This document shows positions 1-64,000 of a stretch of DNA of 64,000 nt, piece after piece. The stretch's first letter is position 1. Each line of letters starts with the position of its first letter. Where the stretch lies: contig CACYYM010000004.1 in the NCBI GenBank assembly GCA_902778625.1, positions 62,001-126,000 on the forward strand. The letters are read 5' to 3'. The notes under the pieces were generated by a model that ran no database searches, was not told the DNA's origin, and saw nothing but the letters and a program-made list of their open reading frames with translations. This DNA comes from an uncultured Bacteroidales bacterium (GTDB lineage Bacteria > Bacteroidota > Bacteroidia > Bacteroidales > Bacteroidaceae). A program made the position numbers and the translations under genes.

Positions 1-9
1 CAAACATAA

Positions 10-121
10 CGTGCCAAGTCGGACAACTTAGCGTGTCGAGTTGACAAACTTAACGTGTCGAGTTTTTGTGATTTTGACGTGTAATTTTGACATTTTTAGC
101 GTGATAAGCGTGTGTTTTCGC
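10..121 (+). repeat. 22-bp period array, AGTT family
   Basis: Units recur with CGTG at 10, 32, 54, 78 and 100, so the steps are 22, 22, 24 and 22. The best-preserved units carry AGTT-GACA-AACT dyads separated by TAACGTGTCG. The array may continue past the left edge of the window. It is the only member of this family with the AACTTAACGTG motif on the plus strand. Confidence 0.75.
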
Positions 122-217
122 TCTTTTTCGGCGGTTTGGCTTGCGATTTTGTCTCTATTTTGAGTGTGTGATTGCATAACTAGTTGATAGTCAGTGCTCT
201 ATGTGGAGTGTCACAGG

Positions 218-233
218 TGTCACACTTGTGACA
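218..233. promoter_or_regulatory. palindrome TGTCACA-CT-TGTGACA, candidate operator
   Basis: This is a perfect 7-bp inverted repeat with a 2-bp centre. A second copy with the same arms lies at 361-376, so a dimeric regulator binding site is plausible. The arms resemble CRP/FNR half-sites but in everted order. The regulator is unknown. Confidence 0.5.
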
Positions 234-360
234 TGGTGGGGTGCGATGGTGGTATTAGGCGGAAATACTTTAAGTAAATACATATAATTAATTATATATT
301 AATTACTTATACTATATTATTATTCTTATCTCTTTTTCAAGTCTACCTCTGAACCGACCG

Positions 361-392
361 TGTCACAGTTGTGACATTGTGACATTGTGACG
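361..392. promoter_or_regulatory. palindrome TGTCACA-GT-TGTGACA plus two extra half-sites
   Basis: A perfect 7-bp inverted repeat (361-376) is followed by two further direct TGTGAC half-sites starting near 378 and 386. The cluster ends about 40 bp upstream of the -7 box of the LRR gene, a good position for a regulator of that promoter. That role is inference. Confidence 0.5.
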
Positions 393-432
393 TTTTCTTC
401 GAAGGGGGCGTTGTGCTTTGAAAATAATTTTG

Positions 433-441
433 TATCTTTGC
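433..441 (+). promoter_or_regulatory. -7 box TATCTTTGC
   Basis: This is an exact match to the Bacteroidetes TAnnTTTGC element, 27 bp before the start codon of the LRR protein gene. No -33 TTTG at the usual 19-21 bp spacing was found. Confidence 0.75.
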
Positions 442-467
442 AGCAGAAAACATAAAACTCAATAACT

Positions 468-2432
468 ATGAAAAAGATTCTACTTTTCAACTTGCTTTTG
501 GCAATGACATTTGTGACAACAAGCCTAAAGGCAGCAGATGGAGACGTGTTCACCCATGATGTAAGAGTTATCAATAATTACGGAACTACCACATATGTTC
601 CGATGCGCTTTAAGGTAATAAGTGAAAGCAATAAAACTTGCTTTACTTTTGCAACTTATGATGAGATTTCCCACACTTACGGTCCTGCTATAAATACAGG
701 AGATACATACGGTAAATTGATTATTCCAAGTGCTGCAAGAGGATACACTGTAATAAAAATTGGTGATTATTCGTTTGAAAACTGCCGTTTCAGTGAAATA
801 GAGATTCCTAGTACTATTAGCTCAATTGGGGAATATGCTTTTCATCGTTGTACTTCATTGAATACCGTCAATGTGCCAAGCAAAGTTTCTTTAGGAGATC
901 ATGCATTTGATGCCTGTTCTGGCATGAAATCCATTAGCATATCTTGTGATGTGATTCCATGGGGATGTTTTGTTTATTGTGGACTTTTAGAGACGATAAA
1001 CCTTCTTTCTCCTGTTAAGCATGTACAACCTGCTGCTTTTATTTCTTGCAATCGTTTGAAACAGATTACTTTTCCCGCAGGGTTAGAGGATATTGGTGAG
1101 TTTGCTTTTTCACAATGTTCAGATTTAGAGACTATTTTCTTCCCACGATCCTTAAATAGCATTGCTTCTACAGTCTTTGTCGACTGCTCCTCTCTGCGCA
1201 ACGTTACCATTGCGCGAGAAACCCCACCTACAATAACTGAGAATGAATCGGATTATGCTGCCAGCAATCTTTTTAGTTGGAGTCCTAATGCGACTTTGCT
1301 AACAGTTCCAGACAGGACAAAGTATAATTCCGCACCTTGGACTCAGTTTTCCGAGATCAGGTCCTTCCCTTCTGCCGTTGAGCAGACAACCACTTATGCT
1401 CGTTGTTACATCAATGGCAGCAGCGAATATAATGCTTTAGGATTGTTCATGGGTTCGAACGATGCGATAAAGAACATCTTGGATTTGAAAATAGATGGTG
1501 TCCATCAGATGCCTGTAATGGAAAACAGTTATCTGATTCTTACCGACAATTTGAAGAATATTCCTTTAGAGGTTAGCTATGTATTGAAGACCGACGATGG
1601 CATTCAACCTTATATCCATCACTACCACCAAGTGAACTACGGCATCAGCATTAATGGCAAGCAAATGACTTCGGTCGATATGTACAACATTCCTTGCCTG
1701 AAGAGCGGAAAGGCACACTTCGAAGACGAGAGAAGTGGTTACTACTGGGCAAACAAGCCGACACTCGTACTCGAGAATGCAACCCTTGAATGCGACGGAA
1801 GTACTGGAGTGGATAATGGCCACTATGGTTCCACATTCAACATAAAAGTTGTTGGCGATTGCACCATTTCAGGTAAGGGCGAAATGTTCAATCCGCTTTA
1901 TCTTGACAGCGAAACAAGCACGACGATTAAAGGCGGAGGCACACTCAATCTGATTTCTGCTAACGAAAGTGGCAAGGCTGGTGACGCCATCTATTCAGGA
2001 ATGGAAGCTCGTCTTACATTAACAGACTATACAACTTTGATAGCAACAAGCATAGACAATTCAGGCTATTGGGATGAGGGCGAAGGACGATTCACGATTG
2101 ATAGTGGCTATTTCTGCGCTTATAGCGAAAAGTCGTATCCACTCTGGCTTCCCTCGCAGCTCCTTTTAGGCCAAGGTGTAGATTTGCGTTATCCCGTTGG
2201 CGGTCAGGTTTTGGGCAATTATGTATATGGTGCCGATGGAGCACCAGTACAAGGCGGCTGGGTTATGTTTGGATACGACACTCAAGTAATGGACGAGTTG
2301 ATAACAGGAGTAGCCTCTCCTAAATCCTCTCCTGAAGGGAATGACTTCATCTATAACCTTGCTGGTCAACGCTTGAGCAAGACGCAAAAGGGTGTCAATA
2401 TCGTGGGTGGTCGTAAAGTTTTGATTAAATAG
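468..2432 (+). CDS. secreted BspA-type leucine-rich-repeat protein
   Basis: A 654-residue exported protein. Residues 1-22 form a signal peptide ending in LKAAD. Residues about 95-265 hold at least six BspA/TpLRR units of the form F-x2-C-x2-L-x2-I-x-I-P, the repeat found in surface adhesins of oral and gut Bacteroidales and Treponema. The central part (300-620) is non-repetitive and unassigned. The last about 28 residues (IYNLAGQRL, then KGVNIV and GRKVLIK) match a tail also present on the M6 protease and the 955-residue protein at the other end of the window, and probably serve in export or anchoring. Surface location and host or polymer binding are inferred from the family. It is a single-gene unit with its own promoter and terminator. 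Confidence 0.85.
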   Translation: MKKILLFNLLLAMTFVTTSLKAADGDVFTHDVRVINNYGTTTYVPMRFKVISESNKTCFTFATYDEISHTYGPAINTGDTYGKLIIPSAARGYTVIKIGDYSFENCRFSEIEIPSTISSIGEYAFHRCTSLNTVNVPSKVSLGDHAFDACSGMKSISISCDVIPWGCFVYCGLLETINLLSPVKHVQPAAFISCNRLKQITFPAGLEDIGEFAFSQCSDLETIFFPRSLNSIASTVFVDCSSLRNVTIARETPPTITENESDYAASNLFSWSPNATLLTVPDRTKYNSAPWTQFSEIRSFPSAVEQTTTYARCYINGSSEYNALGLFMGSNDAIKNILDLKIDGVHQMPVMENSYLILTDNLKNIPLEVSYVLKTDDGIQPYIHHYHQVNYGISINGKQMTSVDMYNIPCLKSGKAHFEDERSGYYWANKPTLVLENATLECDGSTGVDNGHYGSTFNIKVVGDCTISGKGEMFNPLYLDSETSTTIKGGGTLNLISANESGKAGDAIYSGMEARLTLTDYTTLIATSIDNSGYWDEGEGRFTIDSGYFCAYSEKSYPLWLPSQLLLGQGVDLRYPVGGQVLGNYVYGADGAPVQGGWVMFGYDTQVMDELITGVASPKSSPEGNDFIYNLAGQRLSKTQKGVNIVGGRKVLIK

Positions 2433-2490
2433 TTCTTATTCCTTCAAAAGCAAGAACCACAAGCATAACAAGTCTTTTTGGAACAAAAAG

Positions 2491-2523
2491 AGAGCTTTCG
2501 CAACAAAAGCGAAGGCTCTTTTT
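2491..2523 (+). terminator. intrinsic terminator after the LRR protein gene
   Basis: An 11-bp stem (AGAGCTTTCGC at 2491-2501 with GCGAAGGCTCT at 2509-2519, one G-T pair) is followed by a run of T. It lies 58 bp after the stop codon. Confidence 0.8.
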
Positions 2524-2609
2524 GTGTTAAAGAACATCTTTTGCTGCATTATTTATTCTTTCCAAAAGAAAAAGGTGGGTAATTGCTTTCGAGTTTGAAG
2601 GAATTTTCG

Positions 2610-2618
2610 TAATTTTAC
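2610..2618 (+). promoter_or_regulatory. possible -7 box TAATTTTAC
   Basis: A weak match to TAnnTTTGC with A in place of G, 57 bp before the debranching enzyme start. It is the best candidate promoter for the storage-glucan operon. Confidence 0.4.
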
Positions 2619-2674
2619 GTGGAAATTATTCATTTTGAATTTATGAAATTTGAAATTTGAATTAACATAAAGAT

Positions 2675-4618
2675 ATGAGTTATTTACGTTTTGATAAGAC
2701 GCTGATGACGAACTTGCGAGAGTCCTTGCCAAAGGAGGTGCTTCGCTCGAATCGTTCTGGTGCCTACAGTTGCACAACCATTGTGGACTGCAATACACGA
2801 AAGTATCATGGTCTGCTGGTTGTGCCTGTGCCTGAACTCGACGATGAGAACCACGTTCTGCTGTCGAGCCTCGACGCTACTGTCATTCAGCATGGAGCCG
2901 AGTTCAATCTCGGTTTGCATAAGTACAACGGAGACAACTTCAGTCCTCGCGGCCACAAGTACATCCGCGAGTTTGATTCTCTCCAGGTGCCCACAACCAT
3001 CTATCGTGTGGGAGGCGTCATCCTGAAACGCGAGATGATGTTCCAGCACTTCGAGAACCGCATCATCATTCGCTACACTTTGGTGGATGCCCACTCCGAG
3101 ACAACACTTCGTTTGCAGCCTTTCCTAGCTTTCCGTAGTGTACGAGAGTTCACTCACGAGAATGCAGGCGTAAACAGACATTATAATCTCGTGCAGAACG
3201 GAATCTCGACTTGCATGTATAAAGGCTATCCCACGCTTTTCATGCAGATTAACAAGGAGAATGAGTTCGTATTCCGTCCCGACTGGTATCGCGGTTTGGA
3301 GTATCCCAAAGAGCAGGAACGCGGCTATGCAAGCAACGAAGACCTCTACGTTCCAGGCTACTTCGAGTTTAACATCAAGAAGGGCGAAAGCGTAGTCTTT
3401 GCGGCAGGTCTTGAGGAAATCAATACCGACACGCTGGCCGAGCTTGCCGACTTCGAAGTGAGCGTTCGTACACCTCGCGACAACTTCTACAACACTTTGG
3501 TTAACAGTGCCCATCAATTCATCGTCCATCGCCAACACGAAGACTATGTTCTGGCAGGCTACCCTTGGTTCAAGTGCAGGGCTCGCGATATGTTTGTCTC
3601 GCTGCCAGGCCTGACATTGACCAACAACGAGGTTGACAAGTTCGAGGCCGTTATGCAGACGGCAGAGAAAGCCATCCGTGAATTCATCGAAGGCAAGAAG
3701 TTGACCGTCAGCGTGACAGAAATGTCGCATCCCGATGTGTTGCTTTGGGCAGTCTGGTGCATACAGCAGTACGCGAACTTCGTCTCGATGGAAAAGTGCA
3801 TCGAAAAGTACGGACCTTTGCTTTGGGACACAATGGAATGGCTCCGCGCAGGAGGTCATCCGAACTTCCACGTTGAGAAGAACGGCCTCGTAAGTTGCGA
3901 GGGCAGAGACAAGGCAGTCACTTGGATGAACAGCTCCGTCGGCGGTCGTCCTATCGTTCCTCGCACAGGTTATATCGTCGAGATTAATGCCCTTTGGTAC
4001 AACGCCCTGATGTTCAGCGCAGATGTCTGCCGACATGCTAAGGACAAGAAGTTCGTAAAGCAACTCGAGGCTGCTGCCAAGCTTTGCGAGAAGAACTTTG
4101 CTCCGATGTTCTACAACGAGTACGGCTACCTGTGCGACTACTGTGTAGAAGGCTATCGCAACTACGATGTGCGCCCCAATATGGTCTTCGCGATTGCTCT
4201 CGACTACTCACCTCTCGACAGAATTCAGCAGAAGAGCGTGCTAGACTATTGCACGAAGGAGCTCATCACGCCGAAGGGCATGCGTTCGCTTTCGCCAAAG
4301 AGCCACGGCTACAACCCGATGTACGTAGGTCCGCAGATACAGCGCGACTATGCCTATCATCAGGGAACAGCTTGGCCTTGGCTCGCTGCCTTCTACATGG
4401 AAGCGTGTCTGAAGATATACCGACAGAGCAAACTGAGCTATGTGGACCGTTTGCTGGTGGGCTACGAAGAAGAACTCTTCTACCACTGCATCGGCACAAT
4501 TCCCGAGCTCTTCGACGGCAACCCGCCCTTCCACGGACGAGGCGCCATCAGCTTCGCCATGAATGTCTCAGGCATCATGCGAATCGTGAAATTGCTCGAT
4601 AAATATAACGAAGAATAA
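2675..4618 (+). CDS. glycogen debranching enzyme (amylo-alpha-1,6-glucosidase type)
   Basis: A 647-residue cytosolic protein of the bacterial/archaeal GDE family, which hydrolyses alpha-1,6 branch points of glycogen-like glucan. The N-terminal GDE_N beta domain (about 15-240) includes the R-KYHGLL motif near residue 47. The C-terminal (alpha/alpha)6 domain carries GYPWF and RDMFVSLPGLTL (about 293-312), the WMN motif and the VEINALWYN motif (about 412-440) typical of the glucosidase half. Length is normal for the family. It is first in a run of five same-strand genes, 18 bp before the glycosyltransferase gene, and shares the pathway with the next two genes. Confidence 0.9.
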   Translation: MSYLRFDKTLMTNLRESLPKEVLRSNRSGAYSCTTIVDCNTRKYHGLLVVPVPELDDENHVLLSSLDATVIQHGAEFNLGLHKYNGDNFSPRGHKYIREFDSLQVPTTIYRVGGVILKREMMFQHFENRIIIRYTLVDAHSETTLRLQPFLAFRSVREFTHENAGVNRHYNLVQNGISTCMYKGYPTLFMQINKENEFVFRPDWYRGLEYPKEQERGYASNEDLYVPGYFEFNIKKGESVVFAAGLEEINTDTLAELADFEVSVRTPRDNFYNTLVNSAHQFIVHRQHEDYVLAGYPWFKCRARDMFVSLPGLTLTNNEVDKFEAVMQTAEKAIREFIEGKKLTVSVTEMSHPDVLLWAVWCIQQYANFVSMEKCIEKYGPLLWDTMEWLRAGGHPNFHVEKNGLVSCEGRDKAVTWMNSSVGGRPIVPRTGYIVEINALWYNALMFSADVCRHAKDKKFVKQLEAAAKLCEKNFAPMFYNEYGYLCDYCVEGYRNYDVRPNMVFAIALDYSPLDRIQQKSVLDYCTKELITPKGMRSLSPKSHGYNPMYVGPQIQRDYAYHQGTAWPWLAAFYMEACLKIYRQSKLSYVDRLLVGYEEELFYHCIGTIPELFDGNPPFHGRGAISFAMNVSGIMRIVKLLDKYNEE

Positions 4619-4636
4619 CCAAAGGAAGAAACAGCA

Positions 4637-5944
4637 ATGAAAGTTTTAATGTTCGGATGGGAGTTCCCTCCCAAGATATACGGCGGTCTTGCCGTGGCTT
4701 CCTACGGCATCACCAAAGGTTTGAGCTTGCAAGGCGATATAGAAACCACGTTCTGTATGCCCAAACCCACAGGCAAAGAGGAGAAGTTCCTCAAGATTGT
4801 GAATATGAGCCAGGTGCCCGTCGTGTGGCGAGACGTCTGGTACGACAACATCAAGGACCGCTTCATTGGTCATACGGCAGAGGACTACTACCGTTTCCGT
4901 GACCATCTCTATGCGGACTTCAACTACTTGCAAGGACTCGACGACATGGGCTGCATAGGCTTCGCGGGAGGCTATCCAGGCAACTTGCACGAAGAAATCA
5001 ACAACTTCTCCATCATCGCAGGCGTGCTGGCAAGAAGCGAGCAGTTCGACCTCATCCATGCTCACGACTGGCTGACCTACCCCGCAGGCGTTCATGCCAA
5101 AATGGTGAGCGGAAAACCTCTCTGCATACACGTTCATGCAACGGACTTTGACCGCTCTCGCGGCAAAGTGAATCCAACCGTTTACAGCATTGAGAAGAAT
5201 GGCATGGACCACGCAGACTGCATCATGTGCGTGAGCGAACTGACGCGACAGACTGTCATCAATCAGTATCATCAAGACCCGCGCAAGTGCGTCGCCATGC
5301 ACAATGCCGTCTATCCGCTTAGCGAAGAAATTCAAGCCATCGTGCCTCAGAAGAAAAAAGGCGAGAAGGTGGTGACGTACCTTGGCCGCATCACGATGCA
5401 AAAAGGCCCGGAATACTTCCTCGAAGCAGCTAAGAGAGTGCTTGAGCGCAGTCGCAACATCCGTTTCTGCTTCGCAGGTAGCGGCGACATGATGAACGCG
5501 ATGATAGAGTTGGCAGCTAGTTATGGCATAGCCGACCGCTGCCACTTCCCGGGCTTCCAGCGCGGCAAACAGGTCTATGAGTGCTACAAGAACAGCGACG
5601 TCTTCGTAATGCCCTCTGTGAGTGAACCTTTCGGCATAGCGCCTCTCGAAGCCATGCAGTGTGGTTGTCCCTCCATTATCTCGAAGCAGAGTGGTTGTGG
5701 CGAAATACTCCGAAACGTCATCAAGGTCGATTATTGGGACATCGATGCAATGGCAGATGCCATTTACAGCATCTGTCAGTACGACGCTCTTCACGACTAC
5801 TTGGCTGAAGAAGGCATCAAGGAGGTTGATCAAATCACATGGGAGAAAGTCGGACTTCGCATCCGCGAGTGCTACAATCAGCTAACCTCGCGTGGTTGGT
5901 TCGACAATGGGGAATACCTCAACGCAGTCAAGAACATCAAGTAA
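4637..5944 (+). CDS. GT4 glycosyltransferase, probable alpha-glucan synthase
   Basis: A 435-residue GT-B fold glycosyltransferase. The N-terminal half starts with WEFPPKIYGGLA, the glycogen-synthase-like nucleotide-sugar entry motif, and has HAHDW near residue 141. The C-terminal GT4 domain has the E-x7-E donor-binding motif (SEPFGIAPLEAM, near residue 331) and a YLGRI loop. Homologues in Bacteroides sit next to debranching enzyme and GH57 genes, as here, so a role in intracellular alpha-glucan synthesis is likely. The nucleotide donor (ADP- or UDP-glucose) cannot be told from sequence alone. It lies 18 bp after the debranching enzyme gene and 33 bp before the GH57 gene. Confidence 0.85.
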   Translation: MKVLMFGWEFPPKIYGGLAVASYGITKGLSLQGDIETTFCMPKPTGKEEKFLKIVNMSQVPVVWRDVWYDNIKDRFIGHTAEDYYRFRDHLYADFNYLQGLDDMGCIGFAGGYPGNLHEEINNFSIIAGVLARSEQFDLIHAHDWLTYPAGVHAKMVSGKPLCIHVHATDFDRSRGKVNPTVYSIEKNGMDHADCIMCVSELTRQTVINQYHQDPRKCVAMHNAVYPLSEEIQAIVPQKKKGEKVVTYLGRITMQKGPEYFLEAAKRVLERSRNIRFCFAGSGDMMNAMIELAASYGIADRCHFPGFQRGKQVYECYKNSDVFVMPSVSEPFGIAPLEAMQCGCPSIISKQSGCGEILRNVIKVDYWDIDAMADAIYSICQYDALHDYLAEEGIKEVDQITWEKVGLRIRECYNQLTSRGWFDNGEYLNAVKNIK

Positions 5945-5977
5945 CACATTATATATAATATATAAAGGAAAAAGACA

Positions 5978-7495
5978 ATGAAAACTATTTGCTTATACTT
6001 CGAGATACACCAACCCATACACCTCAAACGCTATCGTTTCTTCGACATCGGCACCGACCACTACTACTACGACGACTACGAGAACGAACGCGTCATCAAC
6101 GAACTCTTCGAGAAAAGCTACAAGCCTGCCCTGCAGACAATGCTCGACATGATTGCAGAGAACGGCAAAGCCTTCAAAGTGGCCTTCAGCATCAGCGGCG
6201 TTTCGCTGGAGCTCATCGAGCAGTATGCCCCCGAAATGCTCGACCTCCTCGGGCGCCTGGCAGCATCGGGATGCGTCGAGTTCCTTGCTGAGCCATACAG
6301 CCACGGCCTCTCTTCGCTTGGCAACGTCGACAACTTCATCGCCGAGACAAAACGTCAGGCAAAGAAGATTAAACAAATATTCGGACAAAGCCCGAAGGTG
6401 TTCCGCAACAGCTCGCTCATCTACGACGACGAGATCGGAGCCTTGGTGGCCGACATGGGCTTCAAGGGCATGATGGTCGAGGGCGCTAAGCACATCCTCG
6501 GTTGGAAGAGCCCGCACTACATCTATTCCTGCACTCAGGACTCTCGCCTCTCGCTCATCCTGCGTGATTATAAGCTCTCCGACGACATCGGACTTCGCTT
6601 CAACGACGCTTCCTGGTCGGAATACCCGCTCATGGCCGACAAGTGGCTCAGCTGGGTTGCAGCGCTGCCCGAGGGCGAGAACGTGGTGGGCATCATGATG
6701 GAACTCGCTGCACTTGGCTACTACCAACCCCTTGGAAGCCACATCCTCGACTTCCTTCGTGCTCTGCCTAAGCTTGCAGACAAGATGGGCATTCAGTTCG
6801 CCACGCCCTCCGAAGTGCTCGCCAAAAACAAGCCCGTCAGTCCGCTCGAGGTCATCTATCCTGTCTCCTGGAACGACGAGGAGCGCGACACAAGCAGCAT
6901 GCTCGGTAATGGTATGCAGCGTGAAGCATTCAACAAGCTCTACGACGAGAACACCGTGGGCCGCATCCTTGCCTGTCGCGACCGTCGCATCCAGCAAGAC
7001 TGGGACCGCCTGCAGGCAACCGACAACTTCCGATTCATGACCACGAAGAACAACGGCATGGGCACCAATCGCGGCATCTACGACAGCGAGTACGATGCCT
7101 TCACGAACTACATGAACATCCTCGGCGACTTCCTCAAACGCGTCAAAGACATGTATCCCGATACCGTCGAGAATGACGAGCTGAACAGCCTCTACACGCA
7201 GATTGCCAACATGGGCGAGGAACTCAGCGTCAAGGACAACGAGATAAGCCGCCTCCGCGCACGCCTCAAGAAACTGGGCTCGCCCGAAGAGGAAACGCAA
7301 AAGGAGGAATCTCCAAAGCCCGCAAAGGAAGCACCTGCAAAGAAAGCTGAGCCAAAGCCAAAGGCAAAGCCTGCTCCTAAAAAGGAAGTCAAGACAAAGG
7401 CTGCCGAAAAAGCAAAGCCCTCTGCAAAGAAAGCGCCTGCCAAGAAAGCAGAGACGAAGAAAGCGAAGGCTGCTCCAAAGCCCAAAGCTAAATGA
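5978..7495 (+). CDS. GH57 family alpha-amylase-like enzyme with Lys/Ala/Pro tail
   Basis: A 505-residue protein. Residues 1 to about 300 form a GH57 (beta/alpha)7 barrel: FEIHQP at residue 8 is the first conserved region, EFLAEPYSHG near 105 and RNSSLIYDDE near 145 are later ones, and RFNDASWSEY near 207 carries the probable acid/base Asp. There is no signal peptide, so it acts in the cytosol, probably on the glucan made and debranched by its neighbours. Residues 435-505 are unusual: about 70 residues almost wholly Lys, Ala, Pro and Glu, with repeated PAKKA and PKAK, like a histone H1 or ribosome-associated tail. Its stop overlaps the next start in an ATGA junction. Confidence 0.85.
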   Translation: MKTICLYFEIHQPIHLKRYRFFDIGTDHYYYDDYENERVINELFEKSYKPALQTMLDMIAENGKAFKVAFSISGVSLELIEQYAPEMLDLLGRLAASGCVEFLAEPYSHGLSSLGNVDNFIAETKRQAKKIKQIFGQSPKVFRNSSLIYDDEIGALVADMGFKGMMVEGAKHILGWKSPHYIYSCTQDSRLSLILRDYKLSDDIGLRFNDASWSEYPLMADKWLSWVAALPEGENVVGIMMELAALGYYQPLGSHILDFLRALPKLADKMGIQFATPSEVLAKNKPVSPLEVIYPVSWNDEERDTSSMLGNGMQREAFNKLYDENTVGRILACRDRRIQQDWDRLQATDNFRFMTTKNNGMGTNRGIYDSEYDAFTNYMNILGDFLKRVKDMYPDTVENDELNSLYTQIANMGEELSVKDNEISRLRARLKKLGSPEEETQKEESPKPAKEAPAKKAEPKPKAKPAPKKEVKTKAAEKAKPSAKKAPAKKAETKKAKAAPKPKAK

Positions 7496-8535
7496 GGATT
7501 CCCATCCTAAGCATCAACGGCTCCGATAGCACTGGTCAGTCAGGCATCGGGGCCGATATTCAAACCATAGCCGCCTTAGGTGGCTATGCTGTTACTGCGG
7601 CAACATGCGTTGGGGATTACACATTGCCCTCTGATGTGGTTTTGAAGCAAGTGGCGGAAAGCATCTCTGCCCTTCACCCCAAAGCCATTAAGGTCGGGCT
7701 GGTGACGGACAGCGAGACGGTACGGCTGTTGCGCGGCGAGGTCATTGCCTGCCGACGACTCGTCGTTGCACCGGGCATCTTTGATTCCGACGGCAGGCAG
7801 ATGGTGAGCGATGATGTTATCGAGGCCATCGCCCGCTATCTCATTCCCGAAGCCCTGCTCCTGATGCTTCGATGCAAAGATGCTGAGAAGCTGCTCGGCA
7901 TCTCCATCAAGACAGACGACGACATGCTGGAAGCTGCCCGCCTCCTCCACGAGATGGGAGCCGAGTGGGTGCTCCTTCGCGGAGCCCGTCACATCAAAGG
8001 TCGCCTCATAGCCCTACTCTACAGTCAAAACAAAACGCAGTTCTTCTCTTCTTATAATACGGAGGGCTGGCAACGCCATGGTGTTGCAGGAGCGCTCTCA
8101 GCCGCCATCACCACGCGGCTCGGCATGGGCGATGACGTCCCGACCGCCGTTCGCAATGCCCACGACTTTATCCATTCGCAAGTTGTCTATGCAAAGCCCG
8201 ACGAGACAGGTGGCCGCGCCATCGACATATACAACCGTTTCGTCTCGCTCGTTACCGAACACTATCGCAAAGCCCACGATGTCGCCTTCTATGCCGACCG
8301 CCTCTGCATCACGACGCGCTATCTCTCTGAAGTGACGAGCCGAGTCGTCGGCAAGTCGCCCAAGCAAATCATCACCGACTATATCATGAGCGAAGCCAAG
8401 ATGTACCTCGGCACCACCCGCCTCACCATCCAGGAGATTGCCGACCGCCTCGGCTTCTCCTCGCAAGCCCTCTTCTGCAAGTTCTTCAAGTCGCAGGAAA
8501 ACATGTCGCCCAGCGACTACCGCAAGCAACAATAA
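7492..8535 (+). CDS. ThiD/PdxK-like kinase domain fused to AraC-type HTH, probable regulator
   Basis: A 347-residue two-domain protein. Residues 1 to about 240 are a ribokinase-fold domain of the hydroxymethylpyrimidine/pyridoxal kinase family (GSDSTGQSGIGADI at 10-23). Residues about 250-347 are an AraC/XylS double helix-turn-helix domain (LTIQEIADRLGFSSQ, FFKSQENMSPSDYR). The ThiD motif HGTGCTLS, which supplies the anion hole and catalytic residue, is HGVAGALS at 196-203, so kinase activity is doubtful. I infer a ligand-sensing transcription factor whose effector is a pyrimidine or B6 vitamer. It overlaps the GH57 gene by 4 bp and precedes the SDR gene, so the storage-glucan operon is a possible target. 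Confidence 0.85.
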   Translation: MRIPILSINGSDSTGQSGIGADIQTIAALGGYAVTAATCVGDYTLPSDVVLKQVAESISALHPKAIKVGLVTDSETVRLLRGEVIACRRLVVAPGIFDSDGRQMVSDDVIEAIARYLIPEALLLMLRCKDAEKLLGISIKTDDDMLEAARLLHEMGAEWVLLRGARHIKGRLIALLYSQNKTQFFSSYNTEGWQRHGVAGALSAAITTRLGMGDDVPTAVRNAHDFIHSQVVYAKPDETGGRAIDIYNRFVSLVTEHYRKAHDVAFYADRLCITTRYLSEVTSRVVGKSPKQIITDYIMSEAKMYLGTTRLTIQEIADRLGFSSQALFCKFFKSQENMSPSDYRKQQ

Positions 8536-8553
8536 TTCTTGAATCAAAGAACC

Positions 8554-9267
8554 ATGAACATTCTCATAATCGGAGCCACATCCGGTATCGGCAAAGCTCT
8601 TTTCAAGTTATACATAAAGGATAATCACCGCATCGCCATCGTTGGCCGAAGGACTCATCTGCTTGACGAATTGAGCCGGCAATATCCCTCAAACACTTTT
8701 GCTGCTACAGCTGACATCACCAAACAAGACGAAATAGAGCAAGCAATCCGTTTACTTTACAAAGAACTTAGAAACATCGACCTTGCCATCATTTGCTCTG
8801 GCACGGGAGACCTCAACCCTTCCCTCGACTATACTATTGAACGCTTGACAACTGAAACCAATGTAATGGGCTGGACTTTCGTCATTGACACACTCTACAA
8901 TCTCTTTGAACAGCAAAATCACGGTCACCTAGTGGCCATTACTTCGGCTGGAGGTTTACGCGGAGAACCAATGGCGCCTGCCTATAGTGCAACGAAAGCT
9001 TACCAAATCAACTATATGGAAGCCCTGCGCAAAAAAGCATTTAAGGCAGGAAACAAGATTGTCGTTACTGATGTCCGCCCTGGCCTTGTTGATACTGCAA
9101 TGGCTAAAGGTGACAATCTCTTTTGGGTAATGCCCGTCGACAAGGTCGCTCGCCAAATCCGCAACGCCATCCGCCGTAAGAAGTCAAAAGTCTATGTCAC
9201 CAAACGCTGGCATGTTCTTGCGGTTATCAATAAATTCCTACCATTCTGTCTCTATAAGCGAATGTAG
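8554..9267 (+). CDS. short-chain dehydrogenase/reductase (SDR)
   Basis: A 237-residue classical SDR. GATSGIGKAL at the N-terminus is the Rossmann nucleotide-binding motif. TSAGG and YSATKAYQINY carry the catalytic Ser and the Tyr-x3-Lys pair. PGLVDTAMAK follows as the usual PG motif. The ATG at 8554 is chosen over an in-frame TTG at 8539, because it starts the Rossmann strand directly, 18 bp after the upstream stop. The substrate is unknown. It is the last gene of the five-gene run. Confidence 0.85.
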   Translation: MNILIIGATSGIGKALFKLYIKDNHRIAIVGRRTHLLDELSRQYPSNTFAATADITKQDEIEQAIRLLYKELRNIDLAIICSGTGDLNPSLDYTIERLTTETNVMGWTFVIDTLYNLFEQQNHGHLVAITSAGGLRGEPMAPAYSATKAYQINYMEALRKKAFKAGNKIVVTDVRPGLVDTAMAKGDNLFWVMPVDKVARQIRNAIRRKKSKVYVTKRWHVLAVINKFLPFCLYKRM

Positions 9268-9334
9268 GCATCATCGCACTATCCTTTTTCTCTTTACCAC
9301 AAAGGAACAGATAACCGGCGAGTACAGACTTTTT

Positions 9335-10138
9335 TCAGTAAATCGGGAGCGCTAGGAGTTGCTGCTTGAGGACGAGTGCCATGCGACGGTGGCCTTCGTC
9401 GTTGGGATGGAGGCGGTCGTCGTTCGCGTCCTTGAAGTACTGGGCATACTCGTCCATCAGAGGATAAAGGCCGCAAAGGGCGGCCAAGTCAATCACAGGC
9501 ACTGCCCAAATGTTGCCGGCTTCCTTCACCGACTGGATGTAGGCATCAAGGTATTCGCCGCACTTGTTGGTGAAGTCCTCGCGCGGTTGCCAGTTTCTGT
9601 CGCCGGCATGGAAGTCCGAACGGTGGATGGGTGTGAGCATCACAATCTGTTTGGTCGGATAAAGACGCTTCACATAATCGAGCGCCTTGTTGATGCGTCC
9701 GCGATAGGTTGAGTCGCACATCACAGGGAAGCGATGCCGACGGTCCACCATGTGCTTCGGCTCGCCAATGCCTGCCATCACACGTTCCGGGCGTTCCGTG
9801 AACCACTCGCCAATGGGTACGCCTGCGTTGTAATCGTTGGTGCCGATGAAGATGAGTATGGCATCCACCTCATTGCCATGTTCTGCCTTGAGTTTGTCGG
9901 CCTGACGCTGGATGCTGTTCCATTGCCATCCGCTGACGCCATAGACATAGGGCGTGATGGAGAGCCAGTCCTGAAGGTAATGCCAATACTTGAGTTTCGA
10001 ACCTTCGTTGTTCGGGTCGGTGATAGAGTCGCCGAAGTAAGCCACACGCTTGCCCTTCCAAGGATGTTCCATAACTGCCTGCGCACCTGCGCCGACCGAC
10101 ATCATGGCGACGAGAAGATAAATCAGAAAACGTTTCAT
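9335..10138 (-). CDS. exported SGNH/GDSL-family hydrolase
   Basis: A 267-residue protein with a signal peptide (1-20, ending GAGAQA). The SGNH catalytic blocks are present: YFGDSITDPN (block I Ser), the block II Gly region VSGWQWNS, FIGTNDY (block III Asn) and DDRLHPNDEGH (block V Asp and His). Such exported esterases commonly remove acyl groups from polysaccharides. The neighbouring GH16 and GH43-like genes fit a role in glycan deacylation, but no substrate is shown. It converges on the SDR gene with a 67-bp gap. Confidence 0.85.
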   Translation of the reverse strand: MKRFLIYLLVAMMSVGAGAQAVMEHPWKGKRVAYFGDSITDPNNEGSKLKYWHYLQDWLSITPYVYGVSGWQWNSIQRQADKLKAEHGNEVDAILIFIGTNDYNAGVPIGEWFTERPERVMAGIGEPKHMVDRRHRFPVMCDSTYRGRINKALDYVKRLYPTKQIVMLTPIHRSDFHAGDRNWQPREDFTNKCGEYLDAYIQSVKEAGNIWAVPVIDLAALCGLYPLMDEYAQYFKDANDDRLHPNDEGHRRMALVLKQQLLALPIY

Positions 10139-10196
10139 ATACTTTTATTTAATTCTAAATTCCACTCGGAAAAGAGCAGGTTCTGCCCTTGGCTTT

Positions 10197-10205
10197 GCAA
10201 AGATA
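10197..10205 (-). promoter_or_regulatory. -7 box TATCTTTGC for the SGNH hydrolase gene
   Basis: The reverse complement is GCAAAGATA. It lies about 59 bp upstream of the start codon and is an exact consensus match. Confidence 0.7.
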
Positions 10206-10265
10206 CTGCTTTTTACTGGCAATTGTGACAATCTCTCGAAGAAAAATGTCGCAAAGGGGAAAATA

Positions 10266-10351
10266 AAACGCCGCACGCGGGGATTGCAATCGCCGCACGC
10301 GGGGATGACTAACGCCGCACGCGGGGATAACCAACGCCGCACGCGGCGTTT
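10266..10351 (+). repeat. 22-bp period array, GC-rich family, 4 units
   Basis: CCGCACGCGG recurs at 10271, 10293, 10315 and 10337, exactly 22 bp apart, linked by GGATTGCAAT, GGATGACTAA and GGATAACCAA. The final unit closes into a perfect 8-bp inverted repeat AACGCCGC-AC-GCGGCGTT. It lies between the divergent SGNH and GH16 genes, and the stretch holds no gene. Confidence 0.9.
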
Positions 10352-10437
10352 CAGGACTCCCCTTGCCAAACTTGGCGCCTTTCTTTTCCAAAAGAGATCC
10401 ATCGGTGCTCTAGCGCAGGAAATAATAACTCTTTCAT

Positions 10438-10468
10438 TTTGTATTTCGCTTGCTTATTCGTAACCTTG
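10438..10468 (+). promoter_or_regulatory. duplicated promoter copy, TTTG-N19-TAACCTTG
   Basis: TTTG at 10438-10441 and TAACCTTG at 10461-10468 are 19 bp apart. The 27 bp at 10437-10463 recur exactly at 10524-10550. The -7 box differs from consensus at one position, so this copy may be weaker than the downstream one. Confidence 0.5.
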
Positions 10469-10524
10469 ACTTCGTCGAAATTACTCCCGCTCGGAAATAA
10501 AAAGAAAAGAAATGCTTCTTTCCT

Positions 10525-10555
10525 TTTGTATTTCGCTTGCTTATTCGTAATTTTG
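10525..10555 (+). promoter_or_regulatory. promoter TTTG-N19-TAATTTTG for the GH16 gene
   Basis: A full Bacteroidetes promoter: -33 TTTG at 10525-10528, 19-bp spacer, TAATTTTG at 10548-10555. The start codon is 27 bp downstream. Confidence 0.75.
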
Positions 10556-10582
10556 TGGCAAGAAAGAATAAAACAAAGGACT

Positions 10583-11353
10583 ATGAAACACTTTAATCTG
10601 ACTGCGTGGCTGCTGCTATTATGCCTGCCCGCAGTAGTCTCTCCAGCTTGGGGCAGACCGAAATGGAAACTGGTATGGAAAGAGGATTTCAAGGGAAAGA
10701 CTATCGACGAAAGCGTATGGTCAAGAGTACCAAAGGGGCCGTCGGACTGGGACGACATGATGTCCCTGCGGCCCGACCTTGCTTACGTAGAGAAAGGGCA
10801 GCTGGTGCTTTTAGGCAAGGCAGACGGCACGTCCTTCGTCACCGGCGGCATCTGTAGTGCCGGCAAAAAGTCCTTCCGACTGGCCCGCTTCGAAATCCGC
10901 GCCAAGTTCAACCATGCGCAAGGCTTCTGGCCTGCCCTTTGGCTCATGCCCGACACTCCTCTGCAAAGTCCGAACTACGCAGAGATTGACATCATGGAGC
11001 ACGTCAACTTCGAAAGCATCGTGCATCAGACCGTCCACTCGCACTTCACGCTCCATCTCGACAAGGAGAAGACCTTGCCCCAAAGCATCGAGGCCAAGTT
11101 TAAGGCTGACGACTGGAACACATACGCAGCCGAGGTACACGAGGATAGCATCTGCTTCTTCGTCAACGACCGCAAGACACTCACCTATCCCCGCCTACAA
11201 GAAAAGGAATATCAGTTCCCGTGGGCAGACTGTCCCTTCTACATCATCCTCTCCAACCAACTCGGCGGCCATTGGGTCGGCCCGATAAGCAAGCCCGAAC
11301 AACTGCCATCGGAACTGCGTATAGACTGGATAAAGGTATACGAGAAGCGTTAA
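10583..11353 (+). CDS. exported GH16 family glycoside hydrolase
   Basis: A 256-residue protein with a signal peptide (MKHFNLTAWLLLLCLPAVV and on to about residue 25). The GH16 beta-jelly-roll catalytic signature EIDIMEH is present, with nucleophile Glu, auxiliary Asp and acid/base Glu in order, preceded by GFWPALWLMP. GH16 enzymes cut beta-1,3- or beta-1,4-linked glucans and galactans; specificity cannot be read here. An open frame extends upstream to 10439, but that part lies across the promoters and lacks a signal peptide, so the ATG at 10583 is chosen. Its 3' end is 19 bp from the convergent GH43-like gene. Confidence 0.88.
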   Translation: MKHFNLTAWLLLLCLPAVVSPAWGRPKWKLVWKEDFKGKTIDESVWSRVPKGPSDWDDMMSLRPDLAYVEKGQLVLLGKADGTSFVTGGICSAGKKSFRLARFEIRAKFNHAQGFWPALWLMPDTPLQSPNYAEIDIMEHVNFESIVHQTVHSHFTLHLDKEKTLPQSIEAKFKADDWNTYAAEVHEDSICFFVNDRKTLTYPRLQEKEYQFPWADCPFYIILSNQLGGHWVGPISKPEQLPSELRIDWIKVYEKR

Positions 11354-11372
11354 CCGATGAGTGACGCGCTAA

Positions 11373-12377
11373 CTACAAATTGGGTAAGAAGAAATCGAAA
11401 TCATTGCCGTGCCTGCATACCAATGTGCCATCCTTGTACAATAGTTCGCCACATTGTATGACAGACATCCTCTCGGCATAACTGTACCTCCCCAATTCAT
11501 CCATATGGACCGCTCCGTGCGTAGTACGATTGGGATGCGTGAAGTAAATAATGTAGGCTTTTTCGCCGACAACCACCACATCACCATGCGCTCCACTCGG
11601 TCGGTCAAGAGGTCTTTCGCTGGCCTCAGCAACAAGCAGTCCATGACGTTCCCACGTGTTCAAATCATCGGAACGATACAGGCGAAACCCGTGCCACTCG
11701 TCGGTTATCATCCAATAATAATCGTGGAAGCGAAACACCTTTGCGCCCTCGCAAGACACGCCTCCAATAGCCTCCTGACCTTTTGACCAATGGAAAAGGT
11801 CGCGAGAATCGCTGAAGAAGGTGTGAGAGCCGGCCGTCTCGTCCTTATACCACGCTCGCCATGTTCCGTCAGGCTTCTTGAAAAGGGTTATGTCGATTGC
11901 ATTCTCGCTGCCTACATCCACACGTCCCCGATACTTCCAATCCCACAGATTCTTGCTCGTGAAATGCACCAAACGTGCTCTGCCCGACCAATGATTATGG
12001 ACACCCTTGATGTATGCCGTGAAAAGGTGATAGACGCCCTTGTCGTAGACGACTTCGGGAGCCCAGAATGTGTTGTGCCCACGTTCAAACTCAAGGTCGA
12101 GTGTGCCTCGATAATACCATGAGGCACCATTATCATCGGACTGAGCGATGCCTATCGGGTTGCCGTAACAATAAGCCACATCAGGGCTCTCCTGGTTGGC
12201 ACGGCGCTGAGTGTAGAGCATCCACCAGCATTTCTCCACGTTGTTCCAAAACACTACTGGGTCAGCTGCGCCGTCGGTTATCGGGTCGCGATACATCGGA
12301 GCAGGAGCCTTTCGTTGCTGACTTGAGGCTAAGGTCACAAAGAGCAAAGCCACAATACTTAGGATTATTCTGCGCAT
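11373..12377 (-). CDS. exported GH43-like five-bladed beta-propeller glycosidase
   Basis: A 334-residue protein with a signal peptide (about 1-20). The sequence shows five-bladed propeller glycosidase features: RDPITDGAADPVVFWN (candidate catalytic base Asp), the repeated blade signature with WWMLYTQ, FWAPEVVYDKGVYHLF, and a late Glu-containing blade (ITDEWHGFRLYRS). Assignment to GH43 rather than GH117 or GH32-like clans is tentative. With GH16 and SGNH genes beside it, a role in degrading a complex plant or algal polysaccharide is plausible. Confidence 0.75.
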   Translation of the reverse strand: MRRIILSIVALLFVTLASSQQRKAPAPMYRDPITDGAADPVVFWNNVEKCWWMLYTQRRANQESPDVAYCYGNPIGIAQSDDNGASWYYRGTLDLEFERGHNTFWAPEVVYDKGVYHLFTAYIKGVHNHWSGRARLVHFTSKNLWDWKYRGRVDVGSENAIDITLFKKPDGTWRAWYKDETAGSHTFFSDSRDLFHWSKGQEAIGGVSCEGAKVFRFHDYYWMITDEWHGFRLYRSDDLNTWERHGLLVAEASERPLDRPSGAHGDVVVVGEKAYIIYFTHPNRTTHGAVHMDELGRYSYAERMSVIQCGELLYKDGTLVCRHGNDFDFFLPNL

Positions 12378-12403
12378 AGGATTCTGTCTTTATTAATTCT
12401 GAT

Positions 12404-12412
12404 GCAAAGTTA
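12404..12412 (-). promoter_or_regulatory. -7 box TAACTTTGC for the GH43-like gene
   Basis: The reverse complement is GCAAAGTTA, 27 bp upstream of the start codon. Confidence 0.7.
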
Positions 12413-12480
12413 GTGAATTATTCTGTGCGAACAAAAGGAATAGCGGAAAATATTCCCTTCAATGTGTCCAGGAACTCTTC

Positions 12481-12546
12481 ACTCTTAGTTGAGCTGCCAG
12501 GGACGTTATGCTAAGCTATTAGGGACGTTACATTCATCATCATTTA
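12481..12546 (-). repeat. short 22-bp period array, AGTT-related, about 3 units
   Basis: GGGACGTTA occurs twice exactly 22 bp apart (GACG at 12502 and 12524). The preceding 22 bp align at about 13 of 22 positions. One unit has a CTAA-GCTA-TTAG dyad. Its minus strand contains TAACGTCC, similar to TAACGTGT of the related arrays. Confidence 0.6.
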
Positions 12547-12636
12547 TGTAAGAACACCTCTTGCATATTTGGTAGTCTGTTTGAAAATCCTTTCCTTTGT
12601 TCATAAAATGACATTAACATCACAACTTCAGATAAC

Positions 12637-12897
12637 ATGAAAAACATCATCTTGAAACTGGCCGCGACATTGTTCCTGCTCGTGGTCTTGCCTCTTGGCA
12701 CAGAAGCTCAACCGAAATGGCATTGGGAGAAAGGAACCATCGTAGTGGACACGCCCGAACAGGAAGCCGCCGTCGATTCCCTTTCTGCAAAATATACCCG
12801 AACGCTCAAGACGAAAGGCCCAAAAGCCGCCGAAAAGCTTCTGAAGAAACACAACACGTTAAGTTGCTCAACACACCACGTTAAGTCTGGCATTTAA
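12637..12897 (+). CDS. small exported protein of unknown function, C-terminus formed by a repeat array
   Basis: An 86-residue frame with a clear signal peptide (residues 1-24, ending TEA). The mature part begins WHWEKGTIVVDTP, a motif very like HWDKGTLIVETP just after the signal peptide of the Gfo/Idh protein at 20.8-22.4 kb. The rest is a basic helix (LKTKGPKAAEKLLKKH). The final 15 or so residues and the stop are encoded by 22-bp repeat units, so the original protein may have been longer or ended differently. Arrays lie on both sides. Function unknown. Confidence 0.55.
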   Translation: MKNIILKLAATLFLLVVLPLGTEAQPKWHWEKGTIVVDTPEQEAAVDSLSAKYTRTLKTKGPKAAEKLLKKHNTLSCSTHHVKSGI

Positions 12898-12902
12898 CCA
12901 TG
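12855..12902 (-). repeat. 22-bp period array, AGTT family, 2-3 units, overlapping a coding end
   Basis: CACG at 12855 and 12877 are 22 bp apart, and CATG at 12899 keeps the phase. The units read CACGTTAAGTTGC and CACGTTAAGTCTG on the plus strand, which is AACTTAACGTG on the minus strand. Confidence 0.8.
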
Positions 12903-12953
12903 CCATATTTCAAGGCGACTTTTTCCAAACTCGGAGTTTCTCTTTACCAAATG

Positions 12954-12984
12954 GGAACGGATGATTGTCCGTTCCTTTTTTTTT
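12954..12984 (+). terminator. intrinsic terminator
   Basis: GGAACGGA (12954-12961) pairs with TCCGTTCC (12968-12975) around a 6-nt loop, followed by nine T. It ends the small exported protein unit and separates it from pdxS. Confidence 0.85.
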
Positions 12985-13033
12985 ACCGTCCTTTGCAGCA
13001 GAAAACAAAAAGATAAAAGATAAAAGAAGAAAG

Positions 13034-13906
13034 ATGGAAGACCGTACTACTCTTAACCGTCAGTTGGCTCAGATGCTGAAGGGCGGAGTGATTATGGACG
13101 TGACGACACCCGAGCAGGCACGAATTGCCGAGGCTGCGGGGGCGTGTGCAGTAATGGCTTTGGAACGTATTCCCGCCGACATCAGAGCTGCTGGAGGAGT
13201 AAGCAGGATGAGCGACCCGAAGATGATACGGGGCATTCAGGAGGCTGTGACGATTCCCGTGATGGCGAAGTGCCGCATCGGTCATTTTGCGGAGGCGCAG
13301 ATACTCGAGGCCATCGAGATTGACTACATCGACGAGAGCGAGGTGCTCTCTCCCGCAGATGATGTCTATCACATCGACAAGCGGAAGTTCCGCGTGCCGT
13401 TTGTCTGTGGGGCAAAGGACTTGGGCGAAGCGCTCCGACGCATCAGCGAGGGTGCCACGATGATACGCACCAAGGGCGAACCCGGCACGGGCGACATCAT
13501 ACAGGCCGTCCGCCACATGCGCCTGATGCAAAGTGAAATCAGGAGACTCGTTTCGCTCAGCGACGATGAACTCTACGAGGCAGCAAAGCAGTTGCGCGTG
13601 CCTTCCGAACTGATACGCTTTGTTCACGAGAACGGCAAGCTGCCCGTTGTTAACTTTGCTGCAGGCGGTGTGGCCACGCCAGCCGATGCAGCCTTGATGA
13701 TGCAACTCGGCGCAGAAGGCGTGTTCGTGGGAAGTGGCATCTTCAAGAGCGGCAATCCGGAGAAAAGGGCTCAAGCCATTGTGAAAGCCGTCACAAACTA
13801 CAACAACCCAGCCGTCTTGGCGCAACTCAGCGAAGACCTCGGCGAGGCGATGGTAGGCATTAACGAGAGCGAGATACAACTGCTGATGGCAGAGAGGGGG
13901 AAATAA
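13034..13906 (+). CDS. pdxS: pyridoxal 5'-phosphate synthase subunit PdxS
   Basis: A 290-residue (beta/alpha)8 synthase subunit of the DXP-independent B6 pathway. It condenses ribose 5-phosphate and glyceraldehyde 3-phosphate with ammonia from PdxT to give PLP. The family hallmarks are intact: [41 protein letters not shown] with the catalytic Lys near residue 81, and [11 protein letters not shown] with the second Lys near 149. The ATG at 13034 is used; an upstream TTG frame reads across a terminator. A TTTGC-containing sequence (12988-12996) may be its -7 box, but it lacks the TA. pdxT follows after 69 bp. Confidence 0.95.
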
Positions 13907-13975
13907 GCTAGTCCCCTCCCCGCTCCCCCTCGGAGAAGTGCTTAGGACGAGCGTGAAAATAATAAGACCATTGGT

Positions 13976-14518
13976 ATGAGAATAGCTATCTTAGCTCTTC
14001 AAGGAGCTTTTGCAGAGCATGAACAGATGCTTAGGTTGCTTGGGGTTGAAACAACACTAATAAGAGAGCATTGGAAAGACGTTTCTGGCCTCATTATTCC
14101 TGGTGGCGAGAGCACATCCATGATGCGGATTATGAGGGACGAAGGGCTTTTCGAACCACTCCGACAGGCAATTCTTGACGGGCTTCCGGTGCTCGGAACT
14201 TGTGCGGGCCTCATCATGCTCGACCGCAATCATCTTGATGTGATGGACATCATGGCTCGCCGAAACGCCTACGGCAGGCAGTTGGGAAGCTTCAATACAG
14301 AGGAGGAGTTCAAGGGCATCGGACGGATTCCCATGACTTTCATCCGCGCTCCTTACATTGAGGAAGCAGGTCCAGAAGTTGAAATCCTTGCCCGAGTGGA
14401 TGGCAAAGCCGTTGCTGCTCGACAGAAAAATATGCTCGTGACAGCTTTCCACCCCGAGCTAACTAACGACACCCGCATCCATGAGTTGTTCCTCTCCATG
14501 GTTAAGTCGAAAAACTAG
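13976..14518 (+). CDS. pdxT: pyridoxal 5'-phosphate synthase glutaminase subunit PdxT
   Basis: A 180-residue class I glutaminase that feeds ammonia to PdxS. The start [12 protein letters not shown], the GGES motif near residue 46, the nucleophile Cys in GTCAGLIML (near residue 79) and FHPEL with the catalytic His near the C-terminus are all present. The Cys-His-Glu triad is therefore complete. A 22-bp array starts directly after the stop codon. Confidence 0.95.
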
Positions 14519-14519
14519 G

Positions 14520-14641
14520 CACGCCGAGTTGGGCAATTCGACACGCCGAGTTGGGCAATTCGACACGCCATGTTGAACAATTCGACACGCCATGTTGAAC
14601 AATTCGACACGCCATGTTTTACAACTAAGCGTGTTGTATCA
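14520..14641 (-). repeat. 22-bp period array, AGTT family, 6 units
   Basis: CACG at 14520, 14542, 14564, 14586 and 14608, with CGTG at 14630: every step is exactly 22 bp. Units carry AGTT-GGGC-AATT or a degenerate version. The array begins at the stop codon of pdxT and runs a few codons into the convergent LuxR-type gene. Confidence 0.92.
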
Positions 14642-15260
14642 ATTCGTCGAGCATTTCGGGGGTTCCGTCGAGCCCAGTCATCTTCTTGTACAAACGGCGT
14701 CTGGTGGAGGTGATTGCCTCTTTGCTATGAGCCGTCAGAATGGCAATTTCGGAGGGTTTGAACTGCGCTTTTATGAGGAGACAAACGCGGAGTTCCTGCT
14801 GGCTAAGTTTATAGACTGACAACAAATGCTGGGAAAGGCCATCGCATTGGCTGTCAATCATCGTCTGGAGGCGTTGCCATTCTTCTGGCGTAGGCAATTC
14901 CATCCCAGCACTTCGCTTGCGCATTGCCATCGTTTCGGGCGAGACGGCAATTCTACGAACACTCTTTTTATGGAAAAGCGCTTGCTTTTGTCGGTCGAGT
15001 TCACTATCTTTCTGACGCAAAACAAGACGGAGAATGAATGCCAACGACACGAGCAAGAGGGCAATTAGGATGGCAACGATTGTCGCCACAAAACGGTTAG
15101 CGCGGCGCTGGGAGGCTCTAAAGCCATCTTCTTGCTTCTGCAAGAGTTGAGAGACGGAAGCCGGCACAGAGGTTTCCATACTGCTGTCCGACGCAGATGA
15201 GAACTCAGCGTAGCAGCCTGCACAACAACAAAGAAAGACTGCAAGAAGCAGTCTCTTCAC
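14625..15260 (-). CDS. membrane-anchored LuxR-type transcriptional regulator
   Basis: A 211-residue protein from a GTG start. A hydrophobic leader (VKRLLLAVFLCCCAGCYA) is followed by a short Ser-rich segment, a transmembrane helix (IVAILIALLLVSLAFIL, about residues 47-68), a charged coiled-coil stretch and a C-terminal LuxR-type helix-turn-helix (LSQQELRVCLLIKAQFKPSEIA, then TSTRRRLYKKMTG). This is a membrane-tethered regulator facing the cytoplasm. The GTG at 15260 overlaps the TGA of the upstream membrane protein gene (GTGA), which argues for translational coupling. Longer in-frame starts at 15287 or 15494 overlap that gene more heavily and would hide the leader. The signal is unknown. Confidence 0.75.
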   Translation of the reverse strand: MKRLLLAVFLCCCAGCYAEFSSASDSSMETSVPASVSQLLQKQEDGFRASQRRANRFVATIVAILIALLLVSLAFILRLVLRQKDSELDRQKQALFHKKSVRRIAVSPETMAMRKRSAGMELPTPEEWQRLQTMIDSQCDGLSQHLLSVYKLSQQELRVCLLIKAQFKPSEIAILTAHSKEAITSTRRRLYKKMTGLDGTPEMLDELIQHA

Positions 15261-15634
15261 ATATTGCTGAACTGCACAAGTATCCATGCCACAGCTAAAA
15301 GAAGTATGGAAATGCTTGTAAAAGCCACAGAGAAGAAGGTGAACTGCGGATTCCGCTTGGTCTCTTTGAAAGGCCAGAACAGGTGTGTGACGGTCATCCA
15401 AGGAATGAAGCAGGCCAGAAACATTGTGCCCGTCAAAGAAGTCTTGTGATGGAAGCCTCCTAAATAAATATGCAGGAGCAACATCAGCAGCCAATAAATA
15501 CTGAAGGAACAGAGGAAGAACGTCGCGTATTCACTCTTTTTCATAAGTTTCGACGGCCAAAGAAGATACACGACAGACATGATGGCAATCACCATTCCCC
15601 AAACGGGCCAAGCATTAACAATGAGATTATTCAT
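15257..15634 (-). CDS. small four-helix membrane protein of unknown function
   Basis: A 125-residue protein with four hydrophobic helices (about 8-25, 38-58, 68-88, 98-121) and short polar loops. I recognise no family. It overlaps the start of the LuxR-type gene by four bases, so the two probably act together, for example as a membrane sensor partner and a regulator; that is inference. A -7 box lies 26 bp upstream. Confidence 0.7.
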   Translation of the reverse strand: MNNLIVNAWPVWGMVIAIMSVVYLLWPSKLMKKSEYATFFLCSFSIYWLLMLLLHIYLGGFHHKTSLTGTMFLACFIPWMTVTHLFWPFKETKRNPQFTFFSVAFTSISILLLAVAWILVQFSNM

Positions 15635-15659
15635 AACTTCTCGAATTAAGGTTTCTGCC

Positions 15660-15668
15660 GCAAAGTTA
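15660..15668 (-). promoter_or_regulatory. -7 box TAACTTTGC for the membrane protein/LuxR pair
   Basis: The reverse complement is GCAAAGTTA, 26 bp before the start codon of the membrane protein gene. Confidence 0.7.
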
Positions 15669-15715
15669 TGACTTTTTTACGACTTCATGCAAGAAAAGCC
15701 GTGTGCAAATAGTGT

Positions 15716-16474
15716 TCATTTCCAAAGACCAAGCTTTGCGTGCAAAGGACGATGGTCTGAGAACGTCTCCTCCCCTACCCAAGTGCGATAGTAGGAAAGC
15801 GTCGCTTCGGGCGTTGGCATGAAGAGAGCCACGTGGTCGATGCAGATATTGGGGGCATCGGCAGGGAATGTCTTGTCGTAAGACGGGTTGAGGAAGAGGA
15901 AATGCTTTTGCATCTCCTTGTAGAAAGGCATTCCCGGCTCGTCGTTCAGGTCGCCCATCAGGATGAAAGGCTTCGTCCACTTGCCTGCCTCTTCCAAGAT
16001 AATTGGGATGCTTGCCATGCGGTCCTCGTCGGTGAGGCTGAGGTGAGTGCAAGCCACAACATAATGTTTGAACTCAGCCACCAAGAGCATTCTTGGCTCC
16101 TCTCTGCCTGGCAAAGGGATGCGATGCACGCTGATTGGCTGCTTCTTGCTGAGGATACCGATGCCGTACTTGCCTCCCTGGAACTTGATGGCAGGGGCAA
16201 AAGTGCTGAACATCTTTGCCTTGCGGCCTATCTCTTCAAGGGAATAGAGGCCACCATTGCGCTTTGTCACGCTGTCCACCTCTTGAATGGCAGCCACATC
16301 GGCTTTACAAACGACACGAGCCTGACGGGCATAGTCTATCTTGCCGTCCATGCCTGCGCCATGCTGAATGTTATAGGAAGCGAGATGAATCGTACGCACC
16401 CGCTTGGCTTGCAAAGGTGCGAAAAGGACAAATGCAGAAAATAAGAAAACAAGAAGGGAAGTGAGCTTTTTCAT
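15716..16474 (-). CDS. exported endonuclease/exonuclease/phosphatase (EEP) family protein
   Basis: A 252-residue protein with a signal peptide (about 1-23). The EEP signature residues are present: SYNIQHGAG (Asn), AIQEVD (metal Glu), MGDLND (catalytic Asp and Asn), IDHV and SDHRPL (catalytic His). Exported members hydrolyse phosphodiesters or phosphomonoesters in nucleic acids, phospholipids or inositol phosphates; the substrate here is open. Its start overlaps the RNase G stop in an ATGA junction. Confidence 0.85.
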   Translation of the reverse strand: MKKLTSLLVFLFSAFVLFAPLQAKRVRTIHLASYNIQHGAGMDGKIDYARQARVVCKADVAAIQEVDSVTKRNGGLYSLEEIGRKAKMFSTFAPAIKFQGGKYGIGILSKKQPISVHRIPLPGREEPRMLLVAEFKHYVVACTHLSLTDEDRMASIPIILEEAGKWTKPFILMGDLNDEPGMPFYKEMQKHFLFLNPSYDKTFPADAPNICIDHVALFMPTPEATLSYYRTWVGEETFSDHRPLHAKLGLWK

Positions 16475-18051
16475 CGGATTTCGATTTCTTCCTTCACATC
16501 AATTTCCTGACCGTCCTTGTCGTAGAATTCGTACTGAAGGAACGCGAGTTTCTGACTTGGAATGACTTTTACACCCAAACCATAACGGAGTTGCCACTTG
16601 CGGCGAAGGCTGAACAAACCTTCGTTAAGGTAAGCGGCCACGTAAGGGTGAACATGAAGGGTGAAACGTTTCATGCCGAGCCTGTAGTAGAGGAACTTTA
16701 TCTTGCCCTCCAAGACCTTGTGGAAGAGGAAACTGCTCTTGATTTGACCCGTTCCCTGACAAGTGGGACAAGCCTCCTCGACAGCAACATCCATGACGGG
16801 ACGAACCCTCTGGCGCGTGATTTGCATCAGGCAGAACTTGCTCAAAGGCAAGATATTGTGGCGGGCACGGTCGCGCTTCATGAGCTCACACATGTGCTCG
16901 TAGAGTTGCTGACGAGCCTCAGCACGCTTCATGTCAATAAAATCGACCACGATGATGCCGCCCATGTCTCTGAGTCGCAGTTGGCGAGCCAGTTCTTCTG
17001 CCGCTCCAAGGTTAACTTCGAGGGCATTTGCTTCCTGATTTTCGGCATTACGAGTGCGGTTGCCACTATTGACGTCCACGACGTGCAAGGCCTCCGTATG
17101 CTCAATGATAAGGTAGGCTCCGTGCTTGTACGAGACAATCCTGCCAAAGCTGGACTTGATTTGACGCGTGACGTCGAAGTTGTCGAAAATGGGCAAGCTG
17201 CCTTTGTAGAGCTTCACCACACCGAGCCTCTCCGGAGCGATAAGGCTGACATAGTCGTGAACTTCCTTGAAGACGTCGGCATTATTGATGTAGATGTTCT
17301 CGAAGTTCGGGTTGAAGAGGTCGCGCAGGATGGCCACCGTGCGGCTTGTTTCCTCATGGACAAGAGCTGGCAACTCCTTGGCTTGCTGCACTTTGCGGAG
17401 AATGCCTTCCCAACGTGCCACGAGGATTTTCATCTCGGCATCCAGTTCGCCAGCTCGCTTGCCTTCGGCCACCGTACGGACGATGATGCCGCAGTTCTTG
17501 GGCTTGATGCTCTCTACAATCTGCTTCAGGCGAGCCCTCTCGGCACTACTCTTGATTTTCGTGGAGACGGAAACCTTGTCGCCAAAAGGCGTGAAGACAA
17601 GGAAACGTCCGGGGAAAGAGAGGTCGCAACTCAGTCGCGGACCTTTCGTCGAGATGGGCTCCTTGATGATTTGCACAAGCACCTCCTGTCCCTGTTGCAG
17701 ATAAGTCTGCACGCTGCCGTCCTTGGGCAGTTCGGGCAGCACGGAAGCCTTCTCGAAGGAGTAAAGGTTCTTGCGGTCGCTCTGCACCTGCTTGAGATAC
17801 TTGGCATAGGACGAGAACTGCAAACCGAGGTCGAGGTAGTGGAGGAAGGCATCGTGCTCGTAACCGACGCTTACGAAGCAGGCATTCAGTCCGGGCATGA
17901 GCTTCCTGACCTTCGCCAGATACACGTTGCCCACGGCGAAGGAAACACTCTGTTCCTCCTCCTGATACTCAGCCAGCCGCTTGTCCTCGGTCAGGGCAAT
18001 GGCGATTTTCTTCGGCTGTACGTCGATGTAAAGTTCGCTTGTTACGTCCAT
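16471..18051 (-). CDS. rng: ribonuclease G / E family endoribonuclease
   Basis: A 526-residue RNase E/G family protein that trims rRNA and turns over mRNA in the cytosol. An S1-type RNA-binding segment (GNVYLAKVRKLMPGLNACFVSVG) is followed by the 5' sensor region and the catalytic DNase I-like domain (VDVNSGNRTR, VVDFIDMKR, with the metal Asp residues). The Zn-link CPTCQGTG lies near residue 438. Length fits RNase G, with no long RNase E scaffold. It leads the short EEP unit. The small basic gene upstream has its own terminator in the gap. Confidence 0.93.
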   Translation of the reverse strand: MDVTSELYIDVQPKKIAIALTEDKRLAEYQEEEQSVSFAVGNVYLAKVRKLMPGLNACFVSVGYEHDAFLHYLDLGLQFSSYAKYLKQVQSDRKNLYSFEKASVLPELPKDGSVQTYLQQGQEVLVQIIKEPISTKGPRLSCDLSFPGRFLVFTPFGDKVSVSTKIKSSAERARLKQIVESIKPKNCGIIVRTVAEGKRAGELDAEMKILVARWEGILRKVQQAKELPALVHEETSRTVAILRDLFNPNFENIYINNADVFKEVHDYVSLIAPERLGVVKLYKGSLPIFDNFDVTRQIKSSFGRIVSYKHGAYLIIEHTEALHVVDVNSGNRTRNAENQEANALEVNLGAAEELARQLRLRDMGGIIVVDFIDMKRAEARQQLYEHMCELMKRDRARHNILPLSKFCLMQITRQRVRPVMDVAVEEACPTCQGTGQIKSSFLFHKVLEGKIKFLYYRLGMKRFTLHVHPYVAAYLNEGLFSLRRKWQLRYGLGVKVIPSQKLAFLQYEFYDKDGQEIDVKEEIEIR

Positions 18052-18063
18052 TCTTTCTTACAG

Positions 18064-18099
18064 AAAAAGGTGACAGAGCTTTGAGGCTGCCACCTTTTT
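18064..18099 (-). terminator. bidirectional-type intrinsic terminator upstream of RNase G
   Basis: AAAAAGGTGaCAG (18064-18076) pairs with CTGcCACCTTTTT (18087-18099). Read on the minus strand it ends in T5 and follows the small basic gene by 16 bp. Confidence 0.8.
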
Positions 18100-18114
18100 G
18101 ATCTGAGAAGTACT

Positions 18115-18213
18115 TTACTTGCTCTTATGTCTGTTCTTTCTCAGTCTCTTCTTACGCTTGTGCGTAGACATCTTGTGCCTCTTATGCTTCTTTCCGTTTG
18201 TGGTTAATACTAA
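18115..18213 (-). CDS. very small basic protein, AURKAIP1/COX24-domain (mS38/bS22-like) ribosomal protein
   Basis: The minus-strand frame encodes TTNGKKHKRHKM then STHKRKKRLRKNRHKSK. Bacteroidetes genomes carry an about 30-residue protein of this pattern, annotated as AURKAIP1/COX24 domain, related to a small-subunit ribosomal protein. The frame opens after TAA at 18214-18216 and reads TTA, GTA, TTA, ACC before the conserved part, so there is no ATG, GTG or TTG. The only ATG is at 18171 and would give 18 residues, dropping the conserved NGKKHKRHK. The start is therefore unresolved. A -7 box lies just upstream at 18239-18247 and a terminator just after. Confidence 0.65.
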   Translation of the reverse strand, partial: LVLTTNGKKHKRHKMSTHKRKKRLRKNRHKSK

Positions 18214-18238
18214 TTATATATTTATGCAATTTCGGACT

Positions 18239-18247
18239 GCAAAGGTA
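18239..18247 (-). promoter_or_regulatory. -7 box TACCTTTGC for the small basic protein gene
   Basis: The reverse complement is GCAAAGGTA. Transcription would start about 20 bp before the open frame. Confidence 0.75.
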
Positions 18248-18343
18248 CAACAAACAATTCAAAATTCAAAATTATTAAATTCAAAATTATCCTTTCTTGT
18301 CAAAAAAAGTAGTACGTCTGCTCATTTCAAAGCAAAAAAGCAG

Positions 18344-18351
18344 TATTTTTG
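18344..18351 (+). promoter_or_regulatory. -7 box TATTTTTG for mutY
   Basis: It matches TAnnTTTG and lies 20 bp before the mutY start codon. Confidence 0.6.
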
Positions 18352-18371
18352 TGGCGAAAAAGAATTAAAAC

Positions 18372-19385
18372 ATGTTCAACATTCAATTAGAGGAGTGGTA
18401 CGAAGCCAACGGTCGCGACCTGCCTTGGCGAAGGACAAGCGACCCTTACTTCATCATGCTCTCGGAGTTCATTCTGCAACAGACGCAGATTTGTCAGGGC
18501 ATGGACTACTACCTGCGTTTTGCCGAACGTTTCCCTACGGCCGAGAGCCTTGCAGATGCGAGCGAAGAGGAGGTGATGCGGCTTTGGCAAGGCTTGGGTT
18601 ATTATAGCCGAGCCCGCCACCTTCATGCCGCTGCCAAGCAGATTGCAGAGAAAGGTCATTTTCCAAAGGATTATGCTTTCGTGAGGGCTTTGCCGGGCGT
18701 TGGCGACTATACTGCGGCAGCCATCATGAGCTTTGCCTTTGGTGAGCCTTATGCCGTGCTCGACGGGAATGTCCAGCGCGTTCTTGCCCGCCACTTCGGC
18801 ATCACGGAACCTGTCGATACCACTCAAGGAAAGAAGCTGCTCCGAGCCCTTGCCGACGAGATGCTCGACCATGAGCGTCCAGCCCTCTACAACCAAGCCA
18901 TCATGGACTTCGGTGCCCTCCAGTGCAAGCCCAGCTCGCCACTTTGCCATGCCTGTCCGCTTGCCGATACCTGTCAAGCCTTAAGCATGCACCGAGTCGA
19001 TAAACTGCCCCTGAAATCGAAGCGGACTGCTATCCGCGACCGCTACCTTACTTATATTTACACACGCACGAAGGACGGCAAAATCCTGCTCCACCGTCGG
19101 GGCAAAGGCGACATCTGGCAAGGCCTCTTCGAATTCCCGATGATAGAGTCGGCGGGGCCCCTAACCCTTGCCGAGGTGGAAGAAAAAGTCAAGGCAAAGG
19201 TTAAGCTCGAACTCGTAGCTCAAGACGTCCGCCACCAACTCACCCACCAGCGCCTTCATGCCGACTTCTACCTCCTCACCTTGCCCACGGCCTATGAAAG
19301 CACGAAAGGACAATGGGTCGAAGAAAAGTCCCTCGACCACTATGCCCTTCCGCGTTTGCTGGAGAAGCTGAGAAGCCTCCTTTAA
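18372..19385 (+). CDS. mutY: A/G-specific adenine glycosylase MutY
   Basis: A 337-residue DNA repair glycosylase that removes adenine mispaired with 8-oxoguanine. The N-terminal HhH-GPD domain has EFILQQTQI (catalytic Glu region), the helix-hairpin-helix LPGVGDYTAAAI and the catalytic Asp in AVLDGNV. The 4Fe-4S loop with four Cys (CKPSSPLCHACPLADTC) is intact near residues 188-204. The C-terminal NUDIX-like domain that recognises 8-oxoG (about 225-337) is present. It stands alone and converges on the next gene with a 2-bp gap. Confidence 0.95.
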   Translation: MFNIQLEEWYEANGRDLPWRRTSDPYFIMLSEFILQQTQICQGMDYYLRFAERFPTAESLADASEEEVMRLWQGLGYYSRARHLHAAAKQIAEKGHFPKDYAFVRALPGVGDYTAAAIMSFAFGEPYAVLDGNVQRVLARHFGITEPVDTTQGKKLLRALADEMLDHERPALYNQAIMDFGALQCKPSSPLCHACPLADTCQALSMHRVDKLPLKSKRTAIRDRYLTYIYTRTKDGKILLHRRGKGDIWQGLFEFPMIESAGPLTLAEVEEKVKAKVKLELVAQDVRHQLTHQRLHADFYLLTLPTAYESTKGQWVEEKSLDHYALPRLLEKLRSLL

Positions 19386-19387
19386 CT

Positions 19388-19867
19388 TTACTGCGCTCCG
19401 TTCTGCATTGCCAAGAAGCCGATGCCTGCGACAATGCCCATGATAAGGTAAATTACCAGCACGATGATGGTAAGGATACCCGTGAACTTCAGGTAACTGC
19501 GCATACCGGCAAAGCCGCGAGCCAATTGAGCCTCGCTACCTGTCAGGCAAGCTGCCTTCGTGCCGTTGGCAAACTGGAAGCCCTTCATGAGAGGATAAAT
19601 CATGATGAGGGCGCAAACCAGATAGAGGATGCCCGTGAAGATGCCCAAGCCACCCATGAGAGGAGAAGCTTGGGGATTGCAACCTTCCGGACCGCACGGG
19701 AAACCGCACTTGCCGCCAAGCACAATCATGGCGATACCGGCAATCACAAGGAACAGCCAGCCAATGCAACCCACGATACAGAGGAACTTCGCCCACTTCG
19801 CAGCACTCAGGAGGTCAGCCTTCATCGTCTCGTCGACCATCATTCCAGTCTTGAATTCTTCGTTCAT
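19388..19867 (-). CDS. small four-helix membrane protein (DUF5362-like)
   Basis: A 159-residue protein with four hydrophobic helices, two before and two after a central Gly/Cys segment (GGKCGFPCGPEGC). The overall form recalls the DUF5362 family common in Bacteroidetes, but this match is from memory and tentative. An in-frame start at 19918 would lie within the promoter, so the ATG at 19867 is used. Function unknown. Confidence 0.75.
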   Translation of the reverse strand: MNEEFKTGMMVDETMKADLLSAAKWAKFLCIVGCIGWLFLVIAGIAMIVLGGKCGFPCGPEGCNPQASPLMGGLGIFTGILYLVCALIMIYPLMKGFQFANGTKAACLTGSEAQLARGFAGMRSYLKFTGILTIIVLVIYLIMGIVAGIGFLAMQNGAQ

Positions 19868-19914
19868 AATGTTAAAAGTTTTGGTTAATACTGAGTTTAG
19901 AGTCTCATCTGCCT

Positions 19915-19923
19915 GCAAAGTTA
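19915..19923 (-). promoter_or_regulatory. -7 box TAACTTTGC for the membrane protein gene
   Basis: The reverse complement is GCAAAGTTA, 48 bp upstream of the chosen start. Confidence 0.7.
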
Positions 19924-20030
19924 CAAAAAAACGGACAACAAGCCAAACGATTTGAAGTTTTTCTGAAAAACTTTGGAGCGTATTGCAATAAATCGTATCC
20001 TTGCCTGCGTGATCTTAAACACTGATACCG

Positions 20031-20099
20031 ATGAAACGCCTCTACCTTCTTCTTTTAACTTTGACGGCATCTACATCCAGGGCTACAGGAAGATTCTGA
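20031..20099 (+). pseudogene. possible remnant of an exported-protein gene (signal peptide only)
   Basis: A 22-residue frame starting MKRLYLLLLTLTAS looks like a signal peptide and stops soon after. A near-consensus -7 box TATCCTTGC lies at 19996-20004. It may be what is left of a gene whose body was lost; a GC-rich 22-bp array starts about 22 bp after the stop. The rest of 19924-20288 holds no gene. Confidence 0.3.
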
Positions 20100-20121
20100 G
20101 ATTAATGAGAAGGGGGGCACA

Positions 20122-20206
20122 AAACGCCGCGTGCGGCGATTGCAATCTCCGCACGCGGAAATGACCAACGCCGCACGCGGCGTTTGAAATCCCCCCGCAC
20201 GGGAAT
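20122..20206 (+). repeat. 22-bp period array, GC-rich family, 4 units
   Basis: Core decamers start at 20127 (CCGCGTGCGG, inverted loop), 20149, 20171 and 20195: steps 22, 22 and 24. The third unit is the closing palindrome AACGCCGC-AC-GCGGCGTT, and a decayed unit follows. Confidence 0.88.
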
Positions 20207-20288
20207 GGAAACAACGACGAAGAATCATGGCGGAATTACACGCAATCATCGTCGCAAGAACGCGTAATTATTTTAGGAGAACACGTTC

Positions 20289-20825
20289 TTATTTTAAAAC
20301 CTCCTGCATTTTGACGTCGTGGGGTTCGGTTGGAACCTCGTCCAAAAGTTGGAAGGGGAAGCAGATGCCAAGCAGATGGGCTTTCTTCAGCTTGGGCAGG
20401 AGGCGGTCGTAGTAGCCTTTGCCGCGCCCAAGACGGTGCCATGCCCTATCGAATGCCATGCCCGGGATGATGGCGAGCTGGATTTTATCATAGTTTTCTT
20501 CTGGAAAGACAGGTCCCATCGGCTCCATAATATTAAAGGCTCCCTGCCTCAAAGACGCCTCGCCCTCGTAGAGATGCAGCTCCAACTCCTCGCCTTTGCA
20601 GACAGGCAGAAGCACTTGTTTGCCGCTCTCGAAGGCCGCTTTTATCAAGGCTTTTGTATCCACCTCGTCCGCCAAAGGATAATAAAGCAGCAGAGTGCCT
20701 GCTTCTCGCCAAGAGGCAAGAGCAAGCACCCTGTTACATATTTCTTCTGACATTACCGCCAACTCATGGGCGGAATGTCGTTTTTTCTGCTCCCTTATAT
20801 ATTGGCGCAGTTCTCTTTTGGTCAT
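20289..20825 (-). CDS. 5-formyltetrahydrofolate cyclo-ligase
   Basis: A 178-residue enzyme that converts 5-formyl-THF to 5,10-methenyl-THF with ATP in one-carbon metabolism. The N-terminal basic helix MTKRELRQYIREQKK and the LLYYPLADEVDT strand are typical. The ATP/folate-binding end LGRGKGYYDRLLP is intact. The longer upstream frame overlaps the Gfo/Idh gene and is discarded in favour of the ATG at 20825, which makes an ATGA overlap with that gene. Confidence 0.9.
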   Translation of the reverse strand: MTKRELRQYIREQKKRHSAHELAVMSEEICNRVLALASWREAGTLLLYYPLADEVDTKALIKAAFESGKQVLLPVCKGEELELHLYEGEASLRQGAFNIMEPMGPVFPEENYDKIQLAIIPGMAFDRAWHRLGRGKGYYDRLLPKLKKAHLLGICFPFQLLDEVPTEPHDVKMQEVLK

Positions 20826-22405
20826 TTTTTTGCCTTCTTTGCGGCCTTCTCCTTTGCTTTGTCGTACTTTTCCCAAAGCTTCTTCTTGGCACAGTTTGCT
20901 TTCTGAGCCTCGGTGCTGGCCTTGGCGGCTGCCTCGGCGGCTGCTTCGTCGGCGGCATTTGCCCAAGCGAACTGGAAGCCCTTCACTTCGTTCCAGTGGC
21001 CGCGAGTGAAGTCGGGGAAGGCTACGGCACAACAGTTGTTGTCCATCGAGAGCGCACCAAGCTCGGCAAGGCAACACCATTCTGCGAGGTCGTAAACGTC
21101 CATATCGAGCGGCAGGCCGTTCTGCAGGCAATAAACAAGACGTGCGTCCATGAAGAAGTCCATGCCTCCGTGACCGCCTACCTTCTGCGCCATCTCGCCA
21201 TACTTCTTGATGATGGGGTGCTGGTACTTGGCCACAAGAGCATCCTGCTCAGCCTTTGGCAGGAAGCCGTGAGAACTGAGGTCGTCCACCTTTGGTGCCA
21301 CGCCGCTAGCCGTGAGTTGGCTCTTATCGAGGGCATAGTGCTGCTCGGGATATTTGGTTGCATAACCTTTTGTGCCGGTCAACTTATAAAGGCGGTTGTA
21401 TGGCTGTGGGTTCATGACATTGTGCTGAATCTCCACCACTTTGCCTTCTTCCGTACGCATCAGAGTGGTTGTCTGGTCGCCGTTACGATAGTTGTTGCAG
21501 GGCTTGCCGGTTTTCTTCTCGACATATTCCTTGCCGTGAGCGCTCTTGGTGTCCATAGCGACGAGGGTCTTGAAGCGGTCACCGCGATGGATGTTCATGG
21601 CGAGAGCGACAGGGCCGAGTCCGTGAGTGGCATAAACGTCACCACGGTTCTCCATGTTGTACTTCATGCGCCATCCGAGTTTGTCGGGGTCGGAGCCATC
21701 GGGGTTCTTCCAGTAGTAGTCCCAGAAGTCGTCGAGGTTATGGATGTAGGCTCCCTCGCCGCGAAGCACTTCGCCAAACACGCCCTGCTGCGCCATGTTG
21801 AGCGTGTTAAGCTCGTACCAGTCGTAGCAGCAGTTCTCGAGAATCATGCAGTGGAGGCGTGTCTTCTCCGAGAGTTCGATGAGCTCCCAGCACTGCTCGA
21901 GGTTCATGGCACTGGGCACCTCAATAGCCGTGTGCTTGCCGTTCTGCAGGGCACACTTGGCAACGGGGAAGTGATGGTCCCAGTCGGTGGCTACATATAC
22001 GAGGTCGATATCGGGGCGCTTGCAGAGTTCCTCGTATCCTTTCTCGCCGCTATAGATGGTTGCAGGCGGCAGGCCGGCATTACGGAGATACTTCTGACAA
22101 GCCTCAGCACGAGCCTCAACATAATCGCAAAGAGCAACAATCTGAGTGCCTGGAATGTGCGTGAAACGCTCGACGGCACCAGGTCCACGCATGCCTAAGC
22201 CGACGAAGCCGACACGAACGGTCGCCATCTTGGGAGCGGTCAGGCCAAGGACGTGCTGCTGACCTGCAGGACGAGCGGGTGTTTCTACGATAAGAGTGCC
22301 TTTGTCCCAATGTGTCTTTGTGCTGGGGCTGAGGCTTTGTGCCATTGAACTGGCGCAGAAAAGGATTGCCGCAAAGAGTACGGCTGAGAGATGTTTGATG
22401 TTCAT
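20822..22405 (-). CDS. exported Gfo/Idh/MocA family oxidoreductase
   Basis: A 527-residue protein with a signal peptide (MNIKHLSAVLFAAILFCASSM and on). HWDKGTLIVETP follows, then the Rossmann motif VRVGFVGLGMRGPG and the EVPSAMNLEQCWEL segment (Lys/Glu region of the family). The central part carries the Gfo/Idh C-terminal alpha/beta domain. Exported members occur in many Bacteroidales; known relatives include NAD-dependent glycosidases of the GH109 type, so a sugar substrate is likely but unproven. The last about 46 residues are Ala/Lys/Glu-rich, ending KAKEKAAKKAKK. It is co-transcribed with the folate gene. Confidence 0.85.
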   Translation of the reverse strand: MNIKHLSAVLFAAILFCASSMAQSLSPSTKTHWDKGTLIVETPARPAGQQHVLGLTAPKMATVRVGFVGLGMRGPGAVERFTHIPGTQIVALCDYVEARAEACQKYLRNAGLPPATIYSGEKGYEELCKRPDIDLVYVATDWDHHFPVAKCALQNGKHTAIEVPSAMNLEQCWELIELSEKTRLHCMILENCCYDWYELNTLNMAQQGVFGEVLRGEGAYIHNLDDFWDYYWKNPDGSDPDKLGWRMKYNMENRGDVYATHGLGPVALAMNIHRGDRFKTLVAMDTKSAHGKEYVEKKTGKPCNNYRNGDQTTTLMRTEEGKVVEIQHNVMNPQPYNRLYKLTGTKGYATKYPEQHYALDKSQLTASGVAPKVDDLSSHGFLPKAEQDALVAKYQHPIIKKYGEMAQKVGGHGGMDFFMDARLVYCLQNGLPLDMDVYDLAEWCCLAELGALSMDNNCCAVAFPDFTRGHWNEVKGFQFAWANAADEAAAEAAAKASTEAQKANCAKKKLWEKYDKAKEKAAKKAKK

Positions 22406-22436
22406 ATTATTTATTAGTTTTAGTGTATTTGCTGCA

Positions 22437-22444
22437 CAAAGATA
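22437..22444 (-). promoter_or_regulatory. -7 box TATCTTTG for the Gfo/Idh gene
   Basis: The reverse complement is CAAAGATA, 32 bp upstream of the start codon. Confidence 0.65.
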
Positions 22445-22539
22445 GTAAAAGTTTCCTAAACTCGCGCTCTTTTCATACAAAAGAAGTGAAAAATGACAAC
22501 TTTTTCCCTTTCTGTGCCTGCTTTTTATATTTAATAATG

Positions 22540-22548
22540 TACCTTTGC
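22540..22548 (+). promoter_or_regulatory. -7 box TACCTTTGC for rlmN
   Basis: An exact consensus match only 7 bp before the ATG at 22555, so the mRNA leader must be very short. Confidence 0.7.
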
Positions 22549-22554
22549 AGAGAA

Positions 22555-23580
22555 ATGGAGAAGAAAAAGCTGCTCGGAATGACTCTTGATGAGTTGAAGG
22601 CGGTCGCTACAGAGGTAGGACTGCCTGGCTTTGCAGCTAAACAGATCATGGAGTGGGTGTACGGCAAGCACGTCAGGAGTATCGACGAGATGACCAACCT
22701 GTCGAAGAACGGCAGGACGGCTCTTTCAGAACGATACGAGATAGGTTGCAAAGAGCCAAGTGACGTCCAGCAAAGTGTCGATGGGACGGCAAAGTACCTC
22801 TTCCCGACCGAGAGCGGTCAGCAAGTGGAGTGCGTCTTCATTCCCGATGGCGAGAGAGCCACACTTTGCGTGAGCAGTCAAGCCGGATGCCGCATGGGAT
22901 GCCGCTTCTGCATGACTGGCCGGCAAGGCTTCGGAGGCAACCTCACAGCCACAGACATCCTGAACCAAGTCTATTCCGTGCCAGGCAGCGAACTGTTGAC
23001 AAACATCGTCTTCATGGGGCAAGGAGAACCGATGGACAACCTCGACGCCGTACTGAAAGCCACTCAATTGCTCACAGATAGCAACGGCTGGGCTTGGAGT
23101 CCGAAGCGCATCACGGTCTCTACTGTAGGCGTCAGGAAGGGTGTGGAACGCTTCCTCAAAGAGAGCGACTGCCACCTCGCAATCAGCCTTCACAATCCTT
23201 TCCCAGAAGAGAGACTCCAGATGATGCCTGCCGAGAAGGCTTACGGCTTAGAAGATCTGCTGGCTCTGCTTGGCAAGCAAGACTGGAGCCATCAGCGCAG
23301 ACTCAGCTTCGAGTACATCGTCTTCGGGGGTCTCAACGACTCGGAGAGGCATGCAAGAGAGTTGGTTCGACTGCTCGCGCCAATAGAATGCCGCGTAAAC
23401 CTGATTCGCTTCCACGAGATACCTGATACGCCATACAAGGGTGCGTCCGAGGAGAAGATGGTTTGGCTGCGAGACTACCTGACGAAGCATGGCGTTACGA
23501 CCACCATTCGAGCCAGCCGCGGGCAAGACATCTATGCGGCTTGCGGCTTGTTGCACAGCAAAGTGAAGGGCGAAGAGTGA
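22555..23580 (+). CDS. rlmN: dual-specificity RNA methyltransferase RlmN
   Basis: A 341-residue radical SAM enzyme that methylates A2503 of 23S rRNA and A37 of some tRNAs. The radical SAM cluster motif is CRMGCRFC, and the following MGQGEPMDN is the family GEP motif. The second catalytic Cys lies in the C-terminal AACGLL. The N-terminal RNA-binding domain has KQIMEWVYGKH. An upstream in-frame start at 22423 would place the promoter inside the gene, so 22555 is used. It starts the rlmN-to-secG block. Confidence 0.95.
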   Translation: MEKKKLLGMTLDELKAVATEVGLPGFAAKQIMEWVYGKHVRSIDEMTNLSKNGRTALSERYEIGCKEPSDVQQSVDGTAKYLFPTESGQQVECVFIPDGERATLCVSSQAGCRMGCRFCMTGRQGFGGNLTATDILNQVYSVPGSELLTNIVFMGQGEPMDNLDAVLKATQLLTDSNGWAWSPKRITVSTVGVRKGVERFLKESDCHLAISLHNPFPEERLQMMPAEKAYGLEDLLALLGKQDWSHQRRLSFEYIVFGGLNDSERHARELVRLLAPIECRVNLIRFHEIPDTPYKGASEEKMVWLRDYLTKHGVTTTIRASRGQDIYAACGLLHSKVKGEE

Positions 23581-23620
23581 TGAATTAAAATGATTGGTTA
23601 CCAACATAACGACAGACATT

Positions 23621-24682
23621 ATGAAATACAAACTTGCTTTAACATTAATATTGGGCTTGCTTCTCTTGACTAGCTGCACGAAGGAGCAATTCTTCCCGCA
23701 GGCTAGCGGACGTCCTTACGAAGTGCTTGTCGTGCTCGACAACAAGACGTGGGAAGCCCCTGCCGGTCGTGCTTTGTTCGACATCCTCGATACTGACGTG
23801 CCTTGCTTGCCACAAAGCGAACGCTCGTTCCACATCACACAAATCGAGCCGAAAGACCTGAGCGCGAACTTCAGCATCTTCCGAAACATCATTCAGGTCA
23901 ACATAGACAAGACCCAATACAGCCGTACAGGTATGCGCTTCATGCGAAACAAGTACGCGATGGACCAGATTGTGCTCACCATCAACAGTCCGAGTCTGGA
24001 GGACTTCCAGCAGTTCTGCATCGACCACAAACAGGAGGTCATCGACTTCCTGACACGAACCGAGATGAACCGACTCATCAAAGAACTGGAGACGAAGTAC
24101 TCGAAGGTGACCTACGACCTTGCTTGGCAAACCTTTACCTGTCGCTTCCACGCTCCAAAGGAACTGACTGCCTACAAGAAGGGCGAGCACTTCTTCTGGA
24201 CAAGCAACAATACGGCAAGCGGATTGGAGAACATTTGCATGTACAGCTACCCGTACGAGGGACCTGAGACGTTCAACAAGGAATACATGGTGGCCAAGCG
24301 CGACTCCGTGATGAAAGTGAACCTCCCGGGCGAGAAGCCAGGCATGTTCATGAAGACAGACTCGCTCTGCACGATAGTCAAGCCGATTGCCGTACACAAC
24401 AGTTATGCCATGGAGATGCGCGGCCTCTGGTACATGGAGCACGACGCCATGGGAGGCCCGTTCGTGAGCCACTCCAGAGTCGATACGGAGACGAATAGCG
24501 TGGTCGTGGTCGAAGGCTTCGTCTATGCTCCGGAAAAGATGAAGCGCGGCCTCATCCGCAGGCTCGAAGGCTCGCTCTACACCCTCCAACTGCCTCAGGA
24601 ACAGTACTCGCTTATCGACACAGGACTTGAGGAAGAATCCAATCCAAAGGCATCTGCCAAAACGAAGGCAGGGAAGAAGTAA
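23621..24682 (+). CDS. DUF4837 family lipoprotein
   Basis: A 353-residue protein with a lipoprotein signal peptide (lipobox LLTSC, Cys about 19). The sequence following (RPYEVLVVLDNKTWE, FSIFRNIIQVNID, then LRGLWYMEHDAMGGPFVSH) matches the DUF4837 family of Bacteroidetes, whose function is not known. It would sit on the inner leaflet of the outer membrane or the outer face of the inner membrane. The gene order with rlmN before it and pdxA after it is common in the phylum. Confidence 0.8.
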   Translation: MKYKLALTLILGLLLLTSCTKEQFFPQASGRPYEVLVVLDNKTWEAPAGRALFDILDTDVPCLPQSERSFHITQIEPKDLSANFSIFRNIIQVNIDKTQYSRTGMRFMRNKYAMDQIVLTINSPSLEDFQQFCIDHKQEVIDFLTRTEMNRLIKELETKYSKVTYDLAWQTFTCRFHAPKELTAYKKGEHFFWTSNNTASGLENICMYSYPYEGPETFNKEYMVAKRDSVMKVNLPGEKPGMFMKTDSLCTIVKPIAVHNSYAMEMRGLWYMEHDAMGGPFVSHSRVDTETNSVVVVEGFVYAPEKMKRGLIRRLEGSLYTLQLPQEQYSLIDTGLEEESNPKASAKTKAGKK

Positions 24683-24686
24683 AACA

Positions 24687-24782
24687 CACCACGTTAAGTT
24701 GCCCAACTCACCACGTTAAGTTGCCCAACACACCACGTTAAGTTTGCAAACTCACCACGTTAAGTTTGGCAACACACCACGA
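24687..24782 (-). repeat. 22-bp period array, AGTT family, 5 units
   Basis: CACG at 24690, 24712, 24734, 24756 and 24778: every step is exactly 22 bp. The units alternate cores AGTT-GCCC-AACT and AGTT-TGCA-AACT. It fills the gap between the lipoprotein gene and the PdxA-like gene in an otherwise tight block. Confidence 0.93.
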
Positions 24783-24802
24783 TATAAAGAAAGAACAGAC
24801 AC

Positions 24803-25588
24803 ATGGAAAGACTCAAGATAGCCTTTTGCAAAGGCAACACAGGCGAGGTAAACGACAAGCTCATCATCGACGCACTCGACGATCCGGCTATGCTCGAACT
24901 CTGCTCACCCGTCTTCTGCGAGGAAGCGGAAGCTTTCCGAAAGCTTGACGAAGGCAGCCTCGACGCACTCGTTCTCGCTTCACCAAGCCAGACGATTAAG
25001 GATGCTACTGAGGTAATCGTGACCGACAAGACGAACATCCTTGTGCTTGGCAAAGAACCGACGGCAGACGATATCGTCAAGTTCCGCGACATTCTGGAGC
25101 GAGACTTCGACCTGCAACTGCCTCGTATCGCCATCGTGCAGGAGACTGCCATGCAGGTTCCCGACCTCTCCTCGCAAGTCACGACAGAGCATGGCATCAA
25201 CACTTACGGCCCCTACACCGTGGAGCAAATCATGGCGGAGGACACGATTCTGCACTTCGACGGCATTATCGTGGCCGACAAGAACTTGGCTTCAACACTC
25301 GTCAAGGAGCTTGCAGAAGAGGCTCCAGTACGCTTCTTCGCAGGAAGAGAAACTGTTGTGACCGCCATTTGGAAGCCCGTCACGAAGGAAGAGGAAGAGG
25401 GTTTGGCAGACGTTTCCTGGCTGACGCATCCTTTCTTTGTCGCCGTGGACGTCATCCGCAATCGTGAATTCTACGACGAAGCCCGCCTGAACCCGCTGCC
25501 GAAACTCTACAGAGACAAGCGCGAAGACCGAAGGAAGGACGAGGACAAGCAAGCTAACGAAAACGAAAACGCTGAAAAGGAATCATGA
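24803..25588 (+). CDS. degenerate PdxA-like protein, probably not catalytic
   Basis: A 261-residue protein. It aligns in order with Bacteroidetes 4-hydroxythreonine-4-phosphate dehydrogenase: DPAMLELCSPV (27-37), GSLDALVLASP (51-61), RDFDLQLPRIAIV (100-112), GINTYGPYTVEQ (131-142), HFDGIIVADKN (151-161) and AVDVIRNREF (214-223). About 100 residues are missing compared with normal PdxA (330-365). The lost parts include GHTEY with a metal-binding His, the NPHAGD loop and the late HGTA segment. The MYHDQG metal site reads VADKNL. The C-terminus is a charged tail. I infer a pseudoenzyme kept for another role, possibly with the sigma-54 activator whose start overlaps its stop by 4 bp. Confidence 0.75.
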   Translation: MERLKIAFCKGNTGEVNDKLIIDALDDPAMLELCSPVFCEEAEAFRKLDEGSLDALVLASPSQTIKDATEVIVTDKTNILVLGKEPTADDIVKFRDILERDFDLQLPRIAIVQETAMQVPDLSSQVTTEHGINTYGPYTVEQIMAEDTILHFDGIIVADKNLASTLVKELAEEAPVRFFAGRETVVTAIWKPVTKEEEEGLADVSWLTHPFFVAVDVIRNREFYDEARLNPLPKLYRDKREDRRKDEDKQANENENAEKES

Positions 25589-26799
25589 GCACAAGTTCAG
25601 ATATGCAATCCCTGATGAACCGCTACGGTATCGTAGGCAGGAACGAAGCACTTCGAGAAGCCCTCGCTACAGCCGTACTGGTCGCTCCGACCGATCTCTC
25701 CGTACTCATACAAGGCGAGAGCGGTGTGGGTAAGGAAATCATTCCGCGCATCATCCACGACCACAGCAAACGCAAAGGCAAGACCTATATCGCCATCAAC
25801 TGCGGCTCCATCCCCGAGGGAACTATCGACAGCGAACTCTTCGGACACGAGAAGGGCGCTTTCACAAGTGCCATTGGCGAGCACGAAGGCTACTTCGGAG
25901 CAGCAAACGGCGGCACACTCTTCCTTGACGAAGTGGGCGAACTGCCTTTGAGCACACAGGCAAGATTGCTTCGAGTTCTGGAGACAGGCGAGTATCTTCG
26001 TGTCGGCAGCAGTACTCCGAGGAAAACTGACGTCCGTATCGTGGCTGCCACAAACGTGGACATCCCCAACGCCATCAAGCAAGGACGTTTCCGCGAGGAC
26101 CTTTACTACCGCCTCTGCACCATCAACATTAAGATTCCACCCTTGCGCAAGCGACAGGGCGACGCAGTCCTGCTCTTCAAGAAGTTCGCGATGGATACTG
26201 CCGAACGCTACAATATCCCCGAGCCCATACGACTCACACCTGAGGCAGAAGAAGTTGTGAACTCCTACAAATGGCCGGGCAACATCCGTCAGCTTCGCAA
26301 CATTACGGAGCAACTCAGCATCCTTTCCGAGAGCAGAAGCATCACGCCGGAAATGCTCGCGAAACACGGCATCACCCCAAACTCCGACCTCGACACGGGT
26401 ATTGCCCCTATCGGAGGCGGCAGTTCGGGTTCCCAACATGACTACGAACAAGAGATAAAGATACTGGCGCATGCAGTCTTCGAGCTCCGTTCGGAAGTGC
26501 AGGAACTCAAGGAAAAGCTGCAAGGACACACCTGGCACGAAGCTCCTTCTGGCACCACCTTGCCTGTTCCCGTCTCGACACAGAAGAAGGTTCAACACAC
26601 TCAACCAGATGAGTTGGACATCTCGACTGCCGAAGAGATTGTAGATGACGATACGCTCAATATCGGAGACATGGAGAAGCGAAACATCTTGCTCGCCCTC
26701 CAACGCAACCACTACAAGCGCAAACTGGCTGCCAAAGAACTCGGACTTAGCGAACGAACGCTTTACAGAAAGATTAAAGCCTATGGAATCGATGAATAG
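25585..26799 (+). CDS. sigma-54-dependent transcriptional activator
   Basis: A 404-residue enhancer-binding protein. The AAA+ domain (about 15-245) has Walker A GESGVGKE, Walker B GTLFLDEVGEL and the arginine-finger region FREDLYYRL. The sigma-54 contact loop reads GAFTSA rather than the usual GAFTGA. There is no N-terminal receiver domain. A coiled-coil linker (about 290-315) precedes a Fis-type HTH (ILLALQRNHYKRKLAAKELGLSERTLYRKI). Loss of a sensory domain suggests control by level or by a partner. The PdxA-like protein encoded just before is a candidate partner, by position only. Confidence 0.92.
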   Translation: MSTSSDMQSLMNRYGIVGRNEALREALATAVLVAPTDLSVLIQGESGVGKEIIPRIIHDHSKRKGKTYIAINCGSIPEGTIDSELFGHEKGAFTSAIGEHEGYFGAANGGTLFLDEVGELPLSTQARLLRVLETGEYLRVGSSTPRKTDVRIVAATNVDIPNAIKQGRFREDLYYRLCTINIKIPPLRKRQGDAVLLFKKFAMDTAERYNIPEPIRLTPEAEEVVNSYKWPGNIRQLRNITEQLSILSESRSITPEMLAKHGITPNSDLDTGIAPIGGGSSGSQHDYEQEIKILAHAVFELRSEVQELKEKLQGHTWHEAPSGTTLPVPVSTQKKVQHTQPDELDISTAEEIVDDDTLNIGDMEKRNILLALQRNHYKRKLAAKELGLSERTLYRKIKAYGIDE

Positions 26800-27301
26800 A
26801 AGGCAGACTCTCCTACTCATTTTGCTCGCTCTGCTTGTCTCTGCTTGCACCATAAGCTATCGCTTCAACGGAGCAAGTATCGACTACGAGACAACCAAGA
26901 CCATCCAGATAGATAACTTCCCCATCCGAAGCGCCTATGTTTGGGCACCCATGCAAAGCATCTTCCAGAACCGCATAACGGAAGTCTATCTGAATCAGAC
27001 AAAGCTGAAACAAGTTAAGAAGAACGGCGACCTGCAACTCGCGGGCGAGATTGTGGCCTTCGACCAGTTTAATAAAGGCATCTCGAGCGACGGTTATAGC
27101 AGTCAAGTGCAACTCAAGATGACCGTCAACGTCCGCTTTGTCAACAACAAAAAGCACACCGACGACTTCGAAAGACAGTTCACCGCAACCTCGGAATATG
27201 ATGCCTCGCAGCAACTTAATGCCGTTCAGGAAGAACTCGTCACACAGATGGTAAAGGACCTCGCCGACCAAATCTTCAACGCCACAGTCGCCAACTGGTA
27301 A
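26792..27301 (+). CDS. lptE: LPS assembly lipoprotein LptE
   Basis: A 169-residue lipoprotein. The signal peptide MNRRQTLLLILLALLVSAC ends in a lipobox, so it is lipidated on that Cys. YRFNGASIDYETTKTIQIDNFPI is followed by a mixed alpha/beta domain, as in Bacteroidetes LptE-like proteins that plug the LptD barrel. An ATG at 26783 in the same frame is also possible; the one at 26792 overlaps the activator stop in ATGAATAG and starts the signal peptide cleanly. lptC lies elsewhere in this window (43984). Confidence 0.82.
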   Translation: MNRRQTLLLILLALLVSACTISYRFNGASIDYETTKTIQIDNFPIRSAYVWAPMQSIFQNRITEVYLNQTKLKQVKKNGDLQLAGEIVAFDQFNKGISSDGYSSQVQLKMTVNVRFVNNKKHTDDFERQFTATSEYDASQQLNAVQEELVTQMVKDLADQIFNATVANW

Positions 27302-27316
27302 ACCTCAACACACATC

Positions 27317-28054
27317 ATGCAACGAAACATTATAGATTATATCCGAAGGCCTGACACCATAAATGATGACGCGATTGCCCAGTTGCAGACGCTCACGAAG
27401 GAGCATCCGTACTTTCACGCTGCTCGTATCCTGCTTCTGCAAGCGCTTTACAAGAAACATGACGCTTCCTATGACGAGACTTTGCGCAGGACTGCCATCC
27501 TCGTGCCAAGCCGTGAAGCCATCTTCCGACTGACAGAAGAGCCTTACTACACGCAAGCAGAGGAACACAAACGCTATGAGGAGGCAGCAGATACAACAGA
27601 GTCCCGAACCGTGAGCCTTATCGACAACTTCCTCGAGGCACAGAGTCCCGTCACGCCTGCTAGCCATCCCATCGATGCGGCACAGGACTACATCGGTTAC
27701 CTCTTGCAGCAGGAAAGCCTCCAAGGCAAGGACCGTCAGGAAGAATTGCCGCTTAATGGCGGAGGTATTGTTGAGGACTTCTTGGAGAATGAACACGGAA
27801 GAATTGTTCTCAAAGATGAAGAAGAAAATGAACAAAAAGAGGAGCAACCGGTCGAGAGCAATAACACACAAAATGACGAAAATAATGAAATTCTGACTGA
27901 AATAATGGCCGGAATTTACATAAAACAAGGCAAATATGAGAATGCAGTGAAAATTATCCGGCAACTTTCCTTGAAATATCCAAAAAAAAATCGTTACTTT
28001 GCAGACCAAATTCGATTCTTAGAGAAACTAATAATAAATAATAAACACAAATAA
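27317..28054 (+). CDS. TPR-like protein of the secG block, function unknown
   Basis: A 245-residue soluble protein. Residues 1-90 are helical with TPR-like pairs (AQLQTLTKEHPYFHAARILLLQALYKK is split over two helices). An acidic, low-complexity linker follows (about 165-200, rich in Glu, Asn and Gln). A final TPR-like pair (MAGIYIKQGKYENAVKIIRQL) closes the protein. It may act as an adaptor. It is two bases upstream of secG, and the same neighbour is common in Bacteroidetes. Confidence 0.7.
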   Translation: MQRNIIDYIRRPDTINDDAIAQLQTLTKEHPYFHAARILLLQALYKKHDASYDETLRRTAILVPSREAIFRLTEEPYYTQAEEHKRYEEAADTTESRTVSLIDNFLEAQSPVTPASHPIDAAQDYIGYLLQQESLQGKDRQEELPLNGGGIVEDFLENEHGRIVLKDEEENEQKEEQPVESNNTQNDENNEILTEIMAGIYIKQGKYENAVKIIRQLSLKYPKKNRYFADQIRFLEKLIINNKHK

Positions 28055-28055
28055 C

Positions 28056-28415
28056 ATGTACACATCTATCGTAATCCTGATTGTATTGGCATCCATTCTC
28101 ATGTGCCTCATCGTACTCATTCAGGAATCCAAGGGCGGCGGTTTGGCTGCTGACTATTCAAACAACAACCAGATTCTTGGCGCTCCCAAGACAACAAACT
28201 TTATCGAGAAAGCTACCTGGTTCCTTGCTGGTGCCATGATTTTCCTCAGCGTTATCAGTGTTGCATTCCTGCCCGGTGCTGGTCACAACGACTCTGTCAT
28301 GCAGCAGCAGGCCATCGAGCAGGCAGCTACCAATCCAGGTAACGTGCCCGCAATGGAGCAGCCCGCAGCTACAGAAGCTCCCGCTGAAACTCCCGCAGAG
28401 GCTCCCGCTCAGTAA
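28056..28415 (+). CDS. secG: preprotein translocase subunit SecG
   Basis: A 119-residue inner-membrane protein with the two SecG helices (TSIVILIVLASILMCLIVL and, after SKGGGLAADYS, ATWFLAGAMIFLSVISVAFL). The GGG loop motif is typical. A Pro/Ala/Glu-rich tail (about 85-119) follows. It is part of the SecYEG channel served by SecA, encoded at 51.4 kb. Confidence 0.92.
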   Translation: MYTSIVILIVLASILMCLIVLIQESKGGGLAADYSNNNQILGAPKTTNFIEKATWFLAGAMIFLSVISVAFLPGAGHNDSVMQQQAIEQAATNPGNVPAMEQPAATEAPAETPAEAPAQ

Positions 28416-28442
28416 TTGACGCCTTTTAGCAACACAACAAAA

Positions 28443-28480
28443 GCCCCCGCTTTCCCTGAAAGGGAGGCGGGGGTTAACTT
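28443..28480 (+). terminator. GC-rich hairpin after secG, likely attenuating
   Basis: CCCCCGC-TT-TCCCT (28444-28457) pairs with AGGGA-G-GCGGGGG (28461-28473). The following TTAACTTT is only a weak T run, so read-through into the kinase-like gene is possible. The hairpin ends 11 bp before that start codon and could also hinder ribosome access. Confidence 0.6.
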
Positions 28481-28484
28481 TAGC

Positions 28485-29336
28485 ATGAACGATGTTCTCC
28501 TTATAGCCGACAGCGGTTCCACTAAGACGGACTGGCTTTATGTCAGTTCCGACGGCTCACAAACCGAGTTGCATACCGATGGTATCAATCCCGCGCGCGA
28601 CGCGCGCGATAATATATATAATGTATTATACCACGATTTGTTGACCGGGCTGCCGCAAACTGAGAACCTTCAAGCTGTCTATTTCTATGGAGCAGGTTGC
28701 ATCGAGCCGTTCAGCCAGACAGTTAAGAGCGTCCTCGGAGAGTTGTTCCCGAGATGTCATATCGAGGTAGAGAGCGACCTTCTGGGGGCCGCCAGAGCCG
28801 TTTGTGGGCACGAGCCTGGTATTGCCTGCATTCTCGGAACGGGCTCCAACAGCTGCCTCTACGACGGCAAAGACATCGTGAAGCACACACCGCCACTGGG
28901 TTACATCCTTGGCGACGAAGGCAGTGGCTCCTATCTTGGCAAGACACTTCTGAACGGCCTCTTCAAGGGAACGCTTCCCGAAGAGCTAAAAGAAACATTC
29001 TGCACAAGGTTTGAACTGAAGTTGCCTGACATTATTGAGCGCGTTTATCGCCTTCCTGCCGCCAACGCCTTCCTGGCTTCGCTCGTTCCCATCATCGTCG
29101 AACACCGCAGCCATCCTGCCATTCACGACCTGCTCATCGAGGCTTTCTGCCTGTTTATCAAGCGCAACATCGCCATTTACGGACATCAAGAGTTGCCCAT
29201 AAACTGCGTCGGAGGCATTGCTTTTCAGTTCGAGGCGGAGCTCAAGGAAGCAGCTGCCAAAGAAGGCATGCAAATCGGCCGAGTTCTGCTTCGACCTATC
29301 AGTAGAATTGTACAATTTCATCACAATCGGCGTTAA
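28485..29336 (+). CDS. BadF/BadG-type ATPase, N-acetylglucosamine kinase-like
   Basis: A 283-residue protein of the ASKHA fold. Phosphate-1 motif LLIADSGSTKTDW opens the protein. CILGTGSNSCLYDG is phosphate-2, and ILGDEGSGSYLGKTLL is the family signature of eukaryotic-type GlcNAc kinases and BadF ATPases. Likely role: phosphorylation of an amino sugar from cell-wall or host glycan turnover. The ATG at 28485 is used because the upstream frame crosses a strong hairpin. Near residues 36-43 the DNA is an alternating CG then AT tract. Confidence 0.85.
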   Translation: MNDVLLIADSGSTKTDWLYVSSDGSQTELHTDGINPARDARDNIYNVLYHDLLTGLPQTENLQAVYFYGAGCIEPFSQTVKSVLGELFPRCHIEVESDLLGAARAVCGHEPGIACILGTGSNSCLYDGKDIVKHTPPLGYILGDEGSGSYLGKTLLNGLFKGTLPEELKETFCTRFELKLPDIIERVYRLPAANAFLASLVPIIVEHRSHPAIHDLLIEAFCLFIKRNIAIYGHQELPINCVGGIAFQFEAELKEAAAKEGMQIGRVLLRPISRIVQFHHNRR

Positions 29337-29393
29337 ACCTTGTACTTTCTTGCAAAAAACTTCAAAACATGTTAAACAACATAGGACAAAGGC

Positions 29394-29425
29394 TTGCAGA
29401 GTGCATAAAAATGCTCTATCTTTGC
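29394..29425 (+). promoter_or_regulatory. promoter CTTG-N19-TATCTTTGC
   Basis: The -33-like CTTG (29394-29397) and the exact -7 box (29417-29425) are spaced 19 bp apart. It drives a short non-coding stretch that ends in an intrinsic terminator at 29511, upstream of cutC. Confidence 0.75.
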
Positions 29426-29477
29426 AATCGTTATCCTGAAAACAATCTTTTTACCTTAAACAAAGCTAATACCAATG

Positions 29478-29511
29478 AAGGAGAGAAGCTGTGAAGCCAC
29501 TCTCCTTTTTT
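29478..29511 (+). terminator. intrinsic terminator in the cutC leader
   Basis: AAGGAGAG (29478-29485) pairs with CTCTCCTT (29500-29507), with an inner GCT-GTGA-AGC stem, then six T. It lies 53 bp downstream of the promoter and 73 bp before cutC, so cutC transcription from this promoter must read through it. Confidence 0.75.
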
Positions 29512-29583
29512 CGTATTGGGACAGCACCCTCCCCTGCCCTCCACCGAGAAGGAGGAGGTCCTAATAAATATGAACTGTGAATT

Positions 29584-30249
29584 ATGAAATATGAACTAAA
29601 ATTAGAGGTTTGTTGCGGCGACATGCAGAGCGTGCTTGCGGCAAAGGCTGGCGGAGCTAACAGGATTGAGCTTTGCCGGGCTCTCGATGTGGATGGTCTG
29701 ACGCCGTCGAAAGAGGTGATGGAGGAGGCCATCGGTTTGGGCATTCCGGTTCAAGTGCTGATTCGCCCCAGAGAGGGCAACTTCGTCTATAACGAGGCAG
29801 AGGTGGAGAGCATGATTCGCGACATCCGGCTTGCCAAGCGGCTGGGCGCGAATGGTGTCGTGATAGGAGCCCTGAAGCCTGATGGCAGCATTGACGAGGA
29901 AACCATCCGTTATCTCGTTGAAGCGGCGAAAGGCCTGAGCATCACCTTCCACCGCGCTTTCGACGTCTGCTCGCAGCCCTTGGAAGCTCTGGAGCAGATT
30001 ATCGCCTTGGGTTGCCACCGCTTGCTCACGTCCGGCCAGGCAGCCACGGCAGAGCAAGGCATTCCCCTCATCAAGCAACTTGTAGAGTTGGCAGGCGAGA
30101 GGCTCAGCATCATGCCCGGCTCAGGAGTCAATCCTGAGAATGCTTGCAAGATTCTATCCGAGACTGGCGCGAAAGAGATTCACGGCTCGCTCAGGAAGGA
30201 CGGCCATACAGACGCCGAGCTTGTCCGTGCTGTCGTGAATGCCACTTGA
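29584..30249 (+). CDS. cutC: CutC family protein
   Basis: A 221-residue TIM-barrel protein of the CutC family. Hallmarks: LEVCCGDMQSVLAAKAGGANRIELC, IRPREGNFVYN, GVVIGALKPDG, TFHRAFDVC, LLTSGQAATAEQG and MPGSGVNPEN. The family was named for copper homeostasis in E. coli, but that role is weakly supported and the biochemical activity is uncertain. It has a leader with promoter and terminator, and a repeat array with a T run after its stop. Confidence 0.9.
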   Translation: MKYELKLEVCCGDMQSVLAAKAGGANRIELCRALDVDGLTPSKEVMEEAIGLGIPVQVLIRPREGNFVYNEAEVESMIRDIRLAKRLGANGVVIGALKPDGSIDEETIRYLVEAAKGLSITFHRAFDVCSQPLEALEQIIALGCHRLLTSGQAATAEQGIPLIKQLVELAGERLSIMPGSGVNPENACKILSETGAKEIHGSLRKDGHTDAELVRAVVNAT

Positions 30250-30262
30250 GATTTGGGGCAAA

Positions 30263-30352
30263 AAACGCCGCACGCGGAGATTGCAATCCCCGCGTGCGGC
30301 GTTGGCAATTTCCGCAGGCGGCGTTTGAATTTCCGCAGGCGGCGTTTTTTTT
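30263..30352 (+). repeat. 22-bp period array, GC-rich family, 4 units, ending in a T8 run
   Basis: Core decamers start at 30268 (CCGCACGCGG), 30290 (CCGCGTGCGG), 30312 and 30333 (CCGCAGGCGG): steps 22, 22 and 21. The first two units can pair as a long hairpin. The last unit runs into eight T, so the array probably terminates cutC transcription. It lies between convergent genes. Confidence 0.9.
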
Positions 30353-30377
30353 GATACCTTTGCGACTACCTCAACAT

Positions 30378-30881
30378 CTATGCTTCGAAGAAGAGTTCCT
30401 CGGATGCCTTGCGAACCCTTGACGTCAGCCCCGTGGCAGGATAGCCTATTGGGATGATGACAACGGGCTCTTCCGTCTCTGGCATCTGGAAAAGCTGATG
30501 GCAGCGTTTAGCATCGAAGTTGCAAACCCAACAGGTACCAAGTCCTTGCTCTGTGGCTGCCAGGCAAAGATGCTCCACTGCGATGGCAACATCAATATTG
30601 CCGTGAGGCTTGCCGTCTGCCCGTACCCATTCCTGTTCATGCAGCAGAGAAGCCAGGACATAAACTGGTGCTTCGTTGAACCAAGGGCGGTCGTAGCACG
30701 CCTGAAGCTTTGCCCTACCCTCTTGGCTGCGTACGATACGGAACTGCCACGGCTGCCGATTAACGGCAGACGGAGCAAAGCGCATACATTCCTTGATGTA
30801 CGCAATTTTCTCTTCTTCTACAGGTTTGTCGAGATAACTGCGGCAACTATAGCGGTTCTGAATGAGATCAAATAACTTCAC
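30378..30881 (-). CDS. nitroreductase family protein
   Basis: A 167-residue FMN-dependent oxidoreductase. It has the RYSCRSYLDKPV start, RFAPSAVNRQPWQFRIV (FMN-binding), and the GLGTCWVCNFDAK and PIGYPA motifs. Substrates are unknown; members reduce nitroaromatics, quinones or flavins. It is 4 bp downstream of the small exported protein gene and may be co-transcribed with it. Confidence 0.88.
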   Translation of the reverse strand: MKLFDLIQNRYSCRSYLDKPVEEEKIAYIKECMRFAPSAVNRQPWQFRIVRSQEGRAKLQACYDRPWFNEAPVYVLASLLHEQEWVRADGKPHGNIDVAIAVEHLCLAATEQGLGTCWVCNFDAKRCHQLFQMPETEEPVVIIPIGYPATGLTSRVRKASEELFFEA

Positions 30882-30885
30882 GCGC

Positions 30886-31311
30886 TTATTTCTTCAGAAC
30901 TTTGTAAGAGATCTTTCCGTTCTTGATGACATAAGTACCTGCTTGCAAGCCATCGAGCGAGGCAGATGTCGTGCCGTCCTCGCTGGGCTTAAAGGTGCGC
31001 AGGAGCTTGCCGTCGATACTGTAGATGTAGGTCGGCTGCGGAACAGCGTTCACGGGAGCCGTGATGCGCGTCACCTGGTCGTCCACCTCGCCAAAAGTGA
31101 ACTTGTCCATATTGGAGAGAGGATACGACACCGAAGCGCCTGTTACCGAAATGACGAGGTTGCCATCGCTGTATGTAACAACGGGCTTTTCACTGAAAGC
31201 AATCTCCAGAACGCCGCCAGTCTTCGGGTGAACAAACAGGGCTGAGTCTGCCCACATCGCTGACGTCGCAAAGAGTGTCAGCATCGAAAGGATAAGTCTT
31301 TTCATAATCAC
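30886..31311 (-). CDS. small exported protein with C-terminal sorting-like domain
   Basis: A 141-residue protein with a signal peptide (about 1-21, LTLFATSAMWA). A short middle section is followed by IYSIDGKLLRTF and GLQAGTYVIKNGKISYKVLKK (shown split here as GLQAGTYVIKNG and KVLKK), which resembles the type A C-terminal domain used by type IX secretion. The rest has no recognisable family. It probably reaches the cell surface, but this depends on the organism having that system. Confidence 0.65.
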   Translation of the reverse strand: MIMKRLILSMLTLFATSAMWADSALFVHPKTGGVLEIAFSEKPVVTYSDGNLVISVTGASVSYPLSNMDKFTFGEVDDQVTRITAPVNAVPQPTYIYSIDGKLLRTFKPSEDGTTSASLDGLQAGTYVIKNGKISYKVLKK

Positions 31312-31321
31312 GATGTTTTAC

Positions 31322-31340
31322 TAACTTTGGCACAAAGTTA
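31322..31340 (-). promoter_or_regulatory. -7 box TAACTTTG inside a perfect palindrome
   Basis: TAACTTTG-GCA-CAAAGTTA is an 8-bp perfect inverted repeat. The minus-strand TAACTTTG (31340-31333) sits 22 bp before the small exported protein start, so it is the likely -7 box. The palindrome could also bind a regulator. Confidence 0.5.
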
Positions 31341-31379
31341 CGATTATTCTGCGAAAGTACAAAGAGAATGACAACTTTT

Positions 31380-32354
31380 TTATTTCACACTCTGCAAAAT
31401 ACGTTTCAATACAACGGTTGCGGAAATTTCGCGATTGGCAGCTTCGGGTATGACAAGGGAGGTCGGTGCCTCAATGACATCGTCCGTGACAATCATGCCA
31501 CGACGGACCGGCAGACAATGCATGAAATGGGCGTTGTTCGTCCACGACATGTGCTCTGCATCAACCGTCCAACGCATCATCTGATGGTAGTCATGGAGAA
31601 TCTTCCCATAGTCCCCGGGATTGGTCACGCCTGGGCAGCTCCAGTTCTTCGCATAGATGAAGTCGGCGCCTTCGAAAGCCTTCTTCTGGTCATACTCCAC
31701 ACGGACATCTCCCACGAATTTGGGATCGAGCTCATAGCCCTCAGGATGCGTGATGACGAAGTCCACATCGGCAGCATTCATCCACTGGGCAAAGCTATTG
31801 GGAACAGCCTGCGGAAGGGACTTGGGATGCGGCGCCCATGTGAGCACCACCTTGGGACGATTGCTCTTCTTGTGCTCCTCTATCGTTATCAGGTCAGCAA
31901 AGGCCTGCAAAGGATGCACGGTGGCGGTCTCCATGGCAAATACGGGCTTGCCGCTGTACTTCAGGAACTGATGGTAAACGGTCTCAGCATAGTCGTAGTC
32001 GCGATCCGTGAGGCCTGCGAAGGAGCGGATGCCGATGACGTCGCAGTAGCAGCCCATGACGGGAATGGCCTCCAGCAGGTGCTCACTCTTGTCGCCGTCC
32101 ATGATGACACCGCGCTCGGTCTCCAACTTCCAGGCACCGGCGTTGACGTCGAGCACGATGACGTTCATGCCGAGATTCATGGCAGCCTTCTGCGTGCTGA
32201 GTCGCGTGCGGAGGCTATTGTTGAAGAACACCATGAGCAATGTCTTGTTCTTGCCCAGGGTGTCGTACTTAAAGCGGTCGGCCTTTATTTCTTGAGCCTC
32301 AGCCAATGCCTGCCTGAGGTCACCCATGTCCTGTACGTTCAAAAAACTCTTCAT
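31380..32354 (-). CDS. argF': N-succinyl/N-acetylornithine carbamoyltransferase (ArgF')
   Basis: A 324-residue transcarbamylase of the Bacteroidetes type that acts on an acylated ornithine. The carbamoyl-phosphate motif reads FFNNSLRTRLS (43-53) in place of STRTR, and HCLPVRRG supplies the catalytic Cys segment. Residue 90 is Ser (DGDKSEH). In published work on this family, Glu at the equivalent site gives acetylornithine specificity, while Pro, Ser or Val favours succinylornithine, so a succinyl route is likely. It follows the acyl-CoA synthetase gene by 18 bp and is separated from the main arg cluster by three features on the same strand. Confidence 0.9.
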   Translation of the reverse strand: MKSFLNVQDMGDLRQALAEAQEIKADRFKYDTLGKNKTLLMVFFNNSLRTRLSTQKAAMNLGMNVIVLDVNAGAWKLETERGVIMDGDKSEHLLEAIPVMGCYCDVIGIRSFAGLTDRDYDYAETVYHQFLKYSGKPVFAMETATVHPLQAFADLITIEEHKKSNRPKVVLTWAPHPKSLPQAVPNSFAQWMNAADVDFVITHPEGYELDPKFVGDVRVEYDQKKAFEGADFIYAKNWSCPGVTNPGDYGKILHDYHQMMRWTVDAEHMSWTNNAHFMHCLPVRRGMIVTDDVIEAPTSLVIPEAANREISATVVLKRILQSVK

Positions 32355-32372
32355 TATCTGTGATTTGACGAT

Positions 32373-34067
32373 TTACGATTTGTGGTTCATTTCTTTCTTG
32401 AGGCTTCTTTCTCTTATCTCGACGCGGCGGATCTTGCCGCTGATGGTCTTGGGCAACTCATCGACGAACTCGATGATGCGCGGGTACTTGTAGGGAGCCG
32501 TGACGCGCTTGACGTGGGTCTGCAGCTCCTCTATGAGGGCATCATTCGCCTTGTCCTTCCATTCCTTACCAAGCACGACGGTGGCCTTCACCACCATGCC
32601 CCGCGTGTCGTCCGGCACGCCGGTAATGGCGCACTCTACTACGGCGGGATGCGTCATCAGTGCGCTCTCCACCTCAAAGGGCCCGATGCGGTAGCCACTG
32701 CTCTTGATGACGTCGTCGGCTCGGCCCTCGAACCAGTAGTAGCCATCCCTGTCGCGCCAGGCCATGTCGCCCGTGAAGTAATAGCCGTCGTGGCAAGCCT
32801 CGTAGGTGATGTTACTGTCGCGATAGTATTCCTTGAAGAGGCCGATTGCCTTACGCCCCTCATTCAGGCGAACTGCTATCTCGCCCTTCTCGCCGTCCTC
32901 GCAGGGCGTGAGGTCAGGACGAAGCAAAGCAATCTCGTACTGCGCGTTAGGCTTGCCCATGCTGCCCGGTTTGGGTTGCATCCAGGGGAAAGTGCCGAGC
33001 GTCAACGTCGTCTCTGTCTGCCCGAAACCCTCCATGAGACGAATGCCCGTCAGTTCAAAGAAGCGGTTATAGACGGCGGCATTCAAGGCCTCGCCTGCCG
33101 TGGTGCAGTAGCGAAGGGCTGACAGGTCGTAGCGGCTGAAGTCCTCACGGACAAGGAAACGATAGACGGTGGGTGGCGCGCAGAAACTTGTGATGCGGTA
33201 CTTCTCCATCTGTCGCAGTATCTTCTCCGCCGTGAACTTCTCGTGGTCGAAGACGAAGACGCAAGCCCCGGCGAACCATTGCCCGTAGAACTTTCCCCAG
33301 ACAGCCTTGCCCCAGCCGGTGTCGGCCACGGTAAGATGTATGCTGTCGGGCGTGAGATTGTGCCAGAAGACACCCGTCGTGAGGTGACCAAGGGCGTAGA
33401 GGAAGTCGTGCGAGACCATCTTGGGCTCACCGGAAGTGCCTGAGGTGAAGTACAGAATCATTGTGTCGCCGTTGGCGTTGACAAAGCGCGGGCGACGGAA
33501 AGCAGGAGCTTTCTCTATCTCTTTATGCCAGTCGTGGAAGCCTTCGGGCACGTCGGGGCCAATGGAGACGAGGACGTCCACCGTAGGACTGTCGGGCAAT
33601 GCCTTTTGCACTTCGCCGAGGACGTAAGGCTCACCGACGCAGATGATGGCCTTGACCGAAGCCGCATTGTTGCGGTAAACGATGTCGTGGCTTGTCAGCA
33701 TGTGAGTGGCGGGAATGGGTATGGCGCCCAGTTTGTGCAGGGCAAGCATCGTAATCCACCACTCGAGACGACGCTTCTCGATGAGCATCACCATGTCTCC
33801 GCGGTTGATGCCGAGGCTGTGAAGATAAGATGCCGCTTGATCGCTCATGCGCTTGAGGTCGGCAAAGGACAGCTTTCGCTCTGCGCCTTCATCGTTTGTC
33901 CAAAGAAGAGCCAACTTATCCGGCGCAACGTCCGCCCAAGCATCCACAACATCATAAGCGAAGTTGAAGTTCTTGGGGATGATGAACTCCAAGTTCTTCG
34001 CGTAGTCTTCCTCCGAGACAAACGTCGTTTGCCGCAGGAAGCGACTTAGTATAGGATTGTTATCCAT
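32373..34067 (-). CDS. AMP-binding acyl-CoA synthetase family protein
   Basis: A 564-residue adenylate-forming enzyme. The P-loop TMILYFTSGTSGEPKMVSHD, the A5 motif EGFGQTETT, the A7 YYFTGDMAWRDRDGYYWFEGR and the A10 Lys motif (LPKTISGKIRR) are all present. Related Bacteroidales proteins are called acetyl-CoA or medium-chain acyl-CoA synthetases; the substrate is unproven. It starts at the ATG at 34067; an upstream in-frame start at 34088 adds only seven residues. It lies 36 bp after the XRE-cupin regulator gene, which probably controls it. Confidence 0.9.
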   Translation of the reverse strand: MDNNPILSRFLRQTTFVSEEDYAKNLEFIIPKNFNFAYDVVDAWADVAPDKLALLWTNDEGAERKLSFADLKRMSDQAASYLHSLGINRGDMVMLIEKRRLEWWITMLALHKLGAIPIPATHMLTSHDIVYRNNAASVKAIICVGEPYVLGEVQKALPDSPTVDVLVSIGPDVPEGFHDWHKEIEKAPAFRRPRFVNANGDTMILYFTSGTSGEPKMVSHDFLYALGHLTTGVFWHNLTPDSIHLTVADTGWGKAVWGKFYGQWFAGACVFVFDHEKFTAEKILRQMEKYRITSFCAPPTVYRFLVREDFSRYDLSALRYCTTAGEALNAAVYNRFFELTGIRLMEGFGQTETTLTLGTFPWMQPKPGSMGKPNAQYEIALLRPDLTPCEDGEKGEIAVRLNEGRKAIGLFKEYYRDSNITYEACHDGYYFTGDMAWRDRDGYYWFEGRADDVIKSSGYRIGPFEVESALMTHPAVVECAITGVPDDTRGMVVKATVVLGKEWKDKANDALIEELQTHVKRVTAPYKYPRIIEFVDELPKTISGKIRRVEIRERSLKKEMNHKS

Positions 34068-34103
34068 TGAACATTGAAGATTGAACATTGAATAATATTA
34101 CTC

Positions 34104-34655
34104 TCAGATGATTACCGTCAGGAACTTTACCGTTTTGTTTTCAAGGGCACGCATGCAGTGGGGGTGTGTCGTGTCGAAGTATATGCTGTCGCCTGGCTGG
34201 AGCACGATAACCTTATCGTCGATTGTTATCTCAAGTACGCCGACCATGACGACGATGAACTCCTGCCCGTCATGAACGTTCTTTGCATGGTTCTTGCCTT
34301 CGGGCAGCGGCTCTATCTCTGTGAAAAACGGCTCCATCGCTCTGCCTTTGAAGCCGCTGGCGAGGGATTTGTACTTGTAGTCGTTGTGGCGGTCCACCTC
34401 AAGGCCTTTCCCGCGACGCGTTACGAAGTAGCCGTTCATGCGGGGTTCTTCTCCGTAGAGAAGGACATCGAGAGCGATGCCATACTCCTTGGAGATGCGT
34501 GTGAGGCGATAGACGCCAGGGTCGCACTCGCCGCTCTCAATGCGGCGATAGTGCTCGACAGTCGTTTCGCACACCTCCGCCATCTTCTCGATGGGGATGT
34601 CGAATATCTCGCGCAAGCCTTTGAGGCGTTGCGATATCTGTTTGATGTCGTCCAT
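34104..34655 (-). CDS. XRE-family regulator with C-terminal cupin domain
   Basis: A 183-residue protein. Residues about 5-65 are an XRE/Cro helix-turn-helix (LKGLREIFDIPIEKMAEVCE, then YRRIESGECDP). Residues about 105-180 are a cupin barrel (HDGQEFIVVMVGVLEI, LQPGDSIYFDTTHPH) that normally binds a small ligand or metal. Regulators of this build usually control the gene beside them, here the acyl-CoA synthetase. The ATG at 34655 follows a consensus promoter; the longer frame would start inside it. Confidence 0.9.
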   Translation of the reverse strand: MDDIKQISQRLKGLREIFDIPIEKMAEVCETTVEHYRRIESGECDPGVYRLTRISKEYGIALDVLLYGEEPRMNGYFVTRRGKGLEVDRHNDYKYKSLASGFKGRAMEPFFTEIEPLPEGKNHAKNVHDGQEFIVVMVGVLEITIDDKVIVLQPGDSIYFDTTHPHCMRALENKTVKFLTVII

Positions 34656-34684
34656 ACTGTTTCTGCTTGTATTTCTATGCGGGT

Positions 34685-34693
34685 GCAAAGGTA
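34685..34693 (-). promoter_or_regulatory. -7 box TACCTTTGC for the XRE-cupin operon
   Basis: The reverse complement is GCAAAGGTA, 30 bp upstream of the XRE-cupin start. It probably drives XRE-cupin, the acyl-CoA synthetase and argF' together. Confidence 0.75.
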
Positions 34694-34903
34694 CGAAAAA
34701 AACAGAGAACAAAGGCTAAAGAACGGAGATTTTTTATCGTTGATGCCCATAGCAAGCCTAGAATACTGCTTTTCGTCCGAGACACTGATGGATAGGTTCG
34801 CAGGAGAGAGAGGCAGAAACTTTTACCGGACTGCAACAAAAATCTTTACAATATTCTGCGTGTTAAAGTGCGGCATTTTGAGATGAGGCACAGGGCATTT
34901 CCC

Positions 34904-35030
34904 AACGCCGCACGCGAAGATTGCCAACGCCGCACGCGACGTTTGCAATTTCCCCATGCGAAGTTGTCCATCCTCGCAAGCGGAATTTTGGCTCAAACCA
35001 TGCGCAGTTTACCCCTTAGGCATGCGGCGA
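34904..35030 (+). repeat. 22-bp period array, GC-rich family, decayed, about 6 units
   Basis: Clear cores at 34908 and 34930 are followed by degenerate ones at 34952 (CCCCATGCGA), 34974 (TCGCAAGCGG), 34996 and 35018 (AGGCATGCGG), all in a 22-bp phase. The rest of the 34694-35252 gap holds no gene that I can support. Confidence 0.75.
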
Positions 35031-35252
35031 ATATACTTTCTTTGCTTTGTGCCTCAAAACTCGGTTTTGTAACCTGTTAATTATCAGCACCCATTTGATT
35101 TAAGCCCGTTTTTTGCGTTTTAGGCAAAAAAGTGCCACAAAACAAAAAACAAGCTGCCTGAACGCGTCTCTCTCGGAAAAAAGTTTACAAAATAAGCATG
35201 GCTGAAAGGGTATAAGACATCGCAAGCCCTGACTACACACTTGCAGAGGGCT

Positions 35253-36431
35253 TTACTCCCGCACTTGCCCGCTTCCGTTGACGAGCCATTTGTAGGTCGT
35301 CATCTCTTCGAGAGCCATCGGTCCACGCGGGCCGAGCTTCTGCGTCGAGATACCGATCTCTGCTCCCAACCCGAACTGCGCGCCGTCGGTAAAGCTGGTG
35401 GGGGCATTGACATACACGCATGCCGCATCGACCAACTGCTGGAAACGGGCAGCGGTCGCCTCGTTCTCTGTGATGATACACTCGCTGTGGCCTGAGCCGT
35501 AGCGTGCGATGTGTGCCAGGGCCTCGTCGAGGCTGTCGACGACTTTGAGGGAGAGCTTGTAGTCCATCCATTCCGTGCCCATTGCTGCCACGTCGGTCAC
35601 AATCTCCACACGCCCTTCCATCGGAGCAAGCAGGGCGGGGATGTCCGCTTCTCGGTCGCGATGGACGAGCAGGCAATCAAGGGCGTTGCAGACGCTGACA
35701 CGTCGCATCTTGGCATTCGCAATGATGCGCCGGCCCTTCTCAAGGTCGCCGTCTTTGTCGAAATAGGCATGCACGACGCCTGCTCCCGTCTCGATGACGG
35801 GCACGCGAGCATTGTCGCGAACGAAGTCGATGAGTTTCCTTCCGCCTCGGGGAATGCAGAGGTCCACATAGCCAACTGCACCGAGCAGTTCCGCCGTGGC
35901 TTCGTGGGTGGGAGGCAACAACGTCAGCGCATCCATACAAATGCCTGAATCTTGCAGCACCTCGTGTATGAGGGCGACTATCGCGCGGTTGCTTTCGTCG
36001 GCACTATGGCTGCCCTTCAGCAGGCAGACGTTGCCGCTCTTGAAGCACAAAGCGAAGACATCGAAGCAGACATTGGGGCGAGCCTCGAAGATGACGCCTA
36101 TCACGCCAAACGGCACACTGATGCGACGCAGGTAAAGACCATTGGGAAGCGTCCTCTCCTTACTTATTATACCCAGAGGCGAAGGCAGTTTGGCCACATT
36201 ACGAAGGTCGGCAGCGATGCCCCGGATGCGTTCCGGCGTGAGCAGCAAACGGTCGTAGAGTGGATCGCTTGGCGTCAGCTTTTGGAGATCGACGGCATTT
36301 GCAGCAAGCAACTTTGCCGTTTCAGACTCAGCACGGTCGGCAAGGCGCAGGAGCACATTGCTGCGCTGCTCGTCCGTCAGAAGCATGAGCGTCCGGCTTG
36401 CTTCCTTTGCCCTTTGGAACATAGAGGTCAT
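35253..36431 (-). CDS. proA: gamma-glutamyl phosphate reductase
   Basis: A 392-residue aldehyde-dehydrogenase-fold enzyme that reduces gamma-glutamyl phosphate to glutamate semialdehyde in proline synthesis. It has IPFGVIGVIFEARPNV, the CIPRGGRKLI segment, RRVSVCNALDCLLVH with the catalytic Cys, and ASTRF-equivalent VNAPTSFTDGAQFGLGAEIGIS near the C-terminus. Its start overlaps the proB stop in an ATGA junction. It is the last gene of the arg/pro cluster before the 540-bp gap. Confidence 0.94.
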   Translation of the reverse strand: MTSMFQRAKEASRTLMLLTDEQRSNVLLRLADRAESETAKLLAANAVDLQKLTPSDPLYDRLLLTPERIRGIAADLRNVAKLPSPLGIISKERTLPNGLYLRRISVPFGVIGVIFEARPNVCFDVFALCFKSGNVCLLKGSHSADESNRAIVALIHEVLQDSGICMDALTLLPPTHEATAELLGAVGYVDLCIPRGGRKLIDFVRDNARVPVIETGAGVVHAYFDKDGDLEKGRRIIANAKMRRVSVCNALDCLLVHRDREADIPALLAPMEGRVEIVTDVAAMGTEWMDYKLSLKVVDSLDEALAHIARYGSGHSECIITENEATAARFQQLVDAACVYVNAPTSFTDGAQFGLGAEIGISTQKLGPRGPMALEEMTTYKWLVNGSGQVRE

Positions 36432-37198
36432 GATGGGATGAATTCTGTATGGATAGTTTGCGCCGGGCTCTCTATGAGGGCAGGCAGGATGGCGTCTCTA
36501 TTTCCATTGGCAATAATGACGCGGATGCCAGCCTGAGCCACTGTGAGGGCCGTGTTGAACTTCGACGTCATGCCGCCCCTGCCGGCTTTGCTCTTGGCGG
36601 GAAGTATGTAGCGGCTCACGTCGTCGCCCATACGCACCTGCCGAATCACTTCGCTGCCAGGCTCGGAGGGATTGCCGTTGTAGAGGCCATCGACGCCCGT
36701 GAGCAAGACAAGCATTTCGGCTCCCATCATTCGGGCAATGAGGCCGGAGAGTTCGTCGTTGTCCGTGAACATCAGCTCCTCGATGCTAACGGTGTCGTTC
36801 TCGTTGACAATGGGCAGGACACCATTTTCCAGCATCACCTCCATGCAGGCGCGTTGGTTCTGGTAAGAGCGCTCGCTCTGGAAGTTCTCCTTTGTCGTCA
36901 GCACTTGCCCGACGTGTATGTTGTATTCGCGAAAGAGGTCGTAGTAGAGGCCCATGAGTTTCACCTGCCCCATCGCCGAGAAGAGCTGGCGCTGCTCTAC
37001 GGAGTCGAGGGAATGGTCAACGTGAAGCTCGCCCCGGCCACAAGCGACGGCGCCGCTCGTGACGAGCACTACCTGATAGCCCTGCTCGCGCAACCAGGCG
37101 ATTTGGTCAACGAGGGCTGACATGCGGGTGATGTCGAGCTTCCCTCGGTCAGTCGTGAGGACATTGCTGCCCACTTTCACTACGAGTCGCCTTTTCAT
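36428..37198 (-). CDS. proB: glutamate 5-kinase, short form without PUA domain
   Basis: A 256-residue amino-acid kinase that phosphorylates glutamate in the first step of proline synthesis. The start MKRRLVVKVGSNVLT, VLVTSGAVACG, the FSAMGQVKLMG segment and VNENDTVSIEEL with GGMTSKFNTA are typical. The C-terminal PUA domain of the E. coli enzyme is missing; a 256-residue AAK-only form is seen in several phyla. It overlaps proC and proA by 4 bp on either side. Confidence 0.94.
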   Translation of the reverse strand: MKRRLVVKVGSNVLTTDRGKLDITRMSALVDQIAWLREQGYQVVLVTSGAVACGRGELHVDHSLDSVEQRQLFSAMGQVKLMGLYYDLFREYNIHVGQVLTTKENFQSERSYQNQRACMEVMLENGVLPIVNENDTVSIEELMFTDNDELSGLIARMMGAEMLVLLTGVDGLYNGNPSEPGSEVIRQVRMGDDVSRYILPAKSKAGRGGMTSKFNTALTVAQAGIRVIIANGNRDAILPALIESPAQTIHTEFIPS

Positions 37199-37926
37199 TG
37201 CAGTCCTGCCTTGAGGCAACGTATCACTGCCGAGTTGAAGGCAGCATGGTCCAGTTCGTTTAACCCTTTGATGGTGATGCCGCCGGGTGTCGTGACCTTG
37301 TCGATGGCGGCTTCCGGATGCAGACCCGTCTCGTGGAGCAGGGTGACGGCACCTTGCATGGTCTGCATGGCTATCTGCTTGGCATCGTCGGGGTAAAAGC
37401 CCATCTCGACGCCTCCTTCTGTCATTGCACGGAGGAAACGCATGACGTAGGCAATGCCGCAACCTGCCATCATCATGCCTGCATTCATCAGTCGCTGGGG
37501 GACGACCTTGCACTGCCCTACCCTCTCGAAGAGGCTTGCGACCCTGTCTGCCTGCTCGGCTTCCTCAACAAAGGTCATGCTCTCGCCGAACTCGGCTGCA
37601 ATGTTGGGCATGGCATAGACGTCGATGCGGTCGTTGCGAATGCCTGCGGCGACAGAGACGACGAGTTTGCCGGCCAGCTCCGGCGCAATCTCCGCGATGA
37701 CTTGTTCTATGAGCCAGGGCTTCACGGCAAGCAGGACGACATCTGCGCCCTCGACGGCTTTGCGGTTGTCGAGCGTGACGGCGATGCCCGGACACGCTGA
37801 GGCGAGGCGGTCGAGCGTCTGCTGCGTGTGGGCAGATGCCGTGATGTCGGCTGCCATGCCTGCTTTCGCCCACCCCTTCACCAGGGCGCCGCCCATGTTG
37901 CCTGCGCCTATGACTGCTATCTTCAT
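37195..37926 (-). CDS. proC: pyrroline-5-carboxylate reductase
   Basis: A 243-residue enzyme that reduces P5C to proline. It has the Rossmann motif IAVIGAGNMGGALVKGW, the VLLAVKPW strand and the C-terminal TTPGGITIKGLNELD signature. It is a little shorter than the usual 260-280. An upstream in-frame start extends into argD and is discarded. It has ATGA overlaps with both argD and proB. Confidence 0.94.
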   Translation of the reverse strand: MKIAVIGAGNMGGALVKGWAKAGMAADITASAHTQQTLDRLASACPGIAVTLDNRKAVEGADVVLLAVKPWLIEQVIAEIAPELAGKLVVSVAAGIRNDRIDVYAMPNIAAEFGESMTFVEEAEQADRVASLFERVGQCKVVPQRLMNAGMMMAGCGIAYVMRFLRAMTEGGVEMGFYPDDAKQIAMQTMQGAVTLLHETGLHPEAAIDKVTTPGGITIKGLNELDHAAFNSAVIRCLKAGLQ

Positions 37927-39053
37927 GACAATACGGCTTTTAGTTTCACAATGAAGCTGTCGGCCTCTTGCTTTGTGAGGCAGAGCGGCGGAAGCAGACG
38001 GAGGACGTTCGTACCTGAGCAGCCTGTAAAGCAATGCTGCTCGCTGACGAGCTTCGTCCGCGGTTCTTTGTATGGGATATCCAACTCGATGCCAATCATC
38101 AGGCCTCGTCCGCGCACCTCCACGACGTGCGGAATCTGTGCGTCGCGTATGGCCTGCATGAGGTACTCGCCCACCTCAGCAGCATTCTCCACGAGGTGCT
38201 CGCTCTCGATAACATCGAGGACGGCGATGGCGCCTGCACAAGCCAGATGGTTGCCGCCGAAGGTCGTGCCGAGCTGACCATAGACGGGCGTGAACTCGGG
38301 GCTGATGAGGACGGCGCTCATGGGGAAGCCGTTGCAGATGCCTTTCGCGACGGTGATGATGTCGGGGCGGACGCCGAGGTGCTGATGGGCGAAGAACTTG
38401 CCGCTGCGTCCGTAGCCGCACTGTATCTCGTCGCAAATCAAGACAGTATTGTACTTGTGGCAAAGCTGCTGCAACTGCTGGAGGAAGTCGGCCTCGACCA
38501 GTCGGATGCCGCCCACGCCCTGTATGCATTCCACGATGCAGGCGCAGACGTCGCCCCGCTCAAGCTCAGCCTTCCAGGCCTCGATGTCGCCCAGCGGGAG
38601 GTAGGTAACGTGGCCGTTGGCATTGACGGGCGCAATAATCTTAGGATTCGCCGTCACTTCTACGGCCAGCGATGTGCGGCCGTGGAAGGCTTTCTCAAGA
38701 GAGAGGATGCGCGTCCTGCCGTTGTAGAACGACGCGAGTTTCAATGCGTTCTCGTTCGCTTCAGCACCGCTGTTGACGAGGAAAAGGCTGTAGTCTTCGT
38801 ATCCGCAGGCTTTGCCCAGGCGTTGCGCGAACTCGCGTTGCAAGGGGTTTTGCACGGAGTTGCTGTAGAAGCCGAGTGTCTGCAGCTGCCGCGTCATGGC
38901 CTCTATGTAGTGGGGATGGCAATGGCCGATGCTGATGACGGCATGGCCGCCGTAAAGATCGAGGTATTCCTGTCCCTCGCTGTCCCAGACGGTGCAGCCC
39001 TTGCCGCGGGCGATGGTCACATCCATCAGGGGATATACGTCGAATATTTCCAT
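37923..39053 (-). CDS. argD: acetylornithine/succinylornithine aminotransferase
   Basis: A 376-residue class III PLP-dependent aminotransferase. It shows the SIGHCHPHYIEA start region, FVNSGAEANENALKLA (as FLVNSGAEANENALK), the PLP Asp in LICDEIQCGYGRSG and the Schiff-base Lys in ITVAKGICNGFPM. It converts N-acyl-glutamate semialdehyde to N-acylornithine, the substrate for ArgF'. It abuts argC with no gap and overlaps proC. Confidence 0.94.
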   Translation of the reverse strand: MEIFDVYPLMDVTIARGKGCTVWDSEGQEYLDLYGGHAVISIGHCHPHYIEAMTRQLQTLGFYSNSVQNPLQREFAQRLGKACGYEDYSLFLVNSGAEANENALKLASFYNGRTRILSLEKAFHGRTSLAVEVTANPKIIAPVNANGHVTYLPLGDIEAWKAELERGDVCACIVECIQGVGGIRLVEADFLQQLQQLCHKYNTVLICDEIQCGYGRSGKFFAHQHLGVRPDIITVAKGICNGFPMSAVLISPEFTPVYGQLGTTFGGNHLACAGAIAVLDVIESEHLVENAAEVGEYLMQAIRDAQIPHVVEVRGRGLMIGIELDIPYKEPRTKLVSEQHCFTGCSGTNVLRLLPPLCLTKQEADSFIVKLKAVLS

Positions 39054-40019
39054 TTAGAATGCGCTTGCTTTAAGTTTCAGGCCTGTCTTTTCATCGAGGC
39101 CAAACATGAGATTCATATTTTGTACTGCCTGCCCGACGGCTCCCTTCAGGAGATTGTCGATGCAGGAAATCATGAGCAGTTGGTCGGCGTACTTCTCCAC
39201 ATAGACAACCGCCTTGTTCGTGTTGACGACCTGCTTCAGGTCGGGACTCTTCGCGACAAAGTGCGTGAAGGCAGCGTCGCGATAGTAGTCGGCATAGAGC
39301 TTCTGCACCTCCTCAATGGGAAGGTCGCACTTGGCATACGCCGTAACGAAAATTCCCCTTGTGAAACAGCCTCTTTGAGGAATAAAGAGAACTCTTCCAT
39401 CATAGCCCGGGCAGAGCTCTTGAACCGTTTGATTGACCTCGAGCAAGTGTTGGTGCGTGAAGGTTTTATAGACGGAGATGTTGTCGTTGCGCCAAGAGAA
39501 ATGGGTCGTTGCGCCAGGCTTTTGACCTGCTCCGGTACTGCCTGTTATGCCGTTTACGTGGATGTCTCCGCTGATGATGCCTGCTCTTAGAGCCGGCAGC
39601 ATGGCGAGCTGGATGCAGGTAGCAAAGCAGCCCGGATTGGCGAGGTGTAGGCAACCTTTTATCGTGGAGCGGTGCGTCTCCGGCAAACCATAGACGAAGT
39701 CGTGCCCTCCGGCAATGCGGAAGTCCTGCGCCAAGTCGATAATCCTCACGCTTGCCGGTATCTCATGCTCCTGCAAGAACTGCCGGCTCTTGCCGTGACC
39801 GAAGCAGAAGAAGACGACATCCACTTGGTCGAGTGGCATTTCCGAGGTGAAGCAGAGATCCGTCTCGCCCAGCAAGCCCTCATGCACCTCGCTGACGGGA
39901 TTGCCGGCATTCGACTCGCTGTTGGCAAAGACGATTTGCGCCTGCGGGTGTCCCAGCAGGACTCTTATCAGTTCGCCGCCCGTATAACCGGCCGCGCCAA
40001 GTATTCCTATTTTTATCAT
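39054..40019 (-). CDS. argC: N-acetyl-gamma-glutamyl-phosphate reductase
   Basis: A 321-residue NAD(P)-dependent reductase. The Rossmann motif GILGAAGYTGGEL opens the protein. The catalytic Cys is in HLANPGCFATC, and the GSTGAGQKPGATTHFSWRNDN loop follows (motif split here: GSTGAG, THFSWRNDN). A frame extension to 40124 reads straight through the GC-rich array and is artefactual, so the ATG at 40019 is used. It lies between argG and argD. Confidence 0.94.
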   Translation of the reverse strand: MIKIGILGAAGYTGGELIRVLLGHPQAQIVFANSESNAGNPVSEVHEGLLGETDLCFTSEMPLDQVDVVFFCFGHGKSRQFLQEHEIPASVRIIDLAQDFRIAGGHDFVYGLPETHRSTIKGCLHLANPGCFATCIQLAMLPALRAGIISGDIHVNGITGSTGAGQKPGATTHFSWRNDNISVYKTFTHQHLLEVNQTVQELCPGYDGRVLFIPQRGCFTRGIFVTAYAKCDLPIEEVQKLYADYYRDAAFTHFVAKSPDLKQVVNTNKAVVYVEKYADQLLMISCIDNLLKGAVGQAVQNMNLMFGLDEKTGLKLKASAF

Positions 40020-40057
40020 TACTTCTAATTTTATCTCACGACAGGGAGAGCTTTCAA

Positions 40058-40141
40058 ACGCCGCACGCGGAAATCCCAAACGCCGCACGCGGAAATTGCA
40101 AACGCCGCACGCGGGGATTGCCATCGCCGCACGCGGCGTTT
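40058..40141 (+). repeat. 22-bp period array, GC-rich family, 4 units
   Basis: CCGCACGCGG at 40061, 40083, 40105 and 40127: exact 22-bp steps. The rightmost unit forms the closing palindrome. It sits inside the arg cluster between argG and argC, where it could act as a terminator or attenuator on the minus strand. Confidence 0.92.
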
Positions 40142-40198
40142 TTGGCTTTTGCTAACGGCCTGTATATCAGCAGCATTCGAAATACGTTAAAATTGCGT

Positions 40199-41401
40199 TC
40201 AAATTCGCTCGTCAGGATGTGCTAAATAATATGCTCTCAAGGCCGTCGAAGTCACCTTTATGAAGCCTTTCGCGTCCTCGCTAGTCCAGGCCTTCGCTGT
40301 CTCGCCGTATTCGCCGAGCTTGTTCTTCACGAGGTCGTTGGGACTGTCAACGCCGACGGTCTGGAAGCAGAGCGGACGCAGCTCCAGCGTCACCTCGCCG
40401 GTCACATTGCGCTGACTGCTCAGGAGCATCGCCTCGATGTCGGGCATGACGGGCTCCAGGTACTGACTTTCGTGCAAGAACATGCCGTACCAGTTGGCCA
40501 CCTGCTCTTTCCAATACTGCTGCCACTTGGAGAGGGTGAACTTCTCGAGGTATCGGTGAGCGCCGATAATCAGCATGGGAGCTGCCGCCTCAAAGCCGAC
40601 GCGGCCCTTGATGCCGATAATGGTGTCGCCCACATGGCAGTCGCGGCCGATGCCGTAACGTGCGCCGATTTCCTCAACCTTCTGTATCGCCTTGATTTTG
40701 TCTTCGAAGCGTTCGCCGTTGACGGAGCAGATCTCGCCCTTCTCAAAGCCGATCTTGAGTAGCTCTGGCCCTTCTTCCGTGGGATGCTTGAGGTAAGCGC
40801 TCTCAGGCAAGCCCTGCTTCGAGTCGAGAATCTCGCCGCCACAGATGCTCGTGCCCCACAGGCCGACGTTGTAGCTGTACTTGAGCTTTGTGAAGTCTGC
40901 GAAGTAGCCATTCCGGTTGAGGTAGTCCACCTCTTCCTGTCGGGAGAGGTTGCCGTCGCGGGTCAACGTGATGATTTCAACGCCCGGGCACATCACGAGG
41001 AACGTCATATCGAAACGAATCTGGTCGTTACCAGCGCCAGTCGAGCCGTGAGCGATGGCTGTGGCTCCGATTTCCTTTGCGTATCTCGCAATTGCCAAAG
41101 CTTGGAAAATGCGTTCGCTGCTGACCGAGATGGGGTAGCAATTATTGCGAAGCACATTGCCGAAGACCATGTACTTGAGCGACTTATCATAGTATTCCTG
41201 CGTCACGTCGAGGGTAACATACTTGGTTGCACCAAGCTTGTAGGCATTCTCTTCGTTTGCCTTGAGCTGCTCAGGGCTGAAGCCGCCTGTATTGGCACAA
41301 GCCGCATAGACCTCGTAACCCTTTTCCTTTGCCAGATACATCACGGTGTAGCTAGTATCGAGTCCGCCACTGAAGGCGACCACAACTTTCTTCTTTTCCA
41401 T
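40199..41401 (-). CDS. argG: argininosuccinate synthase
   Basis: A 400-residue ATP-dependent enzyme joining citrulline and aspartate. The P-loop FSGGLDTSYT at the N-terminus, AHGSTGAGNDQIRF and the GRDCHVGDTIIGIKGR segment are family hallmarks. It lies 17 bp after the GNAT gene. The 22-bp array follows its stop codon by about 58 bp. Confidence 0.95.
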   Translation of the reverse strand: MEKKKVVVAFSGGLDTSYTVMYLAKEKGYEVYAACANTGGFSPEQLKANEENAYKLGATKYVTLDVTQEYYDKSLKYMVFGNVLRNNCYPISVSSERIFQALAIARYAKEIGATAIAHGSTGAGNDQIRFDMTFLVMCPGVEIITLTRDGNLSRQEEVDYLNRNGYFADFTKLKYSYNVGLWGTSICGGEILDSKQGLPESAYLKHPTEEGPELLKIGFEKGEICSVNGERFEDKIKAIQKVEEIGARYGIGRDCHVGDTIIGIKGRVGFEAAAPMLIIGAHRYLEKFTLSKWQQYWKEQVANWYGMFLHESQYLEPVMPDIEAMLLSSQRNVTGEVTLELRPLCFQTVGVDSPNDLVKNKLGEYGETAKAWTSEDAKGFIKVTSTALRAYYLAHPDERI

Positions 41402-41418
41402 ATTTATCCTTTCGTTTG

Positions 41419-42039
41419 TTATTCTATTCCACGCAAAACCAAAGTTCGCATCACGTCCTTGATTACTTCCAACGATGTCGGCTCGCCTTTATGCTTGTCC
41501 GGATCCCACAGCATTCCTGTGCATACGCAGAACTTCCTCTGCTTTGCCTCGAGAATGTCATGATTGATGCAGCCCTGACATCCGTGCCAGAAGGCATCGT
41601 CGTCGGTAAGCTGGCTGAAGCTCACAGGCACATAGCCCAAGGCAGTATTCATTTTCATCACTGCATCGCCGCTCGTCAGGCTGAATATCTTGGCATGCGG
41701 CCAACGCAGACGAGCCAGCGTGAAAGTGTAGTCCTTGATGCGCTTCGCTACGCCCAAGCCCTGATAGTCGGGGTGAACGATAAGGCCGGAAGTCGTGACA
41801 TAATGTTTGTTGCCCCACGTCTCAATATAACTGAAGCCGACGAATGTGTCGCCATGCAAGGCCAGGACTGCCTTACCCTCGCGCATCTTCGTTGCCACAT
41901 ACTCGTGGGTTCGCTCGGCAATACCTGTGCCACGCTTGCGTGCTGCCTCGCGAATGGTATTGATAATCGTGTCAACATACACCTCGTGCTCAGCATCAGC
42001 CACAAGCACGCGAATGTCTTCACTCTTTACGTTTTTCAT
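41419..42039 (-). CDS. GNAT acetyltransferase of the arginine cluster, candidate N-acylglutamate synthase
   Basis: A 206-residue protein with a GNAT fold (about 8-145). The acyl-CoA-binding motif is VHPDYQGLGVAKRIKD. The C-terminal part has four Cys (HGCQGC and FCVCTG), which could bind metal. Its place between argR and argG suggests that it makes N-acetyl- or N-succinylglutamate, the first arginine step; no argA or argJ is seen in the window. This is inference from context. Confidence 0.75.
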   Translation of the reverse strand: MKNVKSEDIRVLVADAEHEVYVDTIINTIREAARKRGTGIAERTHEYVATKMREGKAVLALHGDTFVGFSYIETWGNKHYVTTSGLIVHPDYQGLGVAKRIKDYTFTLARLRWPHAKIFSLTSGDAVMKMNTALGYVPVSFSQLTDDDAFWHGCQGCINHDILEAKQRKFCVCTGMLWDPDKHKGEPTSLEVIKDVMRTLVLRGIE

Positions 42040-42083
42040 CTTTCTAACGTCTCCTTATAAATATAATAATGTATAGTGAATCG

Positions 42084-42551
42084 TTACGATAGCTTAGGGA
42101 ACATATCGCGAATGATGAAGCCGGCTTTTTCCCTGTCCACGCCTTCTGCCAGCACCACGAGAACTGTGTCGTCGCCCGCCACTGTGCCGAGGAAGTAAGG
42201 GTGCTTCAGGTTGTCCACATCATAGGCAACCATACTGGCATGACCTGGCGGCGTGTGTACCACCATCAGGTTACCCGAGAAATTCAGCCGCCATTTCGTC
42301 TGGTTTATCTCTTCTAAAGTGGGCACCGGTTCGAACTGCCCCTCGCGAGGCAAAGCGTAAACGCTAAGACCGCTCCGAACTCTGACTTTACTGATACGCA
42401 GCTGCTTAAGGTCGCGGCTCAAGGTGGTCTGTGTGCTGACAAAGCCTTCCTTCCTTAGTGCTTCGAGCAGTTCTTCCTGACTCTCCAGGCTGTTCATACT
42501 GACAATCTTGCGGATTGTTTGCAGCCTCGCTTTTTTGTCAAACTTCTCCAT
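42084..42551 (-). CDS. argR: arginine repressor ArgR
   Basis: A 155-residue regulator. The N-terminal winged helix has the LRKEGFVSTQTTLSRDLKQLRI motif (split: GFVSTQTTLSRDLKQL). The C-terminal hexamerisation and arginine-binding domain contains GTVAGDDTVLVV with the conserved Asp pair. It heads the arg/pro cluster and probably represses it when arginine is abundant. TATGC/GCATA palindromes lie directly upstream, a good place for autoregulation. Confidence 0.93.
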   Translation of the reverse strand: MEKFDKKARLQTIRKIVSMNSLESQEELLEALRKEGFVSTQTTLSRDLKQLRISKVRVRSGLSVYALPREGQFEPVPTLEEINQTKWRLNFSGNLMVVHTPPGHASMVAYDVDNLKHPYFLGTVAGDDTVLVVLAEGVDREKAGFIIRDMFPKLS

Positions 42552-42578
42552 CGTGTTGAGTTTTGTTGGTTAGCGTGT

Positions 42579-42587
42579 GCAAAGATA
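42579..42587 (-). promoter_or_regulatory. -7 box TATCTTTGC for the argR-led cluster
   Basis: The reverse complement is GCAAAGATA, 28 bp upstream of the argR start codon. Confidence 0.75.
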
Positions 42588-42595
42588 CAACATTT

Positions 42596-42656
42596 TATGC
42601 AAATAAGCATAACTTTTCGCGCATAATATGCACTTCCCTATGCTTTTTTCTGCATA
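42596..42656. promoter_or_regulatory. cluster of TATGC/GCATA palindromes, candidate ArgR operators
   Basis: TATGC-N6-GCATA at 42596-42611, a near-palindrome GCATAATATGC at 42621-42631 and TATGC-N8-GCATA at 42639-42656. They cover the region just upstream of the -7 box. The arms resemble ARG-box half-sites in AT content and symmetry, but this has not been shown here. Confidence 0.5.
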
Positions 42657-42685
42657 AGGACCTCATTTCGCCTGCATATTTCGCC

Positions 42686-43987
42686 TTATTCGTCGAGTAA
42701 ACGAAGCTGCACAAGCTCTATCTTCGTTGTTGTCTTCTTGGTGACTTTGAATTCCCACTTACCAATCCTGACAGGTTCATTAAGCTTGGGGAAGTTTTGG
42801 AATTCGTGAAGAATGAGTCCTCCGACGGTCAAGTACTCGTCGCTTTCCGGCAAATCCAGGTCGAGAAGTTCGTTGGCTTGGGCAATCTCGAGACGTCCTG
42901 AAAGCAAGTATTCGTTCGGACCTGTCTGGCGAGCCGTGTAGTTCTTGCTGTCGTGCTCATCTTCTATCTCACCGAATATCTCCTCTACAAGGTCTTCCAT
43001 CGTGACGATGCCGCTCGTGCCTCCGAACTCATCGACGATGACCGCCATAGAACGCTTCTGGTTGATGAAGATGCCGAGGAGCTTCTGGGCATTCATCGTC
43101 TCAGGCACAATCGAGACTTCATGAATGTGCTTCGTCCAGTCCTCGCCCTCCGCGAGTCGGAACATCTCAACCGTGTGAATGTAACCCACAATGTCGTCGA
43201 TGTCCTCTTTGTACACGATGATCTTGCTATGACCGCTTTCCACAAATTGCGTTCGAAGGTCTTGAAGGGAAGTATCGACAGAGACGGCTGTTATCTCGGT
43301 ACGGGGCACGATGCAGTCTCGTACTTTTATCGAGCTGAAGTCGAGTGCGTTCTGGAATATCTTCACCTCGTCCTCGATGTCTTCATCATCGGTTGCTTTG
43401 TCGATGTTGCTTTGTATGAGATAGTCAAGGTCTTCCCGAGTGAAAGTCTTCTCAAGCTTCGCCTTCTTCACCTTCTCGCCCATCATCCAAAGCAGGCCTT
43501 TGCCGAGCGAGCTCGTGAACTTGCTGACGGGCCACAATATAATATAAAAGATGTAGGCTGGCAAAGCGAAAATGCGCATCATCTTGTTCGGGTTGATACG
43601 GAAAAGCGTTTTGGGAAGGAATTCGCCTGTAACGAGAACGATGAGCGTGGCTATAATCGTTTGCAGGAAGAGACAGAGAGCTTCGTTCGGGCAGTTGCCG
43701 TCGGGATGATGTATGCCAAGCGGAATGAGTACGAGTACGCTGACAATCTTTGCCATCAGGATGCCGTAAACGACAAGCGCGATGTTGTTGCCGACCAAAA
43801 GCGTTGAAATGAAACTGTTCGGGTGACGGTAGAAAGTATCAATAAGGCGAGCCGAGAAGCCCTGCTCTTCCCTGTCCATCTCGAAACGCAGCTTGCTCGA
43901 AGAGACGAAAGCAATCTCCATCCCAGAGAAGAAACCTGAGAAAAGGAGGATGACGATGGTGGCGATTATGGTTGAAGAGTCTATCAT
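42686..43987 (-). CDS. gldE: GldE-like transmembrane CBS-domain protein (CorC/HlyC family)
   Basis: A 433-residue protein. Residues about 5-205 form a DUF21/CNNM membrane domain with several helices. Two CBS domains follow (about 220-345, with DCIVPRTEI and IVDEFGGTSGIVTMEDLVEEIFGEI split as IVDEFGGTSGIVTMEDL). A CorC/HlyC transporter-associated domain ends the protein. GldE is named for gliding motility in Flavobacteria, but orthologues occur in non-gliding Bacteroidales, where a divalent-cation transport role is more likely. It overlaps lptC by 4 bp. Confidence 0.85.
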   Translation of the reverse strand: MIDSSTIIATIVILLFSGFFSGMEIAFVSSSKLRFEMDREEQGFSARLIDTFYRHPNSFISTLLVGNNIALVVYGILMAKIVSVLVLIPLGIHHPDGNCPNEALCLFLQTIIATLIVLVTGEFLPKTLFRINPNKMMRIFALPAYIFYIILWPVSKFTSSLGKGLLWMMGEKVKKAKLEKTFTREDLDYLIQSNIDKATDDEDIEDEVKIFQNALDFSSIKVRDCIVPRTEITAVSVDTSLQDLRTQFVESGHSKIIVYKEDIDDIVGYIHTVEMFRLAEGEDWTKHIHEVSIVPETMNAQKLLGIFINQKRSMAVIVDEFGGTSGIVTMEDLVEEIFGEIEDEHDSKNYTARQTGPNEYLLSGRLEIAQANELLDLDLPESDEYLTVGGLILHEFQNFPKLNEPVRIGKWEFKVTKKTTTKIELVQLRLLDE

Positions 43988-44637
43988 CTGTTTGCTGGTT
44001 CTGTTTCCTGAACGGGGAAGGTGCCTGTGGAGTTGAGCACAGAGTACTTCGTCATCTGTTCGTTACTATAGAAATGTGTGCCTTCGAGCTCTCGTTCTGG
44101 GGTTGTGATGTGCATGTATTGGTAGTTCCACATCTCGTGCTTGTTCAAGTCCCAAAAGAGTTCTTCGGTTCGGAAGACGTCGCCGTTGACATTTCTCACC
44201 ACGACTCTGCCCCTCAGCTCCCAGAGTTGTTGCTTATGCAAGTATGCCGTATCGGATTGCACGAAGAGGTCGACGTGAAACTTCTCGTCGAAACGTTCCA
44301 TGAGCATGCCCTTCATGAACTTCCACGAAGGCTGCTCGCCGTTCGCGCCATTATAGATGTCCCATTCCTCGACGACCATGTGGTAGCGCATCACGCCGCT
44401 GTCGCTGATGAAGGTATTAATGCCTACTGAATGCATGAAGAGCAGCGAGTCCTTTGCCGCGATAGGCTCTGCCAGATGCTCCACCTCGCCTGAACAACTG
44501 GCAACAGAAAGGAGATTGAAGAAGATAAAAGCAGACAGAAGGAAACAGAAGACATTAGCTTTTTTCTTTCTGAAGCATTGTCCTCTATCTTCGTCGCTGG
44601 AAGCGACATATCTTCCTTTATCTTCTTCTGTCTCCAT
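43984..44637 (-). CDS. lptC: LPS export protein LptC
   Basis: A 217-residue lipoprotein or membrane-anchored periplasmic protein. A charged N-terminal stretch precedes a hydrophobic segment ending LLSVASC (lipobox-like). The rest (MRYHMVVEEWDIY, RGRVVVRNVNGDVFRTEELFWD) is the LptC/OstA-like beta-jelly-roll that passes LPS from LptF/G to LptA. The first about 45 residues align closely with the start of the outer-membrane protein encoded just upstream. It overlaps gldE by 4 bp and lies 4 bp after the outer-membrane protein gene. Confidence 0.82.
   Translation of the reverse strand: METEEDKGRYVASSDEDRGQCFRKKKANVFCFLLSAFIFFNLLSVASCSGEVEHLAEPIAAKDSLLFMHSVGINTFISDSGVMRYHMVVEEWDIYNGANGEQPSWKFMKGMLMERFDEKFHVDLFVQSDTAYLHKQQLWELRGRVVVRNVNGDVFRTEELFWDLNKHEMWNYQYMHITTPERELEGTHFYSNEQMTKYSVLNSTGTFPVQETEPANR
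44511..44634 (-). repeat. duplicated N-terminal coding module, copy 1 (in lptC)
   Basis: This encodes RYVASSDEDRGQ, KANVFCFLLSAFIFFNLLS. It is an imperfect copy of 45894-46029, sharing pyrimidine-rich tracts of TCTTCTTC and CTTCTGTCT type on the minus strand. Confidence 0.6.
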
Positions 44638-44640
44638 GCT

Positions 44641-46029
44641 TTATTCAATCTTATACTTCACGAACCAACGTTCGTTGAACGTCATGCCGAGATTGATGAG
44701 CAAGTAGTCTTCTTTCACCATTCCGTTGCCGCTTGCCGAGCGCCTCATCCATTGAAGGCCGACGTTTACAACGGAGCGATTGTTTATTTTGTTCGTGATA
44801 GGCAAGCCTACACCTGCTCCCATACGGAACTCCACAGGGCCGTTCCGATCGTTTATCTTGAGGAAAGGTGTCGAGAAGTTCATGCCTGCACGATACTGTA
44901 TGCGTTTCCAATAAGACTTCACAAGGGGGTCGGGCGTCCATTGGGCACCTAGAGCTATCTTTGTCATATCTTTGTAGAAGCCTTTCGTCGGTACGTAGTC
45001 GTCCAACGTCTCAGCAGGAACTCGGCAATTACTCCAGAATTCATGGCGAACGTCGGCTGCCACGAGGAACGTGTTCTTGTGTTGCCAAGCCGCACCAAAG
45101 CCGAAGCTGTAAGGCAGATCGAATGGCGAGGAAGCCGTTGCCGTAGTGTCGCTACCGACGACAAGCGTTACGTCCTGAGGAATCTTGTGTCCCAAAGCAG
45201 CCGTTGCACCGAGATTAAGCCAGTCCTGCTTCGTGAGACGAATAGGATATTGCATGCCGAAGTCGAGCTTGTAGGTCTTCAGCGAAGCGTTCATCACCTT
45301 GGGAACGCTGCTGTATTTGTCGTTGTCGTAGCCGCCTTCCAAGAACAATGGCGAGATGCGATGTTCGTATTGTCCCCAAAGGAAGCTGACGTTGGCACCT
45401 ATCGAAATATTGCGGAACACTCTCCATCCCAAGCCGATGTATGCCTGATTCAAGCCTCCGCTGCCACGATAATAAGTGGTAGTCGTGATGGATTGCGTGG
45501 TGTTGTGGTCACTGCCGACTGGCTGCTCGGGCGAAGAGAAGTCGTAGCCGATAGTAGTATAAGGCATTACGCCGAGTGCGAGGCCAAGCTTTTTGCCAAC
45601 GTGCATGCCAGCATGAACGTAGTCGAGCGAGGCGTTGTTGGTTCCGACCTGTATCGAGCCTTGCTTCATCTTGCCGAAAGAGCCCGTCATACCCACGTCG
45701 AAGATAAGGCTCAAGGAGTCGATAGCAGAATAGGAAGCAGGGTTCGTCGAGTTGATACGATTGCCGATGCGAACGCCGATGCCAGCTCCGCCCATCGATT
45801 TATTAAGGCCATTCGACTGCTCAACAGGCAAGCCTAGCCCGAAGCGCGAGTAGGTAGAGTTCGTGCCACTTATTTGGGCAGAAACTTTCAAAGGGGAAAG
45901 GAGATAGAAGAAGATAAAAGAAGACAGAAGGAGATAGAGGACGTTAGCTCTGCCAACGTCAAAGTGTTGTCTTTTATCTTCGCCGCGGGAAGCGACATAC
46001 CTTCTTCTATCTCCTTCTGTCTCCTTCAT
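44641..46029 (-). CDS. outer-membrane beta-barrel protein, possibly FadL/OmpP1-like
   Basis: A 462-residue protein. After an unusual charged N-terminal extension comes a hydrophobic signal segment (LLLSSFIFFYLLSPLKVSAQ). The mature start (NGLNKSMGGAGIGV, NSTNPASYSAIDSL) resembles OmpP1/FadL-type barrels, and the remainder has alternating amphipathic strands up to the C-terminal Phe-Val-Lys-Tyr strand. The ATG at 46029 is chosen because it aligns with the lptC start; in-frame ATGs at 46047 and 46056 are also possible. It lies between coaX and lptC. Cargo unknown. Confidence 0.75.
   Translation of the reverse strand: MKETEGDRRRYVASRGEDKRQHFDVGRANVLYLLLSSFIFFYLLSPLKVSAQISGTNSTYSRFGLGLPVEQSNGLNKSMGGAGIGVRIGNRINSTNPASYSAIDSLSLIFDVGMTGSFGKMKQGSIQVGTNNASLDYVHAGMHVGKKLGLALGVMPYTTIGYDFSSPEQPVGSDHNTTQSITTTTYYRGSGGLNQAYIGLGWRVFRNISIGANVSFLWGQYEHRISPLFLEGGYDNDKYSSVPKVMNASLKTYKLDFGMQYPIRLTKQDWLNLGATAALGHKIPQDVTLVVGSDTTATASSPFDLPYSFGFGAAWQHKNTFLVAADVRHEFWSNCRVPAETLDDYVPTKGFYKDMTKIALGAQWTPDPLVKSYWKRIQYRAGMNFSTPFLKINDRNGPVEFRMGAGVGLPITNKINNRSVVNVGLQWMRRSASGNGMVKEDYLLINLGMTFNERWFVKYKIE
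45894..46029 (-). repeat. duplicated N-terminal coding module, copy 2 (in the outer-membrane protein gene)
   Basis: This encodes RYVASRGEDKRQ, RANVLYLLLSSFIFFYLLS and pairs with 44511-44634. The two copies are about 1.4 kb apart in the same orientation, each placed at the start of a gene. Confidence 0.6.
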
Positions 46030-46033
46030 TATT

Positions 46034-46762
46034 TCAGTCTTTTTCATTATAATCAAGTATCTTATTCAGCCCTCTCGGCACGAGATATCTGTCCGAGAAG
46101 ATGCTGTTCTTGATGTTCGTGTCGAAGTTTATATGGTCGCCTCCGGTCAGGAAGACTTGCAGGTGAGGGAACTTCGAACGCATCGACTTGATGTATCCCT
46201 CGATCTCGTACTTCATTCCACGCAGCACGCCGCTTCGGATGGCAGTTTCGGTATTGTAACCCATGCCTGGAACTTCGCCCTCGGCCTCAACCAAAGGCAG
46301 TCTTGCGGTGAATTCATGCAGGGCCCGCAACCGCATTTGCATGCCCGGAGCTATGTTTCCGCCCCAATAGTTGCCACGCGCATCGATCACTTCGTACGTG
46401 ATGCAAGTGCCGGCATCGATGATGAGGAGGTCGGAGTTAGGCTTCAGCGAGCTGGCTCCTATCACGGCAGCAAGGCGGTCGCTGCCAAGCGTTTCGGGCG
46501 TTCTGTAACGGTTCGAGATGGGAATTGGCGTGCTTGGAGAGAAACGCAGAAGCGGGAACTTCAGGCTCGCGAGAGCCCTCTCCTCATGTTCTGTCAGGTC
46601 GCGAACAGAACCGACAATGCCTTTGCTGAACTGATGTTTGTGCAGAAAAGACTCGAGACCAGTGAGTTCCCCGCTCTCCGAACGTATCAAATCGACAGGC
46701 TCGTCACCCTGGAAAGCTACCATCTTAGTGACGGAGTTTCCTATGTCTATAATTAATTTCAC
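46034..46762 (-). CDS. coaX: type III pantothenate kinase
   Basis: A 242-residue ASKHA-fold kinase for the first step of CoA synthesis. It has MKLIIDIGNSVTKM (phosphate-binding Asp), GSDRLAAVIGA, LIIDAGTCITYEVID and NIAPGMQMRLRALHEFTA motifs. It is first in a four-gene minus-strand unit with the outer-membrane protein, lptC and gldE, a mix of CoA and envelope genes that is common in Bacteroidetes. Confidence 0.93.
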   Translation of the reverse strand: MKLIIDIGNSVTKMVAFQGDEPVDLIRSESGELTGLESFLHKHQFSKGIVGSVRDLTEHEERALASLKFPLLRFSPSTPIPISNRYRTPETLGSDRLAAVIGASSLKPNSDLLIIDAGTCITYEVIDARGNYWGGNIAPGMQMRLRALHEFTARLPLVEAEGEVPGMGYNTETAIRSGVLRGMKYEIEGYIKSMRSKFPHLQVFLTGGDHINFDTNIKNSIFSDRYLVPRGLNKILDYNEKD

Positions 46763-46766
46763 GGGT

Positions 46767-46775
46767 GCAAAGGTA
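46767..46775 (-). promoter_or_regulatory. -7 box TACCTTTGC for the coaX unit
   Basis: The reverse complement is GCAAAGGTA. It ends 4 bp before the start codon at 46762, so the transcript would be almost leaderless or start within the box region. Confidence 0.65.
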
Positions 46776-46927
46776 CGAAATAAAGTTGAAAGTTGAAAGT
46801 TTAGAGTTTAAAGATGCGCCTTTTTACGTATTTTTTGCAATTCAGTCAGCCGAGACGACAGGGAAGGAGAGCCATCCCGACACTTGTTCTGACCCGACTC
46901 GACTGGTGGTGTTTCAAAACTTAGCAC

Positions 46928-47101
46928 GGTGAGTTGATTATATGTACATGTATGTATAATTATAGATACATGTATGTATAATTGTAGATACATGTATGTA
47001 TAACGAACTTCGCACGTCAAGTTTTGAAACTCAGCCTGTCGAGTTTTGAAACTCAGCCTGTCGAGTTTTGAAACATAGCTTGTCAAGTTTTGAAACAAGG
47101 C
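46928..47101 (-). repeat. hybrid 22-bp period array, about 8 units with changing core
   Basis: Registers at 46928, 46950, 46972, 46994, 47016, 47038, 47060 and 47082 are each 22 bp apart. The first unit is AGTT-like (GTGAGTTGATTA). The next three have an AT-rich TACATGTA core with GTATAATTATAG-type linkers. The last four have AGTT-TTGA-AACT. The remaining parts of 46776-47205 hold no gene. Confidence 0.88.
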
Positions 47102-47166
47102 AGCAGGAATCGCCTCGCTTCGCGTTTTTTCTCGATGGTCGAGGCTCAAAGTTCAACAAATTTTCG

Positions 47167-47175
47167 TATCTTTGC
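47167..47175 (+). promoter_or_regulatory. -7 box TATCTTTGC for the DUF5009-type gene
   Basis: An exact consensus match 30 bp upstream of the start codon. Confidence 0.75.
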
Positions 47176-47205
47176 AAAGCAAACTAAAAACGACTAACGA
47201 CTATT

Positions 47206-48330
47206 ATGAAGCAACGGCTGGAATCTTTGGACGCTTTGAGAGGCTTCGATTTGTTCTGCCTCGTAGCCCTCTCCGACATTTTGGAGGAAGTGGCAGAAGC
47301 GGTCGACAAGCCTTGGATGGGCAAGATAATGGAGAACTTCACCCATAAGCCCTGGGAAGGTTTCTCTGCCTGGGACCTCGTGATGCCCTTGTTCATGTTC
47401 ATGGCAGGTGTGGCGATACCCTACTCTCTCAGTAAATACAAGGAAGCCGGAGCGAGCCGAAAGAGCCTCTACTGGCGGCTTGGGAAGCGCGTTCTGCTGC
47501 TTTGGCTCTTCGGCATGATGGTGCAAGGAAACCTTCTCGCCCTTGACCCTCAGCACATCTACCTGTTTACGAACACCCTTCAAGCCATTGCCGTCGGTTA
47601 TTTCTTCAGCGCAATCATCTTCCTGCACACGGGTTGGAAGGCTCAGACAGGCATCTGCGTCGCCCTTCTGCTCGCGTTTTGGGGAGCAATGGAATGGGTT
47701 ACGATTGGCGGCTTCGGCGGTGGCGACTACACACCTCACGGCAATTTGGCCGAAGGAATCGACTCGATAGTGCTCGGAAGGTTTCGCGACACCGCCCAAG
47801 TCGTCGATGGAAAAGTGGTCGTGAACCCTCATTACACGTACACTTGGCTGCTGAGTAGTTTGAACTTTATCGTGACCGTATTGACTGGTGTCCTTGCCGG
47901 CGAAGCCCTTCGCAGCACGTTGAAACAGGGCAAGAAGGTCGCTTTGTTGCTTGGTGCAGGACTGGCTTTGGTCGCTCTCGGCTGGACGTGGGACCTCGTT
48001 CACCCCGTCATCAAGCACATCTGGACGGGTTCGATGGTCTTCGTCAGCAGCGGATACTGCTTCCTTTTAATGGGACTTTTCTACTGGTGGATTGATTGCA
48101 GAGGCCACAACAAGCACCTGACTTTCCTCAAGGTTTACGGCATGAACAGCATCACAGCCTATGTCGTGAGTCACGTTATCAGTTTCAAGAGCATCTCGAA
48201 GTCAATGTTCTTTGGTCTCGAGCAATATATCGGCGACTATTACGGCGTTTTAATCCAGTTCAGCAACTGCGTTATCCTCTTCCTTATATTATATATAATG
48301 TATAAGAACAGGATATTCTTGCGAGTTTAG
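47206..48330 (+). CDS. membrane acyltransferase of the DUF5009 / heparan-alpha-glucosaminide N-acetyltransferase type
   Basis: A 374-residue protein with about ten transmembrane helices. It opens with RLESLDALRGFDLFCL, the DUF1624/HGSNAT N-terminal motif, and has PWEGFSAWDLVMPLFMFMAG (split: FSAWDLVMPLFMFMAG) with the conserved Asp. Human HGSNAT and bacterial NagX-like relatives transfer acetyl groups to terminal glucosamine across a membrane. A role in modifying an amino sugar of the envelope or of scavenged glycans is likely but unproven. Its stop lies within an AT-rich palindromic motif. Confidence 0.82.
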   Translation: MKQRLESLDALRGFDLFCLVALSDILEEVAEAVDKPWMGKIMENFTHKPWEGFSAWDLVMPLFMFMAGVAIPYSLSKYKEAGASRKSLYWRLGKRVLLLWLFGMMVQGNLLALDPQHIYLFTNTLQAIAVGYFFSAIIFLHTGWKAQTGICVALLLAFWGAMEWVTIGGFGGGDYTPHGNLAEGIDSIVLGRFRDTAQVVDGKVVVNPHYTYTWLLSSLNFIVTVLTGVLAGEALRSTLKQGKKVALLLGAGLALVALGWTWDLVHPVIKHIWTGSMVFVSSGYCFLLMGLFYWWIDCRGHNKHLTFLKVYGMNSITAYVVSHVISFKSISKSMFFGLEQYIGDYYGVLIQFSNCVILFLILYIMYKNRIFLRV

Positions 48331-48341
48331 AAAAATTGTTG

Positions 48342-48350
48342 TACCTTTGC
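48342..48350 (+). promoter_or_regulatory. -7 box TACCTTTGC for the DUF4105 gene
   Basis: An exact consensus match that ends 4 bp before the GTG start codon, which points to a leaderless or near-leaderless mRNA. Confidence 0.65.
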
Positions 48351-48354
48351 GCCC

Positions 48355-49560
48355 GTGTTTAGGAAAATAGCCATACTTCTGTGTGTGTTGACCACTTGGG
48401 CGCGTTGTCTTGCAGAGCAGGACAGCATACGAGTGTCGCTTCTTACTTGCTCGCCAGGTCAAGAGGTGTATTCCCTCTATGGACACACCGCGATACGTGT
48501 GCAGATTCCCAAGGATAGCATAGACGAAGTCTTCAACTACGGCGTCTTCGACATGTCGAAGCCTCACTTCGCTTGGCACTTCGTGCTTGGCGAGACGGAC
48601 TATATGGTTGTGCCGATTCCCTGGGAATACTTTACGATTGACTACGAGAAGCGAGGCTCAAGCATTACCGAACAGGAACTGAACCTCACGCCAGATGAGG
48701 CAAGTCGGCTGGTGAGCAATCTCATCGAGAACAGTCAGCCGCAGAATCGCGTCTATCGTTACAGCTTCCTTTACGGCAACTGCACGACAAAGGTGCGCGA
48801 CATGGTGGAGCAAGTCATCGTGGGACGAATACAATATCCCAACACCTTGCCTCATCTGTCGGCTCGAGAAATCCTGCATCATTACACGGCTCAGCATCCC
48901 TGGGCACAGGAAGGCAACGACCTTTTGCTTGGTTCCGAAGTCGATACAATCATGTCGGAAAGGGCAGCGATGTTCATTCCCGATAACATGATGCAAGCCT
49001 TCGATGGCGCCTTTATCCGTAATGGCAAAGGAGACATGAGGCCTCTCGTAAGAAGCAAGAAAGTGTTGCTTGAGGCAAAAGAACAAGTCGTGGAGAGCGA
49101 GTTCCCACTTTCACCCTTGCAAGTCATGCTTTGCTTTGGAGCGCTTTGCCTCTTCATCTTGCTTCTCGAAGCATGGCTGGGACGACACTTCTGGCTTTGG
49201 GATGTATTGATTCTCCTGCTTCAAGGAGCAGCCGGAACCTTGCTCTGCTTCATGTCCTTCTTTTCAGAACACCCCGCAGTGGACTCCAATTGGCAGATTT
49301 GGCTGCTCAATCCAATCTACTTCATCGGCATTCCTCTTATCATAAAAGCTGCCACTCGACATAAGACAACACTCTGGTTTGCCTTCTATTTTGCAGTTTT
49401 GGCACTATTCTTGTTATTTTCTCCGTGGATACCACAAGTATTTGCGAAAATAACCGTACCTTTGGCATTGTGTTTGCACACACGCCCCATAAGCTACTAC
49501 CTTGTAACGGAGAAAAGAGGGAAAGGTGAAAAGGGGAAAAAGATAACGCGTAATAAATAG
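48355..49560 (+). CDS. DUF4105 (Lnb-type N-terminal domain) exported membrane protein
   Basis: A 401-residue protein from a GTG start. It has a signal peptide (to about residue 21), then a papain-like DUF4105 domain: LLTCSPGQEVYSLYGHTAIRV with candidate catalytic Cys and His, and YGNCTTKVRDM. The C-terminal third has several transmembrane helices (about 250-385). The domain also forms the N-terminus of lacto-N-biosidase-like and other envelope proteins and may be a hydrolase or acyl-processing enzyme. Exact role unknown. The alkaline-phosphatase-like gene follows after 19 bp. Confidence 0.78.
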   Translation: MFRKIAILLCVLTTWARCLAEQDSIRVSLLTCSPGQEVYSLYGHTAIRVQIPKDSIDEVFNYGVFDMSKPHFAWHFVLGETDYMVVPIPWEYFTIDYEKRGSSITEQELNLTPDEASRLVSNLIENSQPQNRVYRYSFLYGNCTTKVRDMVEQVIVGRIQYPNTLPHLSAREILHHYTAQHPWAQEGNDLLLGSEVDTIMSERAAMFIPDNMMQAFDGAFIRNGKGDMRPLVRSKKVLLEAKEQVVESEFPLSPLQVMLCFGALCLFILLLEAWLGRHFWLWDVLILLLQGAAGTLLCFMSFFSEHPAVDSNWQIWLLNPIYFIGIPLIIKAATRHKTTLWFAFYFAVLALFLLFSPWIPQVFAKITVPLALCLHTRPISYYLVTEKRGKGEKGKKITRNK

Positions 49561-49579
49561 TAAAAGATTAAATAGTAAA

Positions 49580-51169
49580 TTGTCAAATAGTCAATTAAAT
49601 AGGCTGCTCTCCTCGCTCATTGTGCTGCTTGCAGTGACGGGTTCCAACGCTCAAGACGCGCCGCAGGTGCCGTCCTTGGTTGTGAACATCGTTATTGACC
49701 AGTTGCGCAGCGACTACCTTGATGCCTTTACGCCTCTTTATGGGCAAGGAGGTTTCCAACGTCTCAAGGAGCAAGGCCGCTACTATTCGCAGGCAGAATA
49801 TCCTTTCAGCGCACCCGATCCTGCCTCAGCGATGGCGTGCTTGATGACAGGCACAAGTCCTTACGCAAACGGCATCGTAGGAGATCGCTGGCTCGACCGA
49901 CAGACATTGCTGCCTGTCTTCTGTGTTGACGACACGACCTATCCTGGCATCCATACCGACGAGAAGTCTTCGCCGAAGCATCTTGCCGTTTCAACCATAG
50001 GCGACGAACTGAAGGTTTCTTCCGACGGAAAGAGCATAGTCTATTCCATCGCGCCGACTCGTGAGGCTGCAGTTCTTGGTGCAGGCCACGCTGGAAACTG
50101 TGCTTTCTGGCTCGATGACTGGACAGGCAGATGGGCTTCAAGCCTTTACTACGACAGCTATCCCGATTGGGCGACGCAATATGATGTCCGCTCCTCGCTT
50201 GAGGATCGCATCAATGATATCACTTGGAAGCCTCTCAACGAACAAGTTGAAAACTTCCATTACTTTGTTTCTGACGGCGCGAAGGGCAAGCCCTTCAGTC
50301 ACAAATTCAAGAGCAACCGCAAGTTCCGCGAGTTCAAAGCGACCGCTTGCGTCAATGATGAAGTCAATCTCTTTGCCAAAGAAGCCATCGAGAAGGCAGG
50401 CCTCGGCACAGATGCCGTCACGGATCTGCTGACGCTCACCTACTATGCAGGTGCTTACGACCACCAGTCTGCCATGACGTACGGCATGGAGCTACAGGAC
50501 ACGTATGCTCGTCTCGACCGTCAACTTGAGGACATCTTCGAGTTCGTAGAGCAGAAAGTAGGCATCAACAAGACACTCTTCATCGTAACAAGTACGGGGT
50601 ACTTCGACTCAGAAGAGATGATGGACCTGAGCAAGTACCGCATCCCGACTGGTGTCTTCTCCATCACGAAGGCAAGGGCTTTGCTCAACATGTACCTCAT
50701 CGCAGTCTATGGACCTGGTGATTACGTCGAAACTAACATTGACAATCAGATATATCTTAACCTCAAACTCATTGAGAATCGTAATCTCAACCTGACAGAG
50801 GTACTCGACCGTTGCAGCGCTTTCCTCATCCAGTTGAGTGGCGTGAAAGACGTCTATACAAGTCAACGACTTGCTCTTGGTGCAGGCACACCCGGCATCA
50901 GCAAACTCCGAAATGCATACAACCCGAAGTGCTCGGGCGATATACTTATACAGGTTTCCCCGGGATGGGTGCTCAAGGATGAGGACAAGCACGAGCAGTC
51001 GCTCAGTCGTGAGTCGTACCTAAGCTTCCCGCTTTTCTTCTTTGGCGCAAACATCGTGCCCGAGAAGGTACGTATTCCCGTAAGCATCGACCAGGTAGCA
51101 CCTACCGTTGCACAGGCACTTCGCATCCGCGCCCCGAATGCTTGCCCCCAGGCGCCGCTCAACTATTGA
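49580..51169 (+). CDS. alkaline-phosphatase superfamily protein with degenerate metal site
   Basis: A 529-residue exported protein from a TTG start (signal peptide about 1-24). The superfamily N-terminus VVNIVIDQLRSDYLDAF keeps the first metal Asp (residue 40). Later sites are altered: the nucleophile region reads SAPDPASAMACLMTG, the usual STDYVGH metal loop is TYYAGAYDHQ (287-296), TADHG is TSTGYF (337-342), and the last THVPL motif is LSFPL. Compared with PafA-like phosphatases, most Zn ligands seem lost, so I infer a non-catalytic or re-purposed protein. It lies between the DUF4105 gene and secA. Confidence 0.75.
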   Translation: MSNSQLNRLLSSLIVLLAVTGSNAQDAPQVPSLVVNIVIDQLRSDYLDAFTPLYGQGGFQRLKEQGRYYSQAEYPFSAPDPASAMACLMTGTSPYANGIVGDRWLDRQTLLPVFCVDDTTYPGIHTDEKSSPKHLAVSTIGDELKVSSDGKSIVYSIAPTREAAVLGAGHAGNCAFWLDDWTGRWASSLYYDSYPDWATQYDVRSSLEDRINDITWKPLNEQVENFHYFVSDGAKGKPFSHKFKSNRKFREFKATACVNDEVNLFAKEAIEKAGLGTDAVTDLLTLTYYAGAYDHQSAMTYGMELQDTYARLDRQLEDIFEFVEQKVGINKTLFIVTSTGYFDSEEMMDLSKYRIPTGVFSITKARALLNMYLIAVYGPGDYVETNIDNQIYLNLKLIENRNLNLTEVLDRCSAFLIQLSGVKDVYTSQRLALGAGTPGISKLRNAYNPKCSGDILIQVSPGWVLKDEDKHEQSLSRESYLSFPLFFFGANIVPEKVRIPVSIDQVAPTVAQALRIRAPNACPQAPLNY

Positions 51170-51220
51170 AACATACGCCTGACCGACCACACGAGAGAAT
51201 GCAAAAAGGATATGTTAAAA

Positions 51221-51303
51221 ACGCCGCACGCGGGGATTGCAATCGCCGCACGCGGAAATGGGCAACGCCGCACGCGGCGTTTTGAATCCCCGCACGCGGC
51301 GTT
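51221..51303 (+). repeat. 22-bp period array, GC-rich family, 4 units
   Basis: CCGCACGCGG at 51224, 51246, 51268 and 51290: exact 22-bp steps. The third and fourth units both end in GCGGCGTTT. It lies between the phosphatase-like gene and secA on the same strand, so it may separate two transcripts. Confidence 0.92.
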
Positions 51304-51352
51304 TGAAAACCATCAACCAATCATCAACGAACAATACATTATAATATAATAT

Positions 51353-54300
51353 ATGGACATTTCCAAATTTCTGGTAAAACTATTCGGCGACAAGAAAAGC
51401 CGAGACCTGAAAGCCTATCGCCCGATGGTAGAGGCAGTGCTGAAGGTCTATCCTGAGATACAAGCCCTTTCGAACGATGAACTGCGCGAACGCTCGAAGG
51501 CAATAAGACAACGCATTCAAGACTCCGTCACAGACCTGCGCGGACAGATACAGGTGCTGAAGGACAAGATTCCTTCCACCGACATACAAGACCGCGCCCC
51601 CATCTTCGCACAGATAGACAAACTTGAAAAGGAAGTGCTTGATACCTTCGAAAAGGCTCTCGACAAGGAGCGCGCAGAAGTATTCGCCATCGTGAAGAGG
51701 ACAGCCGAGCTGTTTGCAACGAACGAGACTGTCGAGGTCACAGCCAACGACTTCGACCGTGACCTCGCCGCCTCGCACGACTTTGTGGACATCGAAGGCG
51801 ACAAGGCCATTTACCACAATCATTGGGTAGCTGGCGGCAACGACTTGAAGTGGGACATGATACACTTCGACGTACAGCTCTTCGGCGGCACAGTGCTGCA
51901 TCAGGGCAAGATTGCTGAGATGTTCACGGGTGAAGGTAAAACCCTTACCGCAACACTCCCCGTCTTCCTCAACGCCTTGACTGGCAACGGCGTACACGTC
52001 GTGACGGTCAACGACTATCTGGCAAAGCGTGACTCGGAGTGGATGGGACCCATCTACATGTTCCACGGTCTGAGCGTCGATTGCATTGACAAGCATCAGC
52101 CCAACAGCGAGGCACGCCGCAAAGCTTACCTCGCCGACATCACCTTCGGCACAAACAACGAGTTCGGCTTCGACTACCTTCGCGACAACATGGCGCAAGA
52201 CCCGAAGGACCTCGTGCAACGAGCCCACAACTATGCCATCGTGGATGAGGTGGACTCTGTCCTCATCGACGATGCCCGTACGCCACTCATCATCTCTGGT
52301 CCCGTGCCGAAGGGCGACGACCAGCAGTTCGAACAATATCAGCCCCTCGTAGAGCGTCTTGTTGGCGTTCAAAGGCAGTTAGCTACCCAATATCTTGCTG
52401 ACGCGAAGAAGCAGATCACAGAAGGAACAGAGGCAAACGACAAGCAAAAGACAGCCGAAGGTTTCCTCGCCCTCTTCCGCAGCCACAAAGCTCTGCCCAA
52501 GAACAAGCCGCTTATTAAGTTCCTTTCTGAGCCAGGCATCAAGGCAGGCATGCTTTCCACCGAGGAAATCTACATGGAAAACAACAACCGCCGTATGCAC
52601 GAAGCTACCGACCCGTTGTATTTCGTGGTCGATGAGAAGATGAACAGCGTGGAGCTGACAGACAAAGGCAACGAGTGGTTGGCATCACAAGTCAACGATC
52701 CCGAGCTGTTCGTCCTCCCCGACATTGCTACCATCCTCTCACAGATCGACCATTCCGGCAAGACAGACGAGGAGAAGATCGAGGAGAAAGATCGCATCTT
52801 CAATGATTACGCAACCAAGAGCGAACGCGTCCACACGATACAACAACTGCTAAAGGCCTATACAATGTTCAACCTTAATGACGAGTACGTCATCGTGGAC
52901 GGCGAAATTAAGATTGTGGACGAGCAGACAGGCCGCATCATGGAAGGCCGCCGCTGGAGCGACGGCTTACATCAGGCTGTCGAGGCAAAGGAGCATGTGA
53001 AGGTGCAAGCTGCTACGCAGACATATGCCACCATTACCCTGCAGAACTACTTCCGCATGTATCACAAGCTCGCAGGTATGACGGGCACAGCTGTCACTGA
53101 AGCAGGCGAGTTCTGGGACATCTACAAGCTCGATGTCGTGGAGGTGCCGACGAACCGCCCCGTCGTACGTGTCGACATGAACGATCGCGTGTATCGCACG
53201 CAACGTGAGAAGTATAAAGCCGTCATCGAAGAGGTCGAGTTGATGCGCACCAACGGACGTCCTGTGCTTGTCGGCACAACGAGCGTCGAGATTTCTGAAA
53301 TGCTCTCCAAGATGTTGCAGATGCGCAAGATACCTCATCAGGTGTTGAACGCAAAGCTGCATCAGAAGGAGGCAGACATCGTGGCATTGGCAGGCCAGAG
53401 TGCCATGGGCACCGTCTATGTGGCAACCGACGGACGCGCCTTCAACGAGAAGAGCACAGCCATAAGCTATCAGACACGCATCGAGGCCGAAGCTGCCAAG
53501 AAAGAGAAGCGCGAGCCTCGTGAAGCCCTTGAACTCATTAAGACTGAAGAGCGAATGCTTGGCACCGTAACCATCGCCACCAACATGGCAGGTCGTGGTA
53601 CCGACATTAAGCTTTCACCAGAAGTAAAGGAGGCAGGTGGTCTTGCCATTGTTGGCACAGAACGTCATGAAAGCCGTCGCGTTGACCGTCAGCTGCGTGG
53701 ACGTTCCGGTCGTCAAGGTGACCCAGGCAGCAGCGTCTTCTTCGTCAGCATTGAGGACAAGCTGATGCGTCTCTTCGCCAGCGAACGCATTGCCAGAGTG
53801 ATGGACAGCCTCGGCTTCAAGGACGGTGAGATGATAGAGCACAGCATGATTACGCGAAGCATCGAGAACGCCCAGAAGAAGGTCGAGGAAAACCACTTCG
53901 GCATCCGTAAGAACCTGCTTGAGTATGATGATGTCATGAACAAGCAGCGTACGGTCATCTATGAGAAGCGTCGTCATGCCCTCATCGGCGAACGTCTTGG
54001 CATGGACATCAGCAACATGATTTGGGACCGTGTCTGCAACATCCTCGAGAACAACGACTACGAGGGATGCAAGATGCGCTTCCTCGAAATCATGGCAATG
54101 GAAGTGCCTTTCACAGCCGAGCAGTTCGAGACAATGAAGCTCGACGACGTAGCAGAACTTGCTTACCAAAAGGTTCTCGAGCGCTTCCAACAGAAGCAGG
54201 AAATCATGATGAACAACGCCAACAAGGTCGTAACAACCATCTACGAGAGTCCGCAGGGCAGTATGTACGAGAACCTTATGGTGCCCGTACTTGCAGGCAA

Positions 54301-54817
54301 CCGCCAATACAACATCCCGACAAACCTCAAAGAGGCATACGAAAGCCAGTCGCGCTCTGTTGTGACATCTTTCCACAAGGCCATCATCCTGCACATCATT
54401 GATGACGCTTGGAAAGAAAACCTGCGACTGCTCGACGAACTGAAGCATAGCGTACACAACGCCAGCTACGAGCAGAAGGATCCCCTGCTCATCTTCAAGT
54501 TGGAGAGCGCTAAGCTGTTCGACGACATGATAAATCAAATCAACGACCGCACGGTGTCCATCATCATGCGTGCTATGATACCGGAACTGCAGATACAAGG
54601 TGCACCGCAACAGGAAGAGCCGCGCCGTGAGCGTCCTCGTCTGCAGGAATCGCGCGGCGAGTTGACTGATGCAGGAATGCAACAGGCAGCAGCTCGCGAC
54701 ACGCGAGACCGTCAGCCTGTGCAGCCCATCCGTCGTGAGAACCTGCCCGGTCGCAATGACCCATGCCCTTGTGGCAGCGGCAAGAAGTTCAAGCAGTGTC
54801 ACGGAAAGAACCTGTAA
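51353..54817 (+). CDS. secA: preprotein translocase ATPase SecA
   Basis: A 1154-residue motor protein that drives export through SecYEG. It has Walker [25 protein letters not shown] (Walker B/DEAD-like), the helicase second half with AGRGTDIKL and [17 protein letters not shown]-type motif (here [16 protein letters not shown]), and the C-terminal zinc motif [14 protein letters not shown] that binds SecB or ribosomes. It is longer than the E. coli protein (901) because of insertions typical of Bacteroidetes, including an acidic one in the 330-480 range. An AT-rich ATACATTATAATATAAT motif precedes the start. Confidence 0.96.
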
Positions 54818-54841
54818 GATGTAAGACGTAAGAGTTAAATT

Positions 54842-55282
54842 ATGGAAGCAAGCAAACAGACAATCCAGCAGATTGAGCGCACACTGCGCAAGGTCATTGC
54901 TAAGTTCCCGCCTGAGGCAGAGCCTGTCATGACAGACATCCACCTTCTTGTGAGCAACTACACCGGCGAGATACGCACCTACAACGACGATGATGACGAA
55001 CTTGACCGCTGTGTCGTCGAGGAGTGGATAAAGAGTTCCGATGAGACGTTCTATGAGGACATCGTTCCCATCCTTCGCAGTTGCATTGAAGAAATGCGTC
55101 CGAGCATTGAAAAGATGAGCATCCTGCAACCGTTCAGTTTCGTTCTCATCGACGAAGACCACGAAACACTGCAGGACCTGGTCATCATCGACAACGAAGA
55201 GACCGTGATGCTCGACAGCACGTTGCTCGACGGACTCGAGGACGATCTTGACGCCTTCCTTAAACAACTTTTGGAGGACTAA
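54842..55282 (+). CDS. small acidic protein of unknown function after secA
   Basis: A 146-residue soluble protein, strongly acidic at the C-terminus (DSTLLDGLEDDLDAFLKQLLED split: LLDGLEDDLDAF) and around DDDDELD near residue 50. No signal peptide or membrane segment. I recognise no family. It lies 24 bp after secA and is probably co-transcribed, so a link to export or chaperone function is possible by position only. Confidence 0.65.
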   Translation: MEASKQTIQQIERTLRKVIAKFPPEAEPVMTDIHLLVSNYTGEIRTYNDDDDELDRCVVEEWIKSSDETFYEDIVPILRSCIEEMRPSIEKMSILQPFSFVLIDEDHETLQDLVIIDNEETVMLDSTLLDGLEDDLDAFLKQLLED

Positions 55283-55383
55283 CGACATCATAAGACGAGC
55301 TCCGCTGTAACGTCTGCAAGCAAAAACGGCACAGGAACGCACATTTTCTTCATGTAAATGTCTGTTATATGAAAAAAAATGCG

Positions 55384-55391
55384 TACCTTTG
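55384..55391 (+). promoter_or_regulatory. -7 box TACCTTTG, with TCTG 19 bp upstream
   Basis: It matches TAnnTTTG. The TCTG at 55361-55364 is one base from the -33 TTTG at the right spacing. The foldase gene starts 45 bp downstream. Confidence 0.65.
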
Positions 55392-55435
55392 TGCGCTTTT
55401 TAAGCCAACAATAATAAACAAAACATAAACAACAC

Positions 55436-57589
55436 ATGGCAACATTACAAAAAATTCGCAACAGAGGCAAGATCCTCATCTTTACTGTCGGTCTCGCACT
55501 CTTTGCCTTCATTGCCGAAGAGTTTGTGCGCTCTCTCTCTTACACACAGACGGAGCGTCACCAGCGTGTCGGCAAGATTTACGGCGAGAAGATTAACGTA
55601 CAGGAATTCAACGCACAGGTCGAAGAGTACACCGACGTCGTGAAGTTCACACAAGGTGTCAACACTCTAAGCGACGACCAGATCTCTATGATGCGCGATC
55701 AGGTATGGCAGACACTCGTCAACGATAAGCTCATGGAGCATGAGTGTGAGAAGCTCGGCATCACCGTTACCGATGCAGAGATGCAGGACATCATCAACAA
55801 CGGCCGTAACCCGATGCTCGCACAGACGCCTTTCCGCACTGCTCAGGGCACATTTGACGTGAACGCATTGAAGCAGTTCCTCAACCAGTACAGCGAGGTG
55901 ATGACCAATCCCAACCTTTCAAGCGAGGTGAAGGAGCAGTACCAGCAGATGAACAATTACTGGAAGTTCATCGAGAAGACCATCCGTCGTCAGACATTGA
56001 ACAACAAGTACCAGTCTCTGCTCAACGGCCTCATGGTCAGCAATCCTGTGGCAGCTCAGGCAAGCTTCGACGGCCGCAGCAATGAGAGCGACATTTACAT
56101 GGCAGCTCTGCCCTTCACAAGCATCAAGGACGACGACGTGAAGGTTGAGGACAGCGATCTCAAGGCTAAGTACGAGGAGATGAAGGAAATGTTCCGTGCC
56201 GACGAGGAGACGCGCGACATCAAGTACATCGACATCAAGGTGACCGCCAGCGCAGAAGACAAGGCCAACCTGCAGAAGGAGATGGAAGGCTATGCACAGG
56301 CACTGCTCGAAGGTGCTGACCCCGCAAAGACCGTCCGCGAGGCTGCAAGCCAGGTTCCCTACAGCGTGCTCCCCGTCAGCGCAAAGTCTCTGCCTCACGA
56401 CATCGCCGAGAAGCTCGACTCACTGACCATCGGCGCACAGGTAGGTCCTTTCGTTCACGAGCACGACAACACCATCAACATCGTTCGCCTCATTGGCAAG
56501 GCCACACTTCCCGATTCAGTCGAGGTTCGTCAGATTGCAGCTCCCGGCAACGACATGGCTGCCATGGAGAAGACAGCTGACAGCATCATGACCGCTCTCG
56601 CAGCCGGTGCAAACTTCGACACCATCGCCAAGAAGTATGACCAGCCCGCCACTAAGACTTGGATTACAAGCAACCAGTACGAAGGCCAGGCTATGGACGA
56701 AAACAACCGCAAGTTCCTCACTACGATTACTAACGCAGCCGTTGGCAGCACCAACAAGATTGTGCTCGACGGTCAGGGCGTCATCATCGCACAGGTTACC
56801 GACCGCCGCAATATCATCCCGAAGTACGACGTCGCTGTCATCAAGCGCGCAATAGACTTCAGCAAGGACACCTACAACAAGGCATTCAACGACTTCAGCA
56901 GCTTCCTCGCAGGCAACGCCAAGGCAGAGGACATCGAGGCCAACGCAGCACAGGCTGGCTACACCGTCCAGACACGCAACAACCTTCGCAGCACTGAGCA
57001 CAATGTAGTAAATGTACGCAGCACACGCGAAGCTCTCCGTTGGATCTTCGACGAGAAGACAAAGGTGGGCGACGTATCTCCCCTGTATGAATGCGGCGAG
57101 AACGACCACCTGCTGGTCATCACACTTACTGGCATCCACAAGAAAGGCTATCTGCCTTGGGACGACGAGCAGATCCGCACCTTCCTGACCAGCGAGGTTA
57201 TGAAGGACAAGAAGGCTGTCATGCTCCAGGAGAAGATGAAGAATGCTAAGAGCATCGCTGACGTAGCCAAGATTGAAGGCGCAGTCACCGATACCATCAA
57301 ACACGTCACCTTCACTGGCAATGCTTTCGTTTCGAAGATTGGTGCAAGCGAACCCATCCTGAGCGGTTCTGTAAGCAAGGCTAAGAAGGGCGAGTTCAAG
57401 TCCGGTATCAAGGGTAAGGCTGCCGTCTATGCTTATCAGGTGCTCGAGCAGACTAAGACTGACGCGAAGTTCGACAAGAAGGAGGAAGAGCAGAAGCTCC
57501 AGCAAAGCGCAAGCCGCTACCTCAGCAACTTCACAGGCGAGCTGATGCAGAAAGCCGACATCAACGACAAGCGCTACATCTTCTTCTAA
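55436..57589 (+). CDS. PpiD/SurA-like peptidylprolyl isomerase, inner-membrane anchored
   Basis: A 717-residue periplasmic foldase. A single N-terminal helix (ILIFTVGLALFAFIAEEFV) anchors it to the inner membrane. A SurA_N-type helical domain (about 40-200, with VNDKLMEHECEKLGITVTDAEM split: KLMEHECEKLGITVTDAEM) is followed by parvulin-like segments (about 240-370 and 375-460). Degeneracy of the parvulin signature suggests mainly chaperone rather than isomerase activity. Length and layout fit Bacteroidetes PpiD homologues. It is a single-gene unit with its own promoter and a strong terminator. Confidence 0.85.
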   Translation: MATLQKIRNRGKILIFTVGLALFAFIAEEFVRSLSYTQTERHQRVGKIYGEKINVQEFNAQVEEYTDVVKFTQGVNTLSDDQISMMRDQVWQTLVNDKLMEHECEKLGITVTDAEMQDIINNGRNPMLAQTPFRTAQGTFDVNALKQFLNQYSEVMTNPNLSSEVKEQYQQMNNYWKFIEKTIRRQTLNNKYQSLLNGLMVSNPVAAQASFDGRSNESDIYMAALPFTSIKDDDVKVEDSDLKAKYEEMKEMFRADEETRDIKYIDIKVTASAEDKANLQKEMEGYAQALLEGADPAKTVREAASQVPYSVLPVSAKSLPHDIAEKLDSLTIGAQVGPFVHEHDNTINIVRLIGKATLPDSVEVRQIAAPGNDMAAMEKTADSIMTALAAGANFDTIAKKYDQPATKTWITSNQYEGQAMDENNRKFLTTITNAAVGSTNKIVLDGQGVIIAQVTDRRNIIPKYDVAVIKRAIDFSKDTYNKAFNDFSSFLAGNAKAEDIEANAAQAGYTVQTRNNLRSTEHNVVNVRSTREALRWIFDEKTKVGDVSPLYECGENDHLLVITLTGIHKKGYLPWDDEQIRTFLTSEVMKDKKAVMLQEKMKNAKSIADVAKIEGAVTDTIKHVTFTGNAFVSKIGASEPILSGSVSKAKKGEFKSGIKGKAAVYAYQVLEQTKTDAKFDKKEEEQKLQQSASRYLSNFTGELMQKADINDKRYIFF

Positions 57590-57610
57590 AGAAGAAATCA
57601 GTAATAAGCG

Positions 57611-57646
57611 AAAGCCCCTTGCAGAAATCTGCAGGGGGCTTTCTTT
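57611..57646 (+). terminator. intrinsic terminator after the foldase gene
   Basis: AAAGCCCC-T-TGCAG (611-624 of this kb) pairs with CTGCA-G-GGGGCTTT (629-642), a 13-14 bp stem with a 4-nt loop, then TTCTTT. It lies 21 bp after the stop codon. Confidence 0.88.
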
Positions 57647-57690
57647 ATAACAGAACGCCCATTAAGCCTTCTTACCTATAAGGTTCACAA

Positions 57691-57796
57691 ACGCCGCACG
57701 CGGGGATTAAAACGCCGCACGCGGAGATTGCCAACGCCGCACGCGGGGATTGCCAACGCCGCACGCGGGGATTAAAACGCCGCACGCGGCGTTGGA
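57691..57796 (+). repeat. 22-bp period array, GC-rich family, 5 units
   Basis: CCGCACGCGG at 57694, 57715, 57737, 57759 and 57780: steps 21, 22, 22 and 21. The 21-bp steps follow units ending GGGATTAAAA. The last unit is the closing palindrome. It lies between the two terminators of convergent genes. Confidence 0.92.
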
Positions 57797-57804
57797 ATAT
57801 ACAA

Positions 57805-57835
57805 AAAGGGACAGCCCGAACTGAGCTGTCCCTTT
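57805..57835 (-). terminator. intrinsic terminator for the M6 protease unit
   Basis: AAAGGGACAGC (57805-57815) pairs with GCTGTCCCTTT (57825-57835). Read on the minus strand, it is followed by a T run (the A run at 57803-57807). A further palindrome GTGCCA-AC-TGGCAC lies at 57844-57857. Confidence 0.85.
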
Positions 57836-57866
57836 GGGAACTCGTGCCAACTGGCACAAACCATTA

Positions 57867-60419
57867 TTATTTTCGGAGTATCTTCTTGCCGTTCTCCACA
57901 ACAATGCCCTTGTAGCCTTCGCCCACGCGCTGACCTTGCAAGTTATAAACGCCAGCCGACAATGGCTCCTGCGCCTCCATGTCATGGATACCATCAGGAC
58001 TATCGCCTTCCACAGGTGAGGTAAGCAAATACAGCTCTTCTATTACGTTGCCGTTAACGACATCGGTGCCGTAGATGGCTGTCGCTTCGAAGTATTTGCC
58101 TGCAATGTTCGAAGGGAGAGTAATTCTGGGAGACTTGATCTGGAACTTATTCCAAAGACGCACCCTGCGGTCTCCAATAACAGCAAAGACACCACCGTCG
58201 CGCACAAGCGTCATTCCTCTTACCCATACCAGATTGGAATAATAGTCGGGAGTGAGGTCATCGACAAGAACTTCAACAGACAGAGGAGCCTCGCCGCTGC
58301 TGATTGAAACGTCTTCAGCAGACGAGTCAGCATCAGCAGGTACGAACTGAGGCATGAGATTACTATAAGCCAGACGCCCAAGAAGACAGCCGTTGAGGAT
58401 GTCGTTCTTGCTGACGTTCAGCCCCGTCCCACTAAGCAGAAGGCAGCCTGAAGCGTCGCGCAGATAGATATCGCCGGAATAGGCATAAAGCACCTGAGCA
58501 TTAGTAAGCGTGAGAAGCACATCGATACCCTCCTCCATCGCAATGAACGATGCGATATCGGGAGCCACAGTGAGCTGCGTCACAAGCACCGTGCAAGTGT
58601 CTGTCAGCTTACCATTGGCCGTAACGGTGATATGGCATGTGCCTTCGCTCAACGCAGTCACCATACCATTAGCATCAACCGTGGCCACAGCCTCGTTGTC
58701 GCTGGTGAAAACACACGTACACGAAGCCGACTCCGGATCCTGCACAGTGGTCAACTGCAACCGGCTGCCGATGCTGAGCCTATAACTGTCGCTCGTAAAG
58801 CTGATAGATGTAAGCACATCCACATCGTACGCATCGAAGGTGATGACACCGCCGCTCTCCCTGATGTTGCGAAACGCCAGATTGGAAAGCTTGCCAGACC
58901 AGGTCTTCAGATTTGGCGACGTCTCGTTGTTGATAGCAGTCACATTCCTCGTGCCCGGGAACGGGTCGCTGGCAGTGCCCGCAGAGATGCTGTTGGAATT
59001 TGATCTCACGCCACCCGCGCGCAACAACTCGTAGTAAGGATGATTGGAATTGTTGTTCACACTATTGTAGTTCCAAACCGAACTGCTTGTGGAATCTACA
59101 CGGAAGATGAGCATGCCGTGACCGGGCAAAGCCGCATCCCACTTGGTCTTCTGGCGGTTCTCGATAAGGAAAAACTCTTTATTCACCTGCGTGTTCAGGC
59201 GGTAGCCGGTATTGCTCGAATGAAGCGCCTCAAGGCTGTACGATCCCGCAGCATCGATGACCTGCGGCGTGGCAAAGCCCAAAGCATAACGCTCAAAGAG
59301 CGAGAAGCCGCACGGCGTGCGACCATAGTTCAAGTCGGCACCGCCTGCCATAATCGACCAAGTATCTGGGGTCACACATTCGCCATCCTCCTCATAGTTC
59401 GCATCATAGAAGTCGGGCAGGCCTAGCACGTGGCTGAACTCATGACACATGGTACCAATACCCTCGAGCACGCTCCAGTCCGTAGAACCGAACAACTCGT
59501 TGGAACATGCATAACGCCCCAACTTTACGCCGTCCTTGCGGATTGTCCGATTATAGCTGATGTCATACTGATGCGGCCACAGCAGGCGGCTGTCGTTGCC
59601 CTGAATGTACGAACCAAGTCCGGCAAAGATGAAATAAATCATGTCCACCGTACCATCGTTATTGACATCGTAGTCGCTGAAGTCCACCTGCGAATCGGCT
59701 GCCGCGCAAGCATCAATCATCAATTGGACGCTATTCTGCGTGCCATTGGCATAGTACTGGCTGCGGTTCACCTGCACAGGACCAACAACATCGAAAGTCG
59801 GGACAAACATGCCCTCAGAGTTATCGCGATAGTAGTCACGTATACTGCCAGTGCAGCGCACGTACCCGCTAGAGTAGAAGTTGGTGCGGTCATCGCCCAT
59901 ATAATCGTCGGCATTAATCATGTCCTCCATGATGTCGGCATAATCGTCGTAGCGGAACGAGCAGTCGTTGTACTCCACAAGTATCACCAGACCGCGGAAC
60001 TGCGAGTAATCATAGCGGGCAGCACGGTCCTGGCTAAACATGGGAGCACGCGCAGCACGATTCAGACGGAGCATCTGCCTCATCTGTTCTGTAGGCTGTG
60101 GCATGAGGCGTCCCACCTTTTCCAAGTAATCGCGCTCCTTCGCCGTACGCTCGACCGCATCATGTGCCAGCAAGTCGGTAGCTTCCAGCTGGCCAGCTTC
60201 ATTCATCTGGGCATATACATATGCACCGTCGTCACGACGCACCAGTGAATAGCCGTCCAACGTGATATTATAGTGAAGGTACTCGTCGCCCACCAGACGG
60301 ATGGTGACGCCAGAACCATCGGGCTGCACAACTCGCGTGGTGCCCTGATAGGCAGGACGAGCATAGAAAATGGCGATGCCAAAGAGCATCGCCATTATTG
60401 TCATAGAGAGTCTCCTCAT
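57867..60419 (-). CDS. exported M6-family metalloprotease with Ig-like domain and C-terminal tail
   Basis: An 850-residue secreted protease. Signal peptide at about 1-22. The M6 zinc motif HEFSHVLGLPDFYD (near residue 341) has the HExxH pair and the downstream Asp. A BIG_2-type bacterial Ig domain follows later (about 545-625, AVATVDANGMVTALSEGTCHI split: ATVDANGMVTALSEGTC). The C-terminus (VYNLQGQRV, YKGIVVENGKKILRK) matches tails on two other secreted proteins in the window. M6 members include immune inhibitor A-like proteases; the target is unknown. It overlaps the upstream 955-residue gene by 4 bp, so both are made together. Confidence 0.88.
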   Translation of the reverse strand: MRRLSMTIMAMLFGIAIFYARPAYQGTTRVVQPDGSGVTIRLVGDEYLHYNITLDGYSLVRRDDGAYVYAQMNEAGQLEATDLLAHDAVERTAKERDYLEKVGRLMPQPTEQMRQMLRLNRAARAPMFSQDRAARYDYSQFRGLVILVEYNDCSFRYDDYADIMEDMINADDYMGDDRTNFYSSGYVRCTGSIRDYYRDNSEGMFVPTFDVVGPVQVNRSQYYANGTQNSVQLMIDACAAADSQVDFSDYDVNNDGTVDMIYFIFAGLGSYIQGNDSRLLWPHQYDISYNRTIRKDGVKLGRYACSNELFGSTDWSVLEGIGTMCHEFSHVLGLPDFYDANYEEDGECVTPDTWSIMAGGADLNYGRTPCGFSLFERYALGFATPQVIDAAGSYSLEALHSSNTGYRLNTQVNKEFFLIENRQKTKWDAALPGHGMLIFRVDSTSSSVWNYNSVNNNSNHPYYELLRAGGVRSNSNSISAGTASDPFPGTRNVTAINNETSPNLKTWSGKLSNLAFRNIRESGGVITFDAYDVDVLTSISFTSDSYRLSIGSRLQLTTVQDPESASCTCVFTSDNEAVATVDANGMVTALSEGTCHITVTANGKLTDTCTVLVTQLTVAPDIASFIAMEEGIDVLLTLTNAQVLYAYSGDIYLRDASGCLLLSGTGLNVSKNDILNGCLLGRLAYSNLMPQFVPADADSSAEDVSISSGEAPLSVEVLVDDLTPDYYSNLVWVRGMTLVRDGGVFAVIGDRRVRLWNKFQIKSPRITLPSNIAGKYFEATAIYGTDVVNGNVIEELYLLTSPVEGDSPDGIHDMEAQEPLSAGVYNLQGQRVGEGYKGIVVENGKKILRK

Positions 60420-63283
60420 TTAACAAGCACCTTCTTGCCGTCCTTCACGACAATGCCCTTGTAGTTTTTGTCGACAGGCTGACCTGCCAGATTGAAGGGA
60501 CGACGGTTCTTCAAAGAGCTGTCTGCTACGATGGTGCTAATGCCGTTCGGATCAACACCCTGCTCTACAGTAACAGTCAACTTAGCGCCTTCCTGGAAGA
60601 AGACAACCTTAGCCGTACGATACTGCTCGCCTTCGGGAAGTGGTTGGGCAGTGACAACCAAGTCATAGTCAATGCCATTGACGTAGTACGTATACTCGTT
60701 GCCTTCCTCATCAACTTCGGTAGCTTTGGTATAGTCCTCGTTGGCAACCTCGAAGTTAAGCCATTCGGGAACTTCTTCCACTTCCTCGTCATTCTCATAG
60801 ATGCCCTCGACAAAAAGTCTGTAAGTGGGCTCTTCTGTCTCATCATCTATAGAATTGTACATGGGGTTGATGTGGATGGTGGAAGTACCGCCCTCAACGT
60901 CATACTTCAACTCTGTGTCGTCCTCGGTGTACAGATAGCCGTAGGTAGCGTCGAGCAGGCCAATGAACAACTGAGGCCAGCCACCACTGTATGAATGCAA
61001 CCTGCCACTTTCGTCTTCGCCAGTTTCACGGAACCATGTCGAAGTGATCTCGTTGAAGTTATAAGATTGGCTGCCGAGCACACCTTCAAAGGTGCCGTTG
61101 TCCCAGCCTTCGATGATAATTACAAACTCGTCCTCAATGAACAGGTAATCTACTGTCTCGCTCATACCGAACTCATCTTCAACGTATAATTCATTGAACT
61201 CGACTGCAGTAATTCCCTTATCATAATCAGCGTTCACATTATCCATTGTGGCATCGCCCTCGGCAATGATGTCGCCTACCGTGAGATTGCCTCTTGCGTC
61301 ACGCTCACACTTACACAGCTTAATGTGCAGTTCGAAGTCGTCTGTGCCAGTGAATTCAACAATAGGCAGGGTTACACCTGTAAGATAGAGCGGAGTAGCA
61401 GGCTTACCTTGATAAGAATAAATCGTAGACATGCTCGTCACGTTATCACTATGTTGTCCCCAAAGTCCCGGCGTTGCCCAGTTAAGATAGAACGTCAGTT
61501 CGTAATCAGGATTTTGACGAGTCATCACGGCATGTGATCCATCACTGAATGTGAAGGAACTTGCTCCTTCACCTGCATAAAGATGCATAGCCTCATATAT
61601 GGGTTCGTCTGTAGGATTCCCTTCGTCGTCCGTAACCATATTGTTAGCTCCCCAAGTAAAAGGCTCGGAGACGGTCTTCTCGTTGTGTGCGATGAGCGAG
61701 AAGTCACTATAGATTGCACCACCTTGAGTGTTAATAGTGAAGTCCCTATCACCACTTCTAAGAGTTGTCTCAACGTCATCAGCATCTGTTTCCTTAGCAG
61801 ACCACTCAAAATCCGTGGCTATATCAAAGGTAAGATTGCGAAGCGTCGTGGGAGCATAAGCACCCAAAACTCCCAGATTGTCATTGAAGCTGTAACCAGA
61901 ATAACCTAATCCAGCGAATAATACCAATTCTTCCGGCTCGCAGGCCACATCCTCTGGTGCCTCTGCGGGAGCGTCGGGCGTACGATACTTTGGCTTATCA
62001 ATGTATTGATAACCGCCCAAATAGGTCTCAAAAGAAGGATCGAACTCGGATGTGCTCCATGCACCGATGAGAATGCTTTCACCTTCAATGGTCTTCAGGC
62101 CTGTCTTCTCTTCTGTAAGTACGATACAGCCGTCATCGGAAGTAGCGCTGAAAAGCAGGATATATTGCGAATCCTCTTCCTCATCGCCTTCAATAGAAGC
62201 TATAATCTGAGGCCTTATAGTGATGGTGCTACCTTCCTGCTCATATTCCACGGGAATACCATCAGGATAAAGGCCAGAGAAGGTCTCGTCAAGAGGAGTC
62301 ATATCAACAAAGAACCTGATTGTCTCGTCGTCCATTATCTTTGTTCCGCTCTGCATCAACCAGTCGACAGGCACATTGTTAAAGTAGTCCACACCATGAG
62401 CGTTGTACTTCTGGCCATAAGTGGTCTTTAACTGGTAATAATAGTTCACATTGGCAATCAGTTCGTCTAAACCCCGGTAGGCCTCACCGAACGTTGGATC
62501 GAATTCAACATCAGCGAACTCGCCAAAACCGATGTAGTCGCCACTTGTGATAGTAAGTTTACCATTCTGGTCAACCTCCAAACTGATAGAGCCATCTTCG
62601 CTCGTGACAGAGAAGAGGGTAACATAGTAAGTAGTGTCCTCTGTTTCATTCGGATAGCTGGCTACGGTCTGTGGCATGATTGTAATGGCATCATTCTCAT
62701 CAACCGTAAATTCCACGGGAATACCTTCAGGATAAAGACTTGAAATGAAGTTTGGCGCAGGAATAAGATCCACAAAAACGTTCACCTCTTCTTCCTCTCC
62801 TGTTTCCTCGTTGGTGTAGGTGGCCGTAGAAGGAGTCATAGTCCATTGAGCGGACTCACCTGTGAAATAGTCAACACCTGTTCCAGTATATTCCTTGGCA
62901 AATAAAGGAGCCTTGCTGGGAGCCTTAACCTTTGAAGTTAAAGTCTTTGTGGGTTGAAGGCTGACAGCTCTGTGACGATGCACCTTACCCTTTGTAAGTG
63001 CCTTGACCTGACTCTGCATAGCGGGCTTCTCTGCTGCGAATAAACGCTGTGCACGTGTATAAGGCTTCAACCTGTCTGTATCAAGTGTGAGCATACGAGT
63101 TGGAGCATAGTTCCTCTTGGCCAAATCCTGTCGTGGACCGACAACTTGGTAAGAACGCTGTGTCTGGGCCATTTTCACAACCGGCGATTTTGCCTGTGGG
63201 CTGCCCAATGGCTTGGGGCTAAATTGTGCGTTTACGGACAATGCGACCAAAGCCATCACATAAAAAAGTAACTGCTTTTTCAT
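60416..63283 (-). CDS. large secreted acidic protein with two tandem domains and a sorting-like tail
   Basis: A 955-residue protein with a signal peptide (1-19, ALVALSVNAQ). A basic, low-complexity stretch (25-130) comes first. Two tandem domains of about 140 residues follow (135-282 and 295-428), each with GVDYF, VFVD or FFVD, LYP(E/D)GIPVE, and EFDP(T/S)F. The later part contains sandwich-like segments and a probable BACON-like domain (EVPEWLNFEVANEDYTKA split) near residue 850. The C-terminus (FNLAGQPVDKNYKGIVV, GKKVLVK) matches the M6 protease tail. Function unknown; it may be a surface adhesin or substrate/partner of the protease. Confidence 0.7.
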   Translation of the reverse strand: MKKQLLFYVMALVALSVNAQFSPKPLGSPQAKSPVVKMAQTQRSYQVVGPRQDLAKRNYAPTRMLTLDTDRLKPYTRAQRLFAAEKPAMQSQVKALTKGKVHRHRAVSLQPTKTLTSKVKAPSKAPLFAKEYTGTGVDYFTGESAQWTMTPSTATYTNEETGEEEEVNVFVDLIPAPNFISSLYPEGIPVEFTVDENDAITIMPQTVASYPNETEDTTYYVTLFSVTSEDGSISLEVDQNGKLTITSGDYIGFGEFADVEFDPTFGEAYRGLDELIANVNYYYQLKTTYGQKYNAHGVDYFNNVPVDWLMQSGTKIMDDETIRFFVDMTPLDETFSGLYPDGIPVEYEQEGSTITIRPQIIASIEGDEEEDSQYILLFSATSDDGCIVLTEEKTGLKTIEGESILIGAWSTSEFDPSFETYLGGYQYIDKPKYRTPDAPAEAPEDVACEPEELVLFAGLGYSGYSFNDNLGVLGAYAPTTLRNLTFDIATDFEWSAKETDADDVETTLRSGDRDFTINTQGGAIYSDFSLIAHNEKTVSEPFTWGANNMVTDDEGNPTDEPIYEAMHLYAGEGASSFTFSDGSHAVMTRQNPDYELTFYLNWATPGLWGQHSDNVTSMSTIYSYQGKPATPLYLTGVTLPIVEFTGTDDFELHIKLCKCERDARGNLTVGDIIAEGDATMDNVNADYDKGITAVEFNELYVEDEFGMSETVDYLFIEDEFVIIIEGWDNGTFEGVLGSQSYNFNEITSTWFRETGEDESGRLHSYSGGWPQLFIGLLDATYGYLYTEDDTELKYDVEGGTSTIHINPMYNSIDDETEEPTYRLFVEGIYENDEEVEEVPEWLNFEVANEDYTKATEVDEEGNEYTYYVNGIDYDLVVTAQPLPEGEQYRTAKVVFFQEGAKLTVTVEQGVDPNGISTIVADSSLKNRRPFNLAGQPVDKNYKGIVVKDGKKVLVK

Positions 63284-63322
63284 AACTTGTCTGAATTAAA
63301 TTATAATAATATATTGTATTGT

Positions 63323-64000
63323 TTATTTCAAAATATAGTCGTTGCCGCCATCCACCGAATGTAGTTCACATCCAGTCGGAAGGAAATAGTTGTCAGGAAC
63401 GATGTCATATGTGCCAGAGAGTGTTGCGGCAAACTGGCGCGCAATTTGCTCGATGTCACACTTCTTTGCCATCGTCGTGAGGTTTTTATCTGCCTTTTCG
63501 CCGTCAGAATAAGCAATCTGCATCTTTCCAAAAGATGGGCGGCTAGTAGTCAACGAGAGACCGGCCGTGTTAGTTTTTGTCTTGACCTTAAACGTAAACA
63601 CTATTCCTTTCACTGCGCCACTTCCTGTAGAACGTCCAAGTCCAACTTGCGATAATGAGTAGTCTTTGTTGAACTTCTTGGCTTCCGCATCGATTTGAGC
63701 GAGCAAACCCTTCTGCTCATCAGAGAGGTTGTCCATGTCAAGGTTCCAAATGGTGTTGCGTCCGTTGACGATGTAGTTGTCCCACGTTGCAATCACCTTT
63801 ACGCTGTCATTCTCAGACATCAAACAAGTTTTGTCTTCTGCCAAGAAGAACTCCTGAAACGAAGTACCCTTTATGCTATTTCTGTGCTGCAAATAGAAGC
63901 CTGTCGGAGAGAACACGCAATTGATAGTAGAGGGAAACAACGGGTCATTGACACGTTCGCAATAAGTAACGATGCCGCCACGCAGATTCTTGAAGTAGAG
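63323..64000 (-). CDS. exported or cytosolic protein of unknown function, 5' end outside the window
   Basis: The minus-strand frame is open from the stop at 63323 to the window edge, so at least 225 residues are present and the start is missing. A TTG at 63940 is in frame, but the frame stays coding-like beyond it (YFKNLRGGIVTYCERVND), so the gene surely extends right. No family recognised. It lies 39 bp before the 955-residue gene and is probably the first visible member of the same unit. Confidence 0.6.
   Translation of the reverse strand, partial: LYFKNLRGGIVTYCERVNDPLFPSTINCVFSPTGFYLQHRNSIKGTSFQEFFLAEDKTCLMSENDSVKVIATWDNYIVNGRNTIWNLDMDNLSDEQKGLLAQIDAEAKKFNKDYSLSQVGLGRSTGSGAVKGIVFTFKVKTKTNTAGLSLTTSRPSFGKMQIAYSDGEKADKNLTTMAKKCDIEQIARQFAATLSGTYDIVPDNYFLPTGCELHSVDGGNDYILK

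Follow-up and report, generated by a model that had tools for sequence, protein, structure and literature searches.

A dispersed palindrome, MITE-like and specific to one lineage, has very probably been inserted independently at the starts of two neighbouring envelope genes of a Bacteroidales genome, bamG and lptC, where it displaced most of the native signal peptide and encodes its replacement. The window, that is the whole stretch of 64,000 nucleotides that was analysed (G000:C4:62001-126000), belongs to a draft genome of 3.08 Mb in 39 contigs, and both insertions are read from this one genome of the species.

Two copies of a repeat at the starts of lptC and bamG

On the minus strand of the window, a pantothenate-kinase-like gene (identified by inspection) is followed by bamG and lptC, with gaps of a few bases. 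The bamG gene (44641..46029, minus strand, 462 aa) encodes a subunit of the beta-barrel-assembly machinery and matches NF053685 over residues 54-460 (319 bits, cut-off 250), and lptC (43984..44637, minus strand, 217 aa) clears the Pfam cut-off for PF06835 (22.6 bits, cut-off 21) and is slightly under that of TIGR04409 (36 bits, cut-off 38). Both genes are single-copy, no second copy of lptC or bamG having been found in the genome. BamG is essential in Flavobacterium johnsoniae (PMC12611786), so that a working signal peptide is likely here.

A preliminary description of this DNA had pointed out similar starts in lptC and the upstream outer-membrane protein gene, ahead of unrelated mature parts, and both observations hold, the mature proteins belonging to the different families named above. 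The repeat lies at 44507-44652 (lptC start) and 45896-46041 (bamG start), with a constant spacing of 1389; the DNA is 89% identical over a 54-nt segment and 80% over an 80-nt segment, and the encoded protein starts read METEEDKGRYVASSDEDRGQ...ANVFCFLLSAFIFF and MKETEGDRRRYVASRGEDKRQ...ANVLYLLLSSFIFF. In a whole-genome search the two copies match each other with an E-value of 1e-26, far beyond chance, and more copies are found elsewhere. The element proper, recognised by the covariance model R1, by its inverted repeats and by orthologues that lack it, occupies 44509..44637 (minus strand, 129.5 bits) at lptC and 45898..46026 (minus strand, 130.3 bits) at bamG. By coordinates, the former copy codes for residues 1-43 of LptC, comprising a charged n-region and a hydrophobic h-region, and the latter for residues 2-44 of BamG. 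Each copy is bounded by inverted repeats of 29-30 nt close to its ends: 44506..44535 pairs with 44611-44640 in the lptC copy (30 nt, 80% complementary) and 45918..45946 with 45998-46026 in the bamG copy (29 nt, 86% complementary), the hydrophobic stretch being the minus-strand reading of the arms 44506..44535 and 45918..45946. There is also a small similarity just outside the element, where the AAGATTGAA-like stretch preceding the lptC start is the conserved end of the bamG gene; its similarity to the other copy looks like coincidence.

In lptC, an in-frame TAA lies two codons upstream of the ATG at 44637 and no further ATG, GTG or TTG is present between this ATG and the lipobox Cys48. In bamG there are two upstream ATGs; start codons lie only upstream of the hydrophobic stretch, the next possible one being a TTG past it. 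With no usable start codon left to either ORF after the hydrophobic stretch and before the mature protein, translation must run through the element, and the possibility, raised in the preliminary description, that both proteins start downstream of the repeat is excluded for ATG, GTG and TTG codons. The lipobox S-V-A-S-C48 of LptC follows directly after the element and is host sequence, and the BamG cleavage site, likely between V-S-A and Q52, also lies within host sequence. By composition, a basic n-region, a hydrophobic core and a cleavage motif or lipobox, as in Sec and lipoprotein signals, are found in LptC (...FRKKKANVFCFLLSAFIFFNLLSVASC) and in BamG (...VGRANVLYLLLSSFIFFYLLSPLKVSA, followed by Q), with n-regions that mix acidic and basic residues, unlike most signal peptides. 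The element-coded peptide would act as a Sec signal, processed by signal peptidase II for LptC and by signal peptidase I for BamG. The very stable hairpin predicted at the start of the message could hinder translation, and coupling to the preceding gene may help.

Comparison of LptC N-termini in relatives, which the preliminary description had proposed, indicates how these leaders were acquired. LptC matches are found in 59 of 61 genomes, with alignments that mostly start around residue 30-45, past the repeat, and the relatives inspected lack it and have ordinary leaders, e.g. MKRLFPFLLALLLLSFGC; alignments with BamG orthologues from 14 relatives similarly start at residue 31-50. Where the window has the element at the lptC start, relatives have the bamG stop codon, often followed directly by the lptC start and a native leader. 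As 28-71 nt of the native leader at empty sites are missing from the occupied sites, this is a replacement and not a plain insertion. Since orthologues of lptC and bamG without the element have ordinary signal peptides, the comparison argues that each gene received the element INDEPENDENTLY and had its own signal peptide replaced.

Architecture and distribution of the element

The element is a palindrome of about 130 bp with decamer arms (GAAGATAGAA/TTCTATCTTC), a small covarying hairpin, an inner stem and a variable loop. In 17 aligned copies from eight genomes, the order is purine-rich decamers (GAAGATAGAA), the hairpin GTCGC-loop-GCGAC, the inner stem GAAGATAGAGGAC/GTCCTCTATCTTC, the loop and a pyrimidine-rich return arm. 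The hairpin, found at 44593..44607 (minus strand) in the lptC copy and, as GTCGC-loop-GCGGC, at 45982..45996 (minus strand) in the bamG copy, is paired in 17/17 copies despite sequence change, with compensatory changes in two of its five pairs (UA to CG; CG to GC or UA). The full structure beats 500/500 shuffles on covariation score and percentage paired, a comparison inflated by the relatedness of the copies, and pairing is lost when partners are slid by 1-3 columns, a comparison biased in that a structure derived from the same sequences favours itself. The window copies fold at -53.7 and -55.6 kcal/mol (z -6.7 and -6.5 versus shuffles). Membership of an Rfam family was rejected, no family fitting the element and the best matches being far under the gathering threshold.

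We call the element MITE-like as it is short (within about 100-200 bp), carries terminal inverted repeats and occurs in many dispersed copies, with orthologous sites that are empty. The empty-site comparison revealed no clean target-site duplication; the element ends in variable decamer arrays, and the empty sites have diverged. A RAYT-driven REP element, which resembles this one in forming dispersed palindromes in intergenic DNA, was rejected on the absence of any match to a Y1 transposase (Y1_Tnp) in the incomplete genomes of four carriers (G000, G005, G020 and G036). Two single MAGs contain several element copies within 0.2-2 kb (L270 4657-6532 and L224 2874-3054); by eye, the DNA between the L270 copies contains a small ORF that looks like a DNA-binding protein and another ORF like a phage-type peptidase, and no parent transposon was seen between clustered copies.

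The genome search for further copies that the preliminary description had envisaged was fruitful: the covariance model locates seven places in the window genome (C4:106509, 107898, 52310 and 50255; C26:25976; C6:7076; C30:61443), and partial matches, for instance C15:20227, come from BLAST. Relatives carry many more copies, mostly intergenic; covariance-model hits under about 50 bits include other repeat types and are not taken as certain copies. The earlier suggestion of a mobile 5' module carrying a signal sequence is essentially right, in that a dispersed palindrome encodes the n- and h-regions here, but the element is not intrinsically coding: its copies are mostly intergenic, it serves in either orientation, and its coding use is a co-option. 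The core pattern is found in 99 stretches in a collection of 84,980 species and, among the matches listed (80 loci), all are MAGs named Bacteroidales, Bacteroidaceae or Prevotella(ceae), many with ruminant gut in their titles. By BLAST, 15 of 61 sampled genomes of the genus carry the element, and in an order-level sample of 149 genomes that of the window is the sole carrier at a strict threshold, with none in the 148 others. The element is lineage-bound. A decamer-like remnant (AAAAGATAAAAGATAAAAGAAGA) lies at window positions 13017-13038, immediately before a pdxS-like gene, and full copies are present at this place in L248 and G027:C55.

Coding in every frame and at other genes for exported proteins

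Three decamers (TTCTATCTTC x3, 30 nt) read FYLLLSSSIF, and the purine arm reads charged residues (EEDKGR and similar). As the decamer length is 1 modulo 3, the pyrimidine arm reads a rotation of (FYLLLSSSIF)n in every frame, and as the arms are inverted repeats, either orientation yields charged and then hydrophobic residues, the order needed by a Sec signal peptide. A hydrophobic stretch free of stops closes 31% of the six-frame readings of 126 distinct copies (some of them one site that two collections share), against 6% for intergenic and 5% for coding controls, 4% for shuffled copies and 0.4% for copies read backwards; when a start codon and a basic residue in front are also demanded, the value is 14% against 2-4% in the controls (0% backwards).

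The element codes for the N-termini of about eight further families of exported proteins, in both orientations: a porin-like protein (G020:C171), a lipoprotein common to two species (G027:C70 and G036:C6), a DUF3316 protein (G036:C105), a Lipocalin_8 lipoprotein (G036:C34), a Reg_prop protein (G043:C107) and, in the opposite orientation, a DUF4369/AhpC-TSA lipoprotein in four species (G000:C6, G027:C42, L252 and L274) and a TPR protein (G000:C4:50255), together with a GH130 protein whose start is half an element (G000:C15); some copies at these starts score low in the covariance model (34-62 bits). The relatives' own signal peptides show, independently of the element, that LptC, BamG, the DUF4369 protein and the porin-like protein are exported; for the remaining proteins, export is judged by family or by the leader that the element encodes. 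Open frames that continue from the element into a cytoplasmic gene meet that gene's own start within a few codons; by inspection, such neighbours include PdxS, LeuB, dihydrolipoamide dehydrogenase and an isopropylmalate-synthase-like enzyme, among others. The DUF4369 gene has retained its element-coded leader in four species, between which most synonymous sites of the mature part have changed (dS 0.74-1.6, against 0.04-0.27 for the element part). Orthologous copies, with the loop counted in, often surpass the flanking genes in conservation (98% vs 82%; 99% vs 77-86%), which may reflect a function of their own at the RNA or DNA level, refreshing by recombination or slow mutation. Intergenic orthologous copies that are better conserved between species than the flanking coding DNA are L002, L045 and L261; L156, L244 and L247; and L130, L131 and L134.

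Other repeats also occur in signal-peptide DNA of the genus. The DUF4369 lipoprotein has received its signal peptide from three repeat types, namely the decamer element in the four species above, the heptamer ATTCTTC (leader FFILHSSLF) in G036 and G020, with a full palindrome including GAAGAAT in G020, and a C-rich palindrome (LLLPLKGVGGSFLF) in G013 and G052. LptC of G036 likewise carries the C-rich palindrome, and BamG of several species carries CTTGCTC/CTTGCCC heptamers. The ATTCTTC and C-rich motifs are dispersed repeats for which the reversed pattern gives almost no hits, and seven-base units, too, are 1 modulo 3. In sister species, LptC, BamG and DUF4369 leaders overlap other repeats (L059, L310, L312, L314, L318, L089, L090 and L093). 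Several further leaders (G027:C42 8576, G027:C42 98539 and G000:C5 40645) include an AT-rich stretch (ATTATATATATAGG, read HIIIYIG or YLIIYIG) that is found in intergenic DNA as well.

In a sample of 1.18 Mb from three genomes, whose contigs were partly picked for element copies and whose gene and signal-peptide calls were home-made, 19 of 272 signal peptides had DNA that matched intergenic DNA elsewhere at E 0.01, a higher rate than for transmembrane helices (4 of 393) and random coding segments (9 of 751); at E 0.001 the number of signal peptides was 10. Excluding the two window genes, the excess has p = 1.8e-4 and 2.8e-5 versus transmembrane helices and random coding segments, respectively; a first version of the test, run against all sample DNA and so counting paralogues too, was not significant. 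That repeats are the source of most signal peptides in the genus was rejected, 19/272 being a minority of a few per cent. We propose tentatively, at slightly less than even confidence, that signal peptides of exported proteins in this genus undergo turnover through palindromic repeats of several unrelated families (10-bp, 7-bp and C-rich units), and that 1-modulo-3 units with purine and pyrimidine arms would be portable signal peptides independent of frame and orientation, one DUF4369/AhpC-TSA lipoprotein being served by three families among sister species; this coding by-product would aid the persistence of the elements near genes.

Explanations and comparison with known systems

According to the explanation that we favour, an element of about 130 bp inserted separately at the bamG and lptC starts, displacing most of each native signal peptide and supplying a new one from its own reading frame, with charged residues from the purine arm and a hydrophobic stretch from the pyrimidine arm, whatever the frame and orientation. 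Given this reading, insertions at the starts of exported genes would often leave a usable signal peptide and survive, and insertions beside cytoplasmic genes would persist only where the gene's own start remains downstream. The sequences themselves show what the element is, how it is dispersed, that its insertions were independent, that the frame through it is forced to be open, that native leaders were lost and that such events recur; we infer that the peptide works as a Sec signal and that survival, not targeting, accounts for the pattern.

The adjacency and common orientation of the two genes, with the repeat at the same place in each, could suggest that one gene copied its 5' end to the other by local duplication or gene conversion, as the preliminary description had considered. 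However, the window copies are 76% identical, an ordinary level for two family members, and the partner ranks only 53rd and 45th in similarity among 127 copies, the bamG copy being nearer to an intergenic copy on another contig (86%); they are thus not each other's closest relatives, and with copies spread over this and related genomes and sites without the element in orthologues, conversion between the neighbours is extremely improbable. It is scarcely more probable that the 5' ends are recently broken and that this strain exports LptC and BamG poorly or not at all. Repeat insertions into genes are usually harmful and the genome is a draft, but the frames are open across both elements, the lipobox and cleavage motif are retained, there is no sign of a second lptC or bamG copy in the genome, and the DUF4369 leader has been kept in four species with diverged mature parts.

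A more serious competitor, although we still hold it somewhat unlikely as the main explanation, is that the element functions mainly as structured RNA or DNA, regulating mRNA stability or translation for instance, with selection on structure and incidental coding use. The covarying hairpin, the conservation of orthologous copies and their loop above that of flanking genes, and the low dS in the element part of the DUF4369 gene all speak for it; yet it leaves unexplained that element-coded N-termini are those of exported proteins and that native leaders were replaced, and a mobile palindrome also needs structure in order to move. It may be true alongside insertion and replacement. Leader DNA might also be a preferred target, with leaders swapped, and not hit randomly, through recombination between the element and leader DNA of like pyrimidine-rich sequence. 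This would fit the 28-71 nt of native leader missing where the element encodes the leader, as well as the occupation of the same leaders by different repeat families in sister species, but copies are mostly intergenic, away from leaders, and random insertion followed by loss of the leftover native leader would look identical; we regard such targeting as unlikely.

Insertion of a palindrome with replacement of a leader has partial precedents. In Yersinia, the YPAL/RU-2 palindrome forms residues 1-30 of the 41 of the predicted signal peptide of YPO1552, where those of homologues are unrelated (Delihas 2007, PMC2759123; PMC2229807). Like RU-2, our element is a small dispersed palindrome with a hydrophobic frame in part of a predicted signal peptide; RU-2, however, concerns one gene of unknown function, one family and one orientation, whereas the present case covers about ten gene families, lptC and bamG among them, and several repeat families, with use in either orientation and a 1-modulo-3 unit that makes the frame irrelevant. 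Rickettsia RPEs are palindromes within genes that serve as in-frame coding sequence (Ogata et al. 2000, as related in PMC2229807 and PMC10969869). They are alike in size and in-frame coding use, a likeness drawn here in mode of working, but RPEs add tolerated segments to many proteins, cytoplasmic ones too, whereas the element described here takes the place of a targeting signal and, where it has been seen to code, does so only for N-termini of exported proteins. That an arbitrary hydrophobic N-terminus can be a signal peptide is explained by an artificial library in which Kaiser and colleagues reportedly replaced the invertase signal with random sequences in 1987, no mobile element being involved there.

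The BrickBuilt MITE of Porphyromonas gingivalis has internal tandem repeats with 23-nt units and promoter activity (PMC4596501). Set against it by description only, our element shares its MITE-like nature, its occurrence in Bacteroidales and its internal tandem repeats; signal peptides are not mentioned in the part of the BrickBuilt text that was searched. The 22-bp-unit arrays of the window resemble BrickBuilt more than the signal-peptide element does: those of AACGCCGCACGCGGGGATTGCC type (10233-10373, 20089-20229, 30255-30346, 34848-34988, 40023-40163, 51186-51326 and 57677-57795) recur each 5-15 kb across the window and, again by description only, are reminiscent of its 23-nt units. A second set with a 22-bp period (AACTCACCACGTTAAGTTTGCC and AACTCAGCCTGTCGAGTTTTGA types) lies at 18-64, 12848-12907, 14506-14618, 24676-24786 and 46897-47096, and includes at 46897-47044 a 74-nt inverted repeat whose arms have no gap.

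In our searches of the open-licence literature, we found no description of this element, of a signal-peptide element independent of frame and orientation, or of such replacements in conserved envelope genes. The fusion of palindromes to genes and one partial signal peptide were already known from RPEs and RU-2, and it is the recurrence that appears to be new. Signal peptides evolve fast, and the gain or exchange of one by a gene is rarely caught happening. In the present case one can see the dispersed palindrome that acted as donor, the genes that received it, bamG among them, and the sites without it. The case also shows in what way a non-coding repeat that is mobile can accommodate coding in any frame and either orientation.
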